From Acidobacteriota bacterium (GTDB taxonomy: Bacteria > Acidobacteriota > Terriglobia > Acidiferrales > UBA7541), in NCBI GenBank assembly GCA_013289585.1, contig JABCZR010000011.1, positions 1 to 64,000 of the forward strand: a stretch of 64,000 nucleotides of DNA, read 5' to 3'. Within the stretch, counting starts at the first letter, position 1; the number at the start of each line of letters is the position of its first letter. The notes beneath the pieces were generated by a model. That model saw only the letters and a program-made list of their open reading frames with translations. It searched no databases and was not told the DNA's origin. A program made the position numbers and the translations under genes. This document shows positions 1 to 64,000 of this stretch, one piece after another.

Positions 1-135
1 CCTGACGCCAGAAAGCCGGAAGAGAAAAAACCAGAAGAAAAGAAACCGGAAGAGAAACCAAAACCGCCATCTGATTCCGCGGCGCAGACTCGCACGACTA
101 AAGATTCATTCTTCCTTCTCGGCGGTGCCCTGTGA
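1..135 (+). CDS. C-terminal end of an unidentified upstream protein (partial)
   Basis: An open frame runs from the first base to a TGA at 133-135 and gives 44 residues. The visible part is a low-complexity tail built from repeated Lys-Pro-Glu-Glu units, then a Ser/Thr-rich end finishing FFLLGGAL. The stop overlaps the GTG start of the next gene (GTGA, 132-135), which implies translational coupling. Acidobacterial amidohydrolases often occur as tandem pairs, so this could be the first partner, but no catalytic part is present here to show it. Product therefore unknown. Confidence 0.75.
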   Translation, partial: PDARKPEEKKPEEKKPEEKPKPPSDSAAQTRTTKDSFFLLGGAL

Positions 136-1478
136 AAATTAGTCTGAGAGTTCGCCTCGTGTTCGGCCTGTTGAACTTTCTTTGCATTCTCTCGGCTCCC
201 GCGCTTCGCGCGCAAACGCCCCCCACCACGTATGCTATTACTCACGCGAAGATCTTTACCCTCGCGGGCAATACCATCGATGATGGCACGCTCGTGATTC
301 GTGACGGGAAAATCGCGGCTGTTGGCGCAAACGTGGAAGTCCCCGCTGGCGCTCAGTCCATCGACGGCAAAGGACTGCAGGTCTATCCCGGGTTGTTTGA
401 TCCCGTAACGCAGATGGGCTTAAGTGAAATCAGCGCCGTGAGCGCCACAGTGGACACTACAGAAACCGGCAACTACAACCCGGATGTCGTCGCTGCGACC
501 GCGGTATTCCCCTCGAGCGAACATATCCCCGTCACTCGCGCTTCCGGCATCACGGAAGTTCTTGTCGTTCCTGGCAGCGGCGGGTTCGCTTCGGGCGGTG
601 GACGCGGCGTCTTCGGTGGACAAGCTTCTGCGATCAATCTCTCCGGCTGGACTATCGATGAGATGCTCATCAAGAAAAATGCGGCCATGACCCTCTACTG
701 GCCAGAAATCGAAACGCGGACATTCGATTTTGCAACCTTTACTCGAAAAGAAAAGCCCTTTTCCGAAGCCAAGCAGGATTATGACAAGCAGGTAACCGAA
801 CTCACCGACTGGCTGGAACGCGCCCGCCACTATTCCCAGGTCATGGAAAAAGGTTCCACAGCGAAATACGACCGCGATCTGAAACTGGAAGCGCTTGTGC
901 CCGTGGTTCGTGGCGAGATGCCCTTACTCGTATTTGCCGACCGCTCCCGCGACATTCGAAACGCCGTTGAGTTCTGCGACAAACAGAATTTGAAAATGGT
1001 CCTCGCCGGCGGCGACGAAGCTTACAAAGTAAAGGATCTGCTGCGCTCGAAGGGCTTTCCCGTCATCCTCCGGCCGATGCTTACTCTGCCTCTCAATGAA
1101 GATGATCCCTATGATCAGTTGCTTTCCCAGCCTGCGGAGCTAGCAACCGCCGGCGTGAAATTTGCATTCGGCAGCTTCGACAATTCGTTCGCCAGGCGCT
1201 TGGGGCAGAATGCGGCAAATGCTGTCGCGCATGGCTTGCCCTATGACGAAGCCCTCAGGGCGGTCACTATCTATCCCGCGCAAATTCTTGGCCTTGGCAG
1301 CCAGATCGGCACCATCGAGCCGGGCAAGATCGCCAACATCATCGTTACCAACGGTGACCCACTGGAAATCACCACCGATGTGCGCTACCTCTTTATCCGG
1401 GGCCAGCTCACTTCCACCAATAACCGGCACAAATCACTCTACGAAAAATATCTGAACCGGCCAAAATCCGCGAATTGA
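132..1478 (+). CDS. Exported amidohydrolase-family protein with degenerate metal site
   Basis: A 448-residue protein with a signal peptide (about residues 1-28, ending ALRAQ). It has the composite amidohydrolase layout: an N-terminal beta-sandwich strand pair (ITHAKIFTLAG, VIRDGKIAAVG), a TIM-barrel middle, and a C-terminal return to the sandwich (IGTIEPGKIANIIVTNGDP). The usual PGxIDxHxH metal motif reads PGLFDPVTQMGL, with both histidines absent, and the late GTD motif reads FGSFDNS. A normal binuclear hydrolase centre is therefore unlikely, and it may be a non-catalytic or altered partner of the gene upstream. The GTG start overlaps that gene's stop, so the two are probably co-translated. 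Family assignment is firm; substrate unknown. Confidence 0.85.
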   Translation: MKISLRVRLVFGLLNFLCILSAPALRAQTPPTTYAITHAKIFTLAGNTIDDGTLVIRDGKIAAVGANVEVPAGAQSIDGKGLQVYPGLFDPVTQMGLSEISAVSATVDTTETGNYNPDVVAATAVFPSSEHIPVTRASGITEVLVVPGSGGFASGGGRGVFGGQASAINLSGWTIDEMLIKKNAAMTLYWPEIETRTFDFATFTRKEKPFSEAKQDYDKQVTELTDWLERARHYSQVMEKGSTAKYDRDLKLEALVPVVRGEMPLLVFADRSRDIRNAVEFCDKQNLKMVLAGGDEAYKVKDLLRSKGFPVILRPMLTLPLNEDDPYDQLLSQPAELATAGVKFAFGSFDNSFARRLGQNAANAVAHGLPYDEALRAVTIYPAQILGLGSQIGTIEPGKIANIIVTNGDPLEITTDVRYLFIRGQLTSTNNRHKSLYEKYLNRPKSAN

Positions 1479-1570
1479 CATAAGACCTTCGTTGCTCCAT
1501 GGTTTTGAGTGGAAACGATTGGCCGCGTCGCGCGTCTTAAAGTGTAAGTGGACGTCTGTCTGGGGGTTGC

Positions 1571-4003
1571 ATGCAGAATCTGTTGCAGGATTTGCGCTAT
1601 GCGTTCCGCCTGTTGGCAAAAAGTCCAGGCTTTACGGCTATTGCTATCTTGACGCTTGCACTCGGAATTGGCGCGAACACCGCCATTTTCAGCGTAGTGA
1701 ATGGCGTTCTCCTGCGGCCTCTCGCCTTCCACGATCCCTCGCGGCTGGTCATCGTCGCCGAAAAAAGTCCTTTTCCCACGATTTCGACCTCCTATCAGAA
1801 TTTTGTCGATTGGCGCGACCAAAGCCGCTCATTCGAATCCATGGAAGCTACACGCGCCACGGGTTTCAGTCTTACCGGCGCCGGTGAACCCGAACTCCTT
1901 ACCGTTCGAATGGCCACGGCTGGCCTTTTTCCGCTTCTCGGTGTGGAAGCCCGCGAGGGCCGAACCTTTTTGCCCGAGGAAGATCGCGCTGGCAGCGCTC
2001 CCGTCGTGCTCTTGACCTACGGCCTGTGGCAGCGACGCTTTGGCGGTTCGAAGGAAATCATCGGCAAACCCATCACTCTCGATTCGCGTCCCTATACTGT
2101 GGTTGGCGTTCTTCCGCGTGGCTTTCAACTTTTGCAACCGGCCGATGTCTTCGTTCCCTTTGTTCCCTGGGCCGTCACTCTGCCGGATGATCGCAACTGG
2201 CATCCCGGAATCATTGCCATCGCCCGGTTAAAGCCAGGCGTTTCCCGCGAACAAGCGCGCGTCGAAATGGTGGGCATCACCAAGCGTCTCGAGCAGCAGT
2301 ATCCCGATTACAACACCGGCACAAGCGCCGACGTCGTCGGACTGCAGGAGCAACTGGTGCAAAATGTGCGACCCGCTCTGATTCTTCTCCTTGGTGCAGT
2401 AAGCCTCGTGCTGCTGATCGCCTGCGTCAACGTCGCCAACCTCTTGTTGGCCCGCGCCGCTTCCCGGGGCAGGGAAGTCGCCATTCGAACGGCCATGGGT
2501 GCCGGCCGCGCCCGCGTCGTGCGCCAATTGCTCACGGAAAGCGTTCTGCTTTCGCTCGGCGGAGGACTGCTGGGAATTTTCCTGGCCTGGGCTTCGCTCG
2601 GGCCGCTTCTGAAAATTTCCGCCGGAAGCGTCCCCCAAGTCGTGCCCATTGAACTGGACCGCTCCGTCCTTGTTTTTACTTTTGTGGTTTCGCTGCTCAC
2701 CGGATTATTTTTTGGGCTGGTTCCCGCACTGCGCACAGCAAAACTCGATCTTCGCGAAACCTTGAACGAGGGCTCGCGCGGCTCCACCTCCGGGCCCGGA
2801 CACCATCGACTTCGCGGAATTCTTGTCGCTTCGGAAATCGCACTGGCAGTACTTTTGCTCGTCGGATCGGGACTCTTGCTGCGCAGTTTTTCGCGGCTGC
2901 AGGATGTGCCGCCCGGTTTTCAACCCGATCATTTGCTAGTCGCGGATATTCCACTTTCCCAAACGGCGTACGCCAAGCCCGAGCAGCGCTACCAATTTTT
3001 CGACCGCCTGGTGGAGCGCGCCAGGGCCCTCCCCGGCGTGCGTTCGGCCGGCGCGGCTTCTTTCCTGCCCGTCAGTGGCGGCGGATCCGTCATCCACTTC
3101 AACATTACCGGGCACCCGCCGAAAACACCGCACGATTTTGTCGCCGCGGGCTACCGCACCGTCACGCCGAATTATCTGGAGACGCTCGGCGTTCCACTGC
3201 TTCGCGGCCGGCTCCTCACTCCTGCGGACAGCGAAAAGGCGCCGGCGGTGGTGGTCATCAATTCTTCGATGGCCAAGAAATACTTTCCGGACGAAAACCC
3301 GCTCGGCAAACGATTGCAAATCGGCGCGACCCCTGAACCCGAAAAAGAGGTGCCCACCATGGAAATTGTCGGCGTGGTTGGGGATGTACGCCCCGGTTTG
3401 GGCGTAGACCCGCAGACGGAGATGTATCTTCCTTACCGGCAGGCGGACCTGGTGCTCCCAGTGTTTCAACTCTCGGTGGTGCTGCGCACCGCGGCCGATC
3501 CGCAACTTCAGACCGCGGCGCTGCGCAGCGCGCTCGCGGAAATCGATCCCAACCAGCCGCTCGTCAAAGTCCGCACGATGGAAGAGAACATGGCGGCTAC
3601 CGTGGCGCAGCCGCGCTTCCGCACCTGGCTGATCGGAATCTTTGCCGCGGTGGCCCTGGTGCTTGCGGCCGTCGGAGTTTACGGCGTGATGTCCTACACC
3701 GTGACGCAGCGCACCAGCGAGATTGGAATTCGCGTAACGCTCGGCGCGCAGCCCGAAGACGTTTTCAAAACGATCGTCGGGGAGGGAATGCGGCTCGCGC
3801 TCGCCGGTGTCGGAATCGGAATCGTTGCTGCGCTGGCTTTGACGCGCCTGCTGCAAAGTTTTCTTTACGATGTCAGCGCGTACGACCCGCTTACATTTGT
3901 GGGGGTGGCCATGCTGTTGACGCTGGTGGCGGCTGCTGCTTCCTTTTTCCCAGCGCGTCGCGCCACGCTCGTGGATCCCATGGTGGCTCTGCGGTACGAA
4001 TAG
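1571..4003 (+). CDS. ADOP-family ABC transporter permease (orphan MacB/FtsX-like)
   Basis: 810 residues with duplicated MacB architecture: an N-terminal membrane helix after [14 protein letters not shown] ([15 protein letters not shown]), a periplasmic MacB_PCD domain (about 50-240), an FtsX block of three helices (about 270-400), then a second helix, PCD and FtsX unit (about 410-810) ending with the family's [17 protein letters not shown] tail. No ATPase domain is present or encoded nearby, which defines the ADOP family. Known MacB-type permeases are mechanotransmission exporters driven by a separate ATPase; which ATPase serves ADOPs is unknown. The ATG follows a G-rich ribosome site. It sits 92 nt after the amidohydrolase and 77 nt before an exported protein, possibly one transcript. 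Confidence 0.93.
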
Positions 4004-4080
4004 TCCCGTTCTCGGACAAGGAATGTCCGGATTTTCTGCAACTTTCCTGAAACTTCTTCCGCGGGACTGCGTTCATACAA

Positions 4081-5637
4081 GTGAACCCCATGCGCGCTCG
4101 CTTTCCCATCGCTCTTCTTGCATTCACTCTCGCCGCCGGGGCGTACTCCGCACGCGCGCAAGAAGCCGAGAAAATCGTCTCGCAATACGTGAAGGCCGCA
4201 GGCGGATCGAAGGCGCTGGGCAAAATCCAGACGCTGACCCTGGAAGGAACGTTCAGCTACGGCGACGGAAAAACCGGGACGTACACGCTCGATACCAGGC
4301 TCCCCAACCGCTACTACTCGGAATTGCTGGTGGACGACAAGAATTTAATCGAAGCTTATAACGGGAAGTCGGCCTGGCATCAGACCGCATCGGGAGAGCT
4401 CGGGACGCTGGTCGGCGCCGAAGGGACGCAACTGGAAGCCGCGGCACAGTTCTACAATTCGCGGCTGCTCAATCCCAAGAAAATCAAAATGACGGTGACG
4501 CTGGTGGGGCCTGCGCAGGTGCGCGGCAAGGACGCCGTGCAACTGGAAGTGGCCACGGCAACGAGCGTGAAGCGCCAAGTGTTCTTTGATGCGCAGACGC
4601 ACCTGATCGTGAAGGAATCCGCGACGGTGGGCGGTGTGGAAGAAGTGATTCTTTACGACGATTACCGGACGGTGGACGGCGTGAAACTCCCTTACAAGAT
4701 CGAATTGCGCCGGGGCAGCGACGCCTACGAGATCAACGTGACGCGCGCGCTGATCAACGGAACCGTGGGCGAGCGCGTTTTTGATTTTCCGAAAAAGTCG
4801 CAGGTGCAACTGCCGGACCTGAAAGCGTTGTTCAAGGAAATTGACGACAACCAGAAGGCCATCGATAAGATTAAGGAAAACTACGCGGGGTCGCAGTCGG
4901 AAGAACAGACGGAATTGGAGGGCGACGGCCGCGTCAAGAAGCGCGAACGCAGCGAGTACACCTTTTTCTACCTCAACGGAGAAGAGATAACGACGCTGGT
5001 GAAAAAAGACGGCAAGACACTGAGCGCCGAAGAGCAGAAAAAAGAAAACGAGAAGACCCAGAAACGCATTGAGGAACTGCAGAAGCGCCAGGCGAAGAAA
5101 GAAGCCAAAGAGGAAAAGGCCAAGGAAGAAGGGAAGAGCGAAGACAGCGATGAACCGGGAATCGAGGTTTTTCTTCGCGCTTGCCAGTTTGTCAATCCGC
5201 GCCGCGAGCGTTTCCGCGGCCAGGACGTTCTGGTCTTTGACTTCGAGCCCAATCCCGAGTTCAAGCCGCACAAGATGGAAGAAAAAGTGGTGCAGAAGCT
5301 TGCCGGCGTCGTGTGGATCGACGAGAAAGCCCACGACGTGGCGCGGCTGGAAGCTTATTTTACGGGTGACATGAAGTTTGCCGGCGGCTTGCTGGCCAAT
5401 CTGCAGAAGGGAACCAGCTTTGTTTTCGAGCAGGAGTACGTGAACGACGAGGTGTGGCTGCCGACCTATATGGAGGCCCACGTGGGAGTGCGTTTGCTGC
5501 TGGTGAAAGGATTCAAGGTTAGCGTGGTGACGCGTTATTCGGACTACAAGAAATTCAACGTGGAAACGCTCTCGACAATCGCGAAGCCCAAGGGCGCGGC
5601 GGATGTGCCGACCGATCCCCCGGCAAAACCCCGGTAA
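4081..5637 (+). CDS. Exported LolA/outer-membrane-lipoprotein-sorting-like protein with charged insert
   Basis: 518 residues from GTG 4081, or 515 from ATG 4090, which begins MRARFPIALLAF and is the more typical signal-peptide start (cleavage near ARAQ). The N-terminal part (about 25-240) has the pattern of LolA/LppX-like proteins: a KAAGGSKALGKIQTL opening, repeated beta strands, and an FDAQTHLIVKES strand. A central Lys/Glu-rich coiled segment (about 310-360) separates a second beta-rich part containing VWIDEKAHDVARLEAYF. Such proteins bind lipids or lipoproteins in the periplasm; that role is inferred. It lies 77 nt after the ADOP permease in the same direction, consistent with shared envelope transport. 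No good ribosome site is seen at either start. Confidence 0.7.
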   Translation: MNPMRARFPIALLAFTLAAGAYSARAQEAEKIVSQYVKAAGGSKALGKIQTLTLEGTFSYGDGKTGTYTLDTRLPNRYYSELLVDDKNLIEAYNGKSAWHQTASGELGTLVGAEGTQLEAAAQFYNSRLLNPKKIKMTVTLVGPAQVRGKDAVQLEVATATSVKRQVFFDAQTHLIVKESATVGGVEEVILYDDYRTVDGVKLPYKIELRRGSDAYEINVTRALINGTVGERVFDFPKKSQVQLPDLKALFKEIDDNQKAIDKIKENYAGSQSEEQTELEGDGRVKKRERSEYTFFYLNGEEITTLVKKDGKTLSAEEQKKENEKTQKRIEELQKRQAKKEAKEEKAKEEGKSEDSDEPGIEVFLRACQFVNPRRERFRGQDVLVFDFEPNPEFKPHKMEEKVVQKLAGVVWIDEKAHDVARLEAYFTGDMKFAGGLLANLQKGTSFVFEQEYVNDEVWLPTYMEAHVGVRLLLVKGFKVSVVTRYSDYKKFNVETLSTIAKPKGAADVPTDPPAKPR

Positions 5638-5889
5638 GACCGTCCCTCCAGCTCTTTCTCGGAGATTCCAGGTTGAAAGCCGGTCGTCAAATCTAGTTAA
5701 CAATTTACGCCCCTAACTCCTTTTTTCGCGTGCGCGAAGAATGGCCGATTCGAAAGCTAACGTTAAAGCGACGTACGCGGAGGAGTTTTGGGAGTAGAAT
5801 GTGCGCGTTTCCGCCTGAGGCCCATTGTCTGCACTGCTCCGTCCGGTGGGGAGCGGATTTCGAACGTTCAGCGAGAGTGGAGGTGTCCG

Positions 5890-6471
5890 ATGGCAACAGC
5901 AAACTCAACCGTGGGATTACGGGGACCGGGTACGATCATCAAAAAAGCGAGCGGCTGGTTGATTGGCATGGCGGTGGTGTTCATCCTTCTGGGAATGTTG
6001 GCGATTATCGAGCCCGGAGTTGCGGGCCTGGCGGTAACAATATTGGTGGGCTGGCTGCTGATTTTTGGAGGTGTGGCGCACTTGGTTGCGGCGTTCGGCG
6101 GGGGCGGCGCAGGGCGCGTCATCTGGCAGGTGCTGATCGGGATTCTGTATGTCCTGGGTGGAATTTACTTCCTGACACACCCGTTGCTGGCATTGGGAAC
6201 GCTGACGCTACTCCTGGCTGTGATTATCCTGATGGAGGCGGCGTTCGAAGTCATCGCGTACTTTCGGACGCGGAGAGAAGGTGGCTCGGGCTGGCTGCTG
6301 GTGAATGCTCTGATCACACTGCTCCTGGGCGGGCTAATCTGGTTCCATTGGCCATCGAGTTCAGTTTGGGCAATCGGGACGTTGGTAGGCGTGAACCTGC
6401 TGATGACCGGGATTTCGCGGCTGATGGTTGGTCTGGCAGCGCGGAAGCTGATGAGCCACGTGGCGGCCTAG
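5890..6471 (+). CDS. HdeD-family (DUF308) membrane protein
   Basis: 193 residues from ATG 5890, chosen because GGAGGT lies just upstream; an in-frame GTG at 5788 would add 34 residues unlike the family. The protein is almost all membrane: six hydrophobic helices in two DUF308 repeats (for example WLIGMAVVFILLGMLAIIEPGVA and IWQVLIGILYVLGGIYFLTHP, each shown in the sequence as helix-turn pairs). HdeD of E. coli is an inner-membrane protein linked to acid resistance; most homologues are uncharacterised. It stands alone between two wide gaps, so context adds nothing. Confidence 0.88.
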   Translation: MATANSTVGLRGPGTIIKKASGWLIGMAVVFILLGMLAIIEPGVAGLAVTILVGWLLIFGGVAHLVAAFGGGGAGRVIWQVLIGILYVLGGIYFLTHPLLALGTLTLLLAVIILMEAAFEVIAYFRTRREGGSGWLLVNALITLLLGGLIWFHWPSSSVWAIGTLVGVNLLMTGISRLMVGLAARKLMSHVAA

Positions 6472-6776
6472 CGAACGCCCTGCGGCTGCCATCTCAAGCG
6501 GTAGGATAGATCCGTTTGTGGGATCGGCCGATCTCACTCGCCCGATTTCCGCTTTGGCCAGGCACTACACCATAAGTCCCCGTTCATTGAAGGGGTGAAG
6601 TGAGTTAGTATTCGGTCCATCGCGAAGTGCTCTGCGGCAATATACTGCGTACCGCACTCTTCACAGACGCAGGGACAGTGAGGTTTGTACAACTAATTTG
6701 CACGCGGCGTGTTCTTGAATAACGGGGCGATAAAGAAAGACTACTTTTGCGCATTAGAAAACTTAAGGAGGCGCAA
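6472..6776. other. Intergenic gap with a 12-bp palindrome
   Basis: No convincing gene is visible in this 305-nt gap. It contains a perfect 12-bp palindrome, GATCGGCCGATC, at 6522-6533, about 250 nt before the response-regulator start. Its role is unknown. Confidence 0.4.
6765..6771 (+). promoter_or_regulatory. Strong ribosome-binding site AAGGAGG pointing to a CTG start
   Basis: AAGGAGG ends five bases before CTG 6777-6779, which is in frame with the response regulator. The only upstream in-frame start is TTG 6747, which lies before this site and has no ribosome site of its own. The sequence therefore favours initiation at CTG. Confidence 0.6.
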
Positions 6777-7748
6777 CTGCCGTCACCAATTCGCATTCTC
6801 GTGGTAGACGATTACGATGCTTGGCGAAACCAGGTCCGTTTCTTGCTTCAAGCCCGGCCAGAATGGCAAGTCATCTGCGAAGCGTCAGATGGCCTAGAAG
6901 CCGTTCGGAAAGCCGAAGAACTCAAACCAGACCTGGTTTTGCTGGACATTGGTCTCCCAAAGCTGAATGGAATCGAAGCCGCTCAACAGATACGACAACT
7001 CTCCCCCACCTCCAGGATAATCTTCCTAAGTCTGCATGATTCTCCAGACGTAGTGCAGGCAGCTTTTAGCACAGGCGCCCTGGGTTACGTGCATAAGAGA
7101 GATGCCGGACGCGAACTACTGCCTGCTGTGGATGCAGTTCTACGGGGTAAGCAATTTGTCTGGGGCGCCTTAAAAGGCTCAGAGCTCACCGATCCTCAAA
7201 GAGCGAAAGCTCCTCACTGCCATGAGGTTCAATTCTATTCTGATGACGCCGTTCTTCTTGACACCTTCGCTCGTTTTATCGCCGTTGCCCTCCAGGCCGG
7301 TGATGCGGCCATCGTTGTCGCTACCGAATCGCATCGGGACGATATTGCCCTAAGATTGAAGGCACAAGGCTTGGATGTTGATGCCGCCACACAACAGGGG
7401 ACATACATTCCCTTGGATGTTACCAAAACACTTTCTACATTCATGGTGAATGACACGCTTGACTCGGCCCGATTTTTCGAGGTTGTTGGTGGTCTTATTG
7501 AAACAGCCATCAGTGCGCTGACGGGAGAGCACCCACGGGTTGTGGCTTGCGGAGAATGTGCGCCTTTCTTGTGGGCGGAAGGTAAAGCGGATGCAGCGAT
7601 CCGGCTTGAACAACTCTGGGACGAGGTAAGCACAACCTTCAATGTGGATATCCTCTGCGGGTATGCGTTGAGCAGCTTTCACGGCGAGGAAGACGAGCAC
7701 GTTTTCCAGAGTATCTGCGCGGAACACTCGGCCGTTTATTCTCAGTGA
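6777..7748 (+). CDS. Response regulator with REC and MEDS domains
   Basis: 323 residues from the CTG start (about 333 if TTG 6747 is used). The first 120 residues are a CheY-like receiver: acidic pair in ILVVDDYD, phospho-acceptor Asp57 in LVLLDIGLP, conserved Ser in FLSLHD and Lys107 in VHKRDAG. In place of a DNA-binding output there is a MEDS domain (about 145-310), the sensory domain of DcmR-type proteins: HEVQFYSDD, ALQAGDAAIVVAT, GECAPFLWAEGKADAA and LEQLWDEVS...DILCGYA. MEDS domains are thought to sense C1-type or other small ligands; here it may act as output or a second input. No kinase is adjacent. The region looks less GC-rich than its flanks. Confidence 0.9.
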   Translation: MPSPIRILVVDDYDAWRNQVRFLLQARPEWQVICEASDGLEAVRKAEELKPDLVLLDIGLPKLNGIEAAQQIRQLSPTSRIIFLSLHDSPDVVQAAFSTGALGYVHKRDAGRELLPAVDAVLRGKQFVWGALKGSELTDPQRAKAPHCHEVQFYSDDAVLLDTFARFIAVALQAGDAAIVVATESHRDDIALRLKAQGLDVDAATQQGTYIPLDVTKTLSTFMVNDTLDSARFFEVVGGLIETAISALTGEHPRVVACGECAPFLWAEGKADAAIRLEQLWDEVSTTFNVDILCGYALSSFHGEEDEHVFQSICAEHSAVYSQ

Positions 7749-7903
7749 CTCAGTTCTAGCTTATCCCGCCGCACCGGCGTCGCCTTCTGCAAGCAGGCGC
7801 TGTTCCGTGTCCGGTAGCCACGCATTTATCGGGAGCCTTGACTTGAGCCGATATGCGCTCTACGATTTTGAACCTGTGATGCTTCCTCCCTAGTCATCAG
7901 TTT

Positions 7904-9142
7904 ATGAGCCACCGCAAGTACATTTTCGTCGTGCTGGCGATCGCAACGGCACTTCTGGTACCAGGCACAGTCGCGCAGAAGCCCCCGGCTCCAACGCCTC
8001 CGCCTTCCGGACCCCCAAGCCGTCCAGCGAATCCCTCTCCCTCGAGTTCTGACCCAAATCAATCGAGAGAGGATCTTGTAATGTTTCTCCGGGGACGCGT
8101 GGCAACCCACGACGGCACACCAGTTCCAAGCAATGTGTTGGTTGAGAGGGTTTGCAACAACCGCGTGCGTCAGGAGGTGTATGCATTTCCGCACGGCGAT
8201 TTCAGCATGCAATTGGGATCGAGGGCCGACTCTTTTCCTCAATCAAGCGCAGACTCGGGTCCGTCATATGCTGTGGGTAGCCAAGACTCGTCCATGGGAA
8301 TTCCACGACGCGAATTGACGAATTGCGAGCTGCGGGTCTCGGCCTCGGGTTATCGTTCCGATGTTCTCAGCCTCGTTGAGCTCGATACCTTCGGCAGTAG
8401 CATTGACGTTGGCGTTATCGTGGTGCGGAGAGCGGTAAAGGTTGAAGGCACGACGCTCGATGCCACGCCCTATAAAGCGCCGAAAGAAGGCAGAAGAGCC
8501 TACGAGAAAGGCCTCCAGGCCGAGAAGAACGGCAATCTTGACGAGGCACGCAAGTATTTTGAAACTGCAGTGGCGATCTACCCCAATTTTACCGACGCCT
8601 GGTTTCAGTTGGGCACCGTTTTACAGAAAGAAAACCAGAAGGACGCGGCTCGCAGCGCGTATACCAAAGCCACCACCATCAATACCAGGTTCCTGCCTCC
8701 TTATCTGTCGCTCGCGTCGATGGCCTACCATACAGGAAATTGGACCGAGGTCCTTCATCTTACGGATCACATCCTGGAGCTCGATCCATTGAATCAGGCC
8801 GCCGTTGCTGGCTATGTTCTGGATCTCGATTCCTTGAATTACGCGGACGCCTATTTTTATAACGCGGTGGCGAATTACAAGCTCAACAAGTTTGAAGAGG
8901 CTGAAAAGAGCGGTCTTAAGGCGGAACATTTAGACCTGCACACTCATTTTCCGCGGCTGCATCTCTTGCTGGCTGATATCTTTGCCCGAAAAAAGAGCTA
9001 CGGCCATGCCATTGCTGAGGTACAAACGTATTTGTCGTTAGCTCCCGATGCGAAAGACGCGGATAAAATACGGGAGCAGTTGGCAGAATTAGAGAAGCTG
9101 AATGGCTCAGTATCAACCCGTGAAATCCCCGAGCAGAGGTGA
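7904..9142 (+). CDS. Exported TPR protein with N-terminal beta-sandwich
   Basis: 412 residues. A signal peptide (about 1-24, ending TVAQ) is followed by a Pro/Ser-rich linker (about 25-50), a carboxypeptidase-regulatory-like beta domain (about 60-180: LRGRVATHDGTPVPSNVLVERV, shown across two strands), and tetratricopeptide repeats (about 195-400), with helix pairs such as KGLQAEKNGNLDEARKYFE and VAIYPNFTDAWFQLGTVLQ. Exported TPR proteins normally act as protein-protein scaffolds in the periplasm or outer membrane; no partner can be named. It is the first of two co-directional genes; the next starts 148 nt later. Confidence 0.8.
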   Translation: MSHRKYIFVVLAIATALLVPGTVAQKPPAPTPPPSGPPSRPANPSPSSSDPNQSREDLVMFLRGRVATHDGTPVPSNVLVERVCNNRVRQEVYAFPHGDFSMQLGSRADSFPQSSADSGPSYAVGSQDSSMGIPRRELTNCELRVSASGYRSDVLSLVELDTFGSSIDVGVIVVRRAVKVEGTTLDATPYKAPKEGRRAYEKGLQAEKNGNLDEARKYFETAVAIYPNFTDAWFQLGTVLQKENQKDAARSAYTKATTINTRFLPPYLSLASMAYHTGNWTEVLHLTDHILELDPLNQAAVAGYVLDLDSLNYADAYFYNAVANYKLNKFEEAEKSGLKAEHLDLHTHFPRLHLLLADIFARKKSYGHAIAEVQTYLSLAPDAKDADKIREQLAELEKLNGSVSTREIPEQR

Positions 9143-9290
9143 GTTGCGCCTCGTGTAGGTGACTTCCGGCAATGCGATTTATTGCGTTGGCCGCTGTTGC
9201 TGTCCTGAAACACCTGACCTTTTGGTCAGGCATACACCACCCCGAAAGACTGCCAATATCGAGTCGTCCTAGCGGCAACGTCTGGTCTGA

Positions 9291-10052
9291 GTGGGGACGA
9301 CTCACGTGCAAATCCATTGGGTAGTACGACTCGTAAGACGGCTTTTCGGCGCCATTGCTCCGGTTGTGCTTCTGTGGGCGCTCCCGCTTCACGCCCAGCA
9401 ACAATCGCTCTTGAGCTCCGACCCCGTGGCTGTCGCTCCGGTACAGGAGCAAATCGGCTTGAAGAACAATCGCCTGTTCTACGTTATGGCGAACTACACG
9501 ACGGTCGAAAACCAGGACCGGTTCGGGCGGCTCTCGGCAAAGACGAAATTCAAGCTCTCCGCGAAAACCATGTCGGATCCGATCACGGTTTCCTTTATCG
9601 GGATGATCGCGCTGATGGGACAAGCTCGAAACAGTGATCCGACGTACGGACAGGGTTTACAAGGTTACGCAAAGCGCTATGGCACGTTCTACGCGGACAC
9701 GGGTATCGGGACGCTGATGACGACCTCGGTTTTCCCGACGCTGCTGCATCAAGATCCCCGCTATTTCCAGCTCGGCACGGGCAGTACCTGGCACCGCACG
9801 ATGTATTCCGTCAGCCGCATTTTCGTCACTCGTGCGGATAGTGGCGAAGTTCAATTCAACTATTCCGAGATCGTGGGCAACGCCGTCGCCGCCGGTATTT
9901 CGAACACCTACCATCCGCAGAGCCAGCGCACGCTAGGCAACACGCTCAGTATCTGGGGCACCGACATCATGTTGAATACGGTCTGCAATGTGGCCAAGGA
10001 ATTCTGGCCCGATATTCGTCGCAAGATTCACAAGCAAAAGCATTCGAATTAG
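9291..10052 (+). CDS. Exported acidobacterial family protein (paralogue of 28674-29777)
   Basis: 253 residues from GTG 9291 (GTG 9306 also possible), with a signal peptide ending LPLHAQ. The mature part has recurring short motifs: KFKLSAKTMSDPITV, YGQGLQGYAKRYG, FPTLLHQDPRYF, LGTGS, NYSEIVGNAVAAGISNTYHP. The same motifs in the same order form the C-terminal half of the minus-strand protein at 28674-29777, so the two belong to one family. Alternating glycine-rich and hydrophobic segments suggest a membrane-associated or outer-membrane protein, but I do not recognise a named domain. Function unknown. Confidence 0.75.
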   Translation: MGTTHVQIHWVVRLVRRLFGAIAPVVLLWALPLHAQQQSLLSSDPVAVAPVQEQIGLKNNRLFYVMANYTTVENQDRFGRLSAKTKFKLSAKTMSDPITVSFIGMIALMGQARNSDPTYGQGLQGYAKRYGTFYADTGIGTLMTTSVFPTLLHQDPRYFQLGTGSTWHRTMYSVSRIFVTRADSGEVQFNYSEIVGNAVAAGISNTYHPQSQRTLGNTLSIWGTDIMLNTVCNVAKEFWPDIRRKIHKQKHSN

Positions 10053-10362
10053 CGCTTCACTGAGAGTGGGCACCAGAACGCTCGAGGCAATGAAGAAGAC
10101 TCTGGCGGCGGGATCGAGTCAAGGGTACGAACGCAGACTTCGGTCATTTATAGCGGATATGCGCTGACATATTGCCCCAGCGCGCGAGCAGTCGCATTCC
10201 GGACACCTGGTCTCGTGACGATTGAACCAAGTCAGCTTGTGATTTGATCAGGGATTAAGTGCCTTAACGACCGCGCCGTTCATGGACTCCTACCCAGCCA
10301 CTTTCCAGCTCTTGCCGAAAAGCCTATGATGCAAATCATGCCGCGAGGATGAATACATTAAG
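10053..10362. other. Intergenic gap, nothing recognised
   Basis: A 310-nt gap between two plus-strand genes. No clear gene, terminator or repeat was seen. The last 40 bases before ATG 10363 lack a strong ribosome site. Confidence 0.4.
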
Positions 10363-10821
10363 ATGGCTTTTATTTCCGTGACGCGCTTGCGGGTTCGGTC
10401 CCTCCGCTATCTCCCCCTGTTCATTTGGCGAACGATGCAGTCTGTCCGCCAGACGGAACGCGCTTCTGGTTTTCTGGGCGGGAGACTGTTGCGCGAAGCA
10501 CGGAATGCGTTTTGGACTATGACGGCTTGGGAAGACGAGGCTGCGATGAATGCGTTTCGCGGCTCGGGCGCACATCGCGGTGCCATGCCCAAGTTGCTCA
10601 TCTGGTGCGATGAAGCATCTGTTGTGCATTGGAATCAGGAAACCCCGGAGCTTCCAACCTGGCTTGAGGCGCATAGACAGATGGTGAACGAGGGAAAGCG
10701 ATCTAAGGTCAATTATCCATCTTCTGCCCACGTGGCGAATCATATTGCAGCACCACAACGTAGTCGCCTGGAGGGAAATCTGAAGCCCGCACAACCACAT
10801 GGGGACGGCCCGCGTCCCTAG
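10363..10821 (+). CDS. DUF3291 / monooxygenase-like dimeric alpha-beta barrel protein
   Basis: 152 residues. The core (about 1-95) has the ferredoxin-like pattern of the DUF3291 and antibiotic-biosynthesis-monooxygenase-like group: MAFISVTRLRVRS, then FLGGRLLREARNAFWTMTAWEDEAAMNAFR, a region with paired strands and helices, then SGAHRGAMPKLLIWCDEASVVHW. The last 45 residues are polar and probably disordered. No cofactor-binding residues are evident, and enzyme activity is not established for this branch. It ends 56 nt from the convergent YdeI-like gene. Confidence 0.7.
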   Translation: MAFISVTRLRVRSLRYLPLFIWRTMQSVRQTERASGFLGGRLLREARNAFWTMTAWEDEAAMNAFRGSGAHRGAMPKLLIWCDEASVVHWNQETPELPTWLEAHRQMVNEGKRSKVNYPSSAHVANHIAAPQRSRLEGNLKPAQPHGDGPRP

Positions 10822-10877
10822 GGCGCCGCCGTTGTGGCAAAAGCTACCGGAGTGCCAGGGCAATTCGAGGGGTTGTT

Positions 10878-11342
10878 CTACCCGGGAGTCTTCACTCCCC
10901 TTTTTAGCATTTCAACGGACTTCTCGAGTCTCTTCGCTCGCGTTTCTTCCTTCTTGGCTTCGGTGATCCACCGGCAGTACTCCTTGCGGTGGGTGTAACT
11001 CAGCGCGTTGAAAATCGGAAGCAGCTTTTCCTTCGTGAGCAGTTTTTCAAATGGAACGGGCAGTTCGACGGTTCTTGGCTCTTCGTCTTTCCAGACGACG
11101 ACTTCAATGGTATCGCCCAGCGTTTTCCCGATTTGCTCGCGTATCGCTTTGGGAATACCCAGCGTGTGCAGTGGATGGCGGTACTTCATCAGCGAACCCG
11201 TATAGGGGACACCATCGAAAGTCGCTTTTACAGGGACCATCCCTCTGGTGGCGAATTCCTTCGCCGTATCATATGGGAAGAAGACAAAGGCCCCGCCGCC
11301 ATCGCCTTCTTGAATCTTGGCCTTGAATTTGTATTTCTTCAT
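10878..11342 (-). CDS. YdeI/OmdA-like protein (DUF1905 domain)
   Basis: 154 residues from ATG 11342 (MKKYKFKA). Extending the frame upstream adds 31 residues that do not fit the family. The N-terminal DUF1905 barrel (about 1-90) shows GGGAFVFFPYD, GMVPVKATFDGVPYTGSL and LGIPKAIREQIGKTLGD. The C-terminal part (about 95-150) is the YdeI/OmpD-associated helical domain with FNALSYTHRKEYCRWITEAKK. Family members are small cytosolic proteins of unclear function, linked in some Enterobacteria to antimicrobial-peptide resistance. The gene stands alone and faces away from the next plus-strand gene across a 404-nt gap. Confidence 0.85.
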   Translation of the reverse strand: MKKYKFKAKIQEGDGGGAFVFFPYDTAKEFATRGMVPVKATFDGVPYTGSLMKYRHPLHTLGIPKAIREQIGKTLGDTIEVVVWKDEEPRTVELPVPFEKLLTKEKLLPIFNALSYTHRKEYCRWITEAKKEETRAKRLEKSVEMLKRGVKTPG

Positions 11343-11746
11343 CGCTTCACCAGACTTGTCCGTGTGCTGCCCTCGAACAGCCCGAATTAAACCACTTTCG
11401 CTGACGGTGCGCCACCCCGCGGAAGGCCGCCCCATGCGCCACTTTGCTAAGAACCACTCTGAGATAAGTCCAGACCGTCTGCCACTCGGCTGGTGATCGG
11501 GGAAAGGTTTGGGTCAAAGCAGCCGGAAGAACGCCCATCACGGGAAGTACTAGAACCGGTTCACAAGAATTGCCCGACAAAAACAGCCCCGAAGTGTGAG
11601 CTACTTTTTGAACTGCTCTGGGTTGGGGACCAGCAACGGTAGGTAGTACCTGGGTGTGTCCAGTGTGGAGCGTTCGGGAACGCCTTCCGGAAGAAGCGGC
11701 TAGCTCGACTGGCCGTTGACAAAAAAAGACAATCTGGAGGATGACC
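11343..11746. other. Divergent intergenic region
   Basis: A 404-nt gap between divergent genes that must hold both promoters. Two small adjacent palindromes are visible, GCGTT-CGGG-AACGC at 11670-11683 and CTTCCGGAAG at 11684-11693, about 55-75 nt before the plus-strand gene. I see no coding capacity worth calling. Confidence 0.4.
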
Positions 11747-12682
11747 ATGAAACGACTCATCAGAATGCTGTTGAGTGCGGTGGCGCTACTGCTCCTGGCA
11801 CAAGGTATCCGTGCCCAAGACCTGCTGGTGCCGGCCGGCACGCTCCTGCAATGTACGCTGGACGAGCCGAATTTTTCGTCGGCGACAGCGGCGGTTGGCG
11901 ATCCGGTGTTGTGCCATTTGAAGACCATGCAGGAGTTCGGCAAGCCACTGTTCCCGAGAGGCAGCATGCTCGGCGGACATTTGGAAGCCGAGAAGGAGCC
12001 GGGACATTTCGTCGGGAAGGGTTACCTGAAGCTTTCCTTTGATCGAATAATCCTGCCGAGCGGAGATCTGCCAGTGCCGGCCAAGGTGATTCAGGCCCGC
12101 GGCTACAAGGTGGACAAGCAAGGCGCTATCGACGGCAAAGGTCATGCAACTCGTGACGTGGTGGAGTGGATGATTCCGCCACTCTGGCCCTGGAAGGTGA
12201 TCAGCTTGCCATTCCGCGGCCCGCGGCCGACGCTAAAGGGAGAGGAACCGATGGAGCTGCGATTGATGGACGACATCGTCGTCCCGCGGACTCTGGCACA
12301 AGCCAGTCATCCAGACCGTCCGCCGTACGCGTACTCCGCGCGGCCCAGCGTCTACAACACAGTGCCGCAGGCGAATGCGATGCAGCTGGCCGTAGTGAGG
12401 AATGCGAGTGCCGCGAGCGAAAACGCCGGAACCATACAAGCCATGGGACAGCAATCCAGCAATGGGCAGACCAGCGAACGAGCCACGATCCTGGTGACGA
12501 AGTCGAACCAGATCTATGAAGTGGCCAAGTACCAGAGAGACGGCGACTTGTTGATGTTCCAGGATACGCAAGGACGCAAGGGCGGGGTGGACGTCAATGA
12601 AGTGGATTGGCGGAAGACCACCGGGATGACGACGGAAATGCGGTCCACGGATAGGCCGCTCATTTCACGACAGCTGAACTGA
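11747..12682 (+). CDS. Exported protein of unknown function
   Basis: 311 residues from ATG 11747. GGAGG at 11736-11740 abuts an earlier ATG (11741) with no spacer but lies six bases before this one. The signal peptide ends IRAQ (about residue 24). The domain after it (about 25-180) reads LLVPAGTLLQCTLDEPN, GDPVLCHLKT, FPRGSMLGGHLE, GKGYLKLSFDRIILPSGDLPVPA, which loosely resembles the beta-rich TrbI/VirB10 C-terminal fold that also stores a surface property as a rigid ring; this likeness is weak. The rest is Ser/Asn-rich, then a short closing module (ILVTKSNQIYEVAKYQRDG). No neighbouring secretion genes. Function unknown. Confidence 0.7.
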   Translation: MKRLIRMLLSAVALLLLAQGIRAQDLLVPAGTLLQCTLDEPNFSSATAAVGDPVLCHLKTMQEFGKPLFPRGSMLGGHLEAEKEPGHFVGKGYLKLSFDRIILPSGDLPVPAKVIQARGYKVDKQGAIDGKGHATRDVVEWMIPPLWPWKVISLPFRGPRPTLKGEEPMELRLMDDIVVPRTLAQASHPDRPPYAYSARPSVYNTVPQANAMQLAVVRNASAASENAGTIQAMGQQSSNGQTSERATILVTKSNQIYEVAKYQRDGDLLMFQDTQGRKGGVDVNEVDWRKTTGMTTEMRSTDRPLISRQLN

Positions 12683-12847
12683 TGGAGCAGCTGTGAGGAA
12701 GCCTAGAGAAGTTTGACCCCAACTGTAGCGATTGGGAAGGGGGCGGTGGGGGTGTGTTGAAGAGAGATAGGAGAGAGTCGATTCGGACATTCTTCAAAAC
12801 ATCTGGGTTAAGTCAGTAGAACTCAATTTTAAATTGAAACAGTGGAC

Positions 12848-13168
12848 TTAGGATGAGAGATGCTTGACCCAACGAAAGAATCGCGCCCGATCTTCTTGTT
12901 GCATCGCTACAAACTTCACGCCCATGCCTTCCTTTGGCTTGCTCCTTTGAACGACGGCGCGCGCCCGCACCTCTCCTGCCGGCACGTCCAGCAGCAACTG
13001 GATAAATGTTCCTGGAGGAGGGGGCTCAGGAGTGCGAACGTACAACCCACCCAACGCGAGATTATCTACTGACGAGACAAATCTCCTGCTGGCAGTCTGC
13101 CAGGCTAAGATCGTCCCTTTCGGAGAGGAGAGACGCGGGTAGCGACGAAGGTCGTTCGTAGTCGCCAA
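12848..13168 (-). CDS. Single-domain PilZ protein
   Basis: 106 residues, covering essentially one PilZ domain. The RRYPR motif near residue 8 matches the RxxxR c-di-GMP-binding loop. DNLALGGLYV (about 35-44) occupies the D/NxSxxG position but has Ala-Leu in place of Ser-x, so ligand binding is plausible but not certain. The domain closes with GMGVKFVAMQQEDRARFFRWV. The only workable start is TTG 13168, because an in-frame TAA lies shortly upstream. Two more PilZ-type genes occur in this window (47700-49238 and 57831-58181). It would act in the cytosol as a c-di-GMP-responsive adaptor. Confidence 0.82.
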   Translation of the reverse strand: MATTNDLRRYPRLSSPKGTILAWQTASRRFVSSVDNLALGGLYVRTPEPPPPGTFIQLLLDVPAGEVRARAVVQRSKPKEGMGVKFVAMQQEDRARFFRWVKHLSS

Positions 13169-13565
13169 GGGACACTTGAAGGCAAGATACTCTCTTTCGA
13201 TGAATTAAGGAAGGCGTGATTTGGTGAAGAGTTGGAGCCGGAGCGTACGATTCATGGAAGCCCTTACACCCTTTTGGAGTCGAAATTCTCCAGAGAAGCG
13301 TTGACAATTCCAGCGACCGCCAGTATCGAGCCTGGATGCGGCTGCCACTACTGGATTGCGGTTGGGTCAAGCATTGGCCCCGCCAAGTGACTAACATCCT
13401 TCATTACAGCTGGTTATGGCAATTTGCGCGCAACAAATGGTCGCATCGGCAGGAAAGTCGTTATGGCTCTCGATAGCCTGTCAGTTCTGACAATGGTAAC
13501 TGGCAAGCGGGGGTGAAACCATCGGTGATGGAATGTATTCGCTCGATTCGCGATTGGGGGAATTC
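13169..13565. other. Divergent intergenic region with an inverted repeat
   Basis: A 397-nt gap between the PilZ gene and the YceI gene. A perfect inverted repeat TGTCAG-TT-CTGACA lies at 13479-13492, about 75 nt before the YceI start, and could be an operator. No gene is evident. Confidence 0.4.
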
Positions 13566-14147
13566 ATGAGATTAGCTGTTCTTTGCCTCTTCGTATCAGC
13601 CGCAGTGCCTTCGCTGGCTCAAGCACAAGGTCCTGTTTTCGAAATTACCCCGGTCGAAAGCACGGTGCAGTTCTCCGTGAAAGCGTCGGTGGCGATCGAG
13701 GGCAAGTTCGACAAGTGGGACGCCACGCTGACTTATCCGTCCACGGATGCTACATCAGGCGTGCTGGACATCAAGATTCAGGCGGAAAGTGTGAATACCG
13801 GAAGTGGTATGAAGAACGACAAGCTGAAGGGGAAAGACTTCTTTGACGCCAAGCACGATCCGTTGATCACGTTTCACTCCACCAAGATTGTACAGACCGG
13901 TCCCACCACCTTTGATGTGCAGGGAACTTTTACCATACGCGGAGTATCCAAGCCCGAGACGCTGAGCCTCGTGGTTTCCGGCAAGGGGACAGGCACGGGC
14001 GACATTAAAGGGACAATGGCGTTCGACCGCAAGGAATTCGGAATGAACAGCGGCATTCCCTTCATCAAGATCGCTGACCGCGTGGAAGTGACTGTCAACC
14101 TCCATGGGAAGCGAGTCAGCGGGCCTCCGTTAGTCTTTAAGGAATAA
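13566..14147 (+). CDS. YceI-family exported lipocalin-like protein
   Basis: 193 residues from ATG 13566, which has a G-rich ribosome site four bases upstream; an in-frame ATG at 13533 would add 11 polar residues before the signal peptide. The signal peptide ends AQAQG. The mature protein is one YceI domain: an eight-stranded barrel beginning FEITPVESTVQFSVKAS, with SGVLDIKIQAESVNTG, DFFDAKHDPLITF and GTFTIRGVSKPETLSLVV. YceI proteins bind isoprenoid or other lipophilic ligands in the periplasm. Its 3' end overlaps the convergent amidohydrolase by 11 nt. Confidence 0.92.
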   Translation: MRLAVLCLFVSAAVPSLAQAQGPVFEITPVESTVQFSVKASVAIEGKFDKWDATLTYPSTDATSGVLDIKIQAESVNTGSGMKNDKLKGKDFFDAKHDPLITFHSTKIVQTGPTTFDVQGTFTIRGVSKPETLSLVVSGKGTGTGDIKGTMAFDRKEFGMNSGIPFIKIADRVEVTVNLHGKRVSGPPLVFKE

Positions 14148-15984
14148 CTAGCGTCAAAAAGACAGTGGCGGGCGCGCATCTGGCCCCCGATAATGCGTCG
14201 TGGGTTCGGGTGTGCGTGGGTGCGCCGTTCTGATTTCCTGGAACGAGTTTCTTGGCTGCCTTAGGGCTTTGGTCCGGAGCATTCCCTGCGGCAGCGGTAG
14301 CAGAGTCAAAAACCAACTTTCCACCTACAATCGTCTTCAGGACGTGCGTGTCGCGGATCTTTTCCGGGGCGATGGAAAAAATATCGTCGCTGAGGAGTAC
14401 CATGTCTGCGAGTTTGCCGGGCGTGATCGAACCCTTCTCCTTCTCTTGAAATTCCGCATACGCCGAGCCCATGGTGTAGGCCTCGATGGTTTCCGGCACG
14501 GTGAGTTTCTGCTCCGGGAACCAACCGCCGGGATTCTTGCCGTCGAGGGTAGCACGGGTCACGGCGGCGTAGACGGTTTGCATAGGATCGAGCGGCGCCA
14601 CTTCCCAATCCGTGCCAAGCGCCAGGCGTACGCCATGGTCGAGAAAAGTGCGGAAAGCGTAGGTGCGGCTGGAGCGATCGCGGCCGATGTGCGCTTCCGC
14701 GAAGCGCCCATCGTCGATGGCGTGGTACGGTTGCACGGAAGCGATTACGTGCAGCCGCGCGAAACGGTCGAAATCCTTCGCAGCCATGTGTTGCGCATGC
14801 TCGATGCGAAATCTCCGGTCGGTTTCGCCATGTGCTTGGACAACGTCTGAATAGAGGTCGAGAATGATCGAGATGCCGTGATCGCCGATCGCGTGCGTGC
14901 AAAGTTGCAACCCGGCGGCGTCGGCTTTGAGCATCCGTTCGCGCATGAGAGAAATTGGCTGCATCTCATCGGAGAGCAGGCCGCGATTCTCGCCCTGGTT
15001 CAGAAATGGTTCATAGAAATAAGCGGTGCCGGAGCCGAGCGAGCCGTCGGCAAATGATTTCAGCGCGCCAATGCGCAAATACGGACCGCCGAACGCGTGG
15101 CGAATCCCGATTTTTGCCTGGTCGTCCACCTGGGGGATCAGCGGAGCAGCGTAAATGCGGACCGTCAGCTCGCCGCGCTGGAGGAGTTCGGCGTAGACGG
15201 AGATGTCTTCGTAATCCGGCCCCATATGCTGCACGCTGGTGACGCCGAGCGAGCTCGCGTAGGCCATGGCGCGCTTGATGATCTTGACGCGCTGATCGTG
15301 CGTGCGCGGCGGGATGGCTTTGAAGATGAAGTCCATCGCGGCGTCTTTCAATGCGCCGGTGGGATTTCCCTGAGCGTCACGGACGATGGTGCCGCCAGGC
15401 GGATCAGGAGTTTTCGCGGTAATTCCCGCGAGGCGAAGCGCTACAGAATTGGCCAGACCCATGTGCCCGTCGTAGCGTGTTACAAAAACGGGGGTGTCCG
15501 GCGTGAGCGAATCGATGAGCTCTTTGACGGGAATGTTCGGCGGGTTCCACTTGGTTTCGTCCCAGTTGCCGCCCACGATCCACTCGTTCCTGGGAGTTCG
15601 CTTGGCGCGTTCGCCGATCGGCCGGGCAAATTCCTGCGGGCTGGCGGCATTTTTCAAATCGACGCTGTCGAGCTGAATCCCCCCGGAGACAAAATGCACG
15701 TGGGAGTCGTTGAAGCCCGGGAGGAGGAGTTTTCCACCAGCGTCGATCACCTGGCTATGAGGGCCGCGCCAGGCATCGATTTCCGCGTTCGAACCGACGG
15801 CGACGATGCGATCGCCTAGCATGGCTACGGCTTGCGCATTTGGCTCAGATTTGTCCACAGTCCAGATTTTGGCATTCGTGATGATCAGATCCGCGGCGGG
15901 TTTACCTTGTGCACCGCAAAAGTAGGCGAACAACAACATTCCCGCGATAAGACACAGCAGGCCGGTCCAAACTTTGCTTTTCAT
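14137..15984 (-). CDS. Exported YtcJ-like amidohydrolase (amidohydrolase 3)
   Basis: 615 residues with a signal peptide (about 1-26, ending FCGAQG). All metal-site motifs of the YtcJ/amidohydrolase-3 group are present: PGFNDSHVHF (HxH), the carboxylated-Lys strand GALKSFADGSLGS, CTHAIGDHG, RIEHAQHM and the late Asp in LALGTDWEVAPLDP. It is therefore probably an active metal-dependent amidase or deacylase in the periplasm; the substrate cannot be read. The family core ends near residue 565; about 45 further polar residues form an unusual tail that runs into the 3' end of the YceI gene. GAGGA upstream supports the ATG start. Confidence 0.92.
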   Translation of the reverse strand: MKSKVWTGLLCLIAGMLLFAYFCGAQGKPAADLIITNAKIWTVDKSEPNAQAVAMLGDRIVAVGSNAEIDAWRGPHSQVIDAGGKLLLPGFNDSHVHFVSGGIQLDSVDLKNAASPQEFARPIGERAKRTPRNEWIVGGNWDETKWNPPNIPVKELIDSLTPDTPVFVTRYDGHMGLANSVALRLAGITAKTPDPPGGTIVRDAQGNPTGALKDAAMDFIFKAIPPRTHDQRVKIIKRAMAYASSLGVTSVQHMGPDYEDISVYAELLQRGELTVRIYAAPLIPQVDDQAKIGIRHAFGGPYLRIGALKSFADGSLGSGTAYFYEPFLNQGENRGLLSDEMQPISLMRERMLKADAAGLQLCTHAIGDHGISIILDLYSDVVQAHGETDRRFRIEHAQHMAAKDFDRFARLHVIASVQPYHAIDDGRFAEAHIGRDRSSRTYAFRTFLDHGVRLALGTDWEVAPLDPMQTVYAAVTRATLDGKNPGGWFPEQKLTVPETIEAYTMGSAYAEFQEKEKGSITPGKLADMVLLSDDIFSIAPEKIRDTHVLKTIVGGKLVFDSATAAAGNAPDQSPKAAKKLVPGNQNGAPTHTRTHDALSGARCAPATVFLTLVIP

Positions 15985-16131
15985 TTAAAAATTCCTCACG
16001 GATTTTGCAGGAGAAAGATTGTACTCCGCCTTGAGCATCACCGCCATTTGGCTTTTGTGGGCAGCGGCTGGAGGCAATAACAAGCCGGCAATTTCTGTTA
16101 CCGCGATTCAAACACCGGGAAGTGCTGCGTT

Positions 16132-18981
16132 TTATCTTGCCGAAACGCGGTCGAGCGTCTCGCGGACTTTTTGTGTAAGCGCCTGGGGCGTGAATGGTTT
16201 TTGCAGGAACGAAATACCTTCTTCGAGAGTGCCATCCTCTGCGATCACGTTGTAGGTATAACCGGACATATATAGAACGCGAAGATGGGGATGACGCGCA
16301 GTAAGCCGCTTGGCAAGTTCGCGTCCGCTGATTCCGGGCATCACTACATCGGTGAGCAAGAGATGAATTTCCCCGCGGTGGCTTCCAGCCAGGCGCTCCG
16401 CGTCCTGCGGATTCAGGGCCTCCAGGATGGAATATCCGCGGCCGGCCAGAACCATGCGGGTCAGCTCTCGAACGGCAGGTTCGTCCTCCACTAACAGGAT
16501 CGTCTCGTTGCCATTGCGAGCGGGAGCTCCGGGAGCTTCCACGGTCGACGCGGCCTCGACGCGATCATCGACTCGCGGCAGATAAACTTTGAAGCTTGTA
16601 CCTTTTCCAGGCTCGCTGTACACCCAGATATATCCGCCGCTCTGCTTGACGATGCCATAAACGGTGGACAGTCCTAGACCCGTGCCGCGACCGCTCTCCT
16701 TGGTAGTATAGAAAGGCTCGAAAATGTGAGCGACCGTGTCGGCTGCCATGCCGATGCCGGTGTCGGTGACGGCGAGCATGACGTAGCGGCCGGGGCGCAC
16801 AGTGGCGTGATCCTGCGCGTAGGTCTCGTCGAGCTCGACATTTGAGGTTTCAATGAGAATCCTGCCGCCCTTGGGCATGGCATCGCGCGCGTTTACCACC
16901 AGATTCATGATGACCTGCTCGATCTGGCCAGGATCGGCTTTGACCGCGCCAATATCTTTCCCCACGATGGTTTTCATTTCGATGACTTCGGCAAGCAGGC
17001 GGCGCAAGAGCTTGTCCAGATTCAGAACGATGCTGTTGAGATCGAGTACTTTTGGTTTCAGGACCTGCTTGCGGCTGAAGGCCAGCAACTGCCGCACCAG
17101 CGCTCCCGCCCGCTCGGAAGCATCCCCGATGTGTTGCAAATCGCCGCGCAGCTCCGGCTGACTCGCGGCGCGATTCGTGGCCATTTCCACATAGCCCTTG
17201 ATGATGGTGAGAAGATTGTTGAAGTCGTGCGCGATGCCGCCGGCGAGCCGTCCGACGGCTTCCATCCTCCGCGCTTGCTGCAACTGATTCTCCAGCGCTT
17301 TCCGCTCGGTGATATCAACGATGATGCCTTCCATCAGCGGATGGTTATCGCTTCCGGGAACCACCACGGCAGTGTCACTGACCCAGATGATCTGGCCGTC
17401 CTTGCGCACGATGCGGTATTCGGCCTGAAAGCTCCGGGCGCTGATGCACGCTTCTTCTGCCGCTTTGACGATTGGGTGATCTTCCTCGGGAATGAAGCGA
17501 ATCCACTGAGCCGATCCGGAAAGCCATTCGTCCGGCGTATAGCCAAAGATAGATTCGACTTGTGGGCTGACGTAGTGCCACACACCATGGAGGCCGAGTT
17601 CGGCAATGTAACTGACGGCCGCCACCTGTTCGATCAGCGTACGGTATTTCGCTTCCGTCTCCGTACGGGCACGTTCGGTAGCCAGGCGTTCGGTAATGTC
17701 ACGGGCCACGCACACGGTGCCGCCTTGAGGCATGACCGTAATGGTCATTTCGATGGGAATCCTGTTGCCGTCCCGACGGCGCAGAGAAACTTGTCCCGAC
17801 CACTTGCCGGATTTTGCGAGCACTTCGCGAATCTGCTCCTCGAGGAGAGCGACGTCGCGGCGATCGTAGATCTCTCGCCACGTTTTGCCGAGCAGCATTC
17901 GCGGGTGTTCAATTGCCAGCATCCTGGCGAAAGCGGAGTTCGCGTAGACCACTTCCCCAGGCGCCTTAAGAATGGAAATGCCGTCAGCTGCCGCTTCCAT
18001 CGCGAGAGTGTGCTGCTGGGTTACGTCGGAGCTCTGCGCAAAGCGGAATTCGCTCAAGCCCAGTCTGGCGGCAAAACACAGAATCGAAATGCCCAGAAGC
18101 GAAAAGCGGACGAGGCGCCATTCTGATCCAATCTGGGAAATTTGCAAAAGCACAATGAGCGGTCCGAGAGCCAGCGTAGCGTTCGTGAGCATCAACTCCC
18201 CAAACGTTTTTGCCCGCAGCCGTACGGCTGGTTCCGCCACAGGGTAGGGCCGCCACTGTGCCGCCCACAATGCGCCGACCAGAAGCGGGAGCGTCCAAGC
18301 CAGGTCCAGGAATGTTCCGGTCGGTGACGGCCTCACGCTCTGCACATAGGCTGCAAAGGATGGGCCCGCGCTGGAAGCCAGGAGGTAGACTGCAAGCCCA
18401 ACATACAATTTGCGAATGTGCGGAGCCCGCGCGCGCACCGCCTGAAGCAGCGCCAGAGCGACAAGCAGAAGATCTTCCGTAGTCTTTACGCGGACACCCA
18501 GCAACATCGCGGCCGGAGCCTCAAAATGCCGCGCTGGCAGATAATAGAATTGAAGCAGGATCAGGAAGAAGACGATGGCAATCTGAATGAAATCAAGGAT
18601 GGATTCCGCATCGAGCGACGATGCATCTTTTTCGTGATCAAGAAACAGCGCCATGGCAAGAAACATGTTCTGCATGCCAAACAGAATGCGCACGATGGAA
18701 GTCGTGGGGGGAGGCGTATGCCAGGCAATTTCGTGGTACATCCAGCCGATATTCGCGGCCGCCCAAATGACGAAGCTGATGGAGACGAGTAGCCAAAAAG
18801 GGCGGCTCAGGCCCTGCCCACGGCGGTGCGCCTGGTAAGCCGTCACGGCAGCAAAGGCGCACGCGGAGATTTGCAAGCAGTTCGCGAGGAACGTGCCGAG
18901 CGCAGACGTTCCCAAGGTCGTGGCTTCGCAGACGTGTAGCGCGACGATTAAAAGCGCAAGAAGTAAGGGTTTACGGGGCAT
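16132..18981 (-). CDS. Membrane-bound hybrid sensor histidine kinase
   Basis: 949 residues. The N-terminal third (1-310) holds about eight hydrophobic helices of a MASE-like sensor. Two PAS domains follow (about 325-430 and 442-560; the second closes IIVDITERK). The HisKA domain carries phospho-acceptor His585 in GGIAHDFNNLLTI, and the HATPase domain has the N box near 697, DTGIGM at 740 and GRGTGLGLSTVYG. A C-terminal receiver (about 826-945) has Asp878 in LLLTDVVMPG and Lys928. This set-up gives internal phosphotransfer from His585 to Asp878; the final partner is unknown. The gene stands alone, and no ribosome site is obvious before its ATG. Confidence 0.95.
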   Translation of the reverse strand: MPRKPLLLALLIVALHVCEATTLGTSALGTFLANCLQISACAFAAVTAYQAHRRGQGLSRPFWLLVSISFVIWAAANIGWMYHEIAWHTPPPTTSIVRILFGMQNMFLAMALFLDHEKDASSLDAESILDFIQIAIVFFLILLQFYYLPARHFEAPAAMLLGVRVKTTEDLLLVALALLQAVRARAPHIRKLYVGLAVYLLASSAGPSFAAYVQSVRPSPTGTFLDLAWTLPLLVGALWAAQWRPYPVAEPAVRLRAKTFGELMLTNATLALGPLIVLLQISQIGSEWRLVRFSLLGISILCFAARLGLSEFRFAQSSDVTQQHTLAMEAAADGISILKAPGEVVYANSAFARMLAIEHPRMLLGKTWREIYDRRDVALLEEQIREVLAKSGKWSGQVSLRRRDGNRIPIEMTITVMPQGGTVCVARDITERLATERARTETEAKYRTLIEQVAAVSYIAELGLHGVWHYVSPQVESIFGYTPDEWLSGSAQWIRFIPEEDHPIVKAAEEACISARSFQAEYRIVRKDGQIIWVSDTAVVVPGSDNHPLMEGIIVDITERKALENQLQQARRMEAVGRLAGGIAHDFNNLLTIIKGYVEMATNRAASQPELRGDLQHIGDASERAGALVRQLLAFSRKQVLKPKVLDLNSIVLNLDKLLRRLLAEVIEMKTIVGKDIGAVKADPGQIEQVIMNLVVNARDAMPKGGRILIETSNVELDETYAQDHATVRPGRYVMLAVTDTGIGMAADTVAHIFEPFYTTKESGRGTGLGLSTVYGIVKQSGGYIWVYSEPGKGTSFKVYLPRVDDRVEAASTVEAPGAPARNGNETILLVEDEPAVRELTRMVLAGRGYSILEALNPQDAERLAGSHRGEIHLLLTDVVMPGISGRELAKRLTARHPHLRVLYMSGYTYNVIAEDGTLEEGISFLQKPFTPQALTQKVRETLDRVSAR

Positions 18982-19239
18982 TCTTGGCCGTTCTTTCGCG
19001 ATGCAGACAGTCCTTTTCCTGAATTCAGTTTATTGGAATCTTCTAAGGAACAAGCCCGCCAGTGTGGATGCGTGCCCTGGCAGGCACGGGGCAGAATTAC
19101 CGCACTCGAAATCTTGCCGATTCACAACCTGCTGATTCGAACGCGAGTGACTCTACGGATCCGCTCGTGGGCAGTCCCTCAACAATTCGTCCCTGAACCG
19201 CTATGTACGGCGATCTTGTGTTTCTAGACTGCGAGATCG

Positions 19240-21039
19240 CTAGCGGCCTTCCAATGGGTAGCGGTCCTGTGACTGGACGGCCGCGGCGACGCGGCGGCGC
19301 AGGGCGATGGTGTCGACCGGCGTACGCTTTGCGAAGCGCTTGAGGACGGCCATCTGTGTGGTGAGCATGTCGCCGTCGTGAACAGCGGCGATGGCGCGCT
19401 TGGCTTCATGCTCGGCGCGCTCGGCGGCATCGCTGATGAAGACGCGTGCCGCGTCGATCATCGTCTGCGTTGCGGATTCGCCCTTCGCCGCGGCAGCTTT
19501 TTGTGCGCGGAGCAGGCAGGACTCCATGGCATATATTTCCATGACCACGTTCGAAAGGGCGCCGATCAATTCCTGTTCGTCGGAGAGCTTTTCGCGGAAT
19601 TTCTGTACGGTGCCGCCGGCCGCCTGCAAGAACATTTTCTTGGCGTTGGCGACCACGCGCGCTTCTGCGGCGAGTACGCCTTCCGGTGCTTCCTCAAACG
19701 ACGGTCCGGCAAGAATCTCGTCCGCGAGCTTCATGGCCGCGGGGATCAGCGGGAGCTGCCCACCCATCGCTCGCTTCATGAGCATCTGGATGATCAGCAT
19801 GCGGTTGATTTCGTTGGTGCCCTCGAATATGCGGTTGATGCGTGAGTCGCGATACGCGCGGCACACGGGATAGTCTTCGTGAAAACCGTAGCCGCCGAAA
19901 ATTTGCACCCCTTCGTCCACCACGAAATCGAGCATTTCGCTGCCGTAAACCTTGGCGATGGAGCTCTCGATGGCGTATTCCTCCAGAACCTTCATCGTAT
20001 TCTGGATTTTGTCGCCGGACCCCGAAGCCGCGGCCATAGCCGCCTCGATATTTCCGGCCGAGCGGTACACCATCGACTCCACCGCGAAAATCTGGATGGC
20101 CATCTCCGCCAGTTTTTCCTTCATCAAGCCGAACTCACCAATCTGCTTGCCAAAGGCTTTGCGCTCCTTCGCGTACTTTGAAGAAGTCATAAGCACATAC
20201 TTCGAGCCGCCGACGGCGGAAGCGCCCAGGGTGAAGCGTCCGGCGTTCAAAATGTTGAAAGCCACAATGTGTCCGCGACCGATTTCGTGCAGCAGGTTTT
20301 CCTTCGGGACCTTGCAGTTTTCCAGAAAAATCGGTGTCGTCGAACTGCCGTGGATTCCCATCTTGTGCTCTTCATTGCCGGGCTTGAATCCGGGGAAGGT
20401 GCGCTCTACGATGAACGCTGTGAATTTGTCGCCGTCAATCTTCGCAAACACGATGTAGATATCGGCGAAGCCGCCGTTGGTAATCCACATCTTTTGCCCA
20501 TTCAGAATATAGTGCGTGCCTTCGGGGTTGAGCTGCGCTCGCGTCAGCGAATTCTGCGCGTCGGACCCTGCCTGCGGCTCGGAAAGACAGTACGCGCCAA
20601 TCCATTCCCCGGTAGCGAGCTTCGGCAGATATTTTTTCTTCTGTGCTTCTGTCCCGAAGTAAACGATAGGCAAGGTGCCAATGCCAGCGTGGGCGCCATG
20701 CGTCACCGCAAAGCCGCCGTAGATCGAAAGTTTTTCCGTGAGGACGGTAGTGGCAATCTTATCGAGGCCTGCGCCGCCATACTCTTCCGGGACCCCGCCG
20801 CCCATCAAGCCGACTTCGCCGCCTTTTTTCACCAACTCGGGCATCAAACCGGGCTTTTTATTCTCGAGATCTTTGATGAGCGGGAAAACTTCCTTGAGCA
20901 CAAACTCCTCGGCGGTCTGGCCGATCAGCTTCTGATCGTCGGTCAAATCCGCGGGCGTGAAGACGTCGCCGGGCTGCGCCGATTCCAGCAGAAAACTGCC
21001 GCCTTTTGCCGCGGGCTTGGTGAGAGTAGCCGTCGCCAT
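19240..21039 (-). CDS. Acyl-CoA dehydrogenase with C-terminal extension
   Basis: 599 residues. The FAD-dependent acyl-CoA dehydrogenase core covers about 25-430, with the flavin/substrate motifs GAYCLSEPQAGSDAQ and WITNGGFADIYIVFAKI and the catalytic-base region RINRIFEGTNEINR. The remaining 170 residues form a helical C-terminal domain, as in VLCAD and ACAD9-type enzymes, which usually act on long chains. It would catalyse the first step of fatty-acid beta-oxidation, passing electrons to ETF. No other beta-oxidation gene is adjacent; a thiolase lies at 34138. AGGAG upstream of the ATG supports this start. Confidence 0.95.
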   Translation of the reverse strand: MATATLTKPAAKGGSFLLESAQPGDVFTPADLTDDQKLIGQTAEEFVLKEVFPLIKDLENKKPGLMPELVKKGGEVGLMGGGVPEEYGGAGLDKIATTVLTEKLSIYGGFAVTHGAHAGIGTLPIVYFGTEAQKKKYLPKLATGEWIGAYCLSEPQAGSDAQNSLTRAQLNPEGTHYILNGQKMWITNGGFADIYIVFAKIDGDKFTAFIVERTFPGFKPGNEEHKMGIHGSSTTPIFLENCKVPKENLLHEIGRGHIVAFNILNAGRFTLGASAVGGSKYVLMTSSKYAKERKAFGKQIGEFGLMKEKLAEMAIQIFAVESMVYRSAGNIEAAMAAASGSGDKIQNTMKVLEEYAIESSIAKVYGSEMLDFVVDEGVQIFGGYGFHEDYPVCRAYRDSRINRIFEGTNEINRMLIIQMLMKRAMGGQLPLIPAAMKLADEILAGPSFEEAPEGVLAAEARVVANAKKMFLQAAGGTVQKFREKLSDEQELIGALSNVVMEIYAMESCLLRAQKAAAAKGESATQTMIDAARVFISDAAERAEHEAKRAIAAVHDGDMLTTQMAVLKRFAKRTPVDTIALRRRVAAAVQSQDRYPLEGR

Positions 21040-21285
21040 ATGGGGTCGCTCCTAGAAGGGAATGGCTGCAAACACGATTCGGTCAAGCGCTTGTCTGAGG
21101 CGGGTAGCACCAACCGTATCGACCCATTTTACTCCTGCCGAACGGCGCAGTAAACACCGTTAAATTGCCTGTATCGGAATCATTTTCCATCATGGTGCGA
21201 TACTCCGGCTCACGTTCCGAAAGTGGCGAGCAAGCCAATTCGGGGTATAATCCACGACCATTCCACGCATCACTGAGGAACTCTG

Positions 21286-23259
21286 ATGAAGTCGATTTCT
21301 TGCGTTCGCGCCCTAACTTTGCTCTCAACCTTACTCGGCGTTCTCGTTTTCGCTTGTACCTCTGTGGCTCAGACTCCGCCGCCATCACCTGCCACATCCT
21401 TGCCCAGCGAATCGCCCGCCCAATTCACACCCGTCACCACGAGTTTCGATTACATCCGGCGTGACGTGATGATCCCCATGCGCGACGGGGTGAAGCTCCA
21501 CACGGTCATTCTCGTCCCCAAAGGTGCCAAGAACGAGCCCATCCTCCTCACCCGCACGCCATATGACGCGACTGATCTCACCACTCATGAGCACAGCTCG
21601 CATCTCGGGCCCAGCCTCCATGGCTATGACAACGTCCTCGAAGTGATCCTCGAAGGCGGCTACATCCGCGTTGTTCAGGATGTCCGCGGCAAATATGGTT
21701 CCGAAGGCGACTACGTGATGAACCGCCCGCTCCGCGGCCCGCTCAATCCCACGAGCGTCGATCACGCCACGGATACCTACGACACTATCGATTGGCTGGT
21801 GAAAAATATCCCGGAGAGCAATGGCAAGGTCGGCATCCTCGGCATTTCTTACGACGGTTTCTTGCCGTTGATGGCGCTGATCAATCCGCATCCCGCGCTC
21901 AAGGTCTCTGTGCCGATGAATCCCATGGTGGACGGCTGGATGGGCGATGACTGGTTTCACTACGGCGCTTTTCGCGAGCTGAACCTGCATTATATCTACG
22001 AACAGGATGCTACGCGCAAGAATGACGAGCTTTGGTGGACCAGCAACTACGACGATTACGATATGTATCTGCAAGCCGGCTCGGCGGGCGAACTCGGGCG
22101 CCGCCGAGGCCTCGAACAAGTTGGCTTCTGGCAAAAGCTTCTTGCTCATCCGGCGTATGACAGCTTTTGGCAGCAGCAAGCCATGGACAAAATCCTTGCC
22201 GGGCAGCCGCTCAAAGTTCCGACGATGCTCGTAGACAGCTTCTGGGATCAGGAAGATATTTATGGCGCCATGGCGGTCTATAAAGCGATCAAGCCTAAAG
22301 ACACAAACAATGACATGGTATTTCTTGTCATGGGTCCCTGGCACCACGGGCAGGAAATCAGAGATGGCAGTTCACTGGGCGCAGTGAAATTCGACAGCGA
22401 CACCGGGTTGTATTTCCGCAGAGAAATTCTCGCGCCCTTCCTGGCGCACTATTTGAAAGACGGCGCGCCCGAGAGCAATGTCGCGCCAGTGACCGCGTTC
22501 GAAACCGGCACAAACACCTGGCGGCGTTTGCCGGCGTGGCCCGCCGGGTGCGTCAGCGGCTGCACTGTGAAACCAACGCCGCTCTACCTCAATCCCGGAT
22601 TGCAATTAAGCTTCACCGCGCCTGCGGCGGGCGGAGCTCCCTTCGAGGAATATGTTTCCGATCCCGCCAAGCCCGTGCCCTTTAGCGGGCGTCCCAGCCA
22701 TCCCGTCGGTTTTGCCGGCAATGTGCCGTGGAGGGAATGGCTCGTTGATGACCAGCGTGGAGTCTCCGGCCGTCCCGACGTCATCTCATTCGTATCTGAC
22801 ACGCTGACCGCCCCGATGAAAATCAGCGGCCAACCAGTCGCCAACTTGATTGCTTCCACCAGCGGCACTGATTCCGACTGGGTCGTCAAGCTAATCGATC
22901 TTTACCCCGACGAAGTCGGCGCGCAACAAGAAATGGGCGGCTATCAACTCATGGTTGCCGCCGACATTTTCCGTGGCCGCTACCGCGAAAGTTTCGAAAC
23001 GCCGAAGGCACTCGCGTCAGATAAGCCGCTGCTCTATCGCTTCGCGCTTCCTACTGCGAATCACGTCTTCCCGCCCGGCCATCGCATCATGGTCCAGATC
23101 CAGTCCACTTGGTTCCCGCTCTACGACCGCAATCCACAAACTTTCGTCCCCAACATTTTCTGGGCCAAGCCCAACGACTTCCGCAAAGCCACCCAACGCA
23201 TCTACCACGCCCCCGGCCAAGCCACCTTCATCGAACTGCCCTTGGTCTCCGCGCCGTAA
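21286..23259 (+). CDS. Exported CocE/NonD-family hydrolase
   Basis: 657 residues with a signal peptide (about 1-29, ending TSVAQ). The alpha/beta-hydrolase part carries RTPYD (residue 90), VVQDVRGKYGSEG and the nucleophile Ser188 in GILGISYDG. The acid is likely Asp in MLVDSFWDQED and the base His in MGPWHHG. A C-terminal jelly-roll domain (about 430-650, including FVSDTLTAPMKISGQPV) matches the PepX C-terminal region. The family includes alpha-amino-acid ester hydrolases, cocaine esterase and X-prolyl dipeptidyl peptidase; RTPY and GxSYxG fit the amino-acid ester hydrolase side. Probably periplasmic. GAGGA precedes the ATG. Confidence 0.93.
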   Translation: MKSISCVRALTLLSTLLGVLVFACTSVAQTPPPSPATSLPSESPAQFTPVTTSFDYIRRDVMIPMRDGVKLHTVILVPKGAKNEPILLTRTPYDATDLTTHEHSSHLGPSLHGYDNVLEVILEGGYIRVVQDVRGKYGSEGDYVMNRPLRGPLNPTSVDHATDTYDTIDWLVKNIPESNGKVGILGISYDGFLPLMALINPHPALKVSVPMNPMVDGWMGDDWFHYGAFRELNLHYIYEQDATRKNDELWWTSNYDDYDMYLQAGSAGELGRRRGLEQVGFWQKLLAHPAYDSFWQQQAMDKILAGQPLKVPTMLVDSFWDQEDIYGAMAVYKAIKPKDTNNDMVFLVMGPWHHGQEIRDGSSLGAVKFDSDTGLYFRREILAPFLAHYLKDGAPESNVAPVTAFETGTNTWRRLPAWPAGCVSGCTVKPTPLYLNPGLQLSFTAPAAGGAPFEEYVSDPAKPVPFSGRPSHPVGFAGNVPWREWLVDDQRGVSGRPDVISFVSDTLTAPMKISGQPVANLIASTSGTDSDWVVKLIDLYPDEVGAQQEMGGYQLMVAADIFRGRYRESFETPKALASDKPLLYRFALPTANHVFPPGHRIMVQIQSTWFPLYDRNPQTFVPNIFWAKPNDFRKATQRIYHAPGQATFIELPLVSAP

Positions 23260-23337
23260 GATCTGCATTTGGGGACGCGCTACCTCTTGAACCTTATATT
23301 TTGTAGGGCCTGCCTCTGAGTCGGATCGCTCTCCTCT

Positions 23338-24663
23338 TTAATCTGGTGCCTCGCTCAGGTATTCAATCTCCGCCAGTCTGCGCCGCAGGAATCGCCGTTC
23401 GATGTCATTAGTCGCGAGCGTCAGAGCGTGCCGATACGCTTCTGCCGCTTCGGGCTTTCGTCCAAGACGCCGCAACAGATTTGCTCGTGCGGCGGGAAGT
23501 AGGTGAAATTCTCCCAGCTCCTCTCGCTGCTCAAGTTCGTCAAGTAGCGCCAGCCCCTGTTCGAGGGAGCGAGCCATTGCCACTGCCACCGCTCGGTTCA
23601 CTTCGATCACGGGCGATGCGTGCGTTCTCAAAAGTGCGTCATACAGAGCCGCAATCTGTGGCCAGTCCGTATCCTTCGCGGTTTTTGCATTGGCATGCAG
23701 CGCCGCGATCGCAGCTTGCAGAGCGTATACGCCCACGGCTCCGTGTCGCAGCGCCGTTTCCACCAGTTTCGTTCCTTCTTCAATCTGCTCCTGGTGCCAA
23801 AGACTGCGGTCCTGTTCATCCAGCAATACCAGATCGCCGCCTGCGCTCACGCGCGCGTCGCGTCGTGAATCGTGCAGCAACATTAGGCCCAGCAGTGCCT
23901 GCGCCTCTGCCTGCTGAGGAAGAAGTCCAGACAGGACACGCCCCAGCCGGATAGCTTCCGCGCAGAGTTCCCGCCGGACCAGCGCATCGCCACTGCTGGC
24001 TAAATAGCCTTCATTAAATATCAGATAAACGACCAGCAGCACGCCATCCAGCCGGTCGCGTAACTCTTCCTGCGAAGGCACTCGATAGGGAATCCCCGCT
24101 TCGCGAATTTTCCCCTTCGCCCGCACCAGGCGCTGGGCCATCGTGGCCACGGGAACCAGAAACGCCCGCGAAATTTCTTCGGTCGTGATTCCACAAACAG
24201 TTCGAAGCGTAAGCGCCACCCGCGCTTCCATCGGCAGCGATGGGTGACAGCAGGTGAAGATCAAGCGCAACCGGTCATCCGAAAGCATTTGTTCTTCCCG
24301 ACCGCTCTCCGGCTGCACGGCAAGCTCAGCGGCCTTCGCAATCTCTTCCGCCTTGCGTTCGAATCGTTGGCCGCGCCGCAGCCTGTCAATAGCCTTGTGC
24401 CGCGCCGTGCTGACCAGCCAGGCGCGCGGATTCGCCGGCGTTCCCTCCGCGGGCCATTTCTGCAGCGCAACCGCATAGGCTTCCTGCAGCATCTCCTCCG
24501 CCAGGTCAAAATCTCCCAGCAGACGAATCAATGTCGCCAGAATCCGTCCCGACTCCTCGCGATGCAGTTTTTCAAAATCCATGAGGAAGGAAGTTCGGCG
24601 CCGTTCTTTGCCCCAGCGCTTCGTCGCACTCAACGCAAAGAGCGTTGCGCCGTTTCGGAACAT
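23338..24663 (-). CDS. ECF42-type RNA polymerase sigma factor with TPR-like C-terminus
   Basis: 441 residues from ATG 24663; ATG 24582 (MDFEKLHREE) would give 414 and matches the usual family start. Region 2 (about 30-100) shows LGDFDLAEEMLQEAYAVALQKW and NPRAWLVSTARHKAIDRLRR; region 4 (about 125-200) shows LTLRTVCGITTEEISRAF. A long C-terminal DUF6596/TPR-like part (about 210-440) contains LIFNEGYLASSGD and LLHDSRRDAR, typical of ECF42. ECF42 sigmas have no anti-sigma factor and are encoded next to a YCII/DGPF protein, as here (16 nt upstream). They are thought to direct DGPF-gene transcription. Confidence 0.93.
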   Translation of the reverse strand: MFRNGATLFALSATKRWGKERRRTSFLMDFEKLHREESGRILATLIRLLGDFDLAEEMLQEAYAVALQKWPAEGTPANPRAWLVSTARHKAIDRLRRGQRFERKAEEIAKAAELAVQPESGREEQMLSDDRLRLIFTCCHPSLPMEARVALTLRTVCGITTEEISRAFLVPVATMAQRLVRAKGKIREAGIPYRVPSQEELRDRLDGVLLVVYLIFNEGYLASSGDALVRRELCAEAIRLGRVLSGLLPQQAEAQALLGLMLLHDSRRDARVSAGGDLVLLDEQDRSLWHQEQIEEGTKLVETALRHGAVGVYALQAAIAALHANAKTAKDTDWPQIAALYDALLRTHASPVIEVNRAVAVAMARSLEQGLALLDELEQREELGEFHLLPAARANLLRRLGRKPEAAEAYRHALTLATNDIERRFLRRRLAEIEYLSEAPD

Positions 24664-24679
24664 TTAACGATCGTGAATT

Positions 24680-25045
24680 CTACGCTTGCACTGCTTTCCC
24701 GCGAACCGCAATCGGACGCACCTCAATCGTCCCGTTGCGGGCCGAGGGAATCCGCGCCGCGATGGCGATGGCTTCGTCCAAATCATCGGCATTCACAAGA
24801 AAATAGCCGGCTAGTTGCTCCTTGGTTTCCGCAAACGGCCCGTCCGTCACCACACGTTTGCCTTCACGTACCCTGACCGTCGTCGCCACGGTCGTTGGCA
24901 AAAGCTGGTTGCCGCCCACAAACTTGCCCTTTGCGGACAGCTCTTCTCTCAATTGCCCATATTCCTGGTAGATGGCAGCCAAGCCCGTCTCACTTGTTTT
25001 CTCAAATCCCGCTTCCGAGTGATAAATCAGCATCAGGTATTGCAT
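24680..25045 (-). CDS. YCII-related DGPF-domain protein
   Basis: 121 residues, one YCII/DGPF domain: MQYLMLIYHSE at the start, the signature VTDGPFAETKEQLAGYFLVNADDLDEA (split across residues about 66-92), and IEVRPI at the end. The fold is a dimeric ferredoxin-like barrel. Biochemical function is unknown; genes of this type are the usual partner and probable target of ECF42 sigma factors. AGGAGG lies eight bases before the ATG. Its stop is 16 nt before the sigma gene, and the pirin gene ends 51 nt upstream, so pirin, YCII and sigma probably form one transcript. Confidence 0.93.
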   Translation of the reverse strand: MQYLMLIYHSEAGFEKTSETGLAAIYQEYGQLREELSAKGKFVGGNQLLPTTVATTVRVREGKRVVTDGPFAETKEQLAGYFLVNADDLDEAIAIAARIPSARNGTIEVRPIAVRGKAVQA

Positions 25046-25096
25046 GGTCTTGCCTCCTGCAGGTTAGTCGAACGGAAACCCCCAAAATCGACAACT

Positions 25097-26020
25097 CTAT
25101 CCGCCCGCTCCCCCCGCCTTCTGCTTCAGAAACGTTCCTTTATCAAGCTCATGGAATGCTTGCCGCAGCTGTTCCTGCGTGTTCATCACGATCGGGCCGT
25201 ACCACGCCACGGGCTCTTCCAGCGGCTTGCCGGATACCAGCAGAAACCGGATGCCCTCCTCGCCCGCCTGCACCATCAACTCGTCGCCGCTATCGAACAG
25301 CACCAGCGAGCGGTTGTCCGCTTCCGCGGGAGGCTTCGTGTCTGCCCAGCTCACCGGCTCCGTCGGCACCGACAACGGTTCTGACGCGTTGCAGAATTTT
25401 CCGTCTCCCGCAAAAACGTACGCGAAGGCGTGCCGCGTCATTCCCACTGGCAATGTCTTCCTCCGCCCAGGCGGCACGGACACATCCAGATAAATGGGAT
25501 CGGCGGCGATGCCATCTACGGGCCCGGTCTTCCCCCAGAATTTCCCGCAAACCACGCGCACCTGCGTCCCATCGTCGTCCTTGATCTCCGGAATTTCCGG
25601 TGCCTTCACCTCTTGATAGCGCGGCGGCGTCATTTTCAGCGACGACGGCAGATTCGCCCACAACTGAAACCCGTGCATCCGCCCGGCGTGGTCGCCCTTA
25701 GGCATTTCCTGGTGAATGATCCCGCTTCCCGCCGTCATCCACTGCACATCTCCAGCGGCGATCGCACCGTGGTTCCCCATGCTGTCGCCGTGTTCCACCG
25801 TCCCCGCCAGTACATACGTGATCGTCTCGATCCCGCGGTGTGGATGCCACGGAAATCCCGCCAGATAATCCTCCGGGACATCGTTGCGAAAATCATCCAG
25901 CAGCAAAAACGGATCAAACTCCGTTGTATTCCCAAAGCCAAACGCGCGCCTTAGGTGCACTCCCGCCCCCTCCATCGTCGGCTTGGACTTGATCAACCGC
26001 TTCACTGGCCGTATTGACAT
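25097..26020 (-). CDS. Pirin-family bicupin protein
   Basis: 307 residues from ATG 26020, supported by AAAGGAGA just upstream; the frame stays open for 52 more codons without family-like sequence. The N-terminal cupin has all four expected metal ligands: His59 and His61 in FPWHPHRG, His103 and Glu105 in GSGIIHQEMP. The C-terminal cupin (about 185-290) is typical of pirins. Bacterial pirins of this form (YhhW-like) can have quercetinase (dioxygenase) activity with a bound metal; others act in redox regulation. It is the first gene of the likely pirin-YCII-ECF42 transcript. Confidence 0.93.
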   Translation of the reverse strand: MSIRPVKRLIKSKPTMEGAGVHLRRAFGFGNTTEFDPFLLLDDFRNDVPEDYLAGFPWHPHRGIETITYVLAGTVEHGDSMGNHGAIAAGDVQWMTAGSGIIHQEMPKGDHAGRMHGFQLWANLPSSLKMTPPRYQEVKAPEIPEIKDDDGTQVRVVCGKFWGKTGPVDGIAADPIYLDVSVPPGRRKTLPVGMTRHAFAYVFAGDGKFCNASEPLSVPTEPVSWADTKPPAEADNRSLVLFDSGDELMVQAGEEGIRFLLVSGKPLEEPVAWYGPIVMNTQEQLRQAFHELDKGTFLKQKAGGAGG

Positions 26021-26305
26021 GGCTATCTCCTTTACCGCTATCGAGAGTCTACCGATTGGATGCCTCAACGCCAACTCTTGGCAAGAATGGAAGAGCATGG
26101 GCTTTCTGCGGTCTAGGGGGGATGGCGCTCTCCCCCTGCCACCACGCAACTCCTTACTGCTCACTCGTTCAAACAAGCTCCACGCCGTGGTAATCCCGCA
26201 GTAACAATCCTCACTTATCCTGTTTCCCGGCGGCTCGCCTGCGCCTGTATAAGGACAATTTCGTTCGTTTCAATTTTGAAATCATCCAAATCCCTGGAGG
26301 AGATA

Positions 26306-27559
26306 GTGACAACGATCAAGCGACTCTGGCTGCTTTTGTTCTTGACGGCGGTTCTCGGAATAGTCCCTGCCAAGACCCTCGCGTCACCGAACCATTCCGA
26401 TGACTCCCACCATCGCATTAAGCACGTTTTTGTCATCATTCTGGAAAACGAAGGGTTTGACGTTACCTTTGGCCCCAACTCCAAGGCCCCGTTCCTTTCC
26501 AAGACGCTGCCCAGTCAAGGCGTTCTGTTGACCCAATATTACGGCACGGGCCACGTGAGCTTGGACAACTACGTTGCCATGATCAGCGGACAAGCGGCTA
26601 CCCCTCAGACGCGCAATGATTGTCAGGTCTTTCAGGATTTTGCACTGACCGGTCTTACTGCTGATGGTCAGGCCATTGGCAGTGGGTGTGTCTATCCCGC
26701 CTCCATTAAGACCCTCCCCGACCAATTGAACGCCATCGGCAAGACTTGGCGCGGCTACATGGAGGACATGGGCAATGATCCTTCCCGCGAATCGGCCACG
26801 TGCGGCCACCCTGCTCTCAATTCCGTCGATCTTACGCAATCCTCAGAAGCTCCATCGGCCGCCGTTCCTCTCGGTGATCAATATGCTTCTCGCCATAATC
26901 CCTTCGTCTATTTCCATTCCATCATCGACTCACCCGATTGCGCTTCTCACGTCGTCAATCTGAATCTGTTGCCTCAGGACCTCCAACACGAGTCCGATAC
27001 GCCAAGCTTTGTCTTCATTACTCCCAATCTCTGCAACGATGGCCATGACGCTCCCTGCAAGAACGGCCAACCGGGCGGCCTTGTCTCCGCCGATGCGTTT
27101 CTCCAAAAATGGATTCCTCTCATTACTGCTTCTACCGCCTATCAGCGTGACGGTCTCATCGTCATTGCTTTTGATGAGGGGGGACTGACGGTTCAGCCGA
27201 CCGCGACGGGTCTCTCCATTTTTGCCCCGGGACTTTTCTGTTGCAACGAACAGCCTGGTCCCAACCTGGCACCCTTTCCGCAGTCCACCAATATCACTTC
27301 GACTGTCAGCCTGACTTTTCAGAGCTATGGTGGTGATCGGACCGGCGCCGTGCTTCTATCTCCCTTTCTCGAGCCTGGCACGGTTTCCAATACCCCTTTC
27401 AACCACTACTCCTTGCTGAAATCCCTCGAGGATATTTTCGACACTGATGCGTATTTGGGTTACGCAGGAGCGCCTGGCCTCGTTGGCTTTTTCGGTTGCG
27501 TCACCTCCGACATAGCAACCAAGGAACCGCACCGGTTTTCGGCCTGTAACTTGCACTGA
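26306..27559 (+). CDS. Secreted phosphoesterase-family protein (phospholipase C / acid phosphatase type)
   Basis: 417 residues from GTG 26306, which follows GGAGGAGA. A signal peptide ends near KTLAS. The phosphoesterase domain (PF04185 type) starts with the signature VIILENEGFD and continues with GTGHVSLDNYVAMISGQ, whose Ser is the likely nucleophile position in AcpA-like enzymes. It then has PSFVFITPNLCNDGHD and IVIAFDEGG, which supply further metal ligands, and a late NHYSLLKSLEDIF motif. Such enzymes cleave phosphomonoesters or phospholipids outside the cytosol. Several Cys pairs fit an exported protein. Two terminator-like hairpins follow. Confidence 0.9.
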   Translation: MTTIKRLWLLLFLTAVLGIVPAKTLASPNHSDDSHHRIKHVFVIILENEGFDVTFGPNSKAPFLSKTLPSQGVLLTQYYGTGHVSLDNYVAMISGQAATPQTRNDCQVFQDFALTGLTADGQAIGSGCVYPASIKTLPDQLNAIGKTWRGYMEDMGNDPSRESATCGHPALNSVDLTQSSEAPSAAVPLGDQYASRHNPFVYFHSIIDSPDCASHVVNLNLLPQDLQHESDTPSFVFITPNLCNDGHDAPCKNGQPGGLVSADAFLQKWIPLITASTAYQRDGLIVIAFDEGGLTVQPTATGLSIFAPGLFCCNEQPGPNLAPFPQSTNITSTVSLTFQSYGGDRTGAVLLSPFLEPGTVSNTPFNHYSLLKSLEDIFDTDAYLGYAGAPGLVGFFGCVTSDIATKEPHRFSACNLH

Positions 27560-27588
27560 ACGAATTACGCTTCCATACGCATCACCCC

Positions 27589-27626
27589 AAACGGCCTTCG
27601 GCGGAACCACAGTTGAGGGCCGTTTT
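27589..27626 (+). terminator. Possible terminator after the phosphoesterase gene
   Basis: AAACGGCC (27589-27596) pairs with GGCCGTTT (27618-27625) in a hairpin that ends in T-rich sequence 30 nt after the phosphoesterase stop. The loop is long (21 nt) and the T run is short, so this is only a moderate call. Confidence 0.45.
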
Positions 27627-27678
27627 ATTCCTGGGGCAGCTGGCCACAATTCCAGGTCTGTACCGCAATTGCCACTAG

Positions 27679-27694
27679 CGAACGCGGGCGTTCG
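27679..27694. repeat. Short inverted repeat
   Basis: CGAACGC and GCGTTCG flank GG in a perfect 16-bp inverted repeat between two terminator-like hairpins. It may be an operator or part of a small transcript. Confidence 0.35.
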
Positions 27695-27766
27695 AATGTC
27701 TCGGCGCAGGATCAGAGCCGCGACAATCCAATCTTTGGACCACGCCATATCCGAATCGATAGTCCC

Positions 27767-27792
27767 GCTATCCGTTCGGATAGCATTTTTTT
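27767..27792 (+). terminator. Intrinsic terminator upstream of the small exported protein
   Basis: GCTATCCG (27767-27774) and CGGATAGC (27777-27784) form a compact hairpin followed by A and seven T residues. It lies about 200 nt before the next gene and about 210 nt after the phosphoesterase stop, so it would end a transcript that begins in, or reads through, this gap. Confidence 0.6.
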
Positions 27793-27992
27793 GTTTGCAG
27801 AACAGGCGGATCCTGTTCCGAGGGCTGCAAATTCACACCCATGTCTCTTTGCATCAACTACTTCTGCCGGTAAACACAAACGCAAGGAAAATGCGCGTTC
27901 TCCTGGCACGTCAAATGCTCTCTCCATTGTGTGATTTCCAAGAGCAAAGCGTGAGGCATAAAAAGGAAATCGGTTTTGAAAGGAGATTCATC

Positions 27993-28436
27993 ATGAAAAC
28001 CAATCGAATTCGTTTATTGGCAATGGCCGCTGTTGGACTGGCTGCCGTTTGCGCTTCCGCGAAGCCCGTCTCTGCGCAAAATGCCTGGCAGGGCAGTTTT
28101 ACTCTGCCAAATGAAGTTCACTGGCAAGGCGCCGTATTGCCCGCCGGCGAGTACACCTTTTCGATGGAGAGCGCCGCATCGCCGAACAAGATGGTCGTTC
28201 GCGGGAAAGATGCCGCCGCGATTATCGTGACAATCGCGACCTCCACCGGCTCCAAGAGCCAGCCGAGCCAATTGACCATCGAGCGCCGTGGCGACGCTTA
28301 CTTCGTTAGCGAAATGTACTCCGCCGATCTCGGCGTGCAGTTCCGCTACTCGATCCCGGCGCCTCCGAAGGATGAGCTGCTCGCTCAGAATCGCGCGTCA
28401 ACCGAGCACATCCTCATTGCTGAACTCCGCAAGTAG
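27993..28436 (+). CDS. Small exported beta-rich protein, acidobacterial type
   Basis: 147 residues from ATG 27993, preceded by AAAGGAGA (27979-27986); the open frame extends far upstream but without coding character. A signal peptide ends KPVSAQ. The mature part shows alternating strands: GSFTLPNEVHWQGAVLPAG, EYTFSMESAASPNKMVVRG, AIIVTIATS, LTIERRGDAYFVSEMY. This pattern recurs in small secreted acidobacterial proteins of unknown function. It is a single-gene unit closed by a strong terminator. I cannot give a function. Confidence 0.75.
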   Translation: MKTNRIRLLAMAAVGLAAVCASAKPVSAQNAWQGSFTLPNEVHWQGAVLPAGEYTFSMESAASPNKMVVRGKDAAAIIVTIATSTGSKSQPSQLTIERRGDAYFVSEMYSADLGVQFRYSIPAPPKDELLAQNRASTEHILIAELRK

Positions 28437-28458
28437 CCCCCACCTGCTGCACCCCGGT

Positions 28459-28504
28459 CTGAGGGCAAGCCCCAACCAAAAGCGGGCTTGCCCTCAGTTT
28501 TTTT
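28459..28504 (+). terminator. Strong intrinsic terminator
   Basis: A perfect 14-bp stem (28459-28472 with 28484-28497), an 11-nt loop, then seven T residues, 22 nt after the stop of the small exported protein gene. Its form is that of a textbook rho-independent terminator. Confidence 0.93.
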
Positions 28505-28673
28505 GTGTGCCCCAGAAGTATCCTTCGTCGCCGAGGCCGGCTATAGCGATTTTTGGTAGCCGAGGAGGTATCTGATTTAGGCAGAGATCTGGCGGCGGTT
28601 TATGACTTCCTTGAGCCCCTTCGTCCCAGTCACCTCCGTGTACAAGGACAAGCAATGCCGTTCCTAACAGGCA

Positions 28674-29777
28674 TTAGGGTTTGGACGAATTGTGGCCGGG
28701 AGCATTTGGCGTCAACCGCCGGATAACGAATTCTTGGATGATATTGGCGGCGGCGCCTGCGCCAATCTGAACCAGCGTGTTTTCGAATGTTAATGCCGCT
28801 CCGTTGCGATCGCCCGGCGGATAATAGAGATTCGAAATACCGGCGGAGGCAAGACCGCCGAGAATACCCGAATAATTGGCCTGCCAGTGTCCATTGTCTC
28901 CCTTGCAGATCACCGAATTCGCGATCGCATACAGAATCCGTGATCGCTTGCTTCCGGTTCCTTTGTAAAAATAGCGTGGATCCTGTTTGAAGAGCGACGG
29001 CAAAATCGCGCTGCCAATAAGCGTGCTGGTCACAAAATCCCCGTAGGCGGCGCCGTAACGCCTCGCGAAACCGTCTGCACCCTGCCCGTATCCGCTGAAT
29101 CTACCTTGCGCCTGCTCAATTCCCGCGATGGCCGCGGTCAGGCCGAATGTGACCGGATCCACCGACGTCTTCCAGGCAAGCTCGAACTTTTGCTTCGGGG
29201 AGAGAGGAACTGCATCATGAATGTAGGTGACATAAAAATTTGGAACGACGCCGAGGACGCGCTGCTGCTCTTGCGCCTTGATCTGCTCTTCCGCTATGTC
29301 CACCCGTGAAGGCATGACCCGCACCTCCGTGATTGCGGTGGCCACCGTCAAGGCGATATCCGGGACAACATAGGTCTCCCCGGAACGCAGGATTCCCGAC
29401 GACGTCTGCGTGGCGAAGCCCGCTAAGGAGATGATGATCTGGAAGGGCCCGGGTGGGATATTGGGGAAAGAAAATTGCCCATCGCCGCCGGAGAACACTT
29501 CCTGGTCTGGGTATTGATCGTCGCGTGTAAGTTTTACCCGGACTCCAGCGACCACTCCTCCACTTTGATCAACCACGGTCCCGCTGATGCTTCCCGTCTC
29601 CTGTTGCGCGGGCAATCGCTCGCGGCCCGACGTACGGGTTCCCGGCGCGTCCGCCGCTTCACTTTCCGTTCCCGGCGCAATCGGAGGCTGCTGAGACTGG
29701 GCCAATGTTGGAAATCCCCAAAGCAGCAAACCGAGGCTTAGCCAGACTCCCCAAGGCGTGCATCTGCGCATAAGCAT
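28674..29777 (-). CDS. Exported protein: carboxypeptidase-regulatory-like domain plus acidobacterial family domain
   Basis: 367 residues from ATG 29777 (GAGGG five bases upstream; GTG 29783 is an alternative). A signal peptide ends TLAQS. A beta-sandwich of the carboxypeptidase-regulatory type follows (about 60-140: GSISGTVVDQSGGVVAGVRV, GQFSFPNIPPGPFQI), as in TonB-dependent receptors of this phylum. The C-terminal 200 residues match the protein at 9291-10052: KFELAWKTSVDPVTF, GYGQGADGFARRYG, LPSLFKQDPRYF, GTGSKRSR, NYSGILGGLASAGISNLYYP. The shared part is unnamed. Location in the periplasm or outer membrane is inferred; function unknown. Confidence 0.78.
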   Translation of the reverse strand: MLMRRCTPWGVWLSLGLLLWGFPTLAQSQQPPIAPGTESEAADAPGTRTSGRERLPAQQETGSISGTVVDQSGGVVAGVRVKLTRDDQYPDQEVFSGGDGQFSFPNIPPGPFQIIISLAGFATQTSSGILRSGETYVVPDIALTVATAITEVRVMPSRVDIAEEQIKAQEQQRVLGVVPNFYVTYIHDAVPLSPKQKFELAWKTSVDPVTFGLTAAIAGIEQAQGRFSGYGQGADGFARRYGAAYGDFVTSTLIGSAILPSLFKQDPRYFYKGTGSKRSRILYAIANSVICKGDNGHWQANYSGILGGLASAGISNLYYPPGDRNGAALTFENTLVQIGAGAAANIIQEFVIRRLTPNAPGHNSSKP

Positions 29778-30074
29778 CACCACCCTCGTATTATGATGCT
29801 CCGCGAAAGGATTTTGGATTCCCGAAATGTTTGGCGCCTTTAAAAGTTACCGGTGCAGGCCTGGCCGCTTGGTCAGGGGCCATTCTGTCGCCAGTCTCTT
29901 GATGGGCCCAAGAATATTGCAGGCGGATGTATACTGCGCCTGCGGCGGATGCGTCCCAACATATTAAGCATAGACGGGCTCTGGCGGGGACTGGGGAAAG
30001 AAGGCATCTCCTGATGATCAGCACCTATTCTAGCAGTTTGCGGCTCAGCAGCCCCGGCCGGTCGCCAAAGGAAA

Positions 30075-31397
30075 ATGATGGTTACACGACGTGAGTTTCT
30101 CGATGCACTTGCAATAAGCGCGGCGGGGCTCGCCGTGGGAATAACGGCGAAGAGCTATAGCCAGATCCTCGGCTCCAACGATCGGCTGAATTTTGCGGTT
30201 ATCGGCCTCAACGGGCGGGGCTATGCCCATCTCGCGTCGCTCAAGGCCAACAAGAGTGCGGCCCGCATTTCGCATGTCTGCGATGTGGACAGCGACATTC
30301 TCAAGAAATTTGCTGACAGCGCGCGCCAGGAGATGGGTGAGGCGCCTGCGACGGAAAAAGACTTTCGCAAAATACTTGGGCACAAGGAGGTGGACGCCAT
30401 CACCATTGCCAGTCCCGACCATTGGCATACACCGATGGCCATTGCCGGATTGCAAGCGGGCAAGCACGTGTATGTGGAAAAGCCGTGCAGCCATAATCCC
30501 GCCGAAGGCGAGATGCTGGTCCAGGCGCAGCAGAAGTATCAAAAGTTGGTGCAGATGGGCAACCAGCAGCGCTCCTCAACTTACACCATCGATATCGTCC
30601 AAAAGATTCACGAAGGCATCATTGGCAGGCCGTACTACGCAAAAGCCTGGTACAGCAATGTGAGAAAGTCCATCGGCACAGGCAAAGAAGTGCCCGTGCC
30701 GGCGCAACTGGATTGGGAACTCTGGCAAGGTCCGGCGCCGCGCCGTCCCTATCGGGACAATGTGCACCCATATAACTGGCATTGGTTCAGGATTTATGGC
30801 ACCGGTGAAGCACTCAATAATGGCACGCATGAAGTCGATGTCTGCCGCTGGGCGCTGGGCGTTGACTATCCCAAGCGGGTCACTTCGTCGGGCGGGAGAT
30901 ACCAGTTCAAAGACGATTGGCAGTTTTACGACACGCTGGTAACCAGCTTCGAGTACGAAGACAAGCTGTTGTCGTGGGAGGGCAAGAGCTGCCAGGGTAT
31001 GAAATTTTACGGGCGTGATCGTGGTTCGGCCATCATGGGAACAACCGGTACCGTCCTTGTGGATCGCGACGGCTACGAGATCTACAACCTTAATGGCAAG
31101 AAAACCGGCGAATTTAAGGCTGGCAGCCAGACTTCATCTTCCGACACCCTCGGGCGCGATTCCATGACCGACGCCCACTTCGCGAACTTCATCGCGGCAA
31201 TCCGCAAGGGCGAGAAGCTCAACGCTCCGATCTCGGCCGGAAACGTCGCCGTTACGATGCTGCAGCTTTCCAATATCGCCTGGGAAGTTAATCGCGAATT
31301 GCATCTGGACACAAAGGACGGGCGCATCCAGAACGACCCTGAAGCGATGAAGATGTGGGAGCGCGAATACGAGAAGGGCTGGGAACCGCGCGTGTGA
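30075..31397 (+). CDS. Tat-exported Gfo/Idh/MocA-family oxidoreductase
   Basis: 440 residues. The start carries a twin-arginine signal, VTRREFLDALAIS, followed by a hydrophobic stretch and Ala-rich cleavage region. The Rossmann domain (about 40-165) begins LNFAVIGLNGRGYAHL and includes the family's VEKPCSHN strand at about 138. The C-terminal domain has WHWFRIYGTGEALNNGTHEVDVCRWAL, containing the conserved active-site His and Asp. Such enzymes oxidise or isomerise sugars with tightly bound NAD(H), and exported ones carry the cofactor through Tat. The sugar isomerase 97 nt downstream is the usual partner, so the pair likely handles an envelope sugar. Confidence 0.92.
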   Translation: MMVTRREFLDALAISAAGLAVGITAKSYSQILGSNDRLNFAVIGLNGRGYAHLASLKANKSAARISHVCDVDSDILKKFADSARQEMGEAPATEKDFRKILGHKEVDAITIASPDHWHTPMAIAGLQAGKHVYVEKPCSHNPAEGEMLVQAQQKYQKLVQMGNQQRSSTYTIDIVQKIHEGIIGRPYYAKAWYSNVRKSIGTGKEVPVPAQLDWELWQGPAPRRPYRDNVHPYNWHWFRIYGTGEALNNGTHEVDVCRWALGVDYPKRVTSSGGRYQFKDDWQFYDTLVTSFEYEDKLLSWEGKSCQGMKFYGRDRGSAIMGTTGTVLVDRDGYEIYNLNGKKTGEFKAGSQTSSSDTLGRDSMTDAHFANFIAAIRKGEKLNAPISAGNVAVTMLQLSNIAWEVNRELHLDTKDGRIQNDPEAMKMWEREYEKGWEPRV

Positions 31398-31494
31398 GAA
31401 TGCGGCGAGTTTTCCTATGTAAGGAAATAAGGAAAGGATCTTTTTCTACAGGGTGTAAGCAGGATTTGAAATCAGCCCTTGTGATTGGCCGACT

Positions 31495-32370
31495 ATGAAC
31501 CATAACTTCACTCGTCGCAATTTCGTTCGCTCCGGCGCATTCGCTGTGGGAGCGTTGGCTGCTTCGAGCGACCTCTTCGCATTCGCTCAGCAACAGCCAT
31601 CAGCTGGCGAACCGTCGCCCATTCGCTTGGGTCTGGCCAGCTACACTTTCCGCAATTTCAGCCGCGCGCAGCTGATCGTCTTCATGAAGCAACTCAAGGT
31701 GTTCGCGCTGAATGCCAAAGATGTTAAAGATCATCTCCCCATGGATGCGAAGCTGGAGGCGGCTGCGCTGGCGGACTATGCCGCCGCGGGAATCAGCCTC
31801 CACGCCGCCGGAACTATTTATTTCACAAAAGACGAAGATGCGGACATCCGGAGCAAGTTCGAATACTGCAGGCGCGCGGGGATTGCCGTCATTGTCGCGG
31901 GCGACCCGGCACCGGAATCGCTCCCGCGAATCGAGAAGTTCGTAAAGGAATACGACATCCGCATCGCGATCCACAATCACGGGCCGGAAGATAAATTGTG
32001 GCCTTCGCCTCTGGAGGTATTGAAAGCGGTAAAAGGTATGGACCCGCGCATGGGGTGCTGCATCGACGTCGGGCATACGGCGCGCTCAGGCACGGATGTG
32101 GTTCAGGCGATCCACGAGGTAGGCCCGAGGCTGTTTAACGTGCACATGAAGGACCTCACAGATTTTCAGAGCAAGGACAGCCAGGTCGCAGTAGGAGAAG
32201 GAATCATCCCGGTGCGCAGGATGTTCGATGCCCTGATCGCCGCGAAGTACGCGGGCTTCGTCGATCTGGAGTATGAGATTCATCCCGACGATCCCATGCC
32301 GGGCGTGAGCAGCAGCTTCGCCTATATGCGAAGCGTCCTGTCAGGCATGGGGTATGCGAGCCCGGCCTGA
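31495..32370 (+). CDS. Tat-exported sugar phosphate isomerase/epimerase-like protein
   Basis: 291 residues. It begins with a Tat signal, TRRNFVRSGAFAVG, cleaved near AFAQQ. The rest is a xylose-isomerase-like TIM barrel: IRLGLASYTFRNFS, FALNAKDVKDHL, RIAIHNHGPEDKLWPSP, MGCCIDVGHTARSG, LFNVHMKDLTD and FVDLEYEIHPDDP. His, Glu and Asp residues at barrel ends are in the usual metal-binding positions. Despite the family name, exported members act on free sugars. It follows the oxidoreductase gene by 97 nt and probably shares its transcript and pathway. Confidence 0.92.
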   Translation: MNHNFTRRNFVRSGAFAVGALAASSDLFAFAQQQPSAGEPSPIRLGLASYTFRNFSRAQLIVFMKQLKVFALNAKDVKDHLPMDAKLEAAALADYAAAGISLHAAGTIYFTKDEDADIRSKFEYCRRAGIAVIVAGDPAPESLPRIEKFVKEYDIRIAIHNHGPEDKLWPSPLEVLKAVKGMDPRMGCCIDVGHTARSGTDVVQAIHEVGPRLFNVHMKDLTDFQSKDSQVAVGEGIIPVRRMFDALIAAKYAGFVDLEYEIHPDDPMPGVSSSFAYMRSVLSGMGYASPA

Positions 32371-32415
32371 ATCATTTCTGCAGCCCGCCCGGCAACTTGT
32401 GGATTTTGCATCAGC

Positions 32416-32574
32416 GTGCGCGAACTCAATGATGCGCCGCTGTGGGTGACCATGGACGGGGTGCCTGAAAAAATCGAAGTGCAAATCTGGCTGTCCGCGT
32501 TTAATATTCCGCACGACACGATCAGGAAATTCGGGAAAGATTGGTCAACGCAACTGCAAAAAATATTTTCATAG
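32416..32574 (+). CDS. Possible small ORF of 52 residues
   Basis: A GTG-initiated frame encodes VRELNDAPLWVTMDGVPEKI followed by a Trp/Phe-containing amphipathic tail ending LQKIFS. Composition looks protein-like, and its TAG sits in the ribosome site of the next gene, which would couple the two. It is in the same frame as the isomerase stop at 32370, so it could also be a relic of a longer C-terminus or of an older gene. No ribosome site is clear. I do not recognise it. Confidence 0.35.
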   Translation: MRELNDAPLWVTMDGVPEKIEVQIWLSAFNIPHDTIRKFGKDWSTQLQKIFS

Positions 32575-32583
32575 GGAGGACTC

Positions 32584-33165
32584 ATGAAAATTACTCCAAG
32601 AATCCGCATGATTGCGGCGATTGCCGTCGCGATGGTGCTGAGCGTTCCGCTATGGGCGGCGTTGCAGGAAAAAACTGGTGAGAAGCCGGCGACACCTGCG
32701 GCCAAGCCCGGCGCGGCGGAGATGGAGCGGCTGAAATTTTATTTGGGCGAATGGGATTATACCGAGACGTATCCGAAGTCGGCGTTCGCTCCGAACGGCG
32801 GGAAGAACACCGGGGTGTACACGAGCAGACTCGGGCCAGGCGGGCAATCGCTCGTCAATTCGTTTCACTCGCAAGGACCGGTCGGCGATTTTGAAGGGCT
32901 GATCGTGATGACCTGGGACGCCAGAGAAAAAGCGTACAAAGCGTACGTGTTTGGAAACGGAATCCCTGGAGCCGTCGTGGAAACCGGGCAGTTCGAGGGC
33001 GACGCGCTGGTGTACCGCTTCGAGTTTCCGGTCGAAGGCGGGTCAGTGAAATTGCGCAACGTCACAAAGGTTACCGGGCCGGGAACGCTGGTGAGCGAAG
33101 AATACTCCGCGATGAAAGATGGGCCAGAGACGCTGCTAGTGCACGTCGAAGCGAAAAAGCGGTAA
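32584..33165 (+). CDS. Exported DUF1579-family protein
   Basis: 193 residues with a signal peptide ending PLWAAL and an Ala/Pro/Lys linker to about residue 45. The domain begins ERLKFYLGEWDYTETY, the DUF1579 hallmark, and continues with SLVNSFHSQGPVG, FEGLIVMTWDAREKAYKAYVFGN and GSVKLRNVTKVTGPGTLVSEE. The fold is a calycin-like barrel; function is unknown. AGGGAGGA lies before the ATG. It is the last gene of the plus-strand run that starts with the sugar oxidoreductase, and converges on the bicupin gene with a 15-nt gap. Confidence 0.87.
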   Translation: MKITPRIRMIAAIAVAMVLSVPLWAALQEKTGEKPATPAAKPGAAEMERLKFYLGEWDYTETYPKSAFAPNGGKNTGVYTSRLGPGGQSLVNSFHSQGPVGDFEGLIVMTWDAREKAYKAYVFGNGIPGAVVETGQFEGDALVYRFEFPVEGGSVKLRNVTKVTGPGTLVSEEYSAMKDGPETLLVHVEAKKR

Positions 33166-33180
33166 CGTACCTTGCCCGAT

Positions 33181-33960
33181 TTAAAGCTTGGTCGTTGGTT
33201 CGCTTTCCTTGAATCCCACCAGGAGAAAACGCGTAACCTTATGTTTGCCTGGAGTGACGATCGTCCACTTTTTCCCCGACTCTAGCCAAAAGACGTCGCC
33301 AGAGTGAAGCGACTTCGATGGTTCTCCGTCTAGGTCCACTCGCAACTCGGAGCCGTCCTCTACCACTAGCAGTCGCACTGAGTGCGGACTTGATTCGCTA
33401 TAGTGTTGCTCAATGGGTGCCGGGGGCGAGTGAGATGAGACAAGAATCTCTTCAGTTTCGAAAAGTTGCCTCGGTCCCGTTGCTCGGACAAGAGCCCTGA
33501 GCGGGGAATCATTAGGAACGGTACTAGCGCCTGAACTTTCACAGTTCTTGACGGGGCCTTCGATTATTTTTTCGCAGAGATTATGCGCCTCACCTTGGGG
33601 CTTCAGGAGTTCGATGGTGACGTTGTTGAAAGGCAGGGCGGATTCGTTGCGGGCGATGTGGGCGAAATGGCCGGCGGAGTAGCCGAGTTGGCCGTCGGCC
33701 ATGGTGAGATGGGCTTCCGGTTTGCCTTGGACGGCGTTGATGACGTCGGCGGGGCCGAGCGCGACGTATAGGTAGGGGACGTCGTGTTGGTGGAGAAGAG
33801 TGGATTCGTGGGCGGGCACGCTCACGCGGAACACGCGGACGTAGTCGTTTTCGAGGACGAGGTGGTGGTGGGGCTCCTGGGGAATGGGGACGGCGGTGGG
33901 GGCCTGGGCGTTCAAGGAAAATGCCAAAAGCAGCAGCGCGGAGCAGAGTAGTGGTTTCAC
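33181..33960 (-). CDS. Exported bicupin-like protein
   Basis: 259 residues from GTG 33960, which lies six bases after GGGGAGG and gives a clean signal peptide (MKPLLCSALLLLAFSLNAQA); TTG 33975 would overlap that ribosome site. Two cupin-like halves are visible: residues about 30-130 with RVFRVSVPAHESTLLHQHDVPYLYVAL, and about 165-255 with QHYSESSPHSVRLLVVEDGSELRV and LHSGDVFWLESGKKWTIV. The first half keeps HxH-type residues; the second is poorer in metal ligands. Role unknown. It lies downstream of two REP-like palindromes and the thiolase, in the same direction. Confidence 0.75.
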   Translation of the reverse strand: MKPLLCSALLLLAFSLNAQAPTAVPIPQEPHHHLVLENDYVRVFRVSVPAHESTLLHQHDVPYLYVALGPADVINAVQGKPEAHLTMADGQLGYSAGHFAHIARNESALPFNNVTIELLKPQGEAHNLCEKIIEGPVKNCESSGASTVPNDSPLRALVRATGPRQLFETEEILVSSHSPPAPIEQHYSESSPHSVRLLVVEDGSELRVDLDGEPSKSLHSGDVFWLESGKKWTIVTPGKHKVTRFLLVGFKESEPTTKL

Positions 33961-34053
33961 CGAGGACCTCCCCAAGGATTGAACGCCGAAGCGAAAAGAA
34001 AAATGGCGAGATGAATTCGCCGCGACAAGGGCAACGCGACATAAGTGAAGCGG

Positions 34054-34136
34054 GCCGGGCTAAAGCCCGGCGTCTACAAACCAGAACACGATAGCAGAAA
34101 CAGAATACACCGGTCTAAACACCGGCCACTACAAAG
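34054..34136. repeat. Two REP-like palindromic elements
   Basis: Copy 1 (34054-34080): GCCGGGCT-AA-AGCCCGGC followed by GTCTACAAA. Copy 2 (34110-34136): CCGGT-CTAAAC-ACCGG followed by CCACTACAAAG. Both share a CTAAA loop and a CTACAAA tail and are 56 nt apart, between the thiolase and the bicupin. Short palindromes of this form are widespread in intergenic DNA of Acidobacteria, from general memory; here only these two are certain. Confidence 0.65.
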
Positions 34137-34137
34137 A

Positions 34138-35349
34138 TCAGAGGCGCTCGAAGATGCCGGCGGCGCCCATACCTCCCCCGATACACATGGTGACCATGCC
34201 GTAGCGGGCGTTGCGGCGCTGGAGCTCGCGAATGATGGTGGCGGTGAGTTTTGCACCGGTGCAGCCGAGGGGGTGGCCGAGGGCAATGGCGCCGCCGTTG
34301 GGATTGACGCGGGAAGCGTCGAGGCCGGTTTGCTGGATGACGGCAAGGGATTGCGCGGCAAAAGCTTCGTTGAGCTCGATGACGGCGATGTCGTTGAGCG
34401 AGAGTCCGGCGAGTTTCAATGCTTTAGGAATGGCGCGAACGGGGCCGATGCCGAATTCTTCAGGGAGAACACCGGCGGTGGTATAGGCGACGAAGCGCGC
34501 GAGGGGTTTCAATCCCAGAGATTTTGCGCGAGCGTCGGACATGATGACAGCCGCGGCGGCGCCATCGCTCATGGGCGAACTATTTCCCGCGGTGACTGTT
34601 CCTTTTGCATGAAAAGCGGGTTTGAGTTTTGCGAGGACGTCGAGATTCGTGTCGGCGCGCGGAAGTTCGTCGGTCGCGAAAGTAAAAGTTTGCGTTGTGG
34701 GCTTCACCGACCCGCCCTTTGGCTTGGAGGAAGCGCCGTTGCCGTTGGGGAGCGCGGTGATTTTCACTTCGACGGGAATCGTTTCGTCCTTGAAATTTCC
34801 GGCCGCTATGGCGGCGAGAGCTTTTTTGTGGGAGTCAGCGGAGAACTGGTCGGCTTGCTCGCGGGTGATGCCGAATTTGCGGGCGATATTTTCCGTGCCG
34901 AGTCCCATATTAATGTAAGTGTCGGGAGAGTGATCGACGAGCCAGGGATTGGGCGAAACTTTGTTGCCGCCCATGGGCACCATGGACATGGATTCGGTCC
35001 CGCCAGCGACGATAACTTCGGCGGAGCCGGCACGGATGCGTTCGGCGGCGAGCGCGATCGCCTGCAAGCCGGAGGAGCAGAAGCGGTTGATGGTCATGGC
35101 GCTGGTTTCGACAGGGAGTCCGGCGCGAAGGGAGGCGATGCGCGCGACGTTCATGCCTTGTTCGCCTTCGGGCATGGCACAGCCGAGGATGACGTCATCG
35201 ATTTCCTTAGGGTCGAGGCCGAGAACGCGGGCAAGTGCTTCCTTGATGGCCAGCGCGGCGAGATCGTCCGGGCGCGTGGCGCGGAGAGAGCCTTTGAAGG
35301 CGCGGCCGACGGGAGTGCGGACGGCGGAGACGATTACGGCTTCGGGCAT
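34138..35349 (-). CDS. Acetyl-CoA acetyltransferase (thiolase)
   Basis: 403 residues from ATG 35349, with GAGGT upstream; the frame is open for 60 more codons that carry no family sequence. All thiolase catalytic residues are present: Cys91 in [13 protein letters not shown], His359 in [10 protein letters not shown] and Cys389 in TMCIGGGMG. The start [20 protein letters not shown] is typical. It cleaves 3-ketoacyl-CoA or condenses two acetyl-CoA, and could complete beta-oxidation with the dehydrogenase at 19240, though the two are not linked. A long structured leader region lies upstream. Confidence 0.96.
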
Positions 35350-35580
35350 GGTGACCTCGCGATTCGGGAGTTCTTCATTATTGTTGGGCCGATGTTGGGG
35401 AAAAAGCAACTCTGGGTTGGGAGAGATCAGAAAACAGAGATCAGCGAAAGGGCGCGTCTGTTCGGGGGCCGTCTGGGGAAGCAAGGTGGCCGTGGTACAG
35501 GGGAGACTCGGAGTATTGCTGGTCAGCATAAGGCCCCCCCGTTTTTCATAAGTGTTGCATTTAAAGGGCTTAGAGCTCGT

Positions 35581-35633
35581 GTAAGTGTTTTAGAATCAAC
35601 ACTTACGGGCTTTCATTAGGTGTTGATTCTAAA
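35581..35633. repeat. Overlapping, mutually exclusive inverted repeats
   Basis: GTAAGTGTT (35581-35589) pairs with AACACTTAC (35598-35606). The intervening and overlapping stretch 35589-35602 instead pairs perfectly over 14 bp with 35620-35633. The two stems share 35598-35602, so only one can form at a time in RNA. A related half-copy, CATAAGTGTTGCATTTAAAG, lies just upstream from 35547. Confidence 0.55.
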
Positions 35634-35671
35634 GGGGTTGCGCGCAGATAGGTTATTCGGTTGGAAGAAAA

Positions 35672-35689
35672 GCGGCGGCAAGCCGCCGC
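35672..35689. repeat. GC-rich palindrome, REP-like
   Basis: GCGGCGGC-AA-GCCGCCGC. A simple perfect palindrome of the kind found scattered in intergenic DNA of Acidobacteria; could be a repeat element or part of ADOP 3' processing. Confidence 0.5.
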
Positions 35690-35825
35690 ATTCCAAATAT
35701 GGTTCTACCCACAGAGTGTTATAGCTAAAGGGTTAATCTGAGTCTAGGATTATTCTGGCGAAGGCCGAATAGACTTGGGGCTTGAACGGGTTCCAGCGGC
35801 ACTGGGCGCGAGTTGTAAGGGAAGT

Positions 35826-38297
35826 TCACTCGGCGCGGAGGGCTTCGACGGGGTCGACGGCGGCGGTGCGGCGCGAGGGCAGGTAGCTGGCCAGGAACGC
35901 CGTGGCGATGAGGCCGGCGGATACGGCGACGTAGGTCAGCGGGTCGGTGGGATTGACCTTGAAAAGCAAAGTGGACATGAGCCGCATGAGGATGATGGCG
36001 ACAACGAGTCCGCACGCGACACCGATGCCGGTCAAGAAAAGTCCGTGGCGCACAAACATGTTGGTGAGGGCCCGCTGCTGCGCGCCGAGGGCCATGCGAA
36101 TGCCAATCTCGCGGCGGCGCTGCGAAACAGAATAAGCGATCACGCCATAGATGCCCACGACACCGAGCAGCAAAGCCATGGCTCCGGCCACGCCGAGCAT
36201 GACCAACGTGAAAGAGGTACGCGCCATGGATTTTTTGTAGAAATATTCCACAGTGTGAACCTGGGCTAAAGGAAGATTGGGATTGACGGACCAGACGGCC
36301 TGGCGGATTTCCGACAGGAAATTTTCCGAACCGGCGCGGGAAGTGCGGAGAATAACGGCGACATCGCGGCTGACCGTAGTCGAATCGCTTTCAAAATGGT
36401 CCAGTAAAAGGGGCCAGTAGGCGGCTGTGGTTGCGGGCTTGCTGACGCCGTCGTAGTAGACGTTGCCAACGACGCCGACGATTTCGCGCCAATCGTCCTT
36501 GGTGCTGACACGGATTCGTTTGCCCAGGGCGGCGGTGGGATCGTGCCAATACTCGCGAGCGATGTTTTCGGAGACCAGCGCGACGGGAAGTTTCTTGTAA
36601 GTGTCGGTCCAGGTGAAATCGCGGCCAGCCACCAAGGGAGTGCCCATGGTGGACAAGAAGCCGGGCGAGACGAACTTGAACGCGCGAAGCGGGGGGAGTT
36701 CTCCCTCGGCATAGGTGCGGCCTTCGACGAAGATGGGATCGTGCCAGCCATTGCTATCCATGGGGATGGCAGTGGAGAGCGCGGCGGAAGCGACGCCGGG
36801 AACCGCTTCAACTTTGTGCAAGATTTGCTCTTCCATTCGGAGAACCGGCTCATTCTCCTTTATCTGCGCCTCGGGAATTGAAATGCGGAAGGTCTGCAGT
36901 TCGGCCGCATGGGAAAAGCCGGGATCGACTTTGGTCATGGCGCGGAAGGTGCGAATCATCAAGCCGGAGCAAATGAGCAGAACGAGGGCCAACGCGACTT
37001 GCACGACCACGAGAACGCTGCGGGCGCGATGCTGCTCGCGGCTTTGGCTCAGCGCGCGACCACCTTCGCGGATGCCGGTGCTCAATTGCGCCCCGGCGTA
37101 TTTGAAGACGGGAATTGCGCCGAAGAGAAGACTGGTGAAGATGGAGATCGCAACGGTGAAAAGCAGGACCGGTCCATCGATGCCGATATCGTGAACGCGC
37201 GGGAGTCCATCCGGCGCAATCAACACGAGGGCGCGCAAGGCGCCCCAGGCAAGTCCCAAACCGAGCAGGCTGCTGAGAAAGCCAAGAGAAAGGCTTTCGA
37301 GCCACAGTTCGCCAGCGATGCGGCCCCAACTTGCGCCCAGAGCCGCGCGCAAAGCCAATTCCTGGCGGCGGCCTTCGACGCGAACAAGAAGCAGGTTGGC
37401 GACGTTGGCGCAAGCGATCAGGAGGACCATGCCGATGGAGCCCATCAGGACCCACAAGACGCTGCCTGCGTCGCCCACGACGTCCCGCTTCAGCGGACGA
37501 ACGTTCGGGCCGATGTGGGCGTCATCGAAGAGCTTGACGCTGAACCCTGGCGGAGCTGGGAAGGTATTCCTAACGATGGGAAGCATGCGTGCGACATCGG
37601 TGTTGAGCTGCTCGAGGGTGGCGCCCGGCCTGAGCCGGCCGAGGGCTTCGTAGCTAAAGTTACCGAGGGAAACTTTGGCGCGTTCGAACCGGAAAGGGGT
37701 GAGGAGGGCAAGGTCGTCCTGGTCGAGAAAACGAAATCTTTGCGGCATGACACCAATGATTTGTTGCGACTTGCCGTCCACGATCATGGTTTTGCCGATA
37801 ACGGAAGGATCGCCGCCGAACTTATGACGCCAGTATCCGTAACTGAGGATGACGGTTTCCTGCGTGCCGGGCGAGTCATCTTCCTTGGTGAAGGTGCGGC
37901 CCAGCAGGGGTGGAATGCCCAGTAGCGGAAGGGTGCCGTCGGAGACGCGCATTGCACGGACTTGCTCAGGTTCGGCTACGCCCGTAACACTGACGGAGTC
38001 GCTCTGATACATTCCGATATCCTGGAGAGTCTTCCCCTGCTCCCGATAGATGAAATAGTTGGAAGGGGACATATTCAGATCGGCGATCTGAAAGCCCGGA
38101 GCAGTGTGCCAGACGCCGACTAACTCTTCAGCGCGGGGATAGGGCAGAGGCTTCAAGAGAACGCCTTCGAGGACGCTGAAGACCACCGTGTTACCGCCGA
38201 TGCCTGCGGCAAGAGTGATGACCGTGACGGCGGTGAACATCGGGGCGCGGCCGAGCCGCCGAAACACCTGTTTGAGCTGATTCGTCAAGAATTGCAT
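35826..38297 (-). CDS. ADOP-family ABC transporter permease (second copy)
   Basis: 823 residues from ATG 38297 (GGGAG nearby; an in-frame start at 38336 would add 13 atypical residues). The layout repeats that of the first copy: QLKQVFRRLGRAPMFTAVTV and first helix, PCD domain (about 55-270), FtsX helices around ANVANLLLVRVEGRRQELALRAALGASW, then the second unit (about 420-823) ending PSRRTAAVDPVEALRAE. No ATPase is encoded nearby. Sequence differs considerably from the other two copies, so it is not a recent duplicate. Neighbours are the thiolase and the SAM-hydrolase-like lipoprotein, both apparently unrelated. Confidence 0.93.
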   Translation of the reverse strand: MQFLTNQLKQVFRRLGRAPMFTAVTVITLAAGIGGNTVVFSVLEGVLLKPLPYPRAEELVGVWHTAPGFQIADLNMSPSNYFIYREQGKTLQDIGMYQSDSVSVTGVAEPEQVRAMRVSDGTLPLLGIPPLLGRTFTKEDDSPGTQETVILSYGYWRHKFGGDPSVIGKTMIVDGKSQQIIGVMPQRFRFLDQDDLALLTPFRFERAKVSLGNFSYEALGRLRPGATLEQLNTDVARMLPIVRNTFPAPPGFSVKLFDDAHIGPNVRPLKRDVVGDAGSVLWVLMGSIGMVLLIACANVANLLLVRVEGRRQELALRAALGASWGRIAGELWLESLSLGFLSSLLGLGLAWGALRALVLIAPDGLPRVHDIGIDGPVLLFTVAISIFTSLLFGAIPVFKYAGAQLSTGIREGGRALSQSREQHRARSVLVVVQVALALVLLICSGLMIRTFRAMTKVDPGFSHAAELQTFRISIPEAQIKENEPVLRMEEQILHKVEAVPGVASAALSTAIPMDSNGWHDPIFVEGRTYAEGELPPLRAFKFVSPGFLSTMGTPLVAGRDFTWTDTYKKLPVALVSENIAREYWHDPTAALGKRIRVSTKDDWREIVGVVGNVYYDGVSKPATTAAYWPLLLDHFESDSTTVSRDVAVILRTSRAGSENFLSEIRQAVWSVNPNLPLAQVHTVEYFYKKSMARTSFTLVMLGVAGAMALLLGVVGIYGVIAYSVSQRRREIGIRMALGAQQRALTNMFVRHGLFLTGIGVACGLVVAIILMRLMSTLLFKVNPTDPLTYVAVSAGLIATAFLASYLPSRRTAAVDPVEALRAE

Positions 38298-38438
38298 TGG
38301 CCGCTCCCTTGTGCCGGCGCTCGGACGGATGAGCACACGTGTGGCCTTGCTACAGAGTGATACGAAGGAGACGGGGAGAAGTTCCTAAGAAAAATGTTCC
38401 CACGATCGCTCGGTGGGAAAGCTGGGGGCGGCTGGTCC

Positions 38439-39386
38439 TCACTTCCCCTTGAAGGGGACACCCTTGCGGGGGATGAAAATGGCGCGCGGGGGAGTAATGT
38501 CAAATTTTTTGGCGTAGTTTCCTTCGTTGTTGGCGATGCCTACGCGGCCGCGCGAGTCAATGTAGAGAAGGGAATCGCCGACGGAGACGTCCATGAAGGT
38601 TTTCACATAAGGAAGAGTCACCGGCTTCTTGTTGATTTGAATGGTGAGTTTGTCGCCGAGGTTGTAGCCGAGCTTCTTGAATTCGTCGCCGGGGATGTCG
38701 GTGATCAGGGAACCGTAAGGATCGTCGAGGCCGATGATGTCGCCTTCGATGCCCTTGTCGGTGGTGGTGGAGGCTTTGGGAGTAAGGCGAACGAGTTGGG
38801 AAACTTCCGGGCCGACGAGATTAAAATCCCAACCGTTGGAGAGGTGCGCGGCGGCAGGAGAGAAAATGTCGCGGCCGTGAAAAGTGGAAGAGACGGCGGC
38901 TTGAATCATCCAGGCGGGATTGGTGATTTCGCGGGCGGATGCCAGGCCGTCTCGGTCGAGGACGAGAGTGACCAGGCCGTTGTCGGGTAGAACAAAATAC
39001 TGACCTTTTCTTGATTTCACGATGACGGCTTTGCGCGAAGTGCCCACGCCCGGATCGACGACCGCGAGGAATACCGTGCCGGTTGGATAATAGGGCGAGA
39101 CTCCGGCGAGGAAGCGCGCGCCTTCTTCAATCTGGAATGGAGTGACTTGATGAGTGATGTCCAGGATACGCGCTTCCGGCGCGATGCCGATGATCACCGC
39201 TTTGCAGATGGCGACCGCGTCGTTGGCGGTGCCAAAGTCGGTCATGAAGACGATCGCGGGGCGGCCTGCGGCTTGAGATGATGCGGCGCGGGCAGCGGCT
39301 TCTTGCTGGGCCGGGGATTTCGAACAGCCGGCGATTAAAGCGCAAGCGAGCAGGAACACCACGAACGGACGAACGCGTGAAATCAT
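38439..39386 (-). CDS. SAM hydroxide adenosyltransferase (DUF62) homologue with lipoprotein signal
   Basis: 315 residues. The first 21 form a lipoprotein signal with lipobox LIAGC (Cys21), followed by an Ala/Gln-rich linker. The rest is the DUF62 fold: VFMTDFGTANDAV near residue 47, VVDPGVGTSRKAV, FVLPDNG, STFHGRDIFSPAAAHLS. In the cytosolic enzyme family the catalytic triad is Asp-Arg-His, with spacings of 7 and 52 residues (PH0463); here Asp111, Arg118 and His170 match both spacings. The reaction would be SAM plus water to adenosine and methionine. An exported, lipid-anchored form is odd because SAM is cytosolic. It is divergent from the DUF481 gene. Confidence 0.9.
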   Translation of the reverse strand: MISRVRPFVVFLLACALIAGCSKSPAQQEAAARAASSQAAGRPAIVFMTDFGTANDAVAICKAVIIGIAPEARILDITHQVTPFQIEEGARFLAGVSPYYPTGTVFLAVVDPGVGTSRKAVIVKSRKGQYFVLPDNGLVTLVLDRDGLASAREITNPAWMIQAAVSSTFHGRDIFSPAAAHLSNGWDFNLVGPEVSQLVRLTPKASTTTDKGIEGDIIGLDDPYGSLITDIPGDEFKKLGYNLGDKLTIQINKKPVTLPYVKTFMDVSVGDSLLYIDSRGRVGIANNEGNYAKKFDITPPRAIFIPRKGVPFKGK

Positions 39387-39610
39387 TCATTTCTCCCGAA
39401 CCTGATTTGAAAAAAAGTATACAGCAAGCGCAAAAGGAATGTACGCAAAATGCCGCGGTTGGCGAAGGGTTTTGATTGGATTCGAATGACAGTTTCAGTA
39501 GACTAGGGCGACTTCGGACCGAAGCTACGCAAGAAAAAGCAAGCCTGCCGCGCCCAGAGAAGGCCCAGCCCGATTGCGTAAGATCAAGTTCCCAATAGAG
39601 GAGAAAAAAC

Positions 39611-40702
39611 GTGCGAAGAATTACGTTTTTTGCGTGGGTGTTGTGTTTGCTTGCGGCGAGTGCCATGGCGGACCAAGTCACTCTCAAAAATGGGGACCGG
39701 CTGACCGGAACGATCGTCAAGTCTGATGCCAAGACGCTGCTGATCAAGACAGCGTTTGCGGGCGACGTCAACGTTCAGTGGGATGCAGTAAGCGGGATCG
39801 AGTCAGCAGAACCGCTGCACCTGGCGTTGAAGGATGGTCAAACGATTGTGGGGACGGTGACGACGTCGGACAGCAAGTTCGATGTGGCCACAAAGGATAC
39901 GGGACCTGTCGCCGCACCAATCGATACGGTCGTGGCGGTGCGCAACGACGCGGAGCAGAAGTCCTATGACGACCAGATCGAACGGCTGCGGCATCCTCAT
40001 CTGACGGATTTCTGGAGCGGGGTTCTGGACACGGGCTTGAGCATGACGCGGGGAAATTCCGAATCGCTGACGTACTCGCTGGCGGGGAAAGCCGCGCGCG
40101 TCACCGAGCGTGACAAGCTCTCGTTCTACACGACAGCGATCTATGCGAACAGCAGCGTGAACGGCGTCAGCAACACGACAGCGCATGCCATCGCCGGCGG
40201 GTTTCGCGGAGACCTGAACGTGAGCGAGAAGGTTTTTGTTTTCGGTTTCACGGATTTCGCATATGACGCGTTCCAGCACCTGGATTTGCGGAACACCATC
40301 GGCGGCGGCCTGGGATATCACGTGATCAAGACGGCCAACACGACTTTTGATGTTTTTGGCGGCGGCGACTTCGAGCAGGAGTATTTCTCGCCCAATCCTC
40401 CGGCGACGCCGACGAACACGACGCGCAAGAGCGGAGAAATTGTGATCGGCGAAGAACTGGCAACAAAATTGAACAGCCGTATATCACTCAACGAGAAGTT
40501 TGCGTTCTATCCAAACCTTTCCGACACGGGTAATTACCGCTTCCAGTTCAGCACGGTGGCGGCGACAAAGCTCAAAGGATGGCTGAGCTGGCAGGTAAGC
40601 TTTCTTGACGGCTACTTGAGCAACCCGCTTCCCGGCTTGAAGAAAAACGACTTGCTTCTGTCCACCGGTATTCGATTGACATTCGGCAAGGGCGCGTTCT
40701 AA
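39611..40702 (+). CDS. DUF481 outer-membrane beta-barrel protein
   Basis: 363 residues from GTG 39611, with GAGGAG upstream. A signal peptide ends SAMADQ. Residues about 22-115 hold two small SH3-like repeats (LKNGDRLTGTIVKSDAKTL and LKDGQTIVGTVTTSDSKFD). From about 135 to the end it is a DUF481 barrel: FWSGVLDTGLSMTRGNSES, KLSFYTTAIYANSS, FRGDLNVSEKVFVFGFTDF, and a C-terminal strand LLLSTGIRLTFGKGAF with the terminal Phe typical of outer-membrane proteins. Function unknown. It is divergently transcribed from the SAM-hydrolase-like lipoprotein across a 224-nt promoter region. Confidence 0.87.
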   Translation: MRRITFFAWVLCLLAASAMADQVTLKNGDRLTGTIVKSDAKTLLIKTAFAGDVNVQWDAVSGIESAEPLHLALKDGQTIVGTVTTSDSKFDVATKDTGPVAAPIDTVVAVRNDAEQKSYDDQIERLRHPHLTDFWSGVLDTGLSMTRGNSESLTYSLAGKAARVTERDKLSFYTTAIYANSSVNGVSNTTAHAIAGGFRGDLNVSEKVFVFGFTDFAYDAFQHLDLRNTIGGGLGYHVIKTANTTFDVFGGGDFEQEYFSPNPPATPTNTTRKSGEIVIGEELATKLNSRISLNEKFAFYPNLSDTGNYRFQFSTVAATKLKGWLSWQVSFLDGYLSNPLPGLKKNDLLLSTGIRLTFGKGAF

Positions 40703-40761
40703 AAGGTAGGCACCTAGAGTTCTATCCTTCACAGCTAAGCGAAGAAAGGGAGGAAATCATC

Positions 40762-41001
40762 ATGATTTACTGGATCGTGGTTGGGCTTATCGCGGGGTGG
40801 CTCGCCGGACAAGTGATGAAGGGCGGCGGCTATGGCGTGCTGGTGGACATCATCCTTGGGATTCTTGGTGGCATCATCGGCGGCTGGGTCTTTGGGATGC
40901 TGGGGATTTGGCCCGGCGGAGGAATGATCGGGTCGATCATCGTGGCGTTCATCGGCGCGGTGATACTGGTGTGGATTACGCGCCTGGTGAAGAAGGCGTA
41001 G
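40762..41001 (+). CDS. GlsB/YeaQ/YmgE-family small membrane protein
   Basis: 79 residues, three glycine-rich membrane helices: YWIVVGLIAGWLAGQVMKG, then VDIILGILGGIIGGWVFG, then IGSIIVAFIGAVILVWITRL. This is the full length of the transglycosylase-associated protein family, which is commonly induced by stress and has no proven activity. The ATG follows GGGAGG. It lies 59 nt after the DUF481 gene and may share its transcript, and converges on the TPR gene. Confidence 0.92.
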   Translation: MIYWIVVGLIAGWLAGQVMKGGGYGVLVDIILGILGGIIGGWVFGMLGIWPGGGMIGSIIVAFIGAVILVWITRLVKKA

Positions 41002-41060
41002 CCGGGAATTCAGAATTGCAAAGCGCCTTGCTGCGGCGAGGGTATCGCCGGGGCCGCGCG

Positions 41061-42602
41061 TTATTTGTCCTGAAACTTTTGGTGTAATGAACTGGAATCC
41101 ATGTGCGTGACCAGGAACCACTCGACGGTGGGGCCGCGCCGATGTTTCAGGCGCGTGCGGGTCGCCTGGGCGGCGGAGGCGAGTCCCAGTTTTTCCTGCG
41201 TGATGGCCAGCTGCTGCAGCGCCAAGGGTGACTGCGGATCAGCGGCTAGCTCGTCCTTGGCGCTTGTAAGATCATCTTGCGCGAAGAGCAAGTAACCGCG
41301 AGCGGACTCGTAGGCATTCTCGATGACGAGATCGCGCGAGGATGTCGCGAGACCTTCGAGTTCGGAAATGGCCTCGACGGCATTTTCGGTGAAGCGGTTC
41401 AGTGCCGCGACTCGCGCGCGTTCGCGAAGAACGGTTGCGCGAGCGACCCCACGGTCCGCTTCGCTCATTCCCGCGAGAGGTTGCGCCAGAAAAACGGACA
41501 GGAGCCCTAGCTGATCGATCTCGTTCTGCACGTTAGGGGCGAGCATGGCGCGTCCCAGCTCGATATCAAAGCGCTCATTCGGCTCCTTCTTGCTGGCGGC
41601 TTCTTCGGATAGATCGTAAAGGGCCTTGCATCCCTGGACCGGCTGCCCTTCCCAAAAATAAACAAGCGCCTTCTGATATTTTGCATACAGTTCGTCACGG
41701 GGATTGTCTGCAATCTGGATAGCGCGGTCATATTCCTGCCGGGCGTTGCCGAAATCTCCCATGAGAGTCAGCGTGTCACCCAAGCCGAGCTGCGAGGGGA
41801 AGTAGGTTGGATCGACTTGCAGGGCGGCACCGTAGTGCTCAAGCGATCCACGGTCGTCCCCAGAGAGGCGCAAAATTTCGCCGAGCGAGTCTTCGGGGTT
41901 AGCGGAGGTGGACTGCAATTCCATGTAGCGCTTCAAGGAGGCAACTGCTTTGAGGGGTTCCCCGATCTGGACGTACAGGTAACCGAGGCGGTTCAAGGCC
42001 GCGGGGAAATTTGGATCGATTTCCAGGGCCGTCTCCATGAGCGTCCGCGCCCGATTCTCATCCTGCTGAAGAAACAGCCATTCCCCGGTGAGATAAAGGA
42101 TGTGCTTGTTCCTGGGATAGCGCTTCAAGAGATCGTTCATGCTCATGATGGCGGGGAGAAGATCGCGTTCCTGAATGCTGGTCATCCAACGGACCAGGAG
42201 TTGCTCGTCAGAAGCCGATTGGGAAAGCAAGGATTTTGCTTTCGCCAGCGCCGAGGAATCGGGAAGGGTGCGTCGGGCAGCGAAGGAAAGCATGGCGTAG
42301 CCAAGCGCTGAGCGCGGATCCTTTTCCGTGGCGTGGCGCGCATGCACTACGGCGTCGTCATACATAGCGTTTTCATACTTGTCGATGGCCAGTTCCAACG
42401 CCCCGCGGGCTTCTTCGGATCGCGTGGAAAGCGCAATGGCTCCAAACAAGTGTTGGGGAACCGGGGCGATCGCGGGCGTTTTTTCGGTAGAACGCACGGC
42501 GGTCTCTTCGACGCGAGCTGCGGAAGTTTGCGCCCCTGCGCTGGCTGCAAAGAAAGAAGGGAAAATCAGAAGAAAGAAGCGGGTAGTGAAGCGACGCATC
42601 AT
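41061..42602 (-). CDS. Exported TPR-repeat protein
   Basis: 513 residues from ATG 42602, with GGGAG five bases upstream; ATG 42599 is equally possible. A signal peptide ends ASAGAQ. From about residue 60 onward it is helical repeats, including AIDKYENAMYDDAVVHARHA, MEDTALEIDP-like units (LMETALEIDPNFPAALNRLG), LKRYMELQSTSANPEDSLGE and ALQVDPTYFPSQLGLGDTL. No catalytic domain is present. It is probably a periplasmic scaffold or an assembly factor, with no partner evident. It is divergent from the mini substrate-binding protein gene. Confidence 0.82.
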   Translation of the reverse strand: MMRRFTTRFFLLIFPSFFAASAGAQTSAARVEETAVRSTEKTPAIAPVPQHLFGAIALSTRSEEARGALELAIDKYENAMYDDAVVHARHATEKDPRSALGYAMLSFAARRTLPDSSALAKAKSLLSQSASDEQLLVRWMTSIQERDLLPAIMSMNDLLKRYPRNKHILYLTGEWLFLQQDENRARTLMETALEIDPNFPAALNRLGYLYVQIGEPLKAVASLKRYMELQSTSANPEDSLGEILRLSGDDRGSLEHYGAALQVDPTYFPSQLGLGDTLTLMGDFGNARQEYDRAIQIADNPRDELYAKYQKALVYFWEGQPVQGCKALYDLSEEAASKKEPNERFDIELGRAMLAPNVQNEIDQLGLLSVFLAQPLAGMSEADRGVARATVLRERARVAALNRFTENAVEAISELEGLATSSRDLVIENAYESARGYLLFAQDDLTSAKDELAADPQSPLALQQLAITQEKLGLASAAQATRTRLKHRRGPTVEWFLVTHMDSSSLHQKFQDK

Positions 42603-42839
42603 GCGGACTCCCGTCGGGCTCATGGAAGCAGAGTGATCTCCAATATGAACTTAGCGTGGCACGGCAGATGTGGAAACTGGCCGAAGGGACAGGTGTGCGC
42701 GATGATGAACAAGAGGCCGGCAAAGGGAGAACGGAGGGGGGAGGCGCACGGTTGGACACAGCGTGCGTGACGGGTACTTGCCTGGGAACGTTGCCGGTGA
42801 ACATACTTCGGTTAACCTGCCTGAAAGCGAGAGTGGGGA

Positions 42840-43328
42840 ATGATGCGTGTGAAGGCTTCTGCGAAATGTCTGCGCGTGGCAGCAGTTCTGTGTTTTATTT
42901 TCGTTCTGGCTCACTCCGTGGTTCCAGCCGTAAAGAACATGGCGATTGTTGTGTCGGCGGGGAGCAAGATCACGGATGTGCCGCTTGCCGACCTGACAAA
43001 GCTGTGCAAGGGCGTGCAGAAAGCGTGGCCTGATGGCAAGGCCTTTACGCTGGTTATGAAAGATCCGGAGTCTCCGGGGATGCGCACGGCGGTGCAGAAG
43101 CTCTTTGGGGCCGAGCCCGGGGACATCAAATCAACCATTGCAAAGCTGAATGAAGCGCGCATGATGGTCAAGATTGTGGAGAGCGACGAGGAACTGCTGC
43201 GCACCGTGGGCGCCACACCCGGAGCCGTTGGGATTCTGGACGTGTACTCGATCAACAGTTCGGTGAAAGTGTTGCGCGTGGATGGCAAGCTGCCGTTCGA
43301 TTTGGGTTATGTGTTCAAAGGGAACTAG
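42840..43328 (+). CDS. Small exported PBP-like (PstS-type) protein
   Basis: 162 residues from ATG 42840 (a second ATG follows immediately), with GGGGA upstream. A signal segment covers about 1-30. The mature part (about 33-162) resembles one lobe of a phosphate-type substrate-binding protein: MAIVVSAGSKITDVPLADLTKLCKG, FTLVMKDPESPGMRTAVQKLFG, and the closing VGATPGAVGILDVYSIN, the GxIGY-like loop of this superfamily. At about 130 mature residues it is half the size of PstS, and no permease or ATPase is adjacent. Function unknown; could be a stand-alone binding or adaptor protein. Confidence 0.75.
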   Translation: MMRVKASAKCLRVAAVLCFIFVLAHSVVPAVKNMAIVVSAGSKITDVPLADLTKLCKGVQKAWPDGKAFTLVMKDPESPGMRTAVQKLFGAEPGDIKSTIAKLNEARMMVKIVESDEELLRTVGATPGAVGILDVYSINSSVKVLRVDGKLPFDLGYVFKGN

Positions 43329-43440
43329 AAGCGAGCCAGGCTTAGGCCGGGCTGGCAACGCATTTCTTTCGAAGTGAACGGCCTCTCCAGAAGATCAGAA
43401 TTCCAAAAAACCGTGCGACTCAAACCGGTAGAGCGCGTCA

Positions 43441-44709
43441 CTACGACGCAGTGGCGCCCGGCGTGCGCAGGGCGCGAAGGGCGGCGTATCCGAGAAGCGC
43501 AATGGCGAGGCCAAGTGCGATCCATAACAAATTGGGGTGACGTTCTGTGAATGGGCGAGGGTCGGCGTAGTTCGCGGTCAGCTCTTCTGTGCCGAGGCTG
43601 AGGTGCAGCAGCTCCTCGTTGGGCTGGATGTGAAGCGTTCGAGCAAAGTCGTATTGCGGCGCTGAAGCGCGGGCATTGCCATAGAGCAGGCGATACGCGC
43701 GATTTTCCCGGGGACGGAAAAGGACGAAGCGCAGCCTCATGGCGACCGACATTCGAACGGATGAAAGAGGCGCATCGTTTCCGTTCAGAATCTCCGCGCG
43801 GAAATATCTCGCTCCCCAGGAATCGCAGCACCGTACGCGGAGAGATTCTTCCGTTTTTCCTCTCGTGGTGTAGCGGTAAATCTCCCCGCCCCCAGCGGAT
43901 TGCCACTCCTTTTCATCCATGCTCGTCAAAATCCTCACAGCCCGATAAAACTCCGGCTGGTCCGTCTCGAAGTTCAACTCGGCGACGGGAATCGTGGAGC
44001 TCCCGAGATCTACGGTCCATTGCGTTCGCGATGGCACGCCGGTTGATTCCGGAGGCCGCAGCGCAATAAGAGGGGCGGCAGCAAGATCCTCTTTCTGGGT
44101 GTTCTGCGTAACAAAAATTTCAACGCTGGTAACAGGGAATTGATGTGCGGGCTCCTTGATGCGCAATCGCAAGTAGCGGGCATTGTTCTCGGAGTAATGG
44201 ATGGTCTGGCTGCCATCGAGGTTTTCCCTTCGAAAGCGCGAGATAGGCGCGCGAGGATTGACGATGCGCCAGAGGTGGGCGTCGTCGCTGGCCGCGATTT
44301 CCACCCAATTGATGAAATCGGATTCTGGGGTTTGCACGCGGAGGCTATTGTGAAAACCTGGCCGATCGCCGAGATCGACGATGACTTGGGTGAATTGGCC
44401 GGGGACGAAGCTGTTCTCCCTGAGGGTAGAGGGAAGGGCGACGTTCTGAGCCGGCGGGGCAAGCAAGTTTCTTACTTCGTAAGGCTGTTCGTTGCCAAGG
44501 TCGTCGATGACTCGCAAGTCGGCGAGATAGTTTTCGGAGTGAGCGAAGACTTCGCGATCGAGTGTCGCGTAGTTAAGAATTCCGGATCGCGCGGATTCGA
44601 TGGGGCGCGAATAGCGCCAGGAGCGCCAGGGGTCAGGCAAGTCCGCGGCAAACGTGGCGGCGGCGAGCGCGGCGAAGACGAGCGATAGAGAAAGGGTTCT
44701 GCGCATCAT
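43441..44709 (-). CDS. DUF3999-family membrane-anchored protein
   Basis: 422 residues. It has a signal peptide (ending TFAADL), a long beta-rich extracytoplasmic region (about 25-375) with LDREVFAHSENYLADLRVIDDLGNE at the start and two discoidin-like halves, and a C-terminal membrane helix (WIALGLAIALLGYAALRAL). This matches DUF3999 proteins, which are almost always encoded with a DUF2339 membrane protein, as here. Its ATG overlaps the DUF2339 stop (44706-44709, ATGA on the minus strand), so the two are translationally coupled. Function of the pair is unknown; envelope-related by topology. Confidence 0.88.
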   Translation of the reverse strand: MMRRTLSLSLVFAALAAATFAADLPDPWRSWRYSRPIESARSGILNYATLDREVFAHSENYLADLRVIDDLGNEQPYEVRNLLAPPAQNVALPSTLRENSFVPGQFTQVIVDLGDRPGFHNSLRVQTPESDFINWVEIAASDDAHLWRIVNPRAPISRFRRENLDGSQTIHYSENNARYLRLRIKEPAHQFPVTSVEIFVTQNTQKEDLAAAPLIALRPPESTGVPSRTQWTVDLGSSTIPVAELNFETDQPEFYRAVRILTSMDEKEWQSAGGGEIYRYTTRGKTEESLRVRCCDSWGARYFRAEILNGNDAPLSSVRMSVAMRLRFVLFRPRENRAYRLLYGNARASAPQYDFARTLHIQPNEELLHLSLGTEELTANYADPRPFTERHPNLLWIALGLAIALLGYAALRALRTPGATAS

Positions 44710-46655
44710 GAAGAGGGTCGCTCGCGAGCGACTTTGCGCTGGTAGAGAAAGGAAACGACGAGCAGGACCAGGCCGAGAATGAAGAAGGAGACGATTCGAT
44801 AGAAGCGTTCGAGATACGAGCTGTCATAGAGGAAGACTTTCGTGACCACCAGGCCGAAGAGCGCGAGCGCCTGCCAGCGCAGCAGCGCGGATTGCCGGCT
44901 GACGCCGAGGGCAATCAGGCCGGAAGCGTAGGCGGTCCAGAGAAGGGAAAGCGACAAGTGCTGTGCCAGGCCGGAATCGATGCCCAGGCCGGAATGGGAA
45001 CCGAAGTGATCCCAGAGTTCGAGCGAGAGCGCCAGGAGGGCAAAGAAATTGATAGCCACGGCGAAGACGCCGAGGGCGTTGAATTCATCGTGGCCAACAG
45101 ACGAGACATGCTCGCGCGCGGCGTAAAGCACCACTCCGAAGCAGGCGATGAGCACGGCGTAAGCTGCGAACCGCTCATTGAACAGGAATTGCGGTGCGGG
45201 CAATGGAAAGATCAGTAGCCGGACGGCGGCGAGGGCGAGCAGGAAGTAGCCGCCCGTGCGCAGAAATCCCGTCAACGAGCGAAAGCCCGTCCAGACGAGG
45301 ACGGCGCCTTCGACGGCGAAAGCCAGCGTGATCCATTTGCCTTCGAGGCGGATGGGAATGGCTAGAGTGGCGAAGGTCAGAGCCAGCCCAGCGAATAGCA
45401 ATCGGGTAAGGGGCGATGCGCCGGATTTCGGCGGCGGTGCGAGCCGTGCCACGAGTACGTGGGCGCCCGACAGCGCGAGCACCAGGAGTGTCAGCGGCCA
45501 GCGGTCCTGCGGCCAGAGCATGACATAGAGTGCCGCGAGATAGGCAAAAGAGTTGACGAGAACCACGATGACATCCAGTTCCTGCAGCATGGAGAGGCGC
45601 ACGGCGCGAAGAACGGGGAGCACAGCGTAGAGAAGAAAGAAGAGCGTGGCAAAGATCACCGTGCGCTCGAGTCTATTCGGGCGGTAAAACTCCGAGTACC
45701 AGCCCCAGAAGTAGAGTTGGCTGAGAAGAAAGGAAATGGGGGTAAGCGTGCGCCAGTCACGGCGCATTTCGATCACCAGCAATCCCGCGCCGAGAATCAG
45801 TAGATAAGTGAAGAGCACAACCTGGGCGTCCTTGCCTTCGCTGACGAGGATGGGCGTGAGAAACCCGCCAAAGAGTGAGAGGAGAGCGATGCGCTGCGAA
45901 TTGCGGCCCAGGGCGACGGCTGCCATCCCGGCGGTGATGACGATCATGGCTGCAAAGCCGACGTCCAGGCTGAAGAGCTTGTAGTACTGGCAACCGGCCC
46001 AGATCGAGAGATAGAGGACCGCTGCACCCAGTCCGGCAATGCCCTCGGAGAAGTAGGCGTAGCCGCGCTGCAGTAGCCAATGGCTCCACGGGAGCATCGC
46101 GGCGCCGAGCAGAATCCCGATGGCCACGCGGCCGCTGGGGCCGATCCAGTTGTTGTCAAACGCATATTTGAGGAAAAAAGTGACCGCGCTGATGATGGCA
46201 ATAATACCGATGCGGTTCAGCCAGCGGCCGCCGATAAGCGTTTCCATGTCCCGAACGGAGGAACTTTTCGATTGTGAACTGTGCAGGGGCGGTGCCGCGA
46301 ACACGTCTATCCGAGGAGGAAGGGTCGAGACTTCATGGGGCTTGGGAAGTTCCCTGGACGGATGGAGCGGCGGAGACGAGGCTGGCGAAGTCGAAGGAAT
46401 ATGAGCGACTGGGAACGCTGGGGCAGGCGCCGACGATTCCGGCTTTGGCGGCGGAGCGGTAACTGACTCGCGAGACGCGAAGGCCCTCTCGATCGCGCTG
46501 AGCTGCCGCTCTAGCGTATTAATACGGCCTACCAAATCGTGGAGGGGAGCCTTATTCAGTTCGTCGGACAGCTTCTGAACTCGGATGAATGCGGCGATGG
46601 CAAGGATGGGGGTCAGGATCAGGAGGATCGCCGCGAGAACGCCGAGAAATTCCAT
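44706..46655 (-). CDS. DUF2339-family polytopic membrane protein
   Basis: 649 residues. It has an N-terminal membrane segment, a short coiled coil (ELNKAPLHDLVGRINTLERQ), a Pro/Ser-rich linker (about 65-130), then the DUF2339 signature LIGGRWLNRIGIIAIISAVTFFLKYAFDNNWIGPSGRVA (residues about 142-180) and some 18 further hydrophobic helices to the end. It is predicted to sit in the inner membrane with most of its mass in helices. The DUF3999 gene follows with a 4-nt overlap. Activity is unknown in any organism to my knowledge. Confidence 0.92.
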   Translation of the reverse strand: MEFLGVLAAILLILTPILAIAAFIRVQKLSDELNKAPLHDLVGRINTLERQLSAIERAFASRESVTAPPPKPESSAPAPAFPVAHIPSTSPASSPPLHPSRELPKPHEVSTLPPRIDVFAAPPLHSSQSKSSSVRDMETLIGGRWLNRIGIIAIISAVTFFLKYAFDNNWIGPSGRVAIGILLGAAMLPWSHWLLQRGYAYFSEGIAGLGAAVLYLSIWAGCQYYKLFSLDVGFAAMIVITAGMAAVALGRNSQRIALLSLFGGFLTPILVSEGKDAQVVLFTYLLILGAGLLVIEMRRDWRTLTPISFLLSQLYFWGWYSEFYRPNRLERTVIFATLFFLLYAVLPVLRAVRLSMLQELDVIVVLVNSFAYLAALYVMLWPQDRWPLTLLVLALSGAHVLVARLAPPPKSGASPLTRLLFAGLALTFATLAIPIRLEGKWITLAFAVEGAVLVWTGFRSLTGFLRTGGYFLLALAAVRLLIFPLPAPQFLFNERFAAYAVLIACFGVVLYAAREHVSSVGHDEFNALGVFAVAINFFALLALSLELWDHFGSHSGLGIDSGLAQHLSLSLLWTAYASGLIALGVSRQSALLRWQALALFGLVVTKVFLYDSSYLERFYRIVSFFILGLVLLVVSFLYQRKVARERPSS

Positions 46656-47200
46656 AGGAGACGCGAGGGTTTCGCGAAGGTCGCATTAGAACACACTTAG
46701 ACAAGTGGAACAACGGCAGCAGAAGTCCGCTGGCCGCGTCCCTTCCTGAAGGGATTCGGGATCTTCGCGAAGCATGCCCGCGAATTGACGGCAAGCGCCG
46801 TGTGGGCGTGTGGGATTGATACGCAAGGGGTTCCGGCGTCACTAATAATGGAGAATTTGCCCCCTGTACCAAGGTACAGGTTTTCCACAGGTGGTACAGG
46901 GAAAAAGAGGCGAAAACGGGGGCGAAAGTTGATGGAAATTAACTATATTTGTTTTCTGTAAGTTACAATGGTTCAAACTGAAACGGCCGGTACTAGTAGC
47001 GTGGTTTATCCCTCAAAATGTGTCTACTGTACCATCGCGTTTTGGGCTGGAAAGCTGTCAAATGGTACAGGTGCGGCGGACAGAAATGGACCTAACGGAC
47101 AGGGCCCTGCATCTAAGGAACGAAAGAAGATTTGAGTAGGAACAACCCACTGAGGGGCAATCGTTGAATGCGGTGGGGAACGGGAATCGAGGGGAAGAAG
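46656..47200. other. Intergenic region with clustered GGTACAG motifs
   Basis: A 545-nt gap between the DUF2339 gene (minus) and a small membrane protein gene (plus). Its main content is five GGTACAG copies, listed separately. A single DnaA-box-like TTTTCCACA lies at 46881-46889. No gene is evident. Confidence 0.5.
46863..47070. repeat. Five-copy GGTACAG motif cluster, two of them in inverted pairs
   Basis: CCTGTACC (46863-46870) and GGTACAGG (46873-46880) form a palindrome with AA at its centre. A third copy, GGTACAG, is at 46893-46899. CTGTACCAT (47027-47035) and ATGGTACAG (47062-47070) form a second inverted pair with 9-bp arms. The layout suggests binding sites for a dimeric regulator controlling the divergent genes. 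Confidence 0.6.
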
Positions 47201-47500
47201 ATGAAGACCAAGGACAAAAGCCGTAAATGGATGTGGGGGTTCCTGGCGACTGTAGTCGCGCTGCAAGCGTATTTCGTCTGGGAAATCCTGGCTGCCTTTG
47301 CCCTGTTTTTCGTGGGATTCGCCGCGATCGCGGCCGTGATCGGGAGCCTGTACATGATGCACAGGATTTGGGCCACGGCGGTTGAAAAGCTCGCCAACAG
47401 CCAGCACCCGGTGATGGTAGCCACCCGGCAGGGAATCGACAGTGTCGAAGATCTGGCGCGCCGGCCATTTCGGCGTCCCGGATCGGCACCAGCCCGTTAA
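47201..47500 (+). CDS. Small membrane protein of unknown function
   Basis: 99 residues from ATG 47201 (MKTKDKSRK), which follows GAGGGG; an in-frame ATG at 47168 would add 11 residues. A basic N-terminus precedes two membrane helices (MWGFLATVVALQAYFVWEIL and ALFFVGFAAIAAVIGSLYMM), then a short basic tail. No family recognised. It is 130 nt downstream of the GGTACAG cluster, which may control it, and is closed by a strong terminator. Confidence 0.6.
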   Translation: MKTKDKSRKWMWGFLATVVALQAYFVWEILAAFALFFVGFAAIAAVIGSLYMMHRIWATAVEKLANSQHPVMVATRQGIDSVEDLARRPFRRPGSAPAR

Positions 47501-47595
47501 GCTTGATTGATGACCTTCTGGCTTCGGCCAGAGCACTCGCAGGAACCGTCAACCTGCCTCCTTCAGGAATGACGAGGGATCTGCGGCAAGAGTGA

Positions 47596-47644
47596 AAAGG
47601 AAAAAGGCCAACCGCCCTGAGAGAACGGTTGGCCTTTTTCCTTT
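47596..47644. terminator. Strong bidirectional terminator
   Basis: A 19-bp perfect stem (47596-47614 with 47626-47644), an 11-nt loop, with A-rich sequence on the left arm and T-rich on the right. It lies between two convergent genes (ending 47500 and 47700) and should stop transcription from both sides. Confidence 0.92.
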
Positions 47645-47699
47645 GGTCTCGGGGGATTCCGGCGAAGAGAGATGGGCCGGTTCCCCGTCTAGACTATTC

Positions 47700-49238
47700 C
47701 TAGTGCGTCAGCGGGTCGATATCTGAATTAGGGATGATTTCGGGTTCATCCTGGGTGCGTGAGTCCCCGTTGGCTTCATATAGTCCTTTACCATTGTCCT
47801 TGAGGAGCCCGTCGAGCGTGGCTTTCGAATGCTCATCCACGGCGCTGACGGCCGCCACCAGGCACGAATACAAAAAGGCTTTCATGCCTTTGCGGAACTG
47901 GTCGGTGGAGCGCTCGGCAGCGCGAGCCACGTCGGACTCCAGGGCCAGGCGCCTGGCATCGCACGCGGCGCGGCTCTCCGCGTCGAGCGAGGAGAGCGCG
48001 GAAGCCGCCCGTTCTTTCGTTTCCGAGAGCGCCATATTCACATGCATTTCGGCCTGCCGTTGGAAGGCCCCCAGAGCGGAGTTCACGGCGCTCTGCGCCA
48101 ACGCCTGGACTTCGGCGGAGCGTGCATCCAGTTTCAATAGAGCTTCGTCGGTTACCGATTGCGCGCTTGCCAGCAGGCGTTCGTAGCGCCGTTCCGCGGC
48201 ACGGGCCGTCGCGCCTTCGAATTCCACGGACGCCTGGGTAACCGCCTCGTTCATCTTTGCGTGGATCTGCGGCTCAATTTCCCGCGACATTTTTTCCACG
48301 AATTCCTGTGCCCGGGCCAGTTCACGCCGCAAGTCTCCCGCTTGCCTCTCAAGCCTCTGGGCCATGTCTTCCGCTTGGCCTCGATAGAGTTCCATCTGCT
48401 CCTTCCACTGCGAGGCCACATCGCCGGAGAATTGTTCCTTCGTGGAGATTCGCATGGATTCAATTCGCGCGGGGAAAAGCTCTTCGACTTCCTTTACGCT
48501 CGAAGCGCGAATCTCCTCGATGGAACGGAGCGCCTGGCGAACAGCTTCGCCGACGTGTTTGGCCACTGCTGCTTGCGCGGCTTTTTCCGCGGCGAGCTGC
48601 AACTTGCCCTGCAACGCGTTGACGAGCCCATCGGGCGTGATGACCACGCGCCGCTGTTTTGGCGGCTCCGGCTCCTGGGGGGCCGGCGATTTTGCCGCAC
48701 CTGCGGCTGGGGACGGAGAAGGAAATGTGGCGACTTCGGCCATCTTCGGCTCCGGACGAGCTGGGAGCTCCACGAGGTTGGCAGGCAGAGTGGCCGGTTC
48801 CTCTGCAGGCTCGACGCCTGTTCCGAGGCTGGCCATGGAGGAACTCATGCCTTCAGCGGCCAGCCAGTCCTGCGGTGGCGCAGCTATGCCCCAGACATTT
48901 CCCGGGATTTCCAACTCCACGCCGACCTGCTGCAGTTCGCGCGCGCTGTGGGACATGTGTACGGACTTCACAATCGCACGCAGGGCCGGCGGTTTCGGCT
49001 CCACCTCCAGACCGACCACCTGCATCGTAATCATTGAGCCAACCCCGTAGTCGTGGCGGGACGGATACCGGCAGCCGTGCAGATTCAGGCTGGTGGAGAC
49101 GGTGCGTTCCACGAACGGCTCGCCCAGGCGGTTTTGGCCAAAAATGATCAGCGGAACGGACCGTTCAATGCGCGTGCTGCGGCGAGCGTCTTCGCCGGTG
49201 GTGTTCCCAGGAGCACTAGCGAGAGTCGAGTGGCTCAC
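47700..49238 (-). CDS. PilZ-domain protein with long coiled coil
   Basis: 512 residues from GTG 49238, which lies four bases after GGAGG; GTG 49331 would add 31 residues and lacks a ribosome site. The N-terminal 110 residues look like a PilZ domain: DARRSTRIERSVPLIIFGQN and STSLNLHGCRYPSRHDYG, with RxxxR present and the second motif altered (NLHGC). A Pro/Ala-rich linker follows (about 125-205), then about 250 residues of Glu/Arg/Ala-rich helix (for example QGKLQLAAEKAAQAAVAKHV), probably an extended coiled coil of apolipoprotein or MCP-like type. No membrane segment. It could link c-di-GMP to a large filament or chemosensory-like assembly; this is inference. Confidence 0.75.
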   Translation of the reverse strand: MSHSTLASAPGNTTGEDARRSTRIERSVPLIIFGQNRLGEPFVERTVSTSLNLHGCRYPSRHDYGVGSMITMQVVGLEVEPKPPALRAIVKSVHMSHSARELQQVGVELEIPGNVWGIAAPPQDWLAAEGMSSSMASLGTGVEPAEEPATLPANLVELPARPEPKMAEVATFPSPSPAAGAAKSPAPQEPEPPKQRRVVITPDGLVNALQGKLQLAAEKAAQAAVAKHVGEAVRQALRSIEEIRASSVKEVEELFPARIESMRISTKEQFSGDVASQWKEQMELYRGQAEDMAQRLERQAGDLRRELARAQEFVEKMSREIEPQIHAKMNEAVTQASVEFEGATARAAERRYERLLASAQSVTDEALLKLDARSAEVQALAQSAVNSALGAFQRQAEMHVNMALSETKERAASALSSLDAESRAACDARRLALESDVARAAERSTDQFRKGMKAFLYSCLVAAVSAVDEHSKATLDGLLKDNGKGLYEANGDSRTQDEPEIIPNSDIDPLTH

Positions 49239-49538
49239 GTCTCCTCCCAAGAAAACGATTTTCGAAGGACATTCGGATGAAAACACCTCTGCTTTGATGT
49301 TGAAAAGCTTACGCGAGGATGCAAACTCCACAAAACCGCAATCCAGATTTCGCCGCGGCTGAGTGAAGAAGGCTTCCCTCTGGACCCCACGCGGCTGATG
49401 TTAGCCGAAGCTTGGGCGGTTGTCGATGTCCGGCTTGCGCTTAGCCATGTTTTCCCTGGTTTCGGACGGGGTGTTGGAAGGACGCGACGATTGACTGTAT
49501 CTCTGGTAGGCTGTGCGTCCTTGAGGGAGGAATTTGAC
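49239..49538. other. Divergent intergenic gap, nothing recognised
   Basis: A 300-nt gap between the PilZ/coiled-coil gene and the amidohydrolase. It holds the AGGAG-type ribosome sites of both and must hold their promoters; no other feature stands out. Confidence 0.4.
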
Positions 49539-50819
49539 ATGCGCCGTTTCGTTGCTGCTTTTTTGTTGAGTCTGGTTACCTTTCTTGGAGCTTCCGCTCA
49601 GACGCCGCATAGTATTGCTATCCGCGCAGGAAAGCTGATCGATGGCAAGAGCGAAAAGCCCATTGAGAACGCGCTGATCGTGATCGAGGGAGACACGATT
49701 AAATCCGTGACGCCCAGTGGCAAGGCCCCATCAGGAATGGAGACCATTGACCTTTCGAAGGCCACGGTGCTGGCTGGATTCATCGATGCGCACACCCATG
49801 TGATGCTGAACGGCGACATCACCTCCGAGGAGTACGACACCCAATTGCTTAAGGAGTCGATCCCCTACCGCGCGATCCTTGGCGCGCGCAACGCGGACAT
49901 CGCACTGTTGCACGGATTTACGACTTTGCGCGACGTCGAAACCGAAGGCGCGATGTTTGCCGACGTGGATGTAAAGATGGCGATTGCCAGAGGCGAGGTT
50001 CCCGGCCCGCGCATGCAGGTGGCCACGCGCGCGATGGCTCCGACGGGAATGTATCCGTTGCTCGGATACTCGTGGGAGCTGAAAGTGCCGACGGGCGTAC
50101 AGAGCGTGGACGGAGTGGACGGCGCGCGCAAAGCCGTTCGCGAACAGGCGATGTATGGAGCCGACTGGATCAAGTATTACTCGGACAGGCGGTATCACTT
50201 CGAAGGCGACGTGCTGCATTCGATGGTGAATTTTACGGACGAGGAAGCGCGGGCGATTGTGGACGAGGCCCATCGCCTCGGAAAGAAAGTGGCGGCGCAC
50301 GCGATTGGCAGCGACGGCATCGCCGCCGCGCTACGCGCCGGTGTGGACACCATCGAACACGGCGACGGCCTCACCGATGCGCTGATGGATGAAATGGCGA
50401 AGAAAGGAGTTTATTGGGTGCCGACGATTACCGTAGGCGTTTATGTGGCTCCAGGCCGCGGCGGTAACTGGCCGAAAATGGCGGATTTGCAGCGCGAGAA
50501 CTTTCCGAAAGCCATCAAGAAGGGAGTGAAAATCGCCTTGGGCACAGACGCCGGCGGTTTCGATTGGAAAGTGCTGAACGAAGCCAAGGAGTTCGAATAC
50601 TACGTGCAGTACGGCATGACTCCGATGCAGGCGATCCGCGCGGGCACGTCCGTCCCTGCTGAGTTGCTCGGCTGGAGCGACAAACTGGGAACCGTCGAAG
50701 CAGGGAAGTGGGCGGACATCGTAGCCGTTTCGGGCGATCCGCTGAAAGACATCACGGAATTACAGCGAGTGGTATTTGTGATGAAGGGCGGCACGGTCTA
50801 TAAGAATGATGTGAAATGA
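49539..50819 (+). CDS. Exported amidohydrolase (imidazolonepropionase-like)
   Basis: 426 residues from ATG 49539, seven bases after GGGAGGA; the frame is open for 47 more codons without coding character. A signal peptide ends GASAQ. All metal-centre motifs are present: AGFIDAHTHVML, ADWIKYYSD (Lys), AAHAIGSDG, IEHGDGL and LGTDAGG. It is therefore probably an active periplasmic metal-dependent amidohydrolase, of the group often annotated imidazolonepropionase-like or Xaa-Pro dipeptidase-like. Substrate unknown. The third ADOP gene starts 262 nt downstream. Confidence 0.93.
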   Translation: MRRFVAAFLLSLVTFLGASAQTPHSIAIRAGKLIDGKSEKPIENALIVIEGDTIKSVTPSGKAPSGMETIDLSKATVLAGFIDAHTHVMLNGDITSEEYDTQLLKESIPYRAILGARNADIALLHGFTTLRDVETEGAMFADVDVKMAIARGEVPGPRMQVATRAMAPTGMYPLLGYSWELKVPTGVQSVDGVDGARKAVREQAMYGADWIKYYSDRRYHFEGDVLHSMVNFTDEEARAIVDEAHRLGKKVAAHAIGSDGIAAALRAGVDTIEHGDGLTDALMDEMAKKGVYWVPTITVGVYVAPGRGGNWPKMADLQRENFPKAIKKGVKIALGTDAGGFDWKVLNEAKEFEYYVQYGMTPMQAIRAGTSVPAELLGWSDKLGTVEAGKWADIVAVSGDPLKDITELQRVVFVMKGGTVYKNDVK

Positions 50820-51081
50820 GAATTGGAATCTGCGCTTTCTCCTCTCGAGCCCAGATGGAGAAAGTGGGCGCTCGAGGGCGAGACGCCGATTGCAGTTGAG
50901 CCGATGCCGTATTGCAAAGCGAATTCGCCAATCATAGTGAGAAAGCTTGCGCTGGTTCCAGGTTCACCAGCGATCCTCGTCAACATGGCGCTACGAAGCC
51001 GGAGCCATTTTGGATGCTTACACTGCGCCTAAAGCTGGGTCTAACGCTGTAGTATTAACACTGGCTACAGCGAGGCGGGCG

Positions 51082-53517
51082 ATGCTCAACCTGGTGCAAG
51101 ACCTTAAATTCGCGTTGCGCATGCTGGTCAAGAATCCCGGGTTCACGCTCGTCGCGGTCCTTACCCTGGCGCTGGGAATTGGCGCGAACTCCGCGATTTT
51201 CAGCGTCGTGGACGCGGTGATGCTCCAGCCGCTTCCTTACAAGGATCCCGGGCAACTTCTCTTTCTTTCTGGCTTGCTGCGGCAAACCGGGACACCCGGA
51301 GCGAGTTTGTCTTTCACGAAGTTCACGCAAATCCAGGAGCAGAGCCACACGCTTGAGGGTAGCGCGGCGTTTTACGGCACCACGCTGAGCCTCGTCACGG
51401 AACGCGAGCCCGAAGCGGTTAGTGGCAATCGCGTCTCTCGCAGTTTTTTCCGCGTTCTCGGCATTACTTCGATTCGCGGCCGCGATTTTCTTCCCGAGGA
51501 GGAAGCCAGCGGCGCTTCGGACGCGGCCATCATCTCCGATGGATTCTGGCACAGCCACTTCGCGGCGGACGCGGGCGCGCTGGGTCGCTCGCTCAACATT
51601 GATGGACGCCAAGTGACGGTGGTTGGCATTCTTCCCTCACGCTTTCGATTCCCGTTGCAGTTTCCGGAGCCCGACATCTGGATGCCCGGAGTTTCCGATC
51701 CATCGTTCCTGCGCCCGGAGCAGGTTCGAACTGGAGCGGGCTACTTGAATGTGATTGCGCGATTGCGGCCCGGCGAATCGCTGGCGGCTGCGAAGGCCGA
51801 GCTGGACACCATTGATGCGCGCTATCGCAGCCAGTTTACGGGCTTCGTTGATTCGGAAAAATTCGGTATTTCCACTGTGCCGCTTGAGGAAAGTCTCGTG
51901 GGACCGCTGCGTCCGGGTTTTGCTGTGCTGCTTGCGGCAGTGGGATTCATCCTGTTGATCGCATGCGCCAATGTTGCAAACCTTTTACTCGCTCGCGCGA
52001 CGTCACGCGAGCGGGAGATGGCTCTGCGGAAAGCGATTGGAGCATCTAGTGGCCGCCTGGTTCGACAATTGCTCAGCGAGAGCCTTTTGCTTTCCTTGCT
52101 CGGTGGTGTGCTTGGCGTGGCTCTTGCCGCGGCGGCGCTCCCCGCGCTCCGTGCGTTTAGTCCGGGCTCCGTGCCGCGACTGTCGGAAACGCGGCTGGAT
52201 GTTCCGGTGATGATTTTTTCGGTGCTGCTCAGTGTAGTCACCGGGATCTTGTTCGGCCTTGTGCCAGCGTTGCAGGCTTCGACGGGCAATCTACACCAGA
52301 CGTTGAAGGAAGGAACGCGCGGCTCCTCCTCCGGCGGTCATCGCGGGAAGTTGCGCGCCTTGCTGGTCGTAGCGGAAATGGCCGTCGCTCTGATCCTGAT
52401 GACTGGCGCCGGATTGCTCATGCAGAGTTTTTCCCGGCTGATGAAGGTGAACCCTGGCTTTTCTTCCGATCACTTGATGACGTTCCTCGTGAATCTTCCG
52501 CCAGCTCGCTACGCGCAGCCGGAAATTCAGACCCAGTTCTACCGCCAGTTGACCGAGCGCGTTAAATCCATCCCCGGCGTAGATTCCGCGGGCTTCACGA
52601 GTTATCTGCCGCTCTCCGGCGCGATTCGGTTCGTGTATTTTTGTCCGGAGGGAACCGTCTGCCAGGGCGTTGGAAAAGACCCGCTGACTGCCATGCGCCA
52701 GGTCAGCACCGGTTACTTCGACACCGTGCGCACGCCGCTTTTGCAGGGCCGCGTGTTCACGGAACGCGACACTGCGTCCACACCGCCAGTCGTGGTCGTC
52801 AACCAGACCGTCGCGGATCGCTATTGGCCCGGCCAGAATCCCATCGGCCGGCACCTTGCCAATTCGCGTGACATGATTCAGCGTGAAGTTGTCGGCGTGG
52901 TCGCCGATGTGAAATTCAACGCGTTGAACGTTGCCAGCTCGGAAGAGATGTATCTGCCGCTGGAACAGATTCCCTGGCCCACGACCACGCTGATTGTCCG
53001 CTCGGCGGCGAATCCCGAAGCGCTGGTGTCCGCGGTTCGCGCCAAAATCGCGGAGATCGATCCCACTCTTCCTATCTCCAGCATCGCCACAATGGAGTCC
53101 GTGGTGGCCACATCCGTTGCCCAGCCGCGCATCCTGTCGGAGTTCGTCGGGGTTTTTGCGGGATTCGCGCTGCTGCTCGCGGCCATCGGAATTTATGGGG
53201 TGATGGGTTACTCCGTCGCGGCACGCACGCAGGAGGTGGGTATTCGCATGTCACTCGGCGCCGAGCCGCGTGACATTTTGAAGCTGGTCGTAAGACAAGG
53301 GATGCGCCTTGCCCTGATTGGCGTCGCCATCGGCGTCGTTGCTTCTCTGGCCCTGACGCGGCTGATTTCCACTCTTCTCTTCGGCGTGAGCGCGTCCGAC
53401 CCGCTGGCATTCGCTCTCGCGGCGGCCGCGCTGGTGGCTACGGCGCTCGTTGCGTGTTATCTTCCGGCGCGCCGCGCCACGCGCGTCGATCCGATGATTG
53501 TCTTGCGTTATGAATAA
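51082..53517 (+). CDS. ADOP-family ABC transporter permease (third copy)
   Basis: 811 residues from ATG 51082 (MLNLVQDLKFALRMLVKNPG), the family's normal start; an in-frame ATG at 50947 would add 45 residues of no family character. It has the same duplicated helix-PCD-FtsX layout as the first copy and ends PARRATRVDPMIVLRYE. It is closer to the 1571-4003 copy than to the 35826-38297 copy, judging by shared segments such as [10 protein letters not shown] and [11 protein letters not shown]-type stretches. No ATPase nearby. It follows an exported amidohydrolase, as the first copy does. Confidence 0.93.
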   Translation: MLNLVQDLKFALRMLVKNPGFTLVAVLTLALGIGANSAIFSVVDAVMLQPLPYKDPGQLLFLSGLLRQTGTPGASLSFTKFTQIQEQSHTLEGSAAFYGTTLSLVTEREPEAVSGNRVSRSFFRVLGITSIRGRDFLPEEEASGASDAAIISDGFWHSHFAADAGALGRSLNIDGRQVTVVGILPSRFRFPLQFPEPDIWMPGVSDPSFLRPEQVRTGAGYLNVIARLRPGESLAAAKAELDTIDARYRSQFTGFVDSEKFGISTVPLEESLVGPLRPGFAVLLAAVGFILLIACANVANLLLARATSREREMALRKAIGASSGRLVRQLLSESLLLSLLGGVLGVALAAAALPALRAFSPGSVPRLSETRLDVPVMIFSVLLSVVTGILFGLVPALQASTGNLHQTLKEGTRGSSSGGHRGKLRALLVVAEMAVALILMTGAGLLMQSFSRLMKVNPGFSSDHLMTFLVNLPPARYAQPEIQTQFYRQLTERVKSIPGVDSAGFTSYLPLSGAIRFVYFCPEGTVCQGVGKDPLTAMRQVSTGYFDTVRTPLLQGRVFTERDTASTPPVVVVNQTVADRYWPGQNPIGRHLANSRDMIQREVVGVVADVKFNALNVASSEEMYLPLEQIPWPTTTLIVRSAANPEALVSAVRAKIAEIDPTLPISSIATMESVVATSVAQPRILSEFVGVFAGFALLLAAIGIYGVMGYSVAARTQEVGIRMSLGAEPRDILKLVVRQGMRLALIGVAIGVVASLALTRLISTLLFGVSASDPLAFALAAAALVATALVACYLPARRATRVDPMIVLRYE

Positions 53518-53573
53518 CTCGCGCTCGGTTCGAATGCCGGTCCAAATCTTTCAGCGGACATTTCGAAAAGTTT

Positions 53574-54356
53574 TCAGTAGAACGCCACGCCACCATCCAC
53601 GTTGATGGACTGTCCGGTCATCGCGCTGGATTGCTCTGAACACAGGAACAGCGCTGCGCGCGCAATTTCGTCTGCAGTCTGCGCGCGTCCCTGCAGCAAA
53701 CCGTTCAGAAAGCCGGCCAGTTGTTCCTCCGCGCTCACTCCCATCCTCTTCGCCAGAACCGCGCCCAGCTCCTTTGACATTTGCGTTTCCGTCACCGGCC
53801 CGGGGCAGATGGCGTTCACCCGCACGCCTTGCCGCGCCCCTTCCGCCGCCATCACGCGCGTCAGCCCCAGCATGCCCGCTTTTGCCGCCGCATACGCAGA
53901 GCCCCACGCATAAGCCGTCTTCGCCGAGAGGCTGGAAATATTCAGGATCACGCCGGATTTCTTCGCATACATTTCCGGCAGAACCAGTTTCGACAGTAAG
54001 AAGGCCGCGCGCAGGTGGATGGCAATCACTTTGTCAAATTCCGCCAGCGGATAGTCTTCCACCGGCACGACCGGCCCGTAATGCCCCGCGTTATTTACCA
54101 GAATGTCGACCTTGCCAAATTTTTCGCGGCACGTGGCTACGACGTGCGCGCACTCCGCCTCCATCGTCAGGTCTGCGGCAGCGTAGGCTGCGCGCCCACC
54201 GCCGCTGGAAATTTCTCCCGCAGCCGCGCTGAGTTCTTTCTCTGTCCGCGCAGTCAAAAACACCGCGGCGCCTTCTTTCGCAAAAAGCTGCGCGATGGCG
54301 CGGCCAATCCCGCGGCCCGACCCGGTAATCAGCGCAACACGATCCTGGAGTTCCAT
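53574..54356 (-). CDS. SDR-family oxidoreductase
   Basis: 260 residues from ATG 54356 (MELQDRVALITGSGRGIG); a longer form from 54425 adds 23 residues that do not fit. The Rossmann motif TGSGRGIG (residues 11-18), the NNAG motif (88-91) and the catalytic Ser in NISSLS (about 142), Tyr155 and Lys159 (YAAAK) are all present. PGPV and the C-terminal INVDGG are typical of classical SDRs. It would reduce a ketone or oxidise an alcohol with NAD(P)(H); substrate unknown, FabG-like in length. Isolated gene. Confidence 0.94.
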   Translation of the reverse strand: MELQDRVALITGSGRGIGRAIAQLFAKEGAAVFLTARTEKELSAAAGEISSGGGRAAYAAADLTMEAECAHVVATCREKFGKVDILVNNAGHYGPVVPVEDYPLAEFDKVIAIHLRAAFLLSKLVLPEMYAKKSGVILNISSLSAKTAYAWGSAYAAAKAGMLGLTRVMAAEGARQGVRVNAICPGPVTETQMSKELGAVLAKRMGVSAEEQLAGFLNGLLQGRAQTADEIARAALFLCSEQSSAMTGQSINVDGGVAFY

Positions 54357-54606
54357 AAGGGAATCGAGGATAGAGGGAAGCGCGGAAGGAGGCAAGCCGG
54401 CAGGCCCGAAATCCAGGTGCGCCACAGGTTATCGCGCTGGCCAACAACTGTACTTTCGATCAGGTGCAATGTTTTCGCTTCGAGCCTAATCTGGAGTTAT
54501 AACTGGCAGGGCCGAAGGTTCGCTCTTTCGCAATCCCTATCGTCCCTCTCTGAAGATTCGGCTCCTTCTGCGTCCAGCCGCGGAAACCGAATCGGGGGTA
54601 ACGCTC

Positions 54607-57033
54607 GTGCGCCGAATTCTCGTCGCGTTCAAATCCGCCGCGATTTTCTGCTGCGCCGGCCTTGCCGGCTGTACCGGCCTCACGAGTCCTGCCGGTTCGG
54701 GAAATACCGCCCGTGCCTTGGCACCGTCGATCATGGCGCAACCTGCGAACCAGACGGTCACTGCGGGCCAGCCTGCCACGTTCACCGTCACGGCCAGCGG
54801 TACCGCGCCGCTCTCTTATCAATGGCGCAAAAATGCCGCCAACATCAGCGGCGCCATAGCGGCCAGCTACACGACACCTGCCACGAGCATGGCCGACAAC
54901 AGCGCGAAATTCGACGTCGTAGTCAGCAACAGCGTGAACAGCGTGACGAGCACTCAAGCGACCTTGACCGTGAACGCCGCTCCCGTCGCACCCTCCATCA
55001 CCACGCAACCCACCAATCAAACGGTAACCGCTGGCCAGACCGCCACATTCAGCGTCGTGGCCACCGGCACTGCTCCGCTCGCCTATCAATGGCGCAAGAA
55101 CACGGCAAATATCAGCGGCGCAAACTCTTCCAGTTACACCACACCTGCGACCACGGCCGCTGATAACACAGCGAAATTCGATGTCATCGTCAGCAACAGC
55201 GTAAACAGCGTAACGAGCACTCAAGCAACTGTGACCGTGGACGCCGCTGCCGTCGCTCCGTCCATTAGCACGCAGCCTGCCAATCAATCGGTAACCGCCG
55301 GCCAGACCGCCACATTCAGCGTCGTGGCCACCGGCACCGCTCCGCTTTCCTACCAGTGGCAGAAAAACGGCTCGGACATCCCCACCGCGACAGCGGCGAG
55401 CTACACAACGCCGGTCACCACAACGGCTGACAGCGGCACGATGTTCCGCGTCGTCGTTTCGAATACCGTGGGAAGCATCACCAGCAATTCCGCCACGGTC
55501 ACCGTCAATCCTGGCACTTCCACATCCACCGTCGACGTCGTTACCTATCACTATGACAACAGCCGCTCCGGCCAGAACTTGAATGAAACCACTCTGACTC
55601 CCGCAAATGTGACTTCCGCAACCTTCGGGAAAAAGGGCGAATTCGCCGTGGATGGAAAGGTGGATGCCCAGCCACTCTATCTCTCGCAGGTCACCGTCGC
55701 CGGGCAAAAGAAGAATGTGCTCTACATCGCCACTGAGCACGGCTCGGTCTACGCGTTTGACGCCGACTCCATCAACGGAACCACTTCCACTTTCCTGTGG
55801 AAGACCTCCACTCTTGGCACGGGCGAAACCACCAGCGACAATCGCGGCTGCGGCCAGGTCTCGCCGGAGATTGGCATCACCGCGACGCCGGTCGTCGACC
55901 GTTCCCGCAATGCCATTTACGTGGTGGCCATGTCGAAGAATTCCAGCGGCACCTATTTCCAGCGGCTGCACGCGCTGAACCTGTCCACCGGCGCGGAACT
56001 CTTCGGCGGCCCGCAAAACATCACGGCAACGTATCCCGGCACCGGCGCCAATAGTTCCGGCGGAAACGTCGTCTTTGATCCCAAGCAATACAAGGAGCGG
56101 CCCGGCCTGTTGCAAATCAGCGGAACGATCTACACCACATGGTCATCCCACTGCGACATCAGTCCTTACACCGCCTGGGTTATGGCCTTCAGCGCGGACA
56201 CCCTCGCGCAAACCAGTGTTTTGAACCTGGTGCCCAATGGCAATGAAGGCGGCATCTGGATGGCCGGAGCCGCTCCCGCCGCGGATTCTTCCGGAAACAT
56301 TTACTTTATCGTAGGCAACGGCGATTTCGGCACCACACTCAACACCAGCAATTTCCCCGCAAATGCCAATTGCGGCAACTGCTTCGTAAAACTGGCTTCG
56401 GGACAGCTCAAGTTGCTCGACTACTTCACTCCCTTGAACACCGTCGCGGAATCGAACGCGGACACCGATTTTGGCTCAGGCGGGCCGCTCCTTCTCCCCG
56501 ATGTCCTCGACGCCAGCGGCCAGACTCGCCACTTGGCGGTCGGCGCCGGCAAGGACGCCAATATTTACGTCGTGGATCGCGACAGTATGGGCAAGTTCAA
56601 TGCCAACCAGGACAACAACTACCAGGTGATCTCCGGCCAGATCGGTGGGGTGTGGTCCAAGCCGTCCTATTTCAACGGCACCGTCTTTTACGGCGCCGTG
56701 AACGATGCGCTGAAGGCATTTCCAGTGGCCAGCGCAAAGCTCGCGGGCACTCCCTCCTCGCAATCCGCTCACAGCTTCAGCTATCCCGGCACTACGCCAA
56801 GCATCTCCGCTAACGGCACGACCAATGGAATCGTCTGGGCCATTGAGAACAGCGGCGCTATCCTTTTCGCCTACGACGCCACCAACCTCACCAAGGAGCT
56901 CTACGACTCGAATCAGGCCGCCGGCAATCGCGACCACTTCAGCGGCAACAAATTCATCACCCCGATGGTTGCGAACGGGAGAGTTTACGTGGGCACCGCA
57001 AATAGCGTCGCCGTTTTCGGTCTGTTGCCCTAG
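54607..57033 (+). CDS. Lipoprotein with three Ig-like repeats and a PQQ-like beta-propeller
   Basis: 808 residues from GTG 54607. A lipobox LAGC puts Cys22 at the lipid-anchored N-terminus. Three tandem Ig-like repeats of 89 residues follow (starting at APSI, residues 39, 128 and 217), each with QTVTAGQ, a YQW motif and VVSNS. The C-terminal 480 residues form a PQQ-enzyme-like beta-propeller (ATEHGSVYAFDAD, WKTSTLG, ATPVVDRSRNAIYVVAMS, GGPLLLPDV). It lacks obvious dehydrogenase ligands, so it is likely a binding or structural surface protein. Its 3' end overlaps the DUF4442 gene by 4 nt. Confidence 0.85.
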   Translation: MRRILVAFKSAAIFCCAGLAGCTGLTSPAGSGNTARALAPSIMAQPANQTVTAGQPATFTVTASGTAPLSYQWRKNAANISGAIAASYTTPATSMADNSAKFDVVVSNSVNSVTSTQATLTVNAAPVAPSITTQPTNQTVTAGQTATFSVVATGTAPLAYQWRKNTANISGANSSSYTTPATTAADNTAKFDVIVSNSVNSVTSTQATVTVDAAAVAPSISTQPANQSVTAGQTATFSVVATGTAPLSYQWQKNGSDIPTATAASYTTPVTTTADSGTMFRVVVSNTVGSITSNSATVTVNPGTSTSTVDVVTYHYDNSRSGQNLNETTLTPANVTSATFGKKGEFAVDGKVDAQPLYLSQVTVAGQKKNVLYIATEHGSVYAFDADSINGTTSTFLWKTSTLGTGETTSDNRGCGQVSPEIGITATPVVDRSRNAIYVVAMSKNSSGTYFQRLHALNLSTGAELFGGPQNITATYPGTGANSSGGNVVFDPKQYKERPGLLQISGTIYTTWSSHCDISPYTAWVMAFSADTLAQTSVLNLVPNGNEGGIWMAGAAPAADSSGNIYFIVGNGDFGTTLNTSNFPANANCGNCFVKLASGQLKLLDYFTPLNTVAESNADTDFGSGGPLLLPDVLDASGQTRHLAVGAGKDANIYVVDRDSMGKFNANQDNNYQVISGQIGGVWSKPSYFNGTVFYGAVNDALKAFPVASAKLAGTPSSQSAHSFSYPGTTPSISANGTTNGIVWAIENSGAILFAYDATNLTKELYDSNQAAGNRDHFSGNKFITPMVANGRVYVGTANSVAVFGLLP
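54721..55515 (+). repeat. Three tandem 267-bp Ig-domain repeats
   Basis: Units at about 54721-54987, 54988-55254 and 55255-55515 encode the three Ig-like domains. Units 2 and 3 share long nearly identical stretches (for example around GCCAGACCGCCACATTCAGC), so unequal recombination could change the copy number. Confidence 0.8.
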
Positions 57034-57530
57034 CTTTTGACAGCCTGCGACTCTCGCCGTCGAATATAGATGGTTTTCTCGACGATGGCACAAACCGTTC
57101 CGGAACCATCCACCAAATGAATCACGTAAGAGCGGTCGAGGGAGCGTTGTCCCTGAAGGGCGAGGCGGATGGCCGCCAGTTCTTCGTCGCCGACGAGGAA
57201 GTGTGCGTGCAACGTTTCGCGCCCCGGCTTTTTGAACTGAATGTTCGCCGACTTATCCCACACGATGAATTCAGGCCCCAGCCGGCGAATGAGCATGAGC
57301 ATGTAAATTGGGTCGATCGCGGAGTAGATGCTGCCACCAAATATCGTTCCTACATAGTTGCGCGTGCGCCAGGAAAGCGGGAGTTCCAGTTTGATCTCGC
57401 TCCAATCTTCAGCGATGTACTTCGGTCTCCCGCCCGTTCCCCGGTAACAAGCGAACGCATAAAAAGACCAGCAGCGAAGCTTGTTGGAGATAGCGGCGGC
57501 AAAGCGCATTTTACGAACAATCGTATTCAA
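57030..57530 (-). CDS. DUF4442 hotdog-fold protein
   Basis: 166 residues from TTG 57530; ATG 57509 (MRFAAAISNK) is an alternative that would give 159. The domain pattern is that of DUF4442 hotdog-fold proteins: EDWSEIKLELPLSWRTRNYVGTIFGGSIYSAIDPIYM and LHAHFLVGDEELAAIRLAL. The GxxFGGSIYSAxDP segment takes the place of the thioesterase active-site helix. Hotdog enzymes act on acyl-CoA or similar thioesters; this branch is uncharacterised. Tail-to-tail with the Ig-repeat lipoprotein gene, overlapping by 4 nt. Confidence 0.82.
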   Translation of the reverse strand: MNTIVRKMRFAAAISNKLRCWSFYAFACYRGTGGRPKYIAEDWSEIKLELPLSWRTRNYVGTIFGGSIYSAIDPIYMLMLIRRLGPEFIVWDKSANIQFKKPGRETLHAHFLVGDEELAAIRLALQGQRSLDRSYVIHLVDGSGTVCAIVEKTIYIRRRESQAVKS

Positions 57531-57830
57531 GGCAGCCGGAAGATTAAGCTGGAGCGGGCCTCACTTCAATGTAAATCACCGCTCTAGATTGTCGCGTTCG
57601 ACCAGCGATTGAACTTTATCAGGTCTGTAAGTCCGTATCTTTCGATGAGCTGCCTCTGCACCTATGCGCACATTTCGTTGATCGCTTCGATTCCGCCCGC
57701 TCCCGTCTCGATGATGCGACCTAAGAGGATAGAGAGGAACAGCGCGAACCTAAAGAGCGCCGATTTTTATCAGCTGGCGCGGTCAAAAAAAGCAGCGAAG
57801 CGTTTTTATCGAAGCGAATAAGAGCTCGCC
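57531..57830. other. Intergenic gap, nothing recognised
   Basis: A 300-nt gap between the DUF4442 gene and a PilZ gene, both on the minus strand. An A/T-tract with repeated CGCTTCG lies at about 57785-57820 but does not form a convincing terminator stem. No gene is supported. Confidence 0.4.
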
Positions 57831-58181
57831 TCAGGTGCTTGGAGCATCCCAATCCGAAGGCGGGAAAACCACCGGCCAGAACTTCGGATTCGGCGCGTCG
57901 AATTCGAAGGCCACGGAGAAGAATTCCGGGGAAGTATCCTCTACGCGCACCACCCGGCAGTTTTGCTCGATTTTGTTTTGTGGGTTCACCAGGCGCATGG
58001 GCTGGCCCACGTGCACTTCCATTTTCAACTTCAGCAGCCCGCCGTGGGCATTGACGATCAACGTCAGCGCTTCCTCCTGGCGCGACTTGTGCTCCGTGTC
58101 GTCGGCGATCACCGTGATCCGCATTTGCAGCATCACGCGTTCGCTGCGCCGCCGGTCTCTCGGATTGTCTGGAAGGGCCAA
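57831..58181 (-). CDS. PilZ-domain protein
   Basis: 116 residues from TTG 58181; no ATG or GTG start is available in this frame. RDRRRSERV (residues about 8-16) fits the RxxxR c-di-GMP loop, and VNAHGGLLKLKMEV (about 43-56) is in the D/NxSxxG position, with Ala-His in place of the usual residues. The barrel closes with VRVEDTSPEFFSVAFEF. Single-domain cytosolic c-di-GMP adaptor is the likely role; altered second motif lowers the certainty of ligand binding. Confidence 0.8.
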   Translation of the reverse strand: MALPDNPRDRRRSERVMLQMRITVIADDTEHKSRQEEALTLIVNAHGGLLKLKMEVHVGQPMRLVNPQNKIEQNCRVVRVEDTSPEFFSVAFEFDAPNPKFWPVVFPPSDWDAPST

Positions 58182-58367
58182 AGCGTTCTCTCGAACTCGA
58201 TTCCGCCGGTCGTGCCGGATTTGCTGAAGCTGGCCGGGAACAGCACGCGCGAGCGAATTAAGGATTCGTTGTCAGCCTCGAATCTTACCTTATTTAAAGT
58301 CGCGGGAACGCTGCTCGAAAGACCAGTCGTTGCGCAAGAAGCATCGCGGCGCGCCGCCGCGGCCGTG

Positions 58368-58973
58368 CTAGCTTCCGTGGGAATTTAGCCTGGATTCGAG
58401 CCGCGCCTTCACCGCAGGCCACTCGGAATCGATGATGCTGTAATAAGCCGAATGCCGGATGCGCCCGCTCGCGGTGATCATGTGGTTTCGAAAGATGCCT
58501 TCGTGCTGCGCCCCGATGCGCAGGATCGCCGCACGCGATTTTTCATTCAGCGAATCCGTCTTAAGTTCCACGCGGATGCAACCCAGCGTTTCGAACGCGT
58601 GCCGCAGCAGCAGGTATTTTGCTTCCGTATTCACCGCCGTGCGCTGCCACTCGCGCGCCACCCACGTCCAGCCAATCTCCACTCGGTGATGAGCGCGATC
58701 GATGTTGCCGTAGCGCGTGCTGCCCATTGCCCGGCCCGTCGCCTTCTCGACAATTGCAAACGGCAAAGACACGCCCCTTGCCTGTTCCTCGAGCGCGGTT
58801 TCGATGTACGCCGCCATCTCTTCCGCCGTCCGCACCTGCGTGGGAATCCAACGCCACAATTCCTCGTCCAGACCAACCTCCGCCAGCCCCGCCACGTGCG
58901 CCTTCGCCAGCGGCTCCAGCCGAACGTGCCGACCTTCCAGTGTTACCGGCACTACCGTCATTTCTTTTGCCAT
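58368..58973 (-). CDS. GNAT-family N-acetyltransferase (RimJ/RimL-like)
   Basis: 201 residues. The GNAT fold covers about 12-175: VTLEGRHVRLEPLAKAH at the start, RAMGSTRYGNIDRAHHRVEIGWTWVAREWQRTAVNTEAKYLLL around the acetyl-CoA site (about 80-125), and FETLGCIRVELKTDSLNEKSRAAILRIGAQHEG, the RimJ/RimL-type motif (about 128-160). It should transfer an acetyl group to an amine, possibly a protein N-terminus or small molecule; target unknown. No good ribosome site before ATG 58973. Confidence 0.92.
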   Translation of the reverse strand: MAKEMTVVPVTLEGRHVRLEPLAKAHVAGLAEVGLDEELWRWIPTQVRTAEEMAAYIETALEEQARGVSLPFAIVEKATGRAMGSTRYGNIDRAHHRVEIGWTWVAREWQRTAVNTEAKYLLLRHAFETLGCIRVELKTDSLNEKSRAAILRIGAQHEGIFRNHMITASGRIRHSAYYSIIDSEWPAVKARLESRLNSHGS

Positions 58974-59101
58974 GGTGGCTATATTCTAATTACAGCTCAT
59001 CAACCCAGCGAGCACCAATTTGGCCATGAACCGGCGATACGGTCTGGTCGAGGCGTATCGCAAATCACAGTCGAGCGGTTTTTTATTGATGAGGATAGGG
59101 C

Positions 59102-60250
59102 CTACGCGAGCTTTCGAATCAAGAAGAGCGACTGATCGTCGAACTGCGCTCCGTGCTTTGCAACGCTCTCCTGCAGGGAACGGCAAATTACATCCAGACC
59201 CTCCTTGCCATTTTTCTGAATCTCCGCCTGTAGCCGCGTGATCCCAAATTCTTCCCCGGCGGCATTCGCTGGTTCCAGAAACCCGTCGGTGTAAAGCGCG
59301 AACACGTCTCCGGGCTCTGCCCGAACTCCGGAGCTTTCGAAATCCCCGGAGGGGAGAATCCCCAATGGCATATTCGGACATTCCAATTGCGTTACCGCGT
59401 TCGTCCGCGCGGAAAAGTGCAAAATAGCCGGGTGGCCGGCAAGCCCAACCCGCAATCCCTCCCCGTTCTTGGCAAGAAAACAAAAAGTGACGAACATATC
59501 CGGCTTCTTCAGCGGATAAAGGACTTCGTTCAGCCGGGTCAGAAGATGTCCCGTGTCATCCCCGGAGCTCAGCAGCATGCGCGCCGCGCTTTTCGCCATA
59601 CCCATAACCACTCCCGGCGCCACCCCGTGCCCGGCCACATCCGCCACATAAGCGACCCAGTGTTCTTCCGAACCGGCCAGATCGATTAAATCACCGCCGA
59701 CTTCTCCGCTCGGTGACGACCGCCCGTAAAACTCATAGCCGCCAATCTTCCTGTCAATCGCGGGCACCAGCACGCGGTGAATCTCCGTGGCCAGCTCGAT
59801 CTCCGCATGCACGCGGAAATAGCGCCGGCCCTCGGTAATCGTGACGTACAGGAAGCACGCGTATCCGAGCGCCACCACCACCATGATGGCCAGCCCGTCG
59901 AAGGACAGCCGGCTGTGCATCCGCGCAATGTCGCCGGCATCCATCTGCACTAATTGCTGCGGGGAAGGAAGCGAAACGCTGAGTTTGTACATCACGAAGT
60001 AATGAAAGGCAAAAATAGGGATGAAGGCCTTCCAGAAGTGCCTGCGCAGCGCGAATCCGCCAAAGGCATAGAGCGTGGGAAATATTCCGGAGATCAGGAT
60101 GCTCAGAACAAAACGGAGTGTCGGCGTGCGTCCCATATCCGTGACGTCGCTGGCAAACCCAATGGCGCTGAAGACCAGGAATACGCCCAGCAGAAATAAA
60201 CCGAAGGATCGTGGAGAGAGCGTCTTCCAGAATGTCTTGTCTCTGCTCAT
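59102..60250 (-). CDS. PP2C-type (SpoIIE/RsbU-like) serine/threonine phosphatase
   Basis: 382 residues from ATG 60250; upstream in-frame starts (ATG 60271, TTG 60289) are possible. Four hydrophobic helices (about 15-155) form a membrane anchor, then the SpoIIE/PP2C domain (about 165-380): EIELATEIHRVLVP at its start, SGEVGGDLIDL, VADVAGHGVAPGVVMGMAKS and DVFALYTDGFLEPAN, where the Asp residues in GGDL, DVAGHG and YTDG bind metal. Members dephosphorylate anti-anti-sigma factors to activate a sigma-factor switch; no such partner gene is nearby. Confidence 0.93.
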   Translation of the reverse strand: MSRDKTFWKTLSPRSFGLFLLGVFLVFSAIGFASDVTDMGRTPTLRFVLSILISGIFPTLYAFGGFALRRHFWKAFIPIFAFHYFVMYKLSVSLPSPQQLVQMDAGDIARMHSRLSFDGLAIMVVVALGYACFLYVTITEGRRYFRVHAEIELATEIHRVLVPAIDRKIGGYEFYGRSSPSGEVGGDLIDLAGSEEHWVAYVADVAGHGVAPGVVMGMAKSAARMLLSSGDDTGHLLTRLNEVLYPLKKPDMFVTFCFLAKNGEGLRVGLAGHPAILHFSARTNAVTQLECPNMPLGILPSGDFESSGVRAEPGDVFALYTDGFLEPANAAGEEFGITRLQAEIQKNGKEGLDVICRSLQESVAKHGAQFDDQSLFLIRKLA

Positions 60251-60445
60251 AAAATGCGCGCTTTCGCGCATCCTACCATAGCGAACCAAGCGCTTGGCAG
60301 CGTTCTATGGCTCCCGGGCAGACCCTGTCAGCTACGCCGGTAAGCAGTCCTCTCGCAACTTGCGCAGCACCGTTCTGAGGAAACGGGGGTGCGGGTAAGG
60401 TCCGGCGTAAGGTATGATAGAGTCTCAGGAAAATAACTCTTTAGG

Positions 60446-61417
60446 ATGACAATGCCGACTGTGACGAATGGAAAAGTTTTGCTGAGGGTGAGGCCGAGAG
60501 GCTTCTGCGCGGGCGTCGTGCGCGCGGTGGATATCGTCGAATTGGCCCTCGAAGCCTATGGCGCCCCTGTCTACGTGCACCACGAAATCGTCCACAACAC
60601 CTACGTAGTAGAGCAGTTGCGCCGCCGCGGCGCCATTTTTGTCGAAGCTATCGAAGAAGTCCCACACGGCGCCGTGCTGGTTTTCAGCGCCCATGGTGTG
60701 CCGCCGACCGTCCGCGACGAGGCCAAGTCGCGCGCCCTGAAAGTGATTGACGCCACCTGCCCGCTGGTCACCAAGGTCCATCTGGAAGCACTCAAGTTTG
60801 CCCGCGAAAAGCGCACCATTATCCTCATCGGCCATCGCGACCATCAGGAAATCGTCGGCACTTCGGGCGAAGCCCCCGAAAGCACCATCGTAGTGGACTC
60901 CGTCGCCGCCGTGGACGCGCTCGAAGTCGACAATCCCGAAAAACTCTCGTTCCTCACTCAAACCACATTGAGCCTCTATGACACCCAGGAAATCGTGGCT
61001 CGTCTGCGCCAGAAATTTCCTTTGATTCAGGGCCCTGCCAGCGACGACATTTGCTACGCCACGCAGAACCGCCAGGAAGCCGTCGAGCAAGTCGCCAAAG
61101 ACGTGGACCTGATCCTGGTCGTCGGTTCACCGAACAGCTCCAATTCGAACCGCCTGGTGGAAGTCGCGCAGCGCAGCGGCGTCAAAGCGCAATTGATTGA
61201 CTCAGCGAAGGACATCGACGTGAAATGGCTCGACGGTGTCGCCCGTGTCGGCTTGACGGCCGGCGCGTCCGCACCGGAAGTACTCGTCGAGCAGGTCAGT
61301 GAACGCTTGGCGGAGTTCGGCTTTACGGATCAGCGTGATCTGGATTTGATCCGCGAAGATGTGCGCTTCACGCTACCGCCGGAACTGGCGACCATTGCGC
61401 CGGCGCCGCGCCGCTAA
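60446..61417 (+). CDS. ispH: 4-hydroxy-3-methylbut-2-enyl diphosphate reductase
   Basis: 323 residues. It is the last enzyme of the MEP isoprenoid pathway, reducing HMBPP to IPP and DMAPP with a [4Fe-4S] cluster. The three cluster cysteines are Cys21 (RGFCAGV), Cys105 (DATCPLV) and Cys203 (DICYATQNRQ), in the same order and spacing as in E. coli IspH. Active-site His50 (HHEIVHNTYVV), His83 (SAHGVPP) and the Glu in HRDHQEIVGT are also there. The next plus-strand gene is 131 nt downstream. ATG 60446 is used; TAGG lies just before it. Confidence 0.97.
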   Translation: MTMPTVTNGKVLLRVRPRGFCAGVVRAVDIVELALEAYGAPVYVHHEIVHNTYVVEQLRRRGAIFVEAIEEVPHGAVLVFSAHGVPPTVRDEAKSRALKVIDATCPLVTKVHLEALKFAREKRTIILIGHRDHQEIVGTSGEAPESTIVVDSVAAVDALEVDNPEKLSFLTQTTLSLYDTQEIVARLRQKFPLIQGPASDDICYATQNRQEAVEQVAKDVDLILVVGSPNSSNSNRLVEVAQRSGVKAQLIDSAKDIDVKWLDGVARVGLTAGASAPEVLVEQVSERLAEFGFTDQRDLDLIREDVRFTLPPELATIAPAPRR

Positions 61418-61548
61418 CGAGTTTGCAGTTCGCAAGTTCGGGCAGGGTGATCTCTATCTGTCCCGAATAGTTCGAGGGGACGGTCGTTGGATTGTCCGCT
61501 CAGCTGTTGCCAGGCGTTACAGGGGAAACACAACACAAGGAGCAGACC

Positions 61549-62532
61549 TTGGCGGTCAAAATCGTCCGTCAGCCGAAGAAGATTGCCTTAATAGGCGCGC
61601 CTTCGAGCGCCGCCGCGTTTTCTGCGGGCAGCGAAAAGGCGCCGGCGGCTTTGCGTGCGGCCGGGCTTGCCGAAAAGCTGCAATCCGCCGGTTATGAAGT
61701 CGTGGACTACGGCGACTGCGCCCCACGACTCTTCGCGGATGACGAAGAGCACCGCCGGGCCCGCAATCTTCCCGCCATCGTCGCCGGATTGAACGACCTG
61801 AAGACGCGCGCGGAACTTGCGGTAAAAAGCGGCGCGCTGGTCCTCGTCCTGGGCGGCGATTGCGCGCAAGTGATCGGGCTTCTGACCGGCGCACGGCGCT
61901 ACTACAAACACGTGAACCTGCTGTGGTTCGATCGCGACGCCGATTTGAACACTCCCGCTTCCACTCCTTCAGGCCGTATCGATGGTATGGTCGTGGCCCA
62001 CATCATCGGCAGGGGCGCGCCGGAGCTGGTGCGTTTCTGGAGCGATGCGCCTCTCGTCCGCGAGCCGGATGTCACCCTCTTTGGTCTCGAACGTCTCGAT
62101 CCGCCGGAGCAGGAATTTCTCGCCAAATCGCCCATACGGCATATCGACGCAGCGAACGTCCGTTCCAGTGGCGTTGGCAAAGCTGCGCACGACGCTTTGG
62201 TCCAGGTGCACGCCGACGCGCGCGAATTTGTTCTGCATCTCGATACCGATGTGATCGCCCTCGAGGATTTTTCCGCCGTCAACGTTCCCGGGAGCGGCGG
62301 CATGTCTTTCGACGAAGTTCGCACCGCCTTCGTGGAATTCGCCAAGCACAAGAACCTGCTTGGCCTGGATGTAGCGCAATACAATCCAGACAAGGATGCC
62401 GATGGAAGTGGCGCAGCGAAACTCGTCGATTTACTTGTCGAAGCGCTTTCGGCTCGCCTCGAGGCCCTGGCCGCGCCAGCAGCTGAACCCGCTGCGTCGG
62501 CCGAATTATCTTCCTCGGAAACCACCGCGTAG
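61549..62532 (+). CDS. Divergent arginase-family (ureohydrolase-like) protein
   Basis: 327 residues from TTG 61549, six bases after AAGGAG; TTG 61492 would add 19 residues. The arginase/deacetylase-type fold is clear: IALIGAPSSAAAFSAG at the start, LVLVLGGDCAQ, NLLWFDRDADLNTPASTP and EFVLHLDTDVIALEDF. In active ureohydrolases the metal ligands sit in GGDH, DAHxD and SxDxD. Here GGDH is GGDC (Cys105), DAHxD is DRDAD (Asp128, Asp130, Asp132) and Asp232/Asp234 are kept. The two His ligands are therefore replaced, so the metal site is altered or lost. Possible enzyme, binding protein or regulator; role unknown. It follows ispH in the same direction. Confidence 0.85.
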   Translation: MAVKIVRQPKKIALIGAPSSAAAFSAGSEKAPAALRAAGLAEKLQSAGYEVVDYGDCAPRLFADDEEHRRARNLPAIVAGLNDLKTRAELAVKSGALVLVLGGDCAQVIGLLTGARRYYKHVNLLWFDRDADLNTPASTPSGRIDGMVVAHIIGRGAPELVRFWSDAPLVREPDVTLFGLERLDPPEQEFLAKSPIRHIDAANVRSSGVGKAAHDALVQVHADAREFVLHLDTDVIALEDFSAVNVPGSGGMSFDEVRTAFVEFAKHKNLLGLDVAQYNPDKDADGSGAAKLVDLLVEALSARLEALAAPAAEPAASAELSSSETTA

Positions 62533-62627
62533 GATTTTTCTTTGAGCAGCGAAGTTTACGGGGGCAAATTACTCCGCCGCACCCGCTCGAATCGCTCATT
62601 CGAATCGCAGAAAAAATCCGCCGCCGT

Positions 62628-63539
62628 TCAGGAAGCCGCTGCGGCGCGCTTGCGAAGATAGCGTGCGAGTCCAAGGAAAGACAAATTGAGACCCGCGCTG
62701 AAGACGTAGTGTTCCACTTCGCCAGGAGGCAAGTGCTGCGCGATTTCCGCATGCGTGACCGACATGAACGCATCCATAGCCGCGGAATCATTCGAAGCGG
62801 CACGAACGCTTTTCTCCGCGAGCGCCGCCCATAGATGGAGTCGTTCCCTGAACCGCAATAGATGTTCGGCCGGACTTTCAGAGTAGCCGTAGTGCGTAAG
62901 AAAAAGCCGCGACGGCTTGCGCTCAAGGATGGCCGCGAAAGAAGAATCCCAGATTTCGAGGTCAATATCCGGTGGCGGCGTAGCGGGCATTTCGTACGCA
63001 TGGCCTTCGATGCGCACGCCCGCGGTATCACCGACGAAAGCTATTCCTTCCTGATGGTCGAAATAGCTGACGTGATGCGAAGCGTGGCCGGGAGTGTACA
63101 CAACTTCCAGTTTGCGCGAGCCAAGTAAGAGCGTCTCGTTCCCATCGAGGATGCGCAGATTCTCCTCAGGAACGGGAAGCATCTCACCGAAAAGCCGCTG
63201 TAGCTCCTTGGGCCATAGCCGTTGTGCGCTGGCCAGAAGTTTGGAAGGATCGGCCATGTGCGGCGCGCCGATCTTGTGCACATAAACCCGGAGCCCGGGA
63301 TTTTCGCGAACCATTGCGCCGCTGGCTCCGGCGTGATCCATATGAATGTGCGTCAGCAGGATCGCGTCCAGATCGCGCACGGTCAGGCCGTGCGTTTGCA
63401 GTTGCTGCCGAAGAGTCTCTAGTGTCGAACCGGGGCCCGGGTCAACGAGCGCGCGATGGCCCTCCGATTCCAGCAGCGCCGCCGCGATGGTCCGCGGTTG
63501 TCCCATCCACTTGTTGTCGAGTATCGTGAGCTTGTTCAT
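62628..63539 (-). CDS. MBL-fold metallo-hydrolase
   Basis: 303 residues from ATG 63539 (MNKLTILDNKW); upstream frame adds 22 residues without family character. The zinc motif THIHMDHA has His64, His66, Asp68 and His69. Further ligands are in YTPGHASHHVSY, FVGDTAG and LFLTHYG. The central part (about 75-140) is longer than in minimal MBL enzymes, and the helical C-terminal region (about 215-303) may help binding. Hydrolase of an unknown ester, thioester or lactone. Its convergent neighbour is the arginase-family gene. Confidence 0.93.
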   Translation of the reverse strand: MNKLTILDNKWMGQPRTIAAALLESEGHRALVDPGPGSTLETLRQQLQTHGLTVRDLDAILLTHIHMDHAGASGAMVRENPGLRVYVHKIGAPHMADPSKLLASAQRLWPKELQRLFGEMLPVPEENLRILDGNETLLLGSRKLEVVYTPGHASHHVSYFDHQEGIAFVGDTAGVRIEGHAYEMPATPPPDIDLEIWDSSFAAILERKPSRLFLTHYGYSESPAEHLLRFRERLHLWAALAEKSVRAASNDSAAMDAFMSVTHAEIAQHLPPGEVEHYVFSAGLNLSFLGLARYLRKRAAAAS

Positions 63540-63648
63540 AGAATTGGTGTCCGCCGCTTTGCGGCCGCCTGAAACAAAGGCCGCCAGCGACACAGTGTAA
63601 CGCAAGAGCCTGGACGCCGGACGCTTTCGGCGGATGAGATCAGTGGGC

Positions 63649-63654
63649 AGGAGG
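63649..63654 (+). promoter_or_regulatory. Ribosome site AGGAGG for the last, partial gene
   Basis: AGGAGG is seven bases before TTG 63662, the best start of the methyltransferase. No ATG in this frame is better placed. Confidence 0.7.
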
Positions 63655-63661
63655 AGCGCAT

Positions 63662-64000
63662 TTGGAGACGGTCCCTTGTAACTTGTGCGGTTCCCGGGAG
63701 TACACCAAGGTCTACGAGATGCCGGACCGCCGTTTTTTCCGCGACGAATTTTTCGCCGTGGTCGAATGTTCGCGCTGCGGACTCGGTTTTCTCAATCCTC
63801 GCCCCTCGATTGCAGAAATCCAGAAATATTACCCGACGGAGTATTACCAGGGTCCGCCGACTTCCAGCCACGACCGCTATTTGACGCGCCGGTACACGCG
63901 GCAAGCGAACTATCTAGCGGGAGTGCAGAACGCCAGCGCGCGCAAAAAATTACTGGACGTGGGTTGCGCGAATGGAGACTTCCCGCGTTTCATGGCCGCG
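63662..64000 (+). CDS. SAM-dependent methyltransferase with N-terminal zinc finger (partial)
   Basis: The first 113 codons of a gene that runs off the window edge. The N-terminus has a CxxC...CxxC pattern (PCNLCGS at about 6-12, ECSRCG at about 35-40) that probably binds zinc. It is followed by FLNPRPSIAEIQKYYPTEYYQ, a segment typical of class I methyltransferases of the C-methyltransferase type found in sugar and cell-surface polysaccharide biosynthesis clusters. The SAM-binding motif LLDVGCANGDFPRFM starts at about residue 97. Substrate unknown. Confidence 0.88.
   Translation, partial: METVPCNLCGSREYTKVYEMPDRRFFRDEFFAVVECSRCGLGFLNPRPSIAEIQKYYPTEYYQGPPTSSHDRYLTRRYTRQANYLAGVQNASARKKLLDVGCANGDFPRFMAA

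Follow-up and report, generated by a model that had tools for sequence, protein, structure and literature searches.

A predicted envelope lipoprotein of the DUF62 (SAM_HAT) family in Acidobacteriota combines a hydrolytic triad with halogenase-shared residues

The SAM-splitting DUF62 (SAM_HAT) family contains hydrolases, such as PH0463, MJ1651, the Thermotoga protein 2zbu and StDUF62, as well as the chlorinases SalL, ClA1 (7ccg) and ClA2 (7xto) and the fluorinase FlA. The triad of PH0463 is numbered D68/R75/H127 in PMC4859513, a source whose text also gives the family motifs PxNGL and IDxxFGN and calls conserved the Asn at the position of FlA N215. The halogenases are described as devoid of the D/R/H triad in a passage of PMC10491745. 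In the fluorinase, residues D16, D21, S23, W50, Y77, F156, N215, S269, R270 and A279 are listed as critical for SAM and fluoride binding (PMC3999930, legend of figure S2). A preference for (S,S)-SAM, opposite to that of StDUF62, is reported for the fluorinase in PMC12120602, where the reason why cells hydrolyze SAM back to its precursors is presented as an open question. The family and its fold are known. An envelope location and the combination of residues reported here are not described in the open-licence literature searched, in which no description of an exported DUF62 protein was found, the primary DUF62 papers being outside that scope.

The gene studied here, from a soil bacterium, is located at 38439..39386 on the minus strand of the window, the whole stretch of 64,000 nucleotides that was analyzed. 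The ORF list confirmed a protein of 315 aa starting with an ATG at 39386, and a Shine-Dalgarno-like GGGAG was recognized by eye 6 nt upstream of this codon (39393..39397, minus strand). A complete DUF62 enzyme had been announced by the original prediction and both domains were recovered by Pfam above their cut-offs: SAM_HAT_N (PF01887) over residues 45-191 (38814..39254, minus strand; 1.2e-51, 174.7 vs 26.3 bits) and SAM_HAT_C (PF20257) over residues 215-299 (38490..38744, minus strand; 2.2e-16, 60.4 vs 25.5 bits). The claim that Asp111, Arg118 and His170 stand at the known spacing of the triad was checked in the PH0463 sequence and holds, the intervals being 7 and 52 residues in both proteins. 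The core is under purifying selection, with dN/dS values of 0.08-0.11 against five relatives (L001, L003, L007, L010 and L013). In the same comparison the signal and the low-complexity tether that follows it (residues 22-43; 39258..39323, minus strand) are less constrained than the core. A MacB_PCD/FtsX ABC permease gene lies downstream on the same strand (35826..38336, minus strand) and a DUF481 gene is divergent (39611..40702, plus strand), both assigned by Pfam. These two neighbor clusters were found in 11/85 and 13/85 loci of the window's clade, respectively; they say little about function and neither is claimed as a functional partner. No Rfam match was obtained in 34000-44000 and no promoter-like site in 38300-39650, where terminator-like sites were at expectation (1 vs 1.5 expected), and a reading as an RNA element or as a promoter or terminator was dropped on these grounds. 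A phage or plasmid origin was also dropped: viral contigs gave one pattern match and no relative, and the matches to plasmid and phage records were all below 60% identity.

Relatives of the protein were collected from genome contigs (the best 80 of 130, all confirmed), and 70 further loci came from region fetches and from a phylum survey in which the DUF62 family was present in 212/396 genomes. The window itself (L081) was removed before the rows were sorted into the window's clade (85 rows) and the other, cytosolic Acidobacteriota proteins (66 rows). Two contigs are duplicates (L115 of L069, L118 of L047), leaving 83 distinct clade loci. Sampling of the 66 cytosolic rows was not random: 30 of them were taken as the top survey matches and the others were chosen by hand from the survey list.

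The N-terminus of the window protein carries a predicted signal peptide over residues 1-20 (MISRVRPFVVFLLACALIAG; 39327..39386, minus strand). The lipobox announced by the original prediction is present as stated ahead of the DUF62 fold: residues 17-21 read LIAGC, and Cys21 (39324..39326, minus strand) is the predicted lipidation site. A second lipobox-like motif, LLAC15, was the one flagged by the pattern script in this protein; it falls inside the hydrophobic stretch and is less plausible than IAGC21, which is a manual reading. By pattern and hydropathy, the signal peptide thus ends in a lipobox Cys like that of a bacterial lipoprotein. In E. coli, a Ser at position +2 directs lipoproteins to the outer membrane, and the +2 residue of the window protein is Ser. 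An internal start near residue 42 was the artefact that could have undone the export claim. The only start codons before I45 are those of residues 1, 9 and 10, and a start artefact was rejected because the stretch from residue 10 to the fold offers no further start; the signal peptide is, moreover, clade-wide. A hydropathy rule of our own, applied uniformly in place of a dedicated predictor, found it in 83/85 clade rows (81/83 distinct loci) vs 0/66 of the other Acidobacteriota DUF62 proteins. The two misses are L065, which is cut by a contig end, and L066, which falls under the threshold and has a visible STGC. A chance lipobox as the cause of export was ruled out because the signal peptide is clade-wide. 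The survey of lipoboxes among homologues bore out the lipoprotein claim for part of the clade: the pattern occurs in 36/85 rows, mainly in relatives titled gp2, but the remaining rows look like soluble periplasmic proteins, and most of them end in A-x-A-like sites when inspected by eye. Some lipobox calls behind this count are loose, the window protein and L007 being flagged on an inner Cys, L045 being doubtful and L066 being missed. The proportions of 83/85 and 36/85 indicate that export, as predicted from these signals, is old in this clade and that predicted lipidation is the mark of a subgroup. It is very probable that the window protein is exported and anchored by a lipid, and that this is inherited rather than accidental.

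The exported form is a further subfamily rather than just a housekeeping copy that has changed location, since many genomes hold exported and cytosolic genes together. In a class sample of 299 genomes, the window protein found a match in 244; among the matches listed, 60 were at >=49% identity and the rest at <=42%. The exported form was found in 60/299 genomes, with more than one match in 37 and a single match in 23, the window genome included. In those 37 genomes, the further DUF62 matches among those listed were at 32-37% identity, which is the cytosolic range. One exported and one cytosolic gene were read directly in each of G084 (L115, L114), G346 (L121, L122) and G026 (L120, L094). Only an exported copy was found in the window genome; as this genome is 97% complete, the absence of a cytosolic copy is not firm.

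The active-site positions were then compared across these rows. Asp111 (39054..39056) and Arg118 (39033..39035) are present in 85/85 clade rows and His170 (38877..38879, all minus strand) in 83/85, the exceptions being L006 with Gln and L072 with Asp. Departures at the triad are also seen in cytosolic Acidobacteriota, where Glu replaces the His in 7/66 rows (L131, L141, L142, L145, L149, L150 and L151), Asn replaces it in L097, and His replaces the Arg in L124. Residues D56, C61, R91, F106 and R279 are each found in 85/85 clade rows and set the clade against the cytosolic group, Phe106 occurring also in 12/66 cytosolic rows. Conversely, Glu at position 283 is present in 66/66 cytosolic rows and absent from the clade, the window protein included. 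The pair Ser278-Arg279 (38550..38555, minus strand) is the equivalent of fluorinase S269-R270 by the coordinates of two agreeing phmmer alignments. Both residues are present in 85/85 clade rows; Ser278 is shared with 66/66 cytosolic rows whereas Arg279 was found in 0/65 of the cytosolic residues listed. By analogy with the fluorinase, Arg279 suggests a preference for (S,S)-SAM. Of the fluorinase contacts listed above, D16, F156, S269 and R270 are matched in the window protein by D50, F169, S278 and R279, whereas D21, S23 and N215 are replaced by N55, A57 and S226. Position 55 is Asp in 44/85 clade rows and position 57 is Ser in 34/85, some other members of the clade (DDSVAxC) matching the fluorinase at both. 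Ser226 (38709..38711, minus strand) is found in 37/85 clade rows and 1/66 cytosolic rows and goes with the lipobox (34/36 lipobox rows vs 3/49 others). The same residue alters the second family motif: PDNGL is present in the window protein, and IDxxFGN reads LDDPYGS with Ser for Asn, the Asn being kept in 48/85 clade rows.

An AlphaFold2 model built from 51 clade sequences reached a mean pLDDT of 88. Its 40 PDB fold matches at E <= 0.001 all belong to the DUF62/SAM_HAT family; the best was SalL (6rz2, E 2e-30, TM 0.84), and TM-scores were about 0.8 to 0.85 against SalL, the Thermotoga protein, ClA1 and the fluorinase. For the N-terminal piece of one clade member, the fluorinase was the best match of all PDB chains. 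In a tree of 74 rows, the clade grouped with SalL and ClA1, its nearest relatives there, apart from the cytosolic Acidobacteriota, PH0463, MJ1651 and the Thermotoga protein (99% SH-aLRT). In trees with other taxa, a branch separated the clade from the other rows (84 and 88 SH-aLRT), and the clade lay next to the halogenases (89 and 84). A topology placing the halogenases among the cytosolic forms was less likely and not rejected (p-AU 0.18), and the Thermotoga row moved from the cytosolic forms in the 74-row tree to a weak position on the clade's side in the second tree. The trees included 35/85 clade rows throughout and 34, 23 and 21 of the 66 cytosolic rows in the first, second and third, respectively; the fluorinase is in none of them and all three are quick trees without bootstrap. 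The second contained an incomplete row, derived from a disrupted E. coli copy, which the third replaced by an intact one. The third omitted cyt_L136 and a Microvirga row for their long branches, and cyt_L148 for no good reason. Since the halogenase branch is long and the trees are quick, the moderately supported placement of the clade beside the halogenases is a lead, not a proof.

The window protein can thus be set against each of the described systems. It is like the DUF62 hydrolases PH0463, MJ1651, 2zbu and StDUF62 in both domains, in the fold and in the triad, spaced as in PH0463, and unlike them in its export signal and lipobox, its fluorinase-like Arg279 and its Ser226 in place of Asn. 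It falls short of the (R)-SAM hydrolase equivalogs (NF058624, 175 vs 350; NF053629, 139.8 vs 470). The closest solved structures are those of the chlorinases SalL (36-37% identity), ClA1 and ClA2, which share a similar N-terminal motif; the Ser-Arg pair is also found in SalL and ClA1. Unlike these enzymes, the window protein has the hydrolytic triad, a signal peptide and Val109 at the Tyr70 position, which sets it apart from SalL-type chlorinases. Beyond the contacts that differ, it departs from FlA by its triad, its predicted export and the absence of the fluorinase loop, residues 94-113 of which fall in an alignment break and have no counterpart.

We tentatively propose, with a confidence somewhat short of even, that the window protein is an envelope-anchored lipoprotein hydrolase that releases adenosine and methionine for salvage from SAM or from a closely related adenosyl-sulfonium compound. 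The protein would be exported by the Sec pathway and lipidated at Cys21, the flexible tether holding the enzyme in the envelope, probably at the outer membrane; export and anchoring would place the active site in the envelope. SAM or its relative would reach the periplasm, where D111, R118 and H170 would activate water for an attack at C5' of the substrate, a chemistry of SAM hydrolysis taken from the accounts of the family in PMC10491745 and PMC4859513. The products, adenosine and methionine (or the matching thioether), would be taken up and salvaged. In some relatives, a neighboring deaminase and a PNP-like enzyme could take the adenosine to inosine and then to hypoxanthine. The export signal, the lipobox, the complete fold with its triad and the clade-wide conservation are read from the sequences; that the protein is lipidated, sits at the outer membrane and is catalytically active, which substrate it uses and that it serves salvage are the inferred parts of the scheme.

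The conserved catalytic residues speak for SAM salvage and so, in relatives, do neighboring genes for an outer-membrane barrel, a PNP-like enzyme, adenosine deaminase and, at two loci, SAM synthetase. An outer-membrane beta-barrel protein that carries a carboxypeptidase-regulatory domain is encoded directly downstream on the same strand in 21/83 rows with a callable downstream ORF (20/81 distinct), three of these proteins being Pfam-confirmed. The gap is <100 bp in 17/21, one of them an overlap due to a generous ORF start, and the barrel cluster has one further, non-adjacent member among the 619 ORFs compared. A plug-bearing TonB receptor is found upstream in L039 and L043; a third candidate, in L034, was dropped for an N-terminus unlike that of such a receptor. 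PNP-like genes (PF01048) are near 16/83 distinct loci, with one example Pfam-confirmed, and adenosine deaminase genes (PF00962) near 10/83, with four examples Pfam-confirmed. The deaminase accounts for 11 ORF rows, two of them truncated at the end of the locus; most of the other nine have a signal-like N-terminus by eye. metK, coding for SAM synthetase, lies two ORFs upstream of the exported DUF62 gene in two loci (L062:293-1465 and L068:47-1219). Homoserine dehydrogenase and class-V aminotransferase genes are each near 14 distinct loci. In another class, the exported DUF62 gene of L120 is followed by genes for a PALP-family enzyme and two Peripla_BP_2 proteins (stretch L120:4233-6887); in L121, also of another class, none of these gene types was found among the three neighbors tested.

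These neighbors were compared with those of the cytosolic genes within 3.3 kb, at loci having >=2 kb of flank on both sides (67/83 exported and 29/66 cytosolic loci). In this control, whose p values take no account of kinship and whose cytosolic loci come from other lineages, the exported and cytosolic loci gave 18/67 vs 0/29 for the barrel (p 0.001), 16/67 vs 0/29 for homoserine dehydrogenase (p 0.002), 11/67 vs 0/29 for the PNP-like gene (p 0.03) and 9/67 vs 0/29 for the deaminase (p 0.05). The plug-bearing receptor and metK were each at 2/67 vs 0/29 (p 1 each). Class-V aminotransferase, at 15/67 vs 5/29 (p 0.78), is therefore an uninformative neighbor.

The deaminase was also followed at the level of genomes. 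It was found in 100 genomes and the exported clade in 60, and both occur together in 44/299 class genomes (Fisher p 2e-12, kinship uncorrected), a count that takes both genome searches as covering the same 299 and leaves out five weaker matches to the deaminase (E 1e-21 to 1e-26). The exported clade is absent from 56/100 deaminase genomes. The two genes are <=7 kb apart in 7/44 genomes (G600, G647, G084, G594, G585, G210 and G023), and these close pairs represent five genera of one family. The purine-salvage neighbors seen in other Terriglobia are therefore partly shared by descent, and they do not lie beside the window gene. The neighbor-type deaminase was not found in the window genome, which has PF01048 genes and one adenosine deaminase of another kind, with no evident signal.

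SAM hydrolysis is doubted as the physiological function of a cytosolic relative in PMC12120602, and a literature search on free SAM reaching soil bacteria in useful amounts found no paper. An exported hydrolase acting on something else is a rather unlikely candidate: the lipoprotein subgroup, with an altered nucleobase or amino-acid pocket, would split another adenosyl or nucleosidyl sulfonium compound. The replacement by Ser226 of an Asn that is called conserved in PMC4859513 speaks for a non-SAM substrate and is concentrated in the lipobox rows, and N55 and A57 likewise depart from fluorinase D21 and S23. Nevertheless, D50, F169, S278 and R279 are kept at fluorinase contact places, and no neighbor seen points to such a compound. 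It is distinctly improbable that the enzyme serves clean-up rather than nutrition, acting outside the cytoplasm to dispose of leaked SAM or of the inactive (R,S) epimer. A Salinispora DUF62 protein is reported to prefer (R,S)-SAM in PMC12120602, and the proximity of metK in L062 and L068 would fit. However, a cytosolic enzyme would be better suited to this task and 37/60 clade genomes hold a further DUF62 match; Arg279, in addition, is common to the clade and the (S,S)-preferring fluorinase and not to the cytosolic forms.

The likeness to halogenases raises the question of whether the protein could be a SAM halogenase acting in the envelope, where chloride is available. Chlorinases are its best PDB matches in both sequence and fold, and the clade stands beside SalL and ClA1 in the trees with 84-89 SH-aLRT. 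This reading was nevertheless set aside because the triad is present, in contrast with the halogenases as described in PMC10491745; Val109 at the chlorinase Tyr70 position, a score of 136.4 against the cut-off of 400 for the SAM-dependent fluorinase (TIGR04507) and the missing counterpart of the fluorinase loop concur in making it the least credible of the alternatives. Hardly more credible is a catalytically idle lipoprotein with a binding or sensing function. The loss of the His in L006 and L072 would agree with it, as would the fact that the cellular role of the family is not established, but the near-invariance of the triad in the clade and a core dN/dS of ~0.1 argue for an active enzyme. 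Nothing seen in the analysis spoke for the inhibitory or signalling function that the original prediction had also offered.

The salvage reading can be extended to a composite picture, which is speculative and rather unlikely. Acidobacteriota would have a separate envelope branch whose hydrolytic triad is kept within a pocket of halogenase type that prefers (S,S)-SAM, and this branch would be the hydrolase lineage nearest to the chlorinases and the fluorinase. It would feed on extracellular SAM for purine and methionine, together with an outer-membrane transporter and an exported adenosine deaminase, and its Ser226 lipoprotein subgroup may have moved to another adenosyl compound. A branch acting outside the cytoplasm would not adjust the cytosolic SAM pool, which opens its substrate and its use to direct study, and an exported clade in related bacteria lets the purpose of this puzzling SAM-splitting family be asked. 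The hydrolytic triad together with halogenase-shared residues bears on the origin of the fluorinase and the chlorinase. If extracellular SAM is a soil nutrient, the branch would add a new link to sulfur and purine cycling.

The original prediction took the known DUF62 members to be cytosolic, a premise that proved too narrow. DUF62 proteins bearing a signal by eye were found in Aeromonas caviae (L156) and E. coli (L197, 300 aa); export is therefore not unique to Acidobacteriota. These proteins, annotated as 'SAM hydrolase/SAM-dependent halogenase family protein', resemble the clade in keeping D, R and H behind an N-terminal signal peptide. They differ from it in an A-x-A-like signal end, a separate branch and, next to the Ser, a Leu at the position of the clade's Arg279. 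A topology uniting all signal-bearing proteins in one clade was rejected (p-AU 0.002), and Listeria and Enterococcus proteins of the same branch as the E. coli and Aeromonas ones have no signal. The E. coli gene (L195:4030-4932, L197:230-1132) was matched in 2374/5426 complete genomes. It sits between yigE and uvrD in four of five records opened, the other showing only uvrD. No pseudogene flag was seen in four spread records; the copy of strain 118UI is flagged as a pseudogene with an internal stop, and that of strain KE47 (L192) is split into two ORFs. The E. coli homologue would offer a tractable test system for the function of exported DUF62 proteins.

Two further records were noted among the homologues outside Acidobacteriota. 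A record labelled Helicobacter phage Pt11444_1 (L193:929-1831) contains a DUF62 gene that is a near neighbor of the E. coli gene, as judged from short tree branches, and adjoins a gene annotated MraW; the record is possibly a contamination or a mislabelled chromosomal stretch. On an Enterococcus faecium plasmid (L153:481-2778), a DUF62 gene is directly followed by genes for the substrate-binding protein of an ECF transporter and for an ABC ATPase, a gene order that hints at an imported substrate for this signal-less relative.
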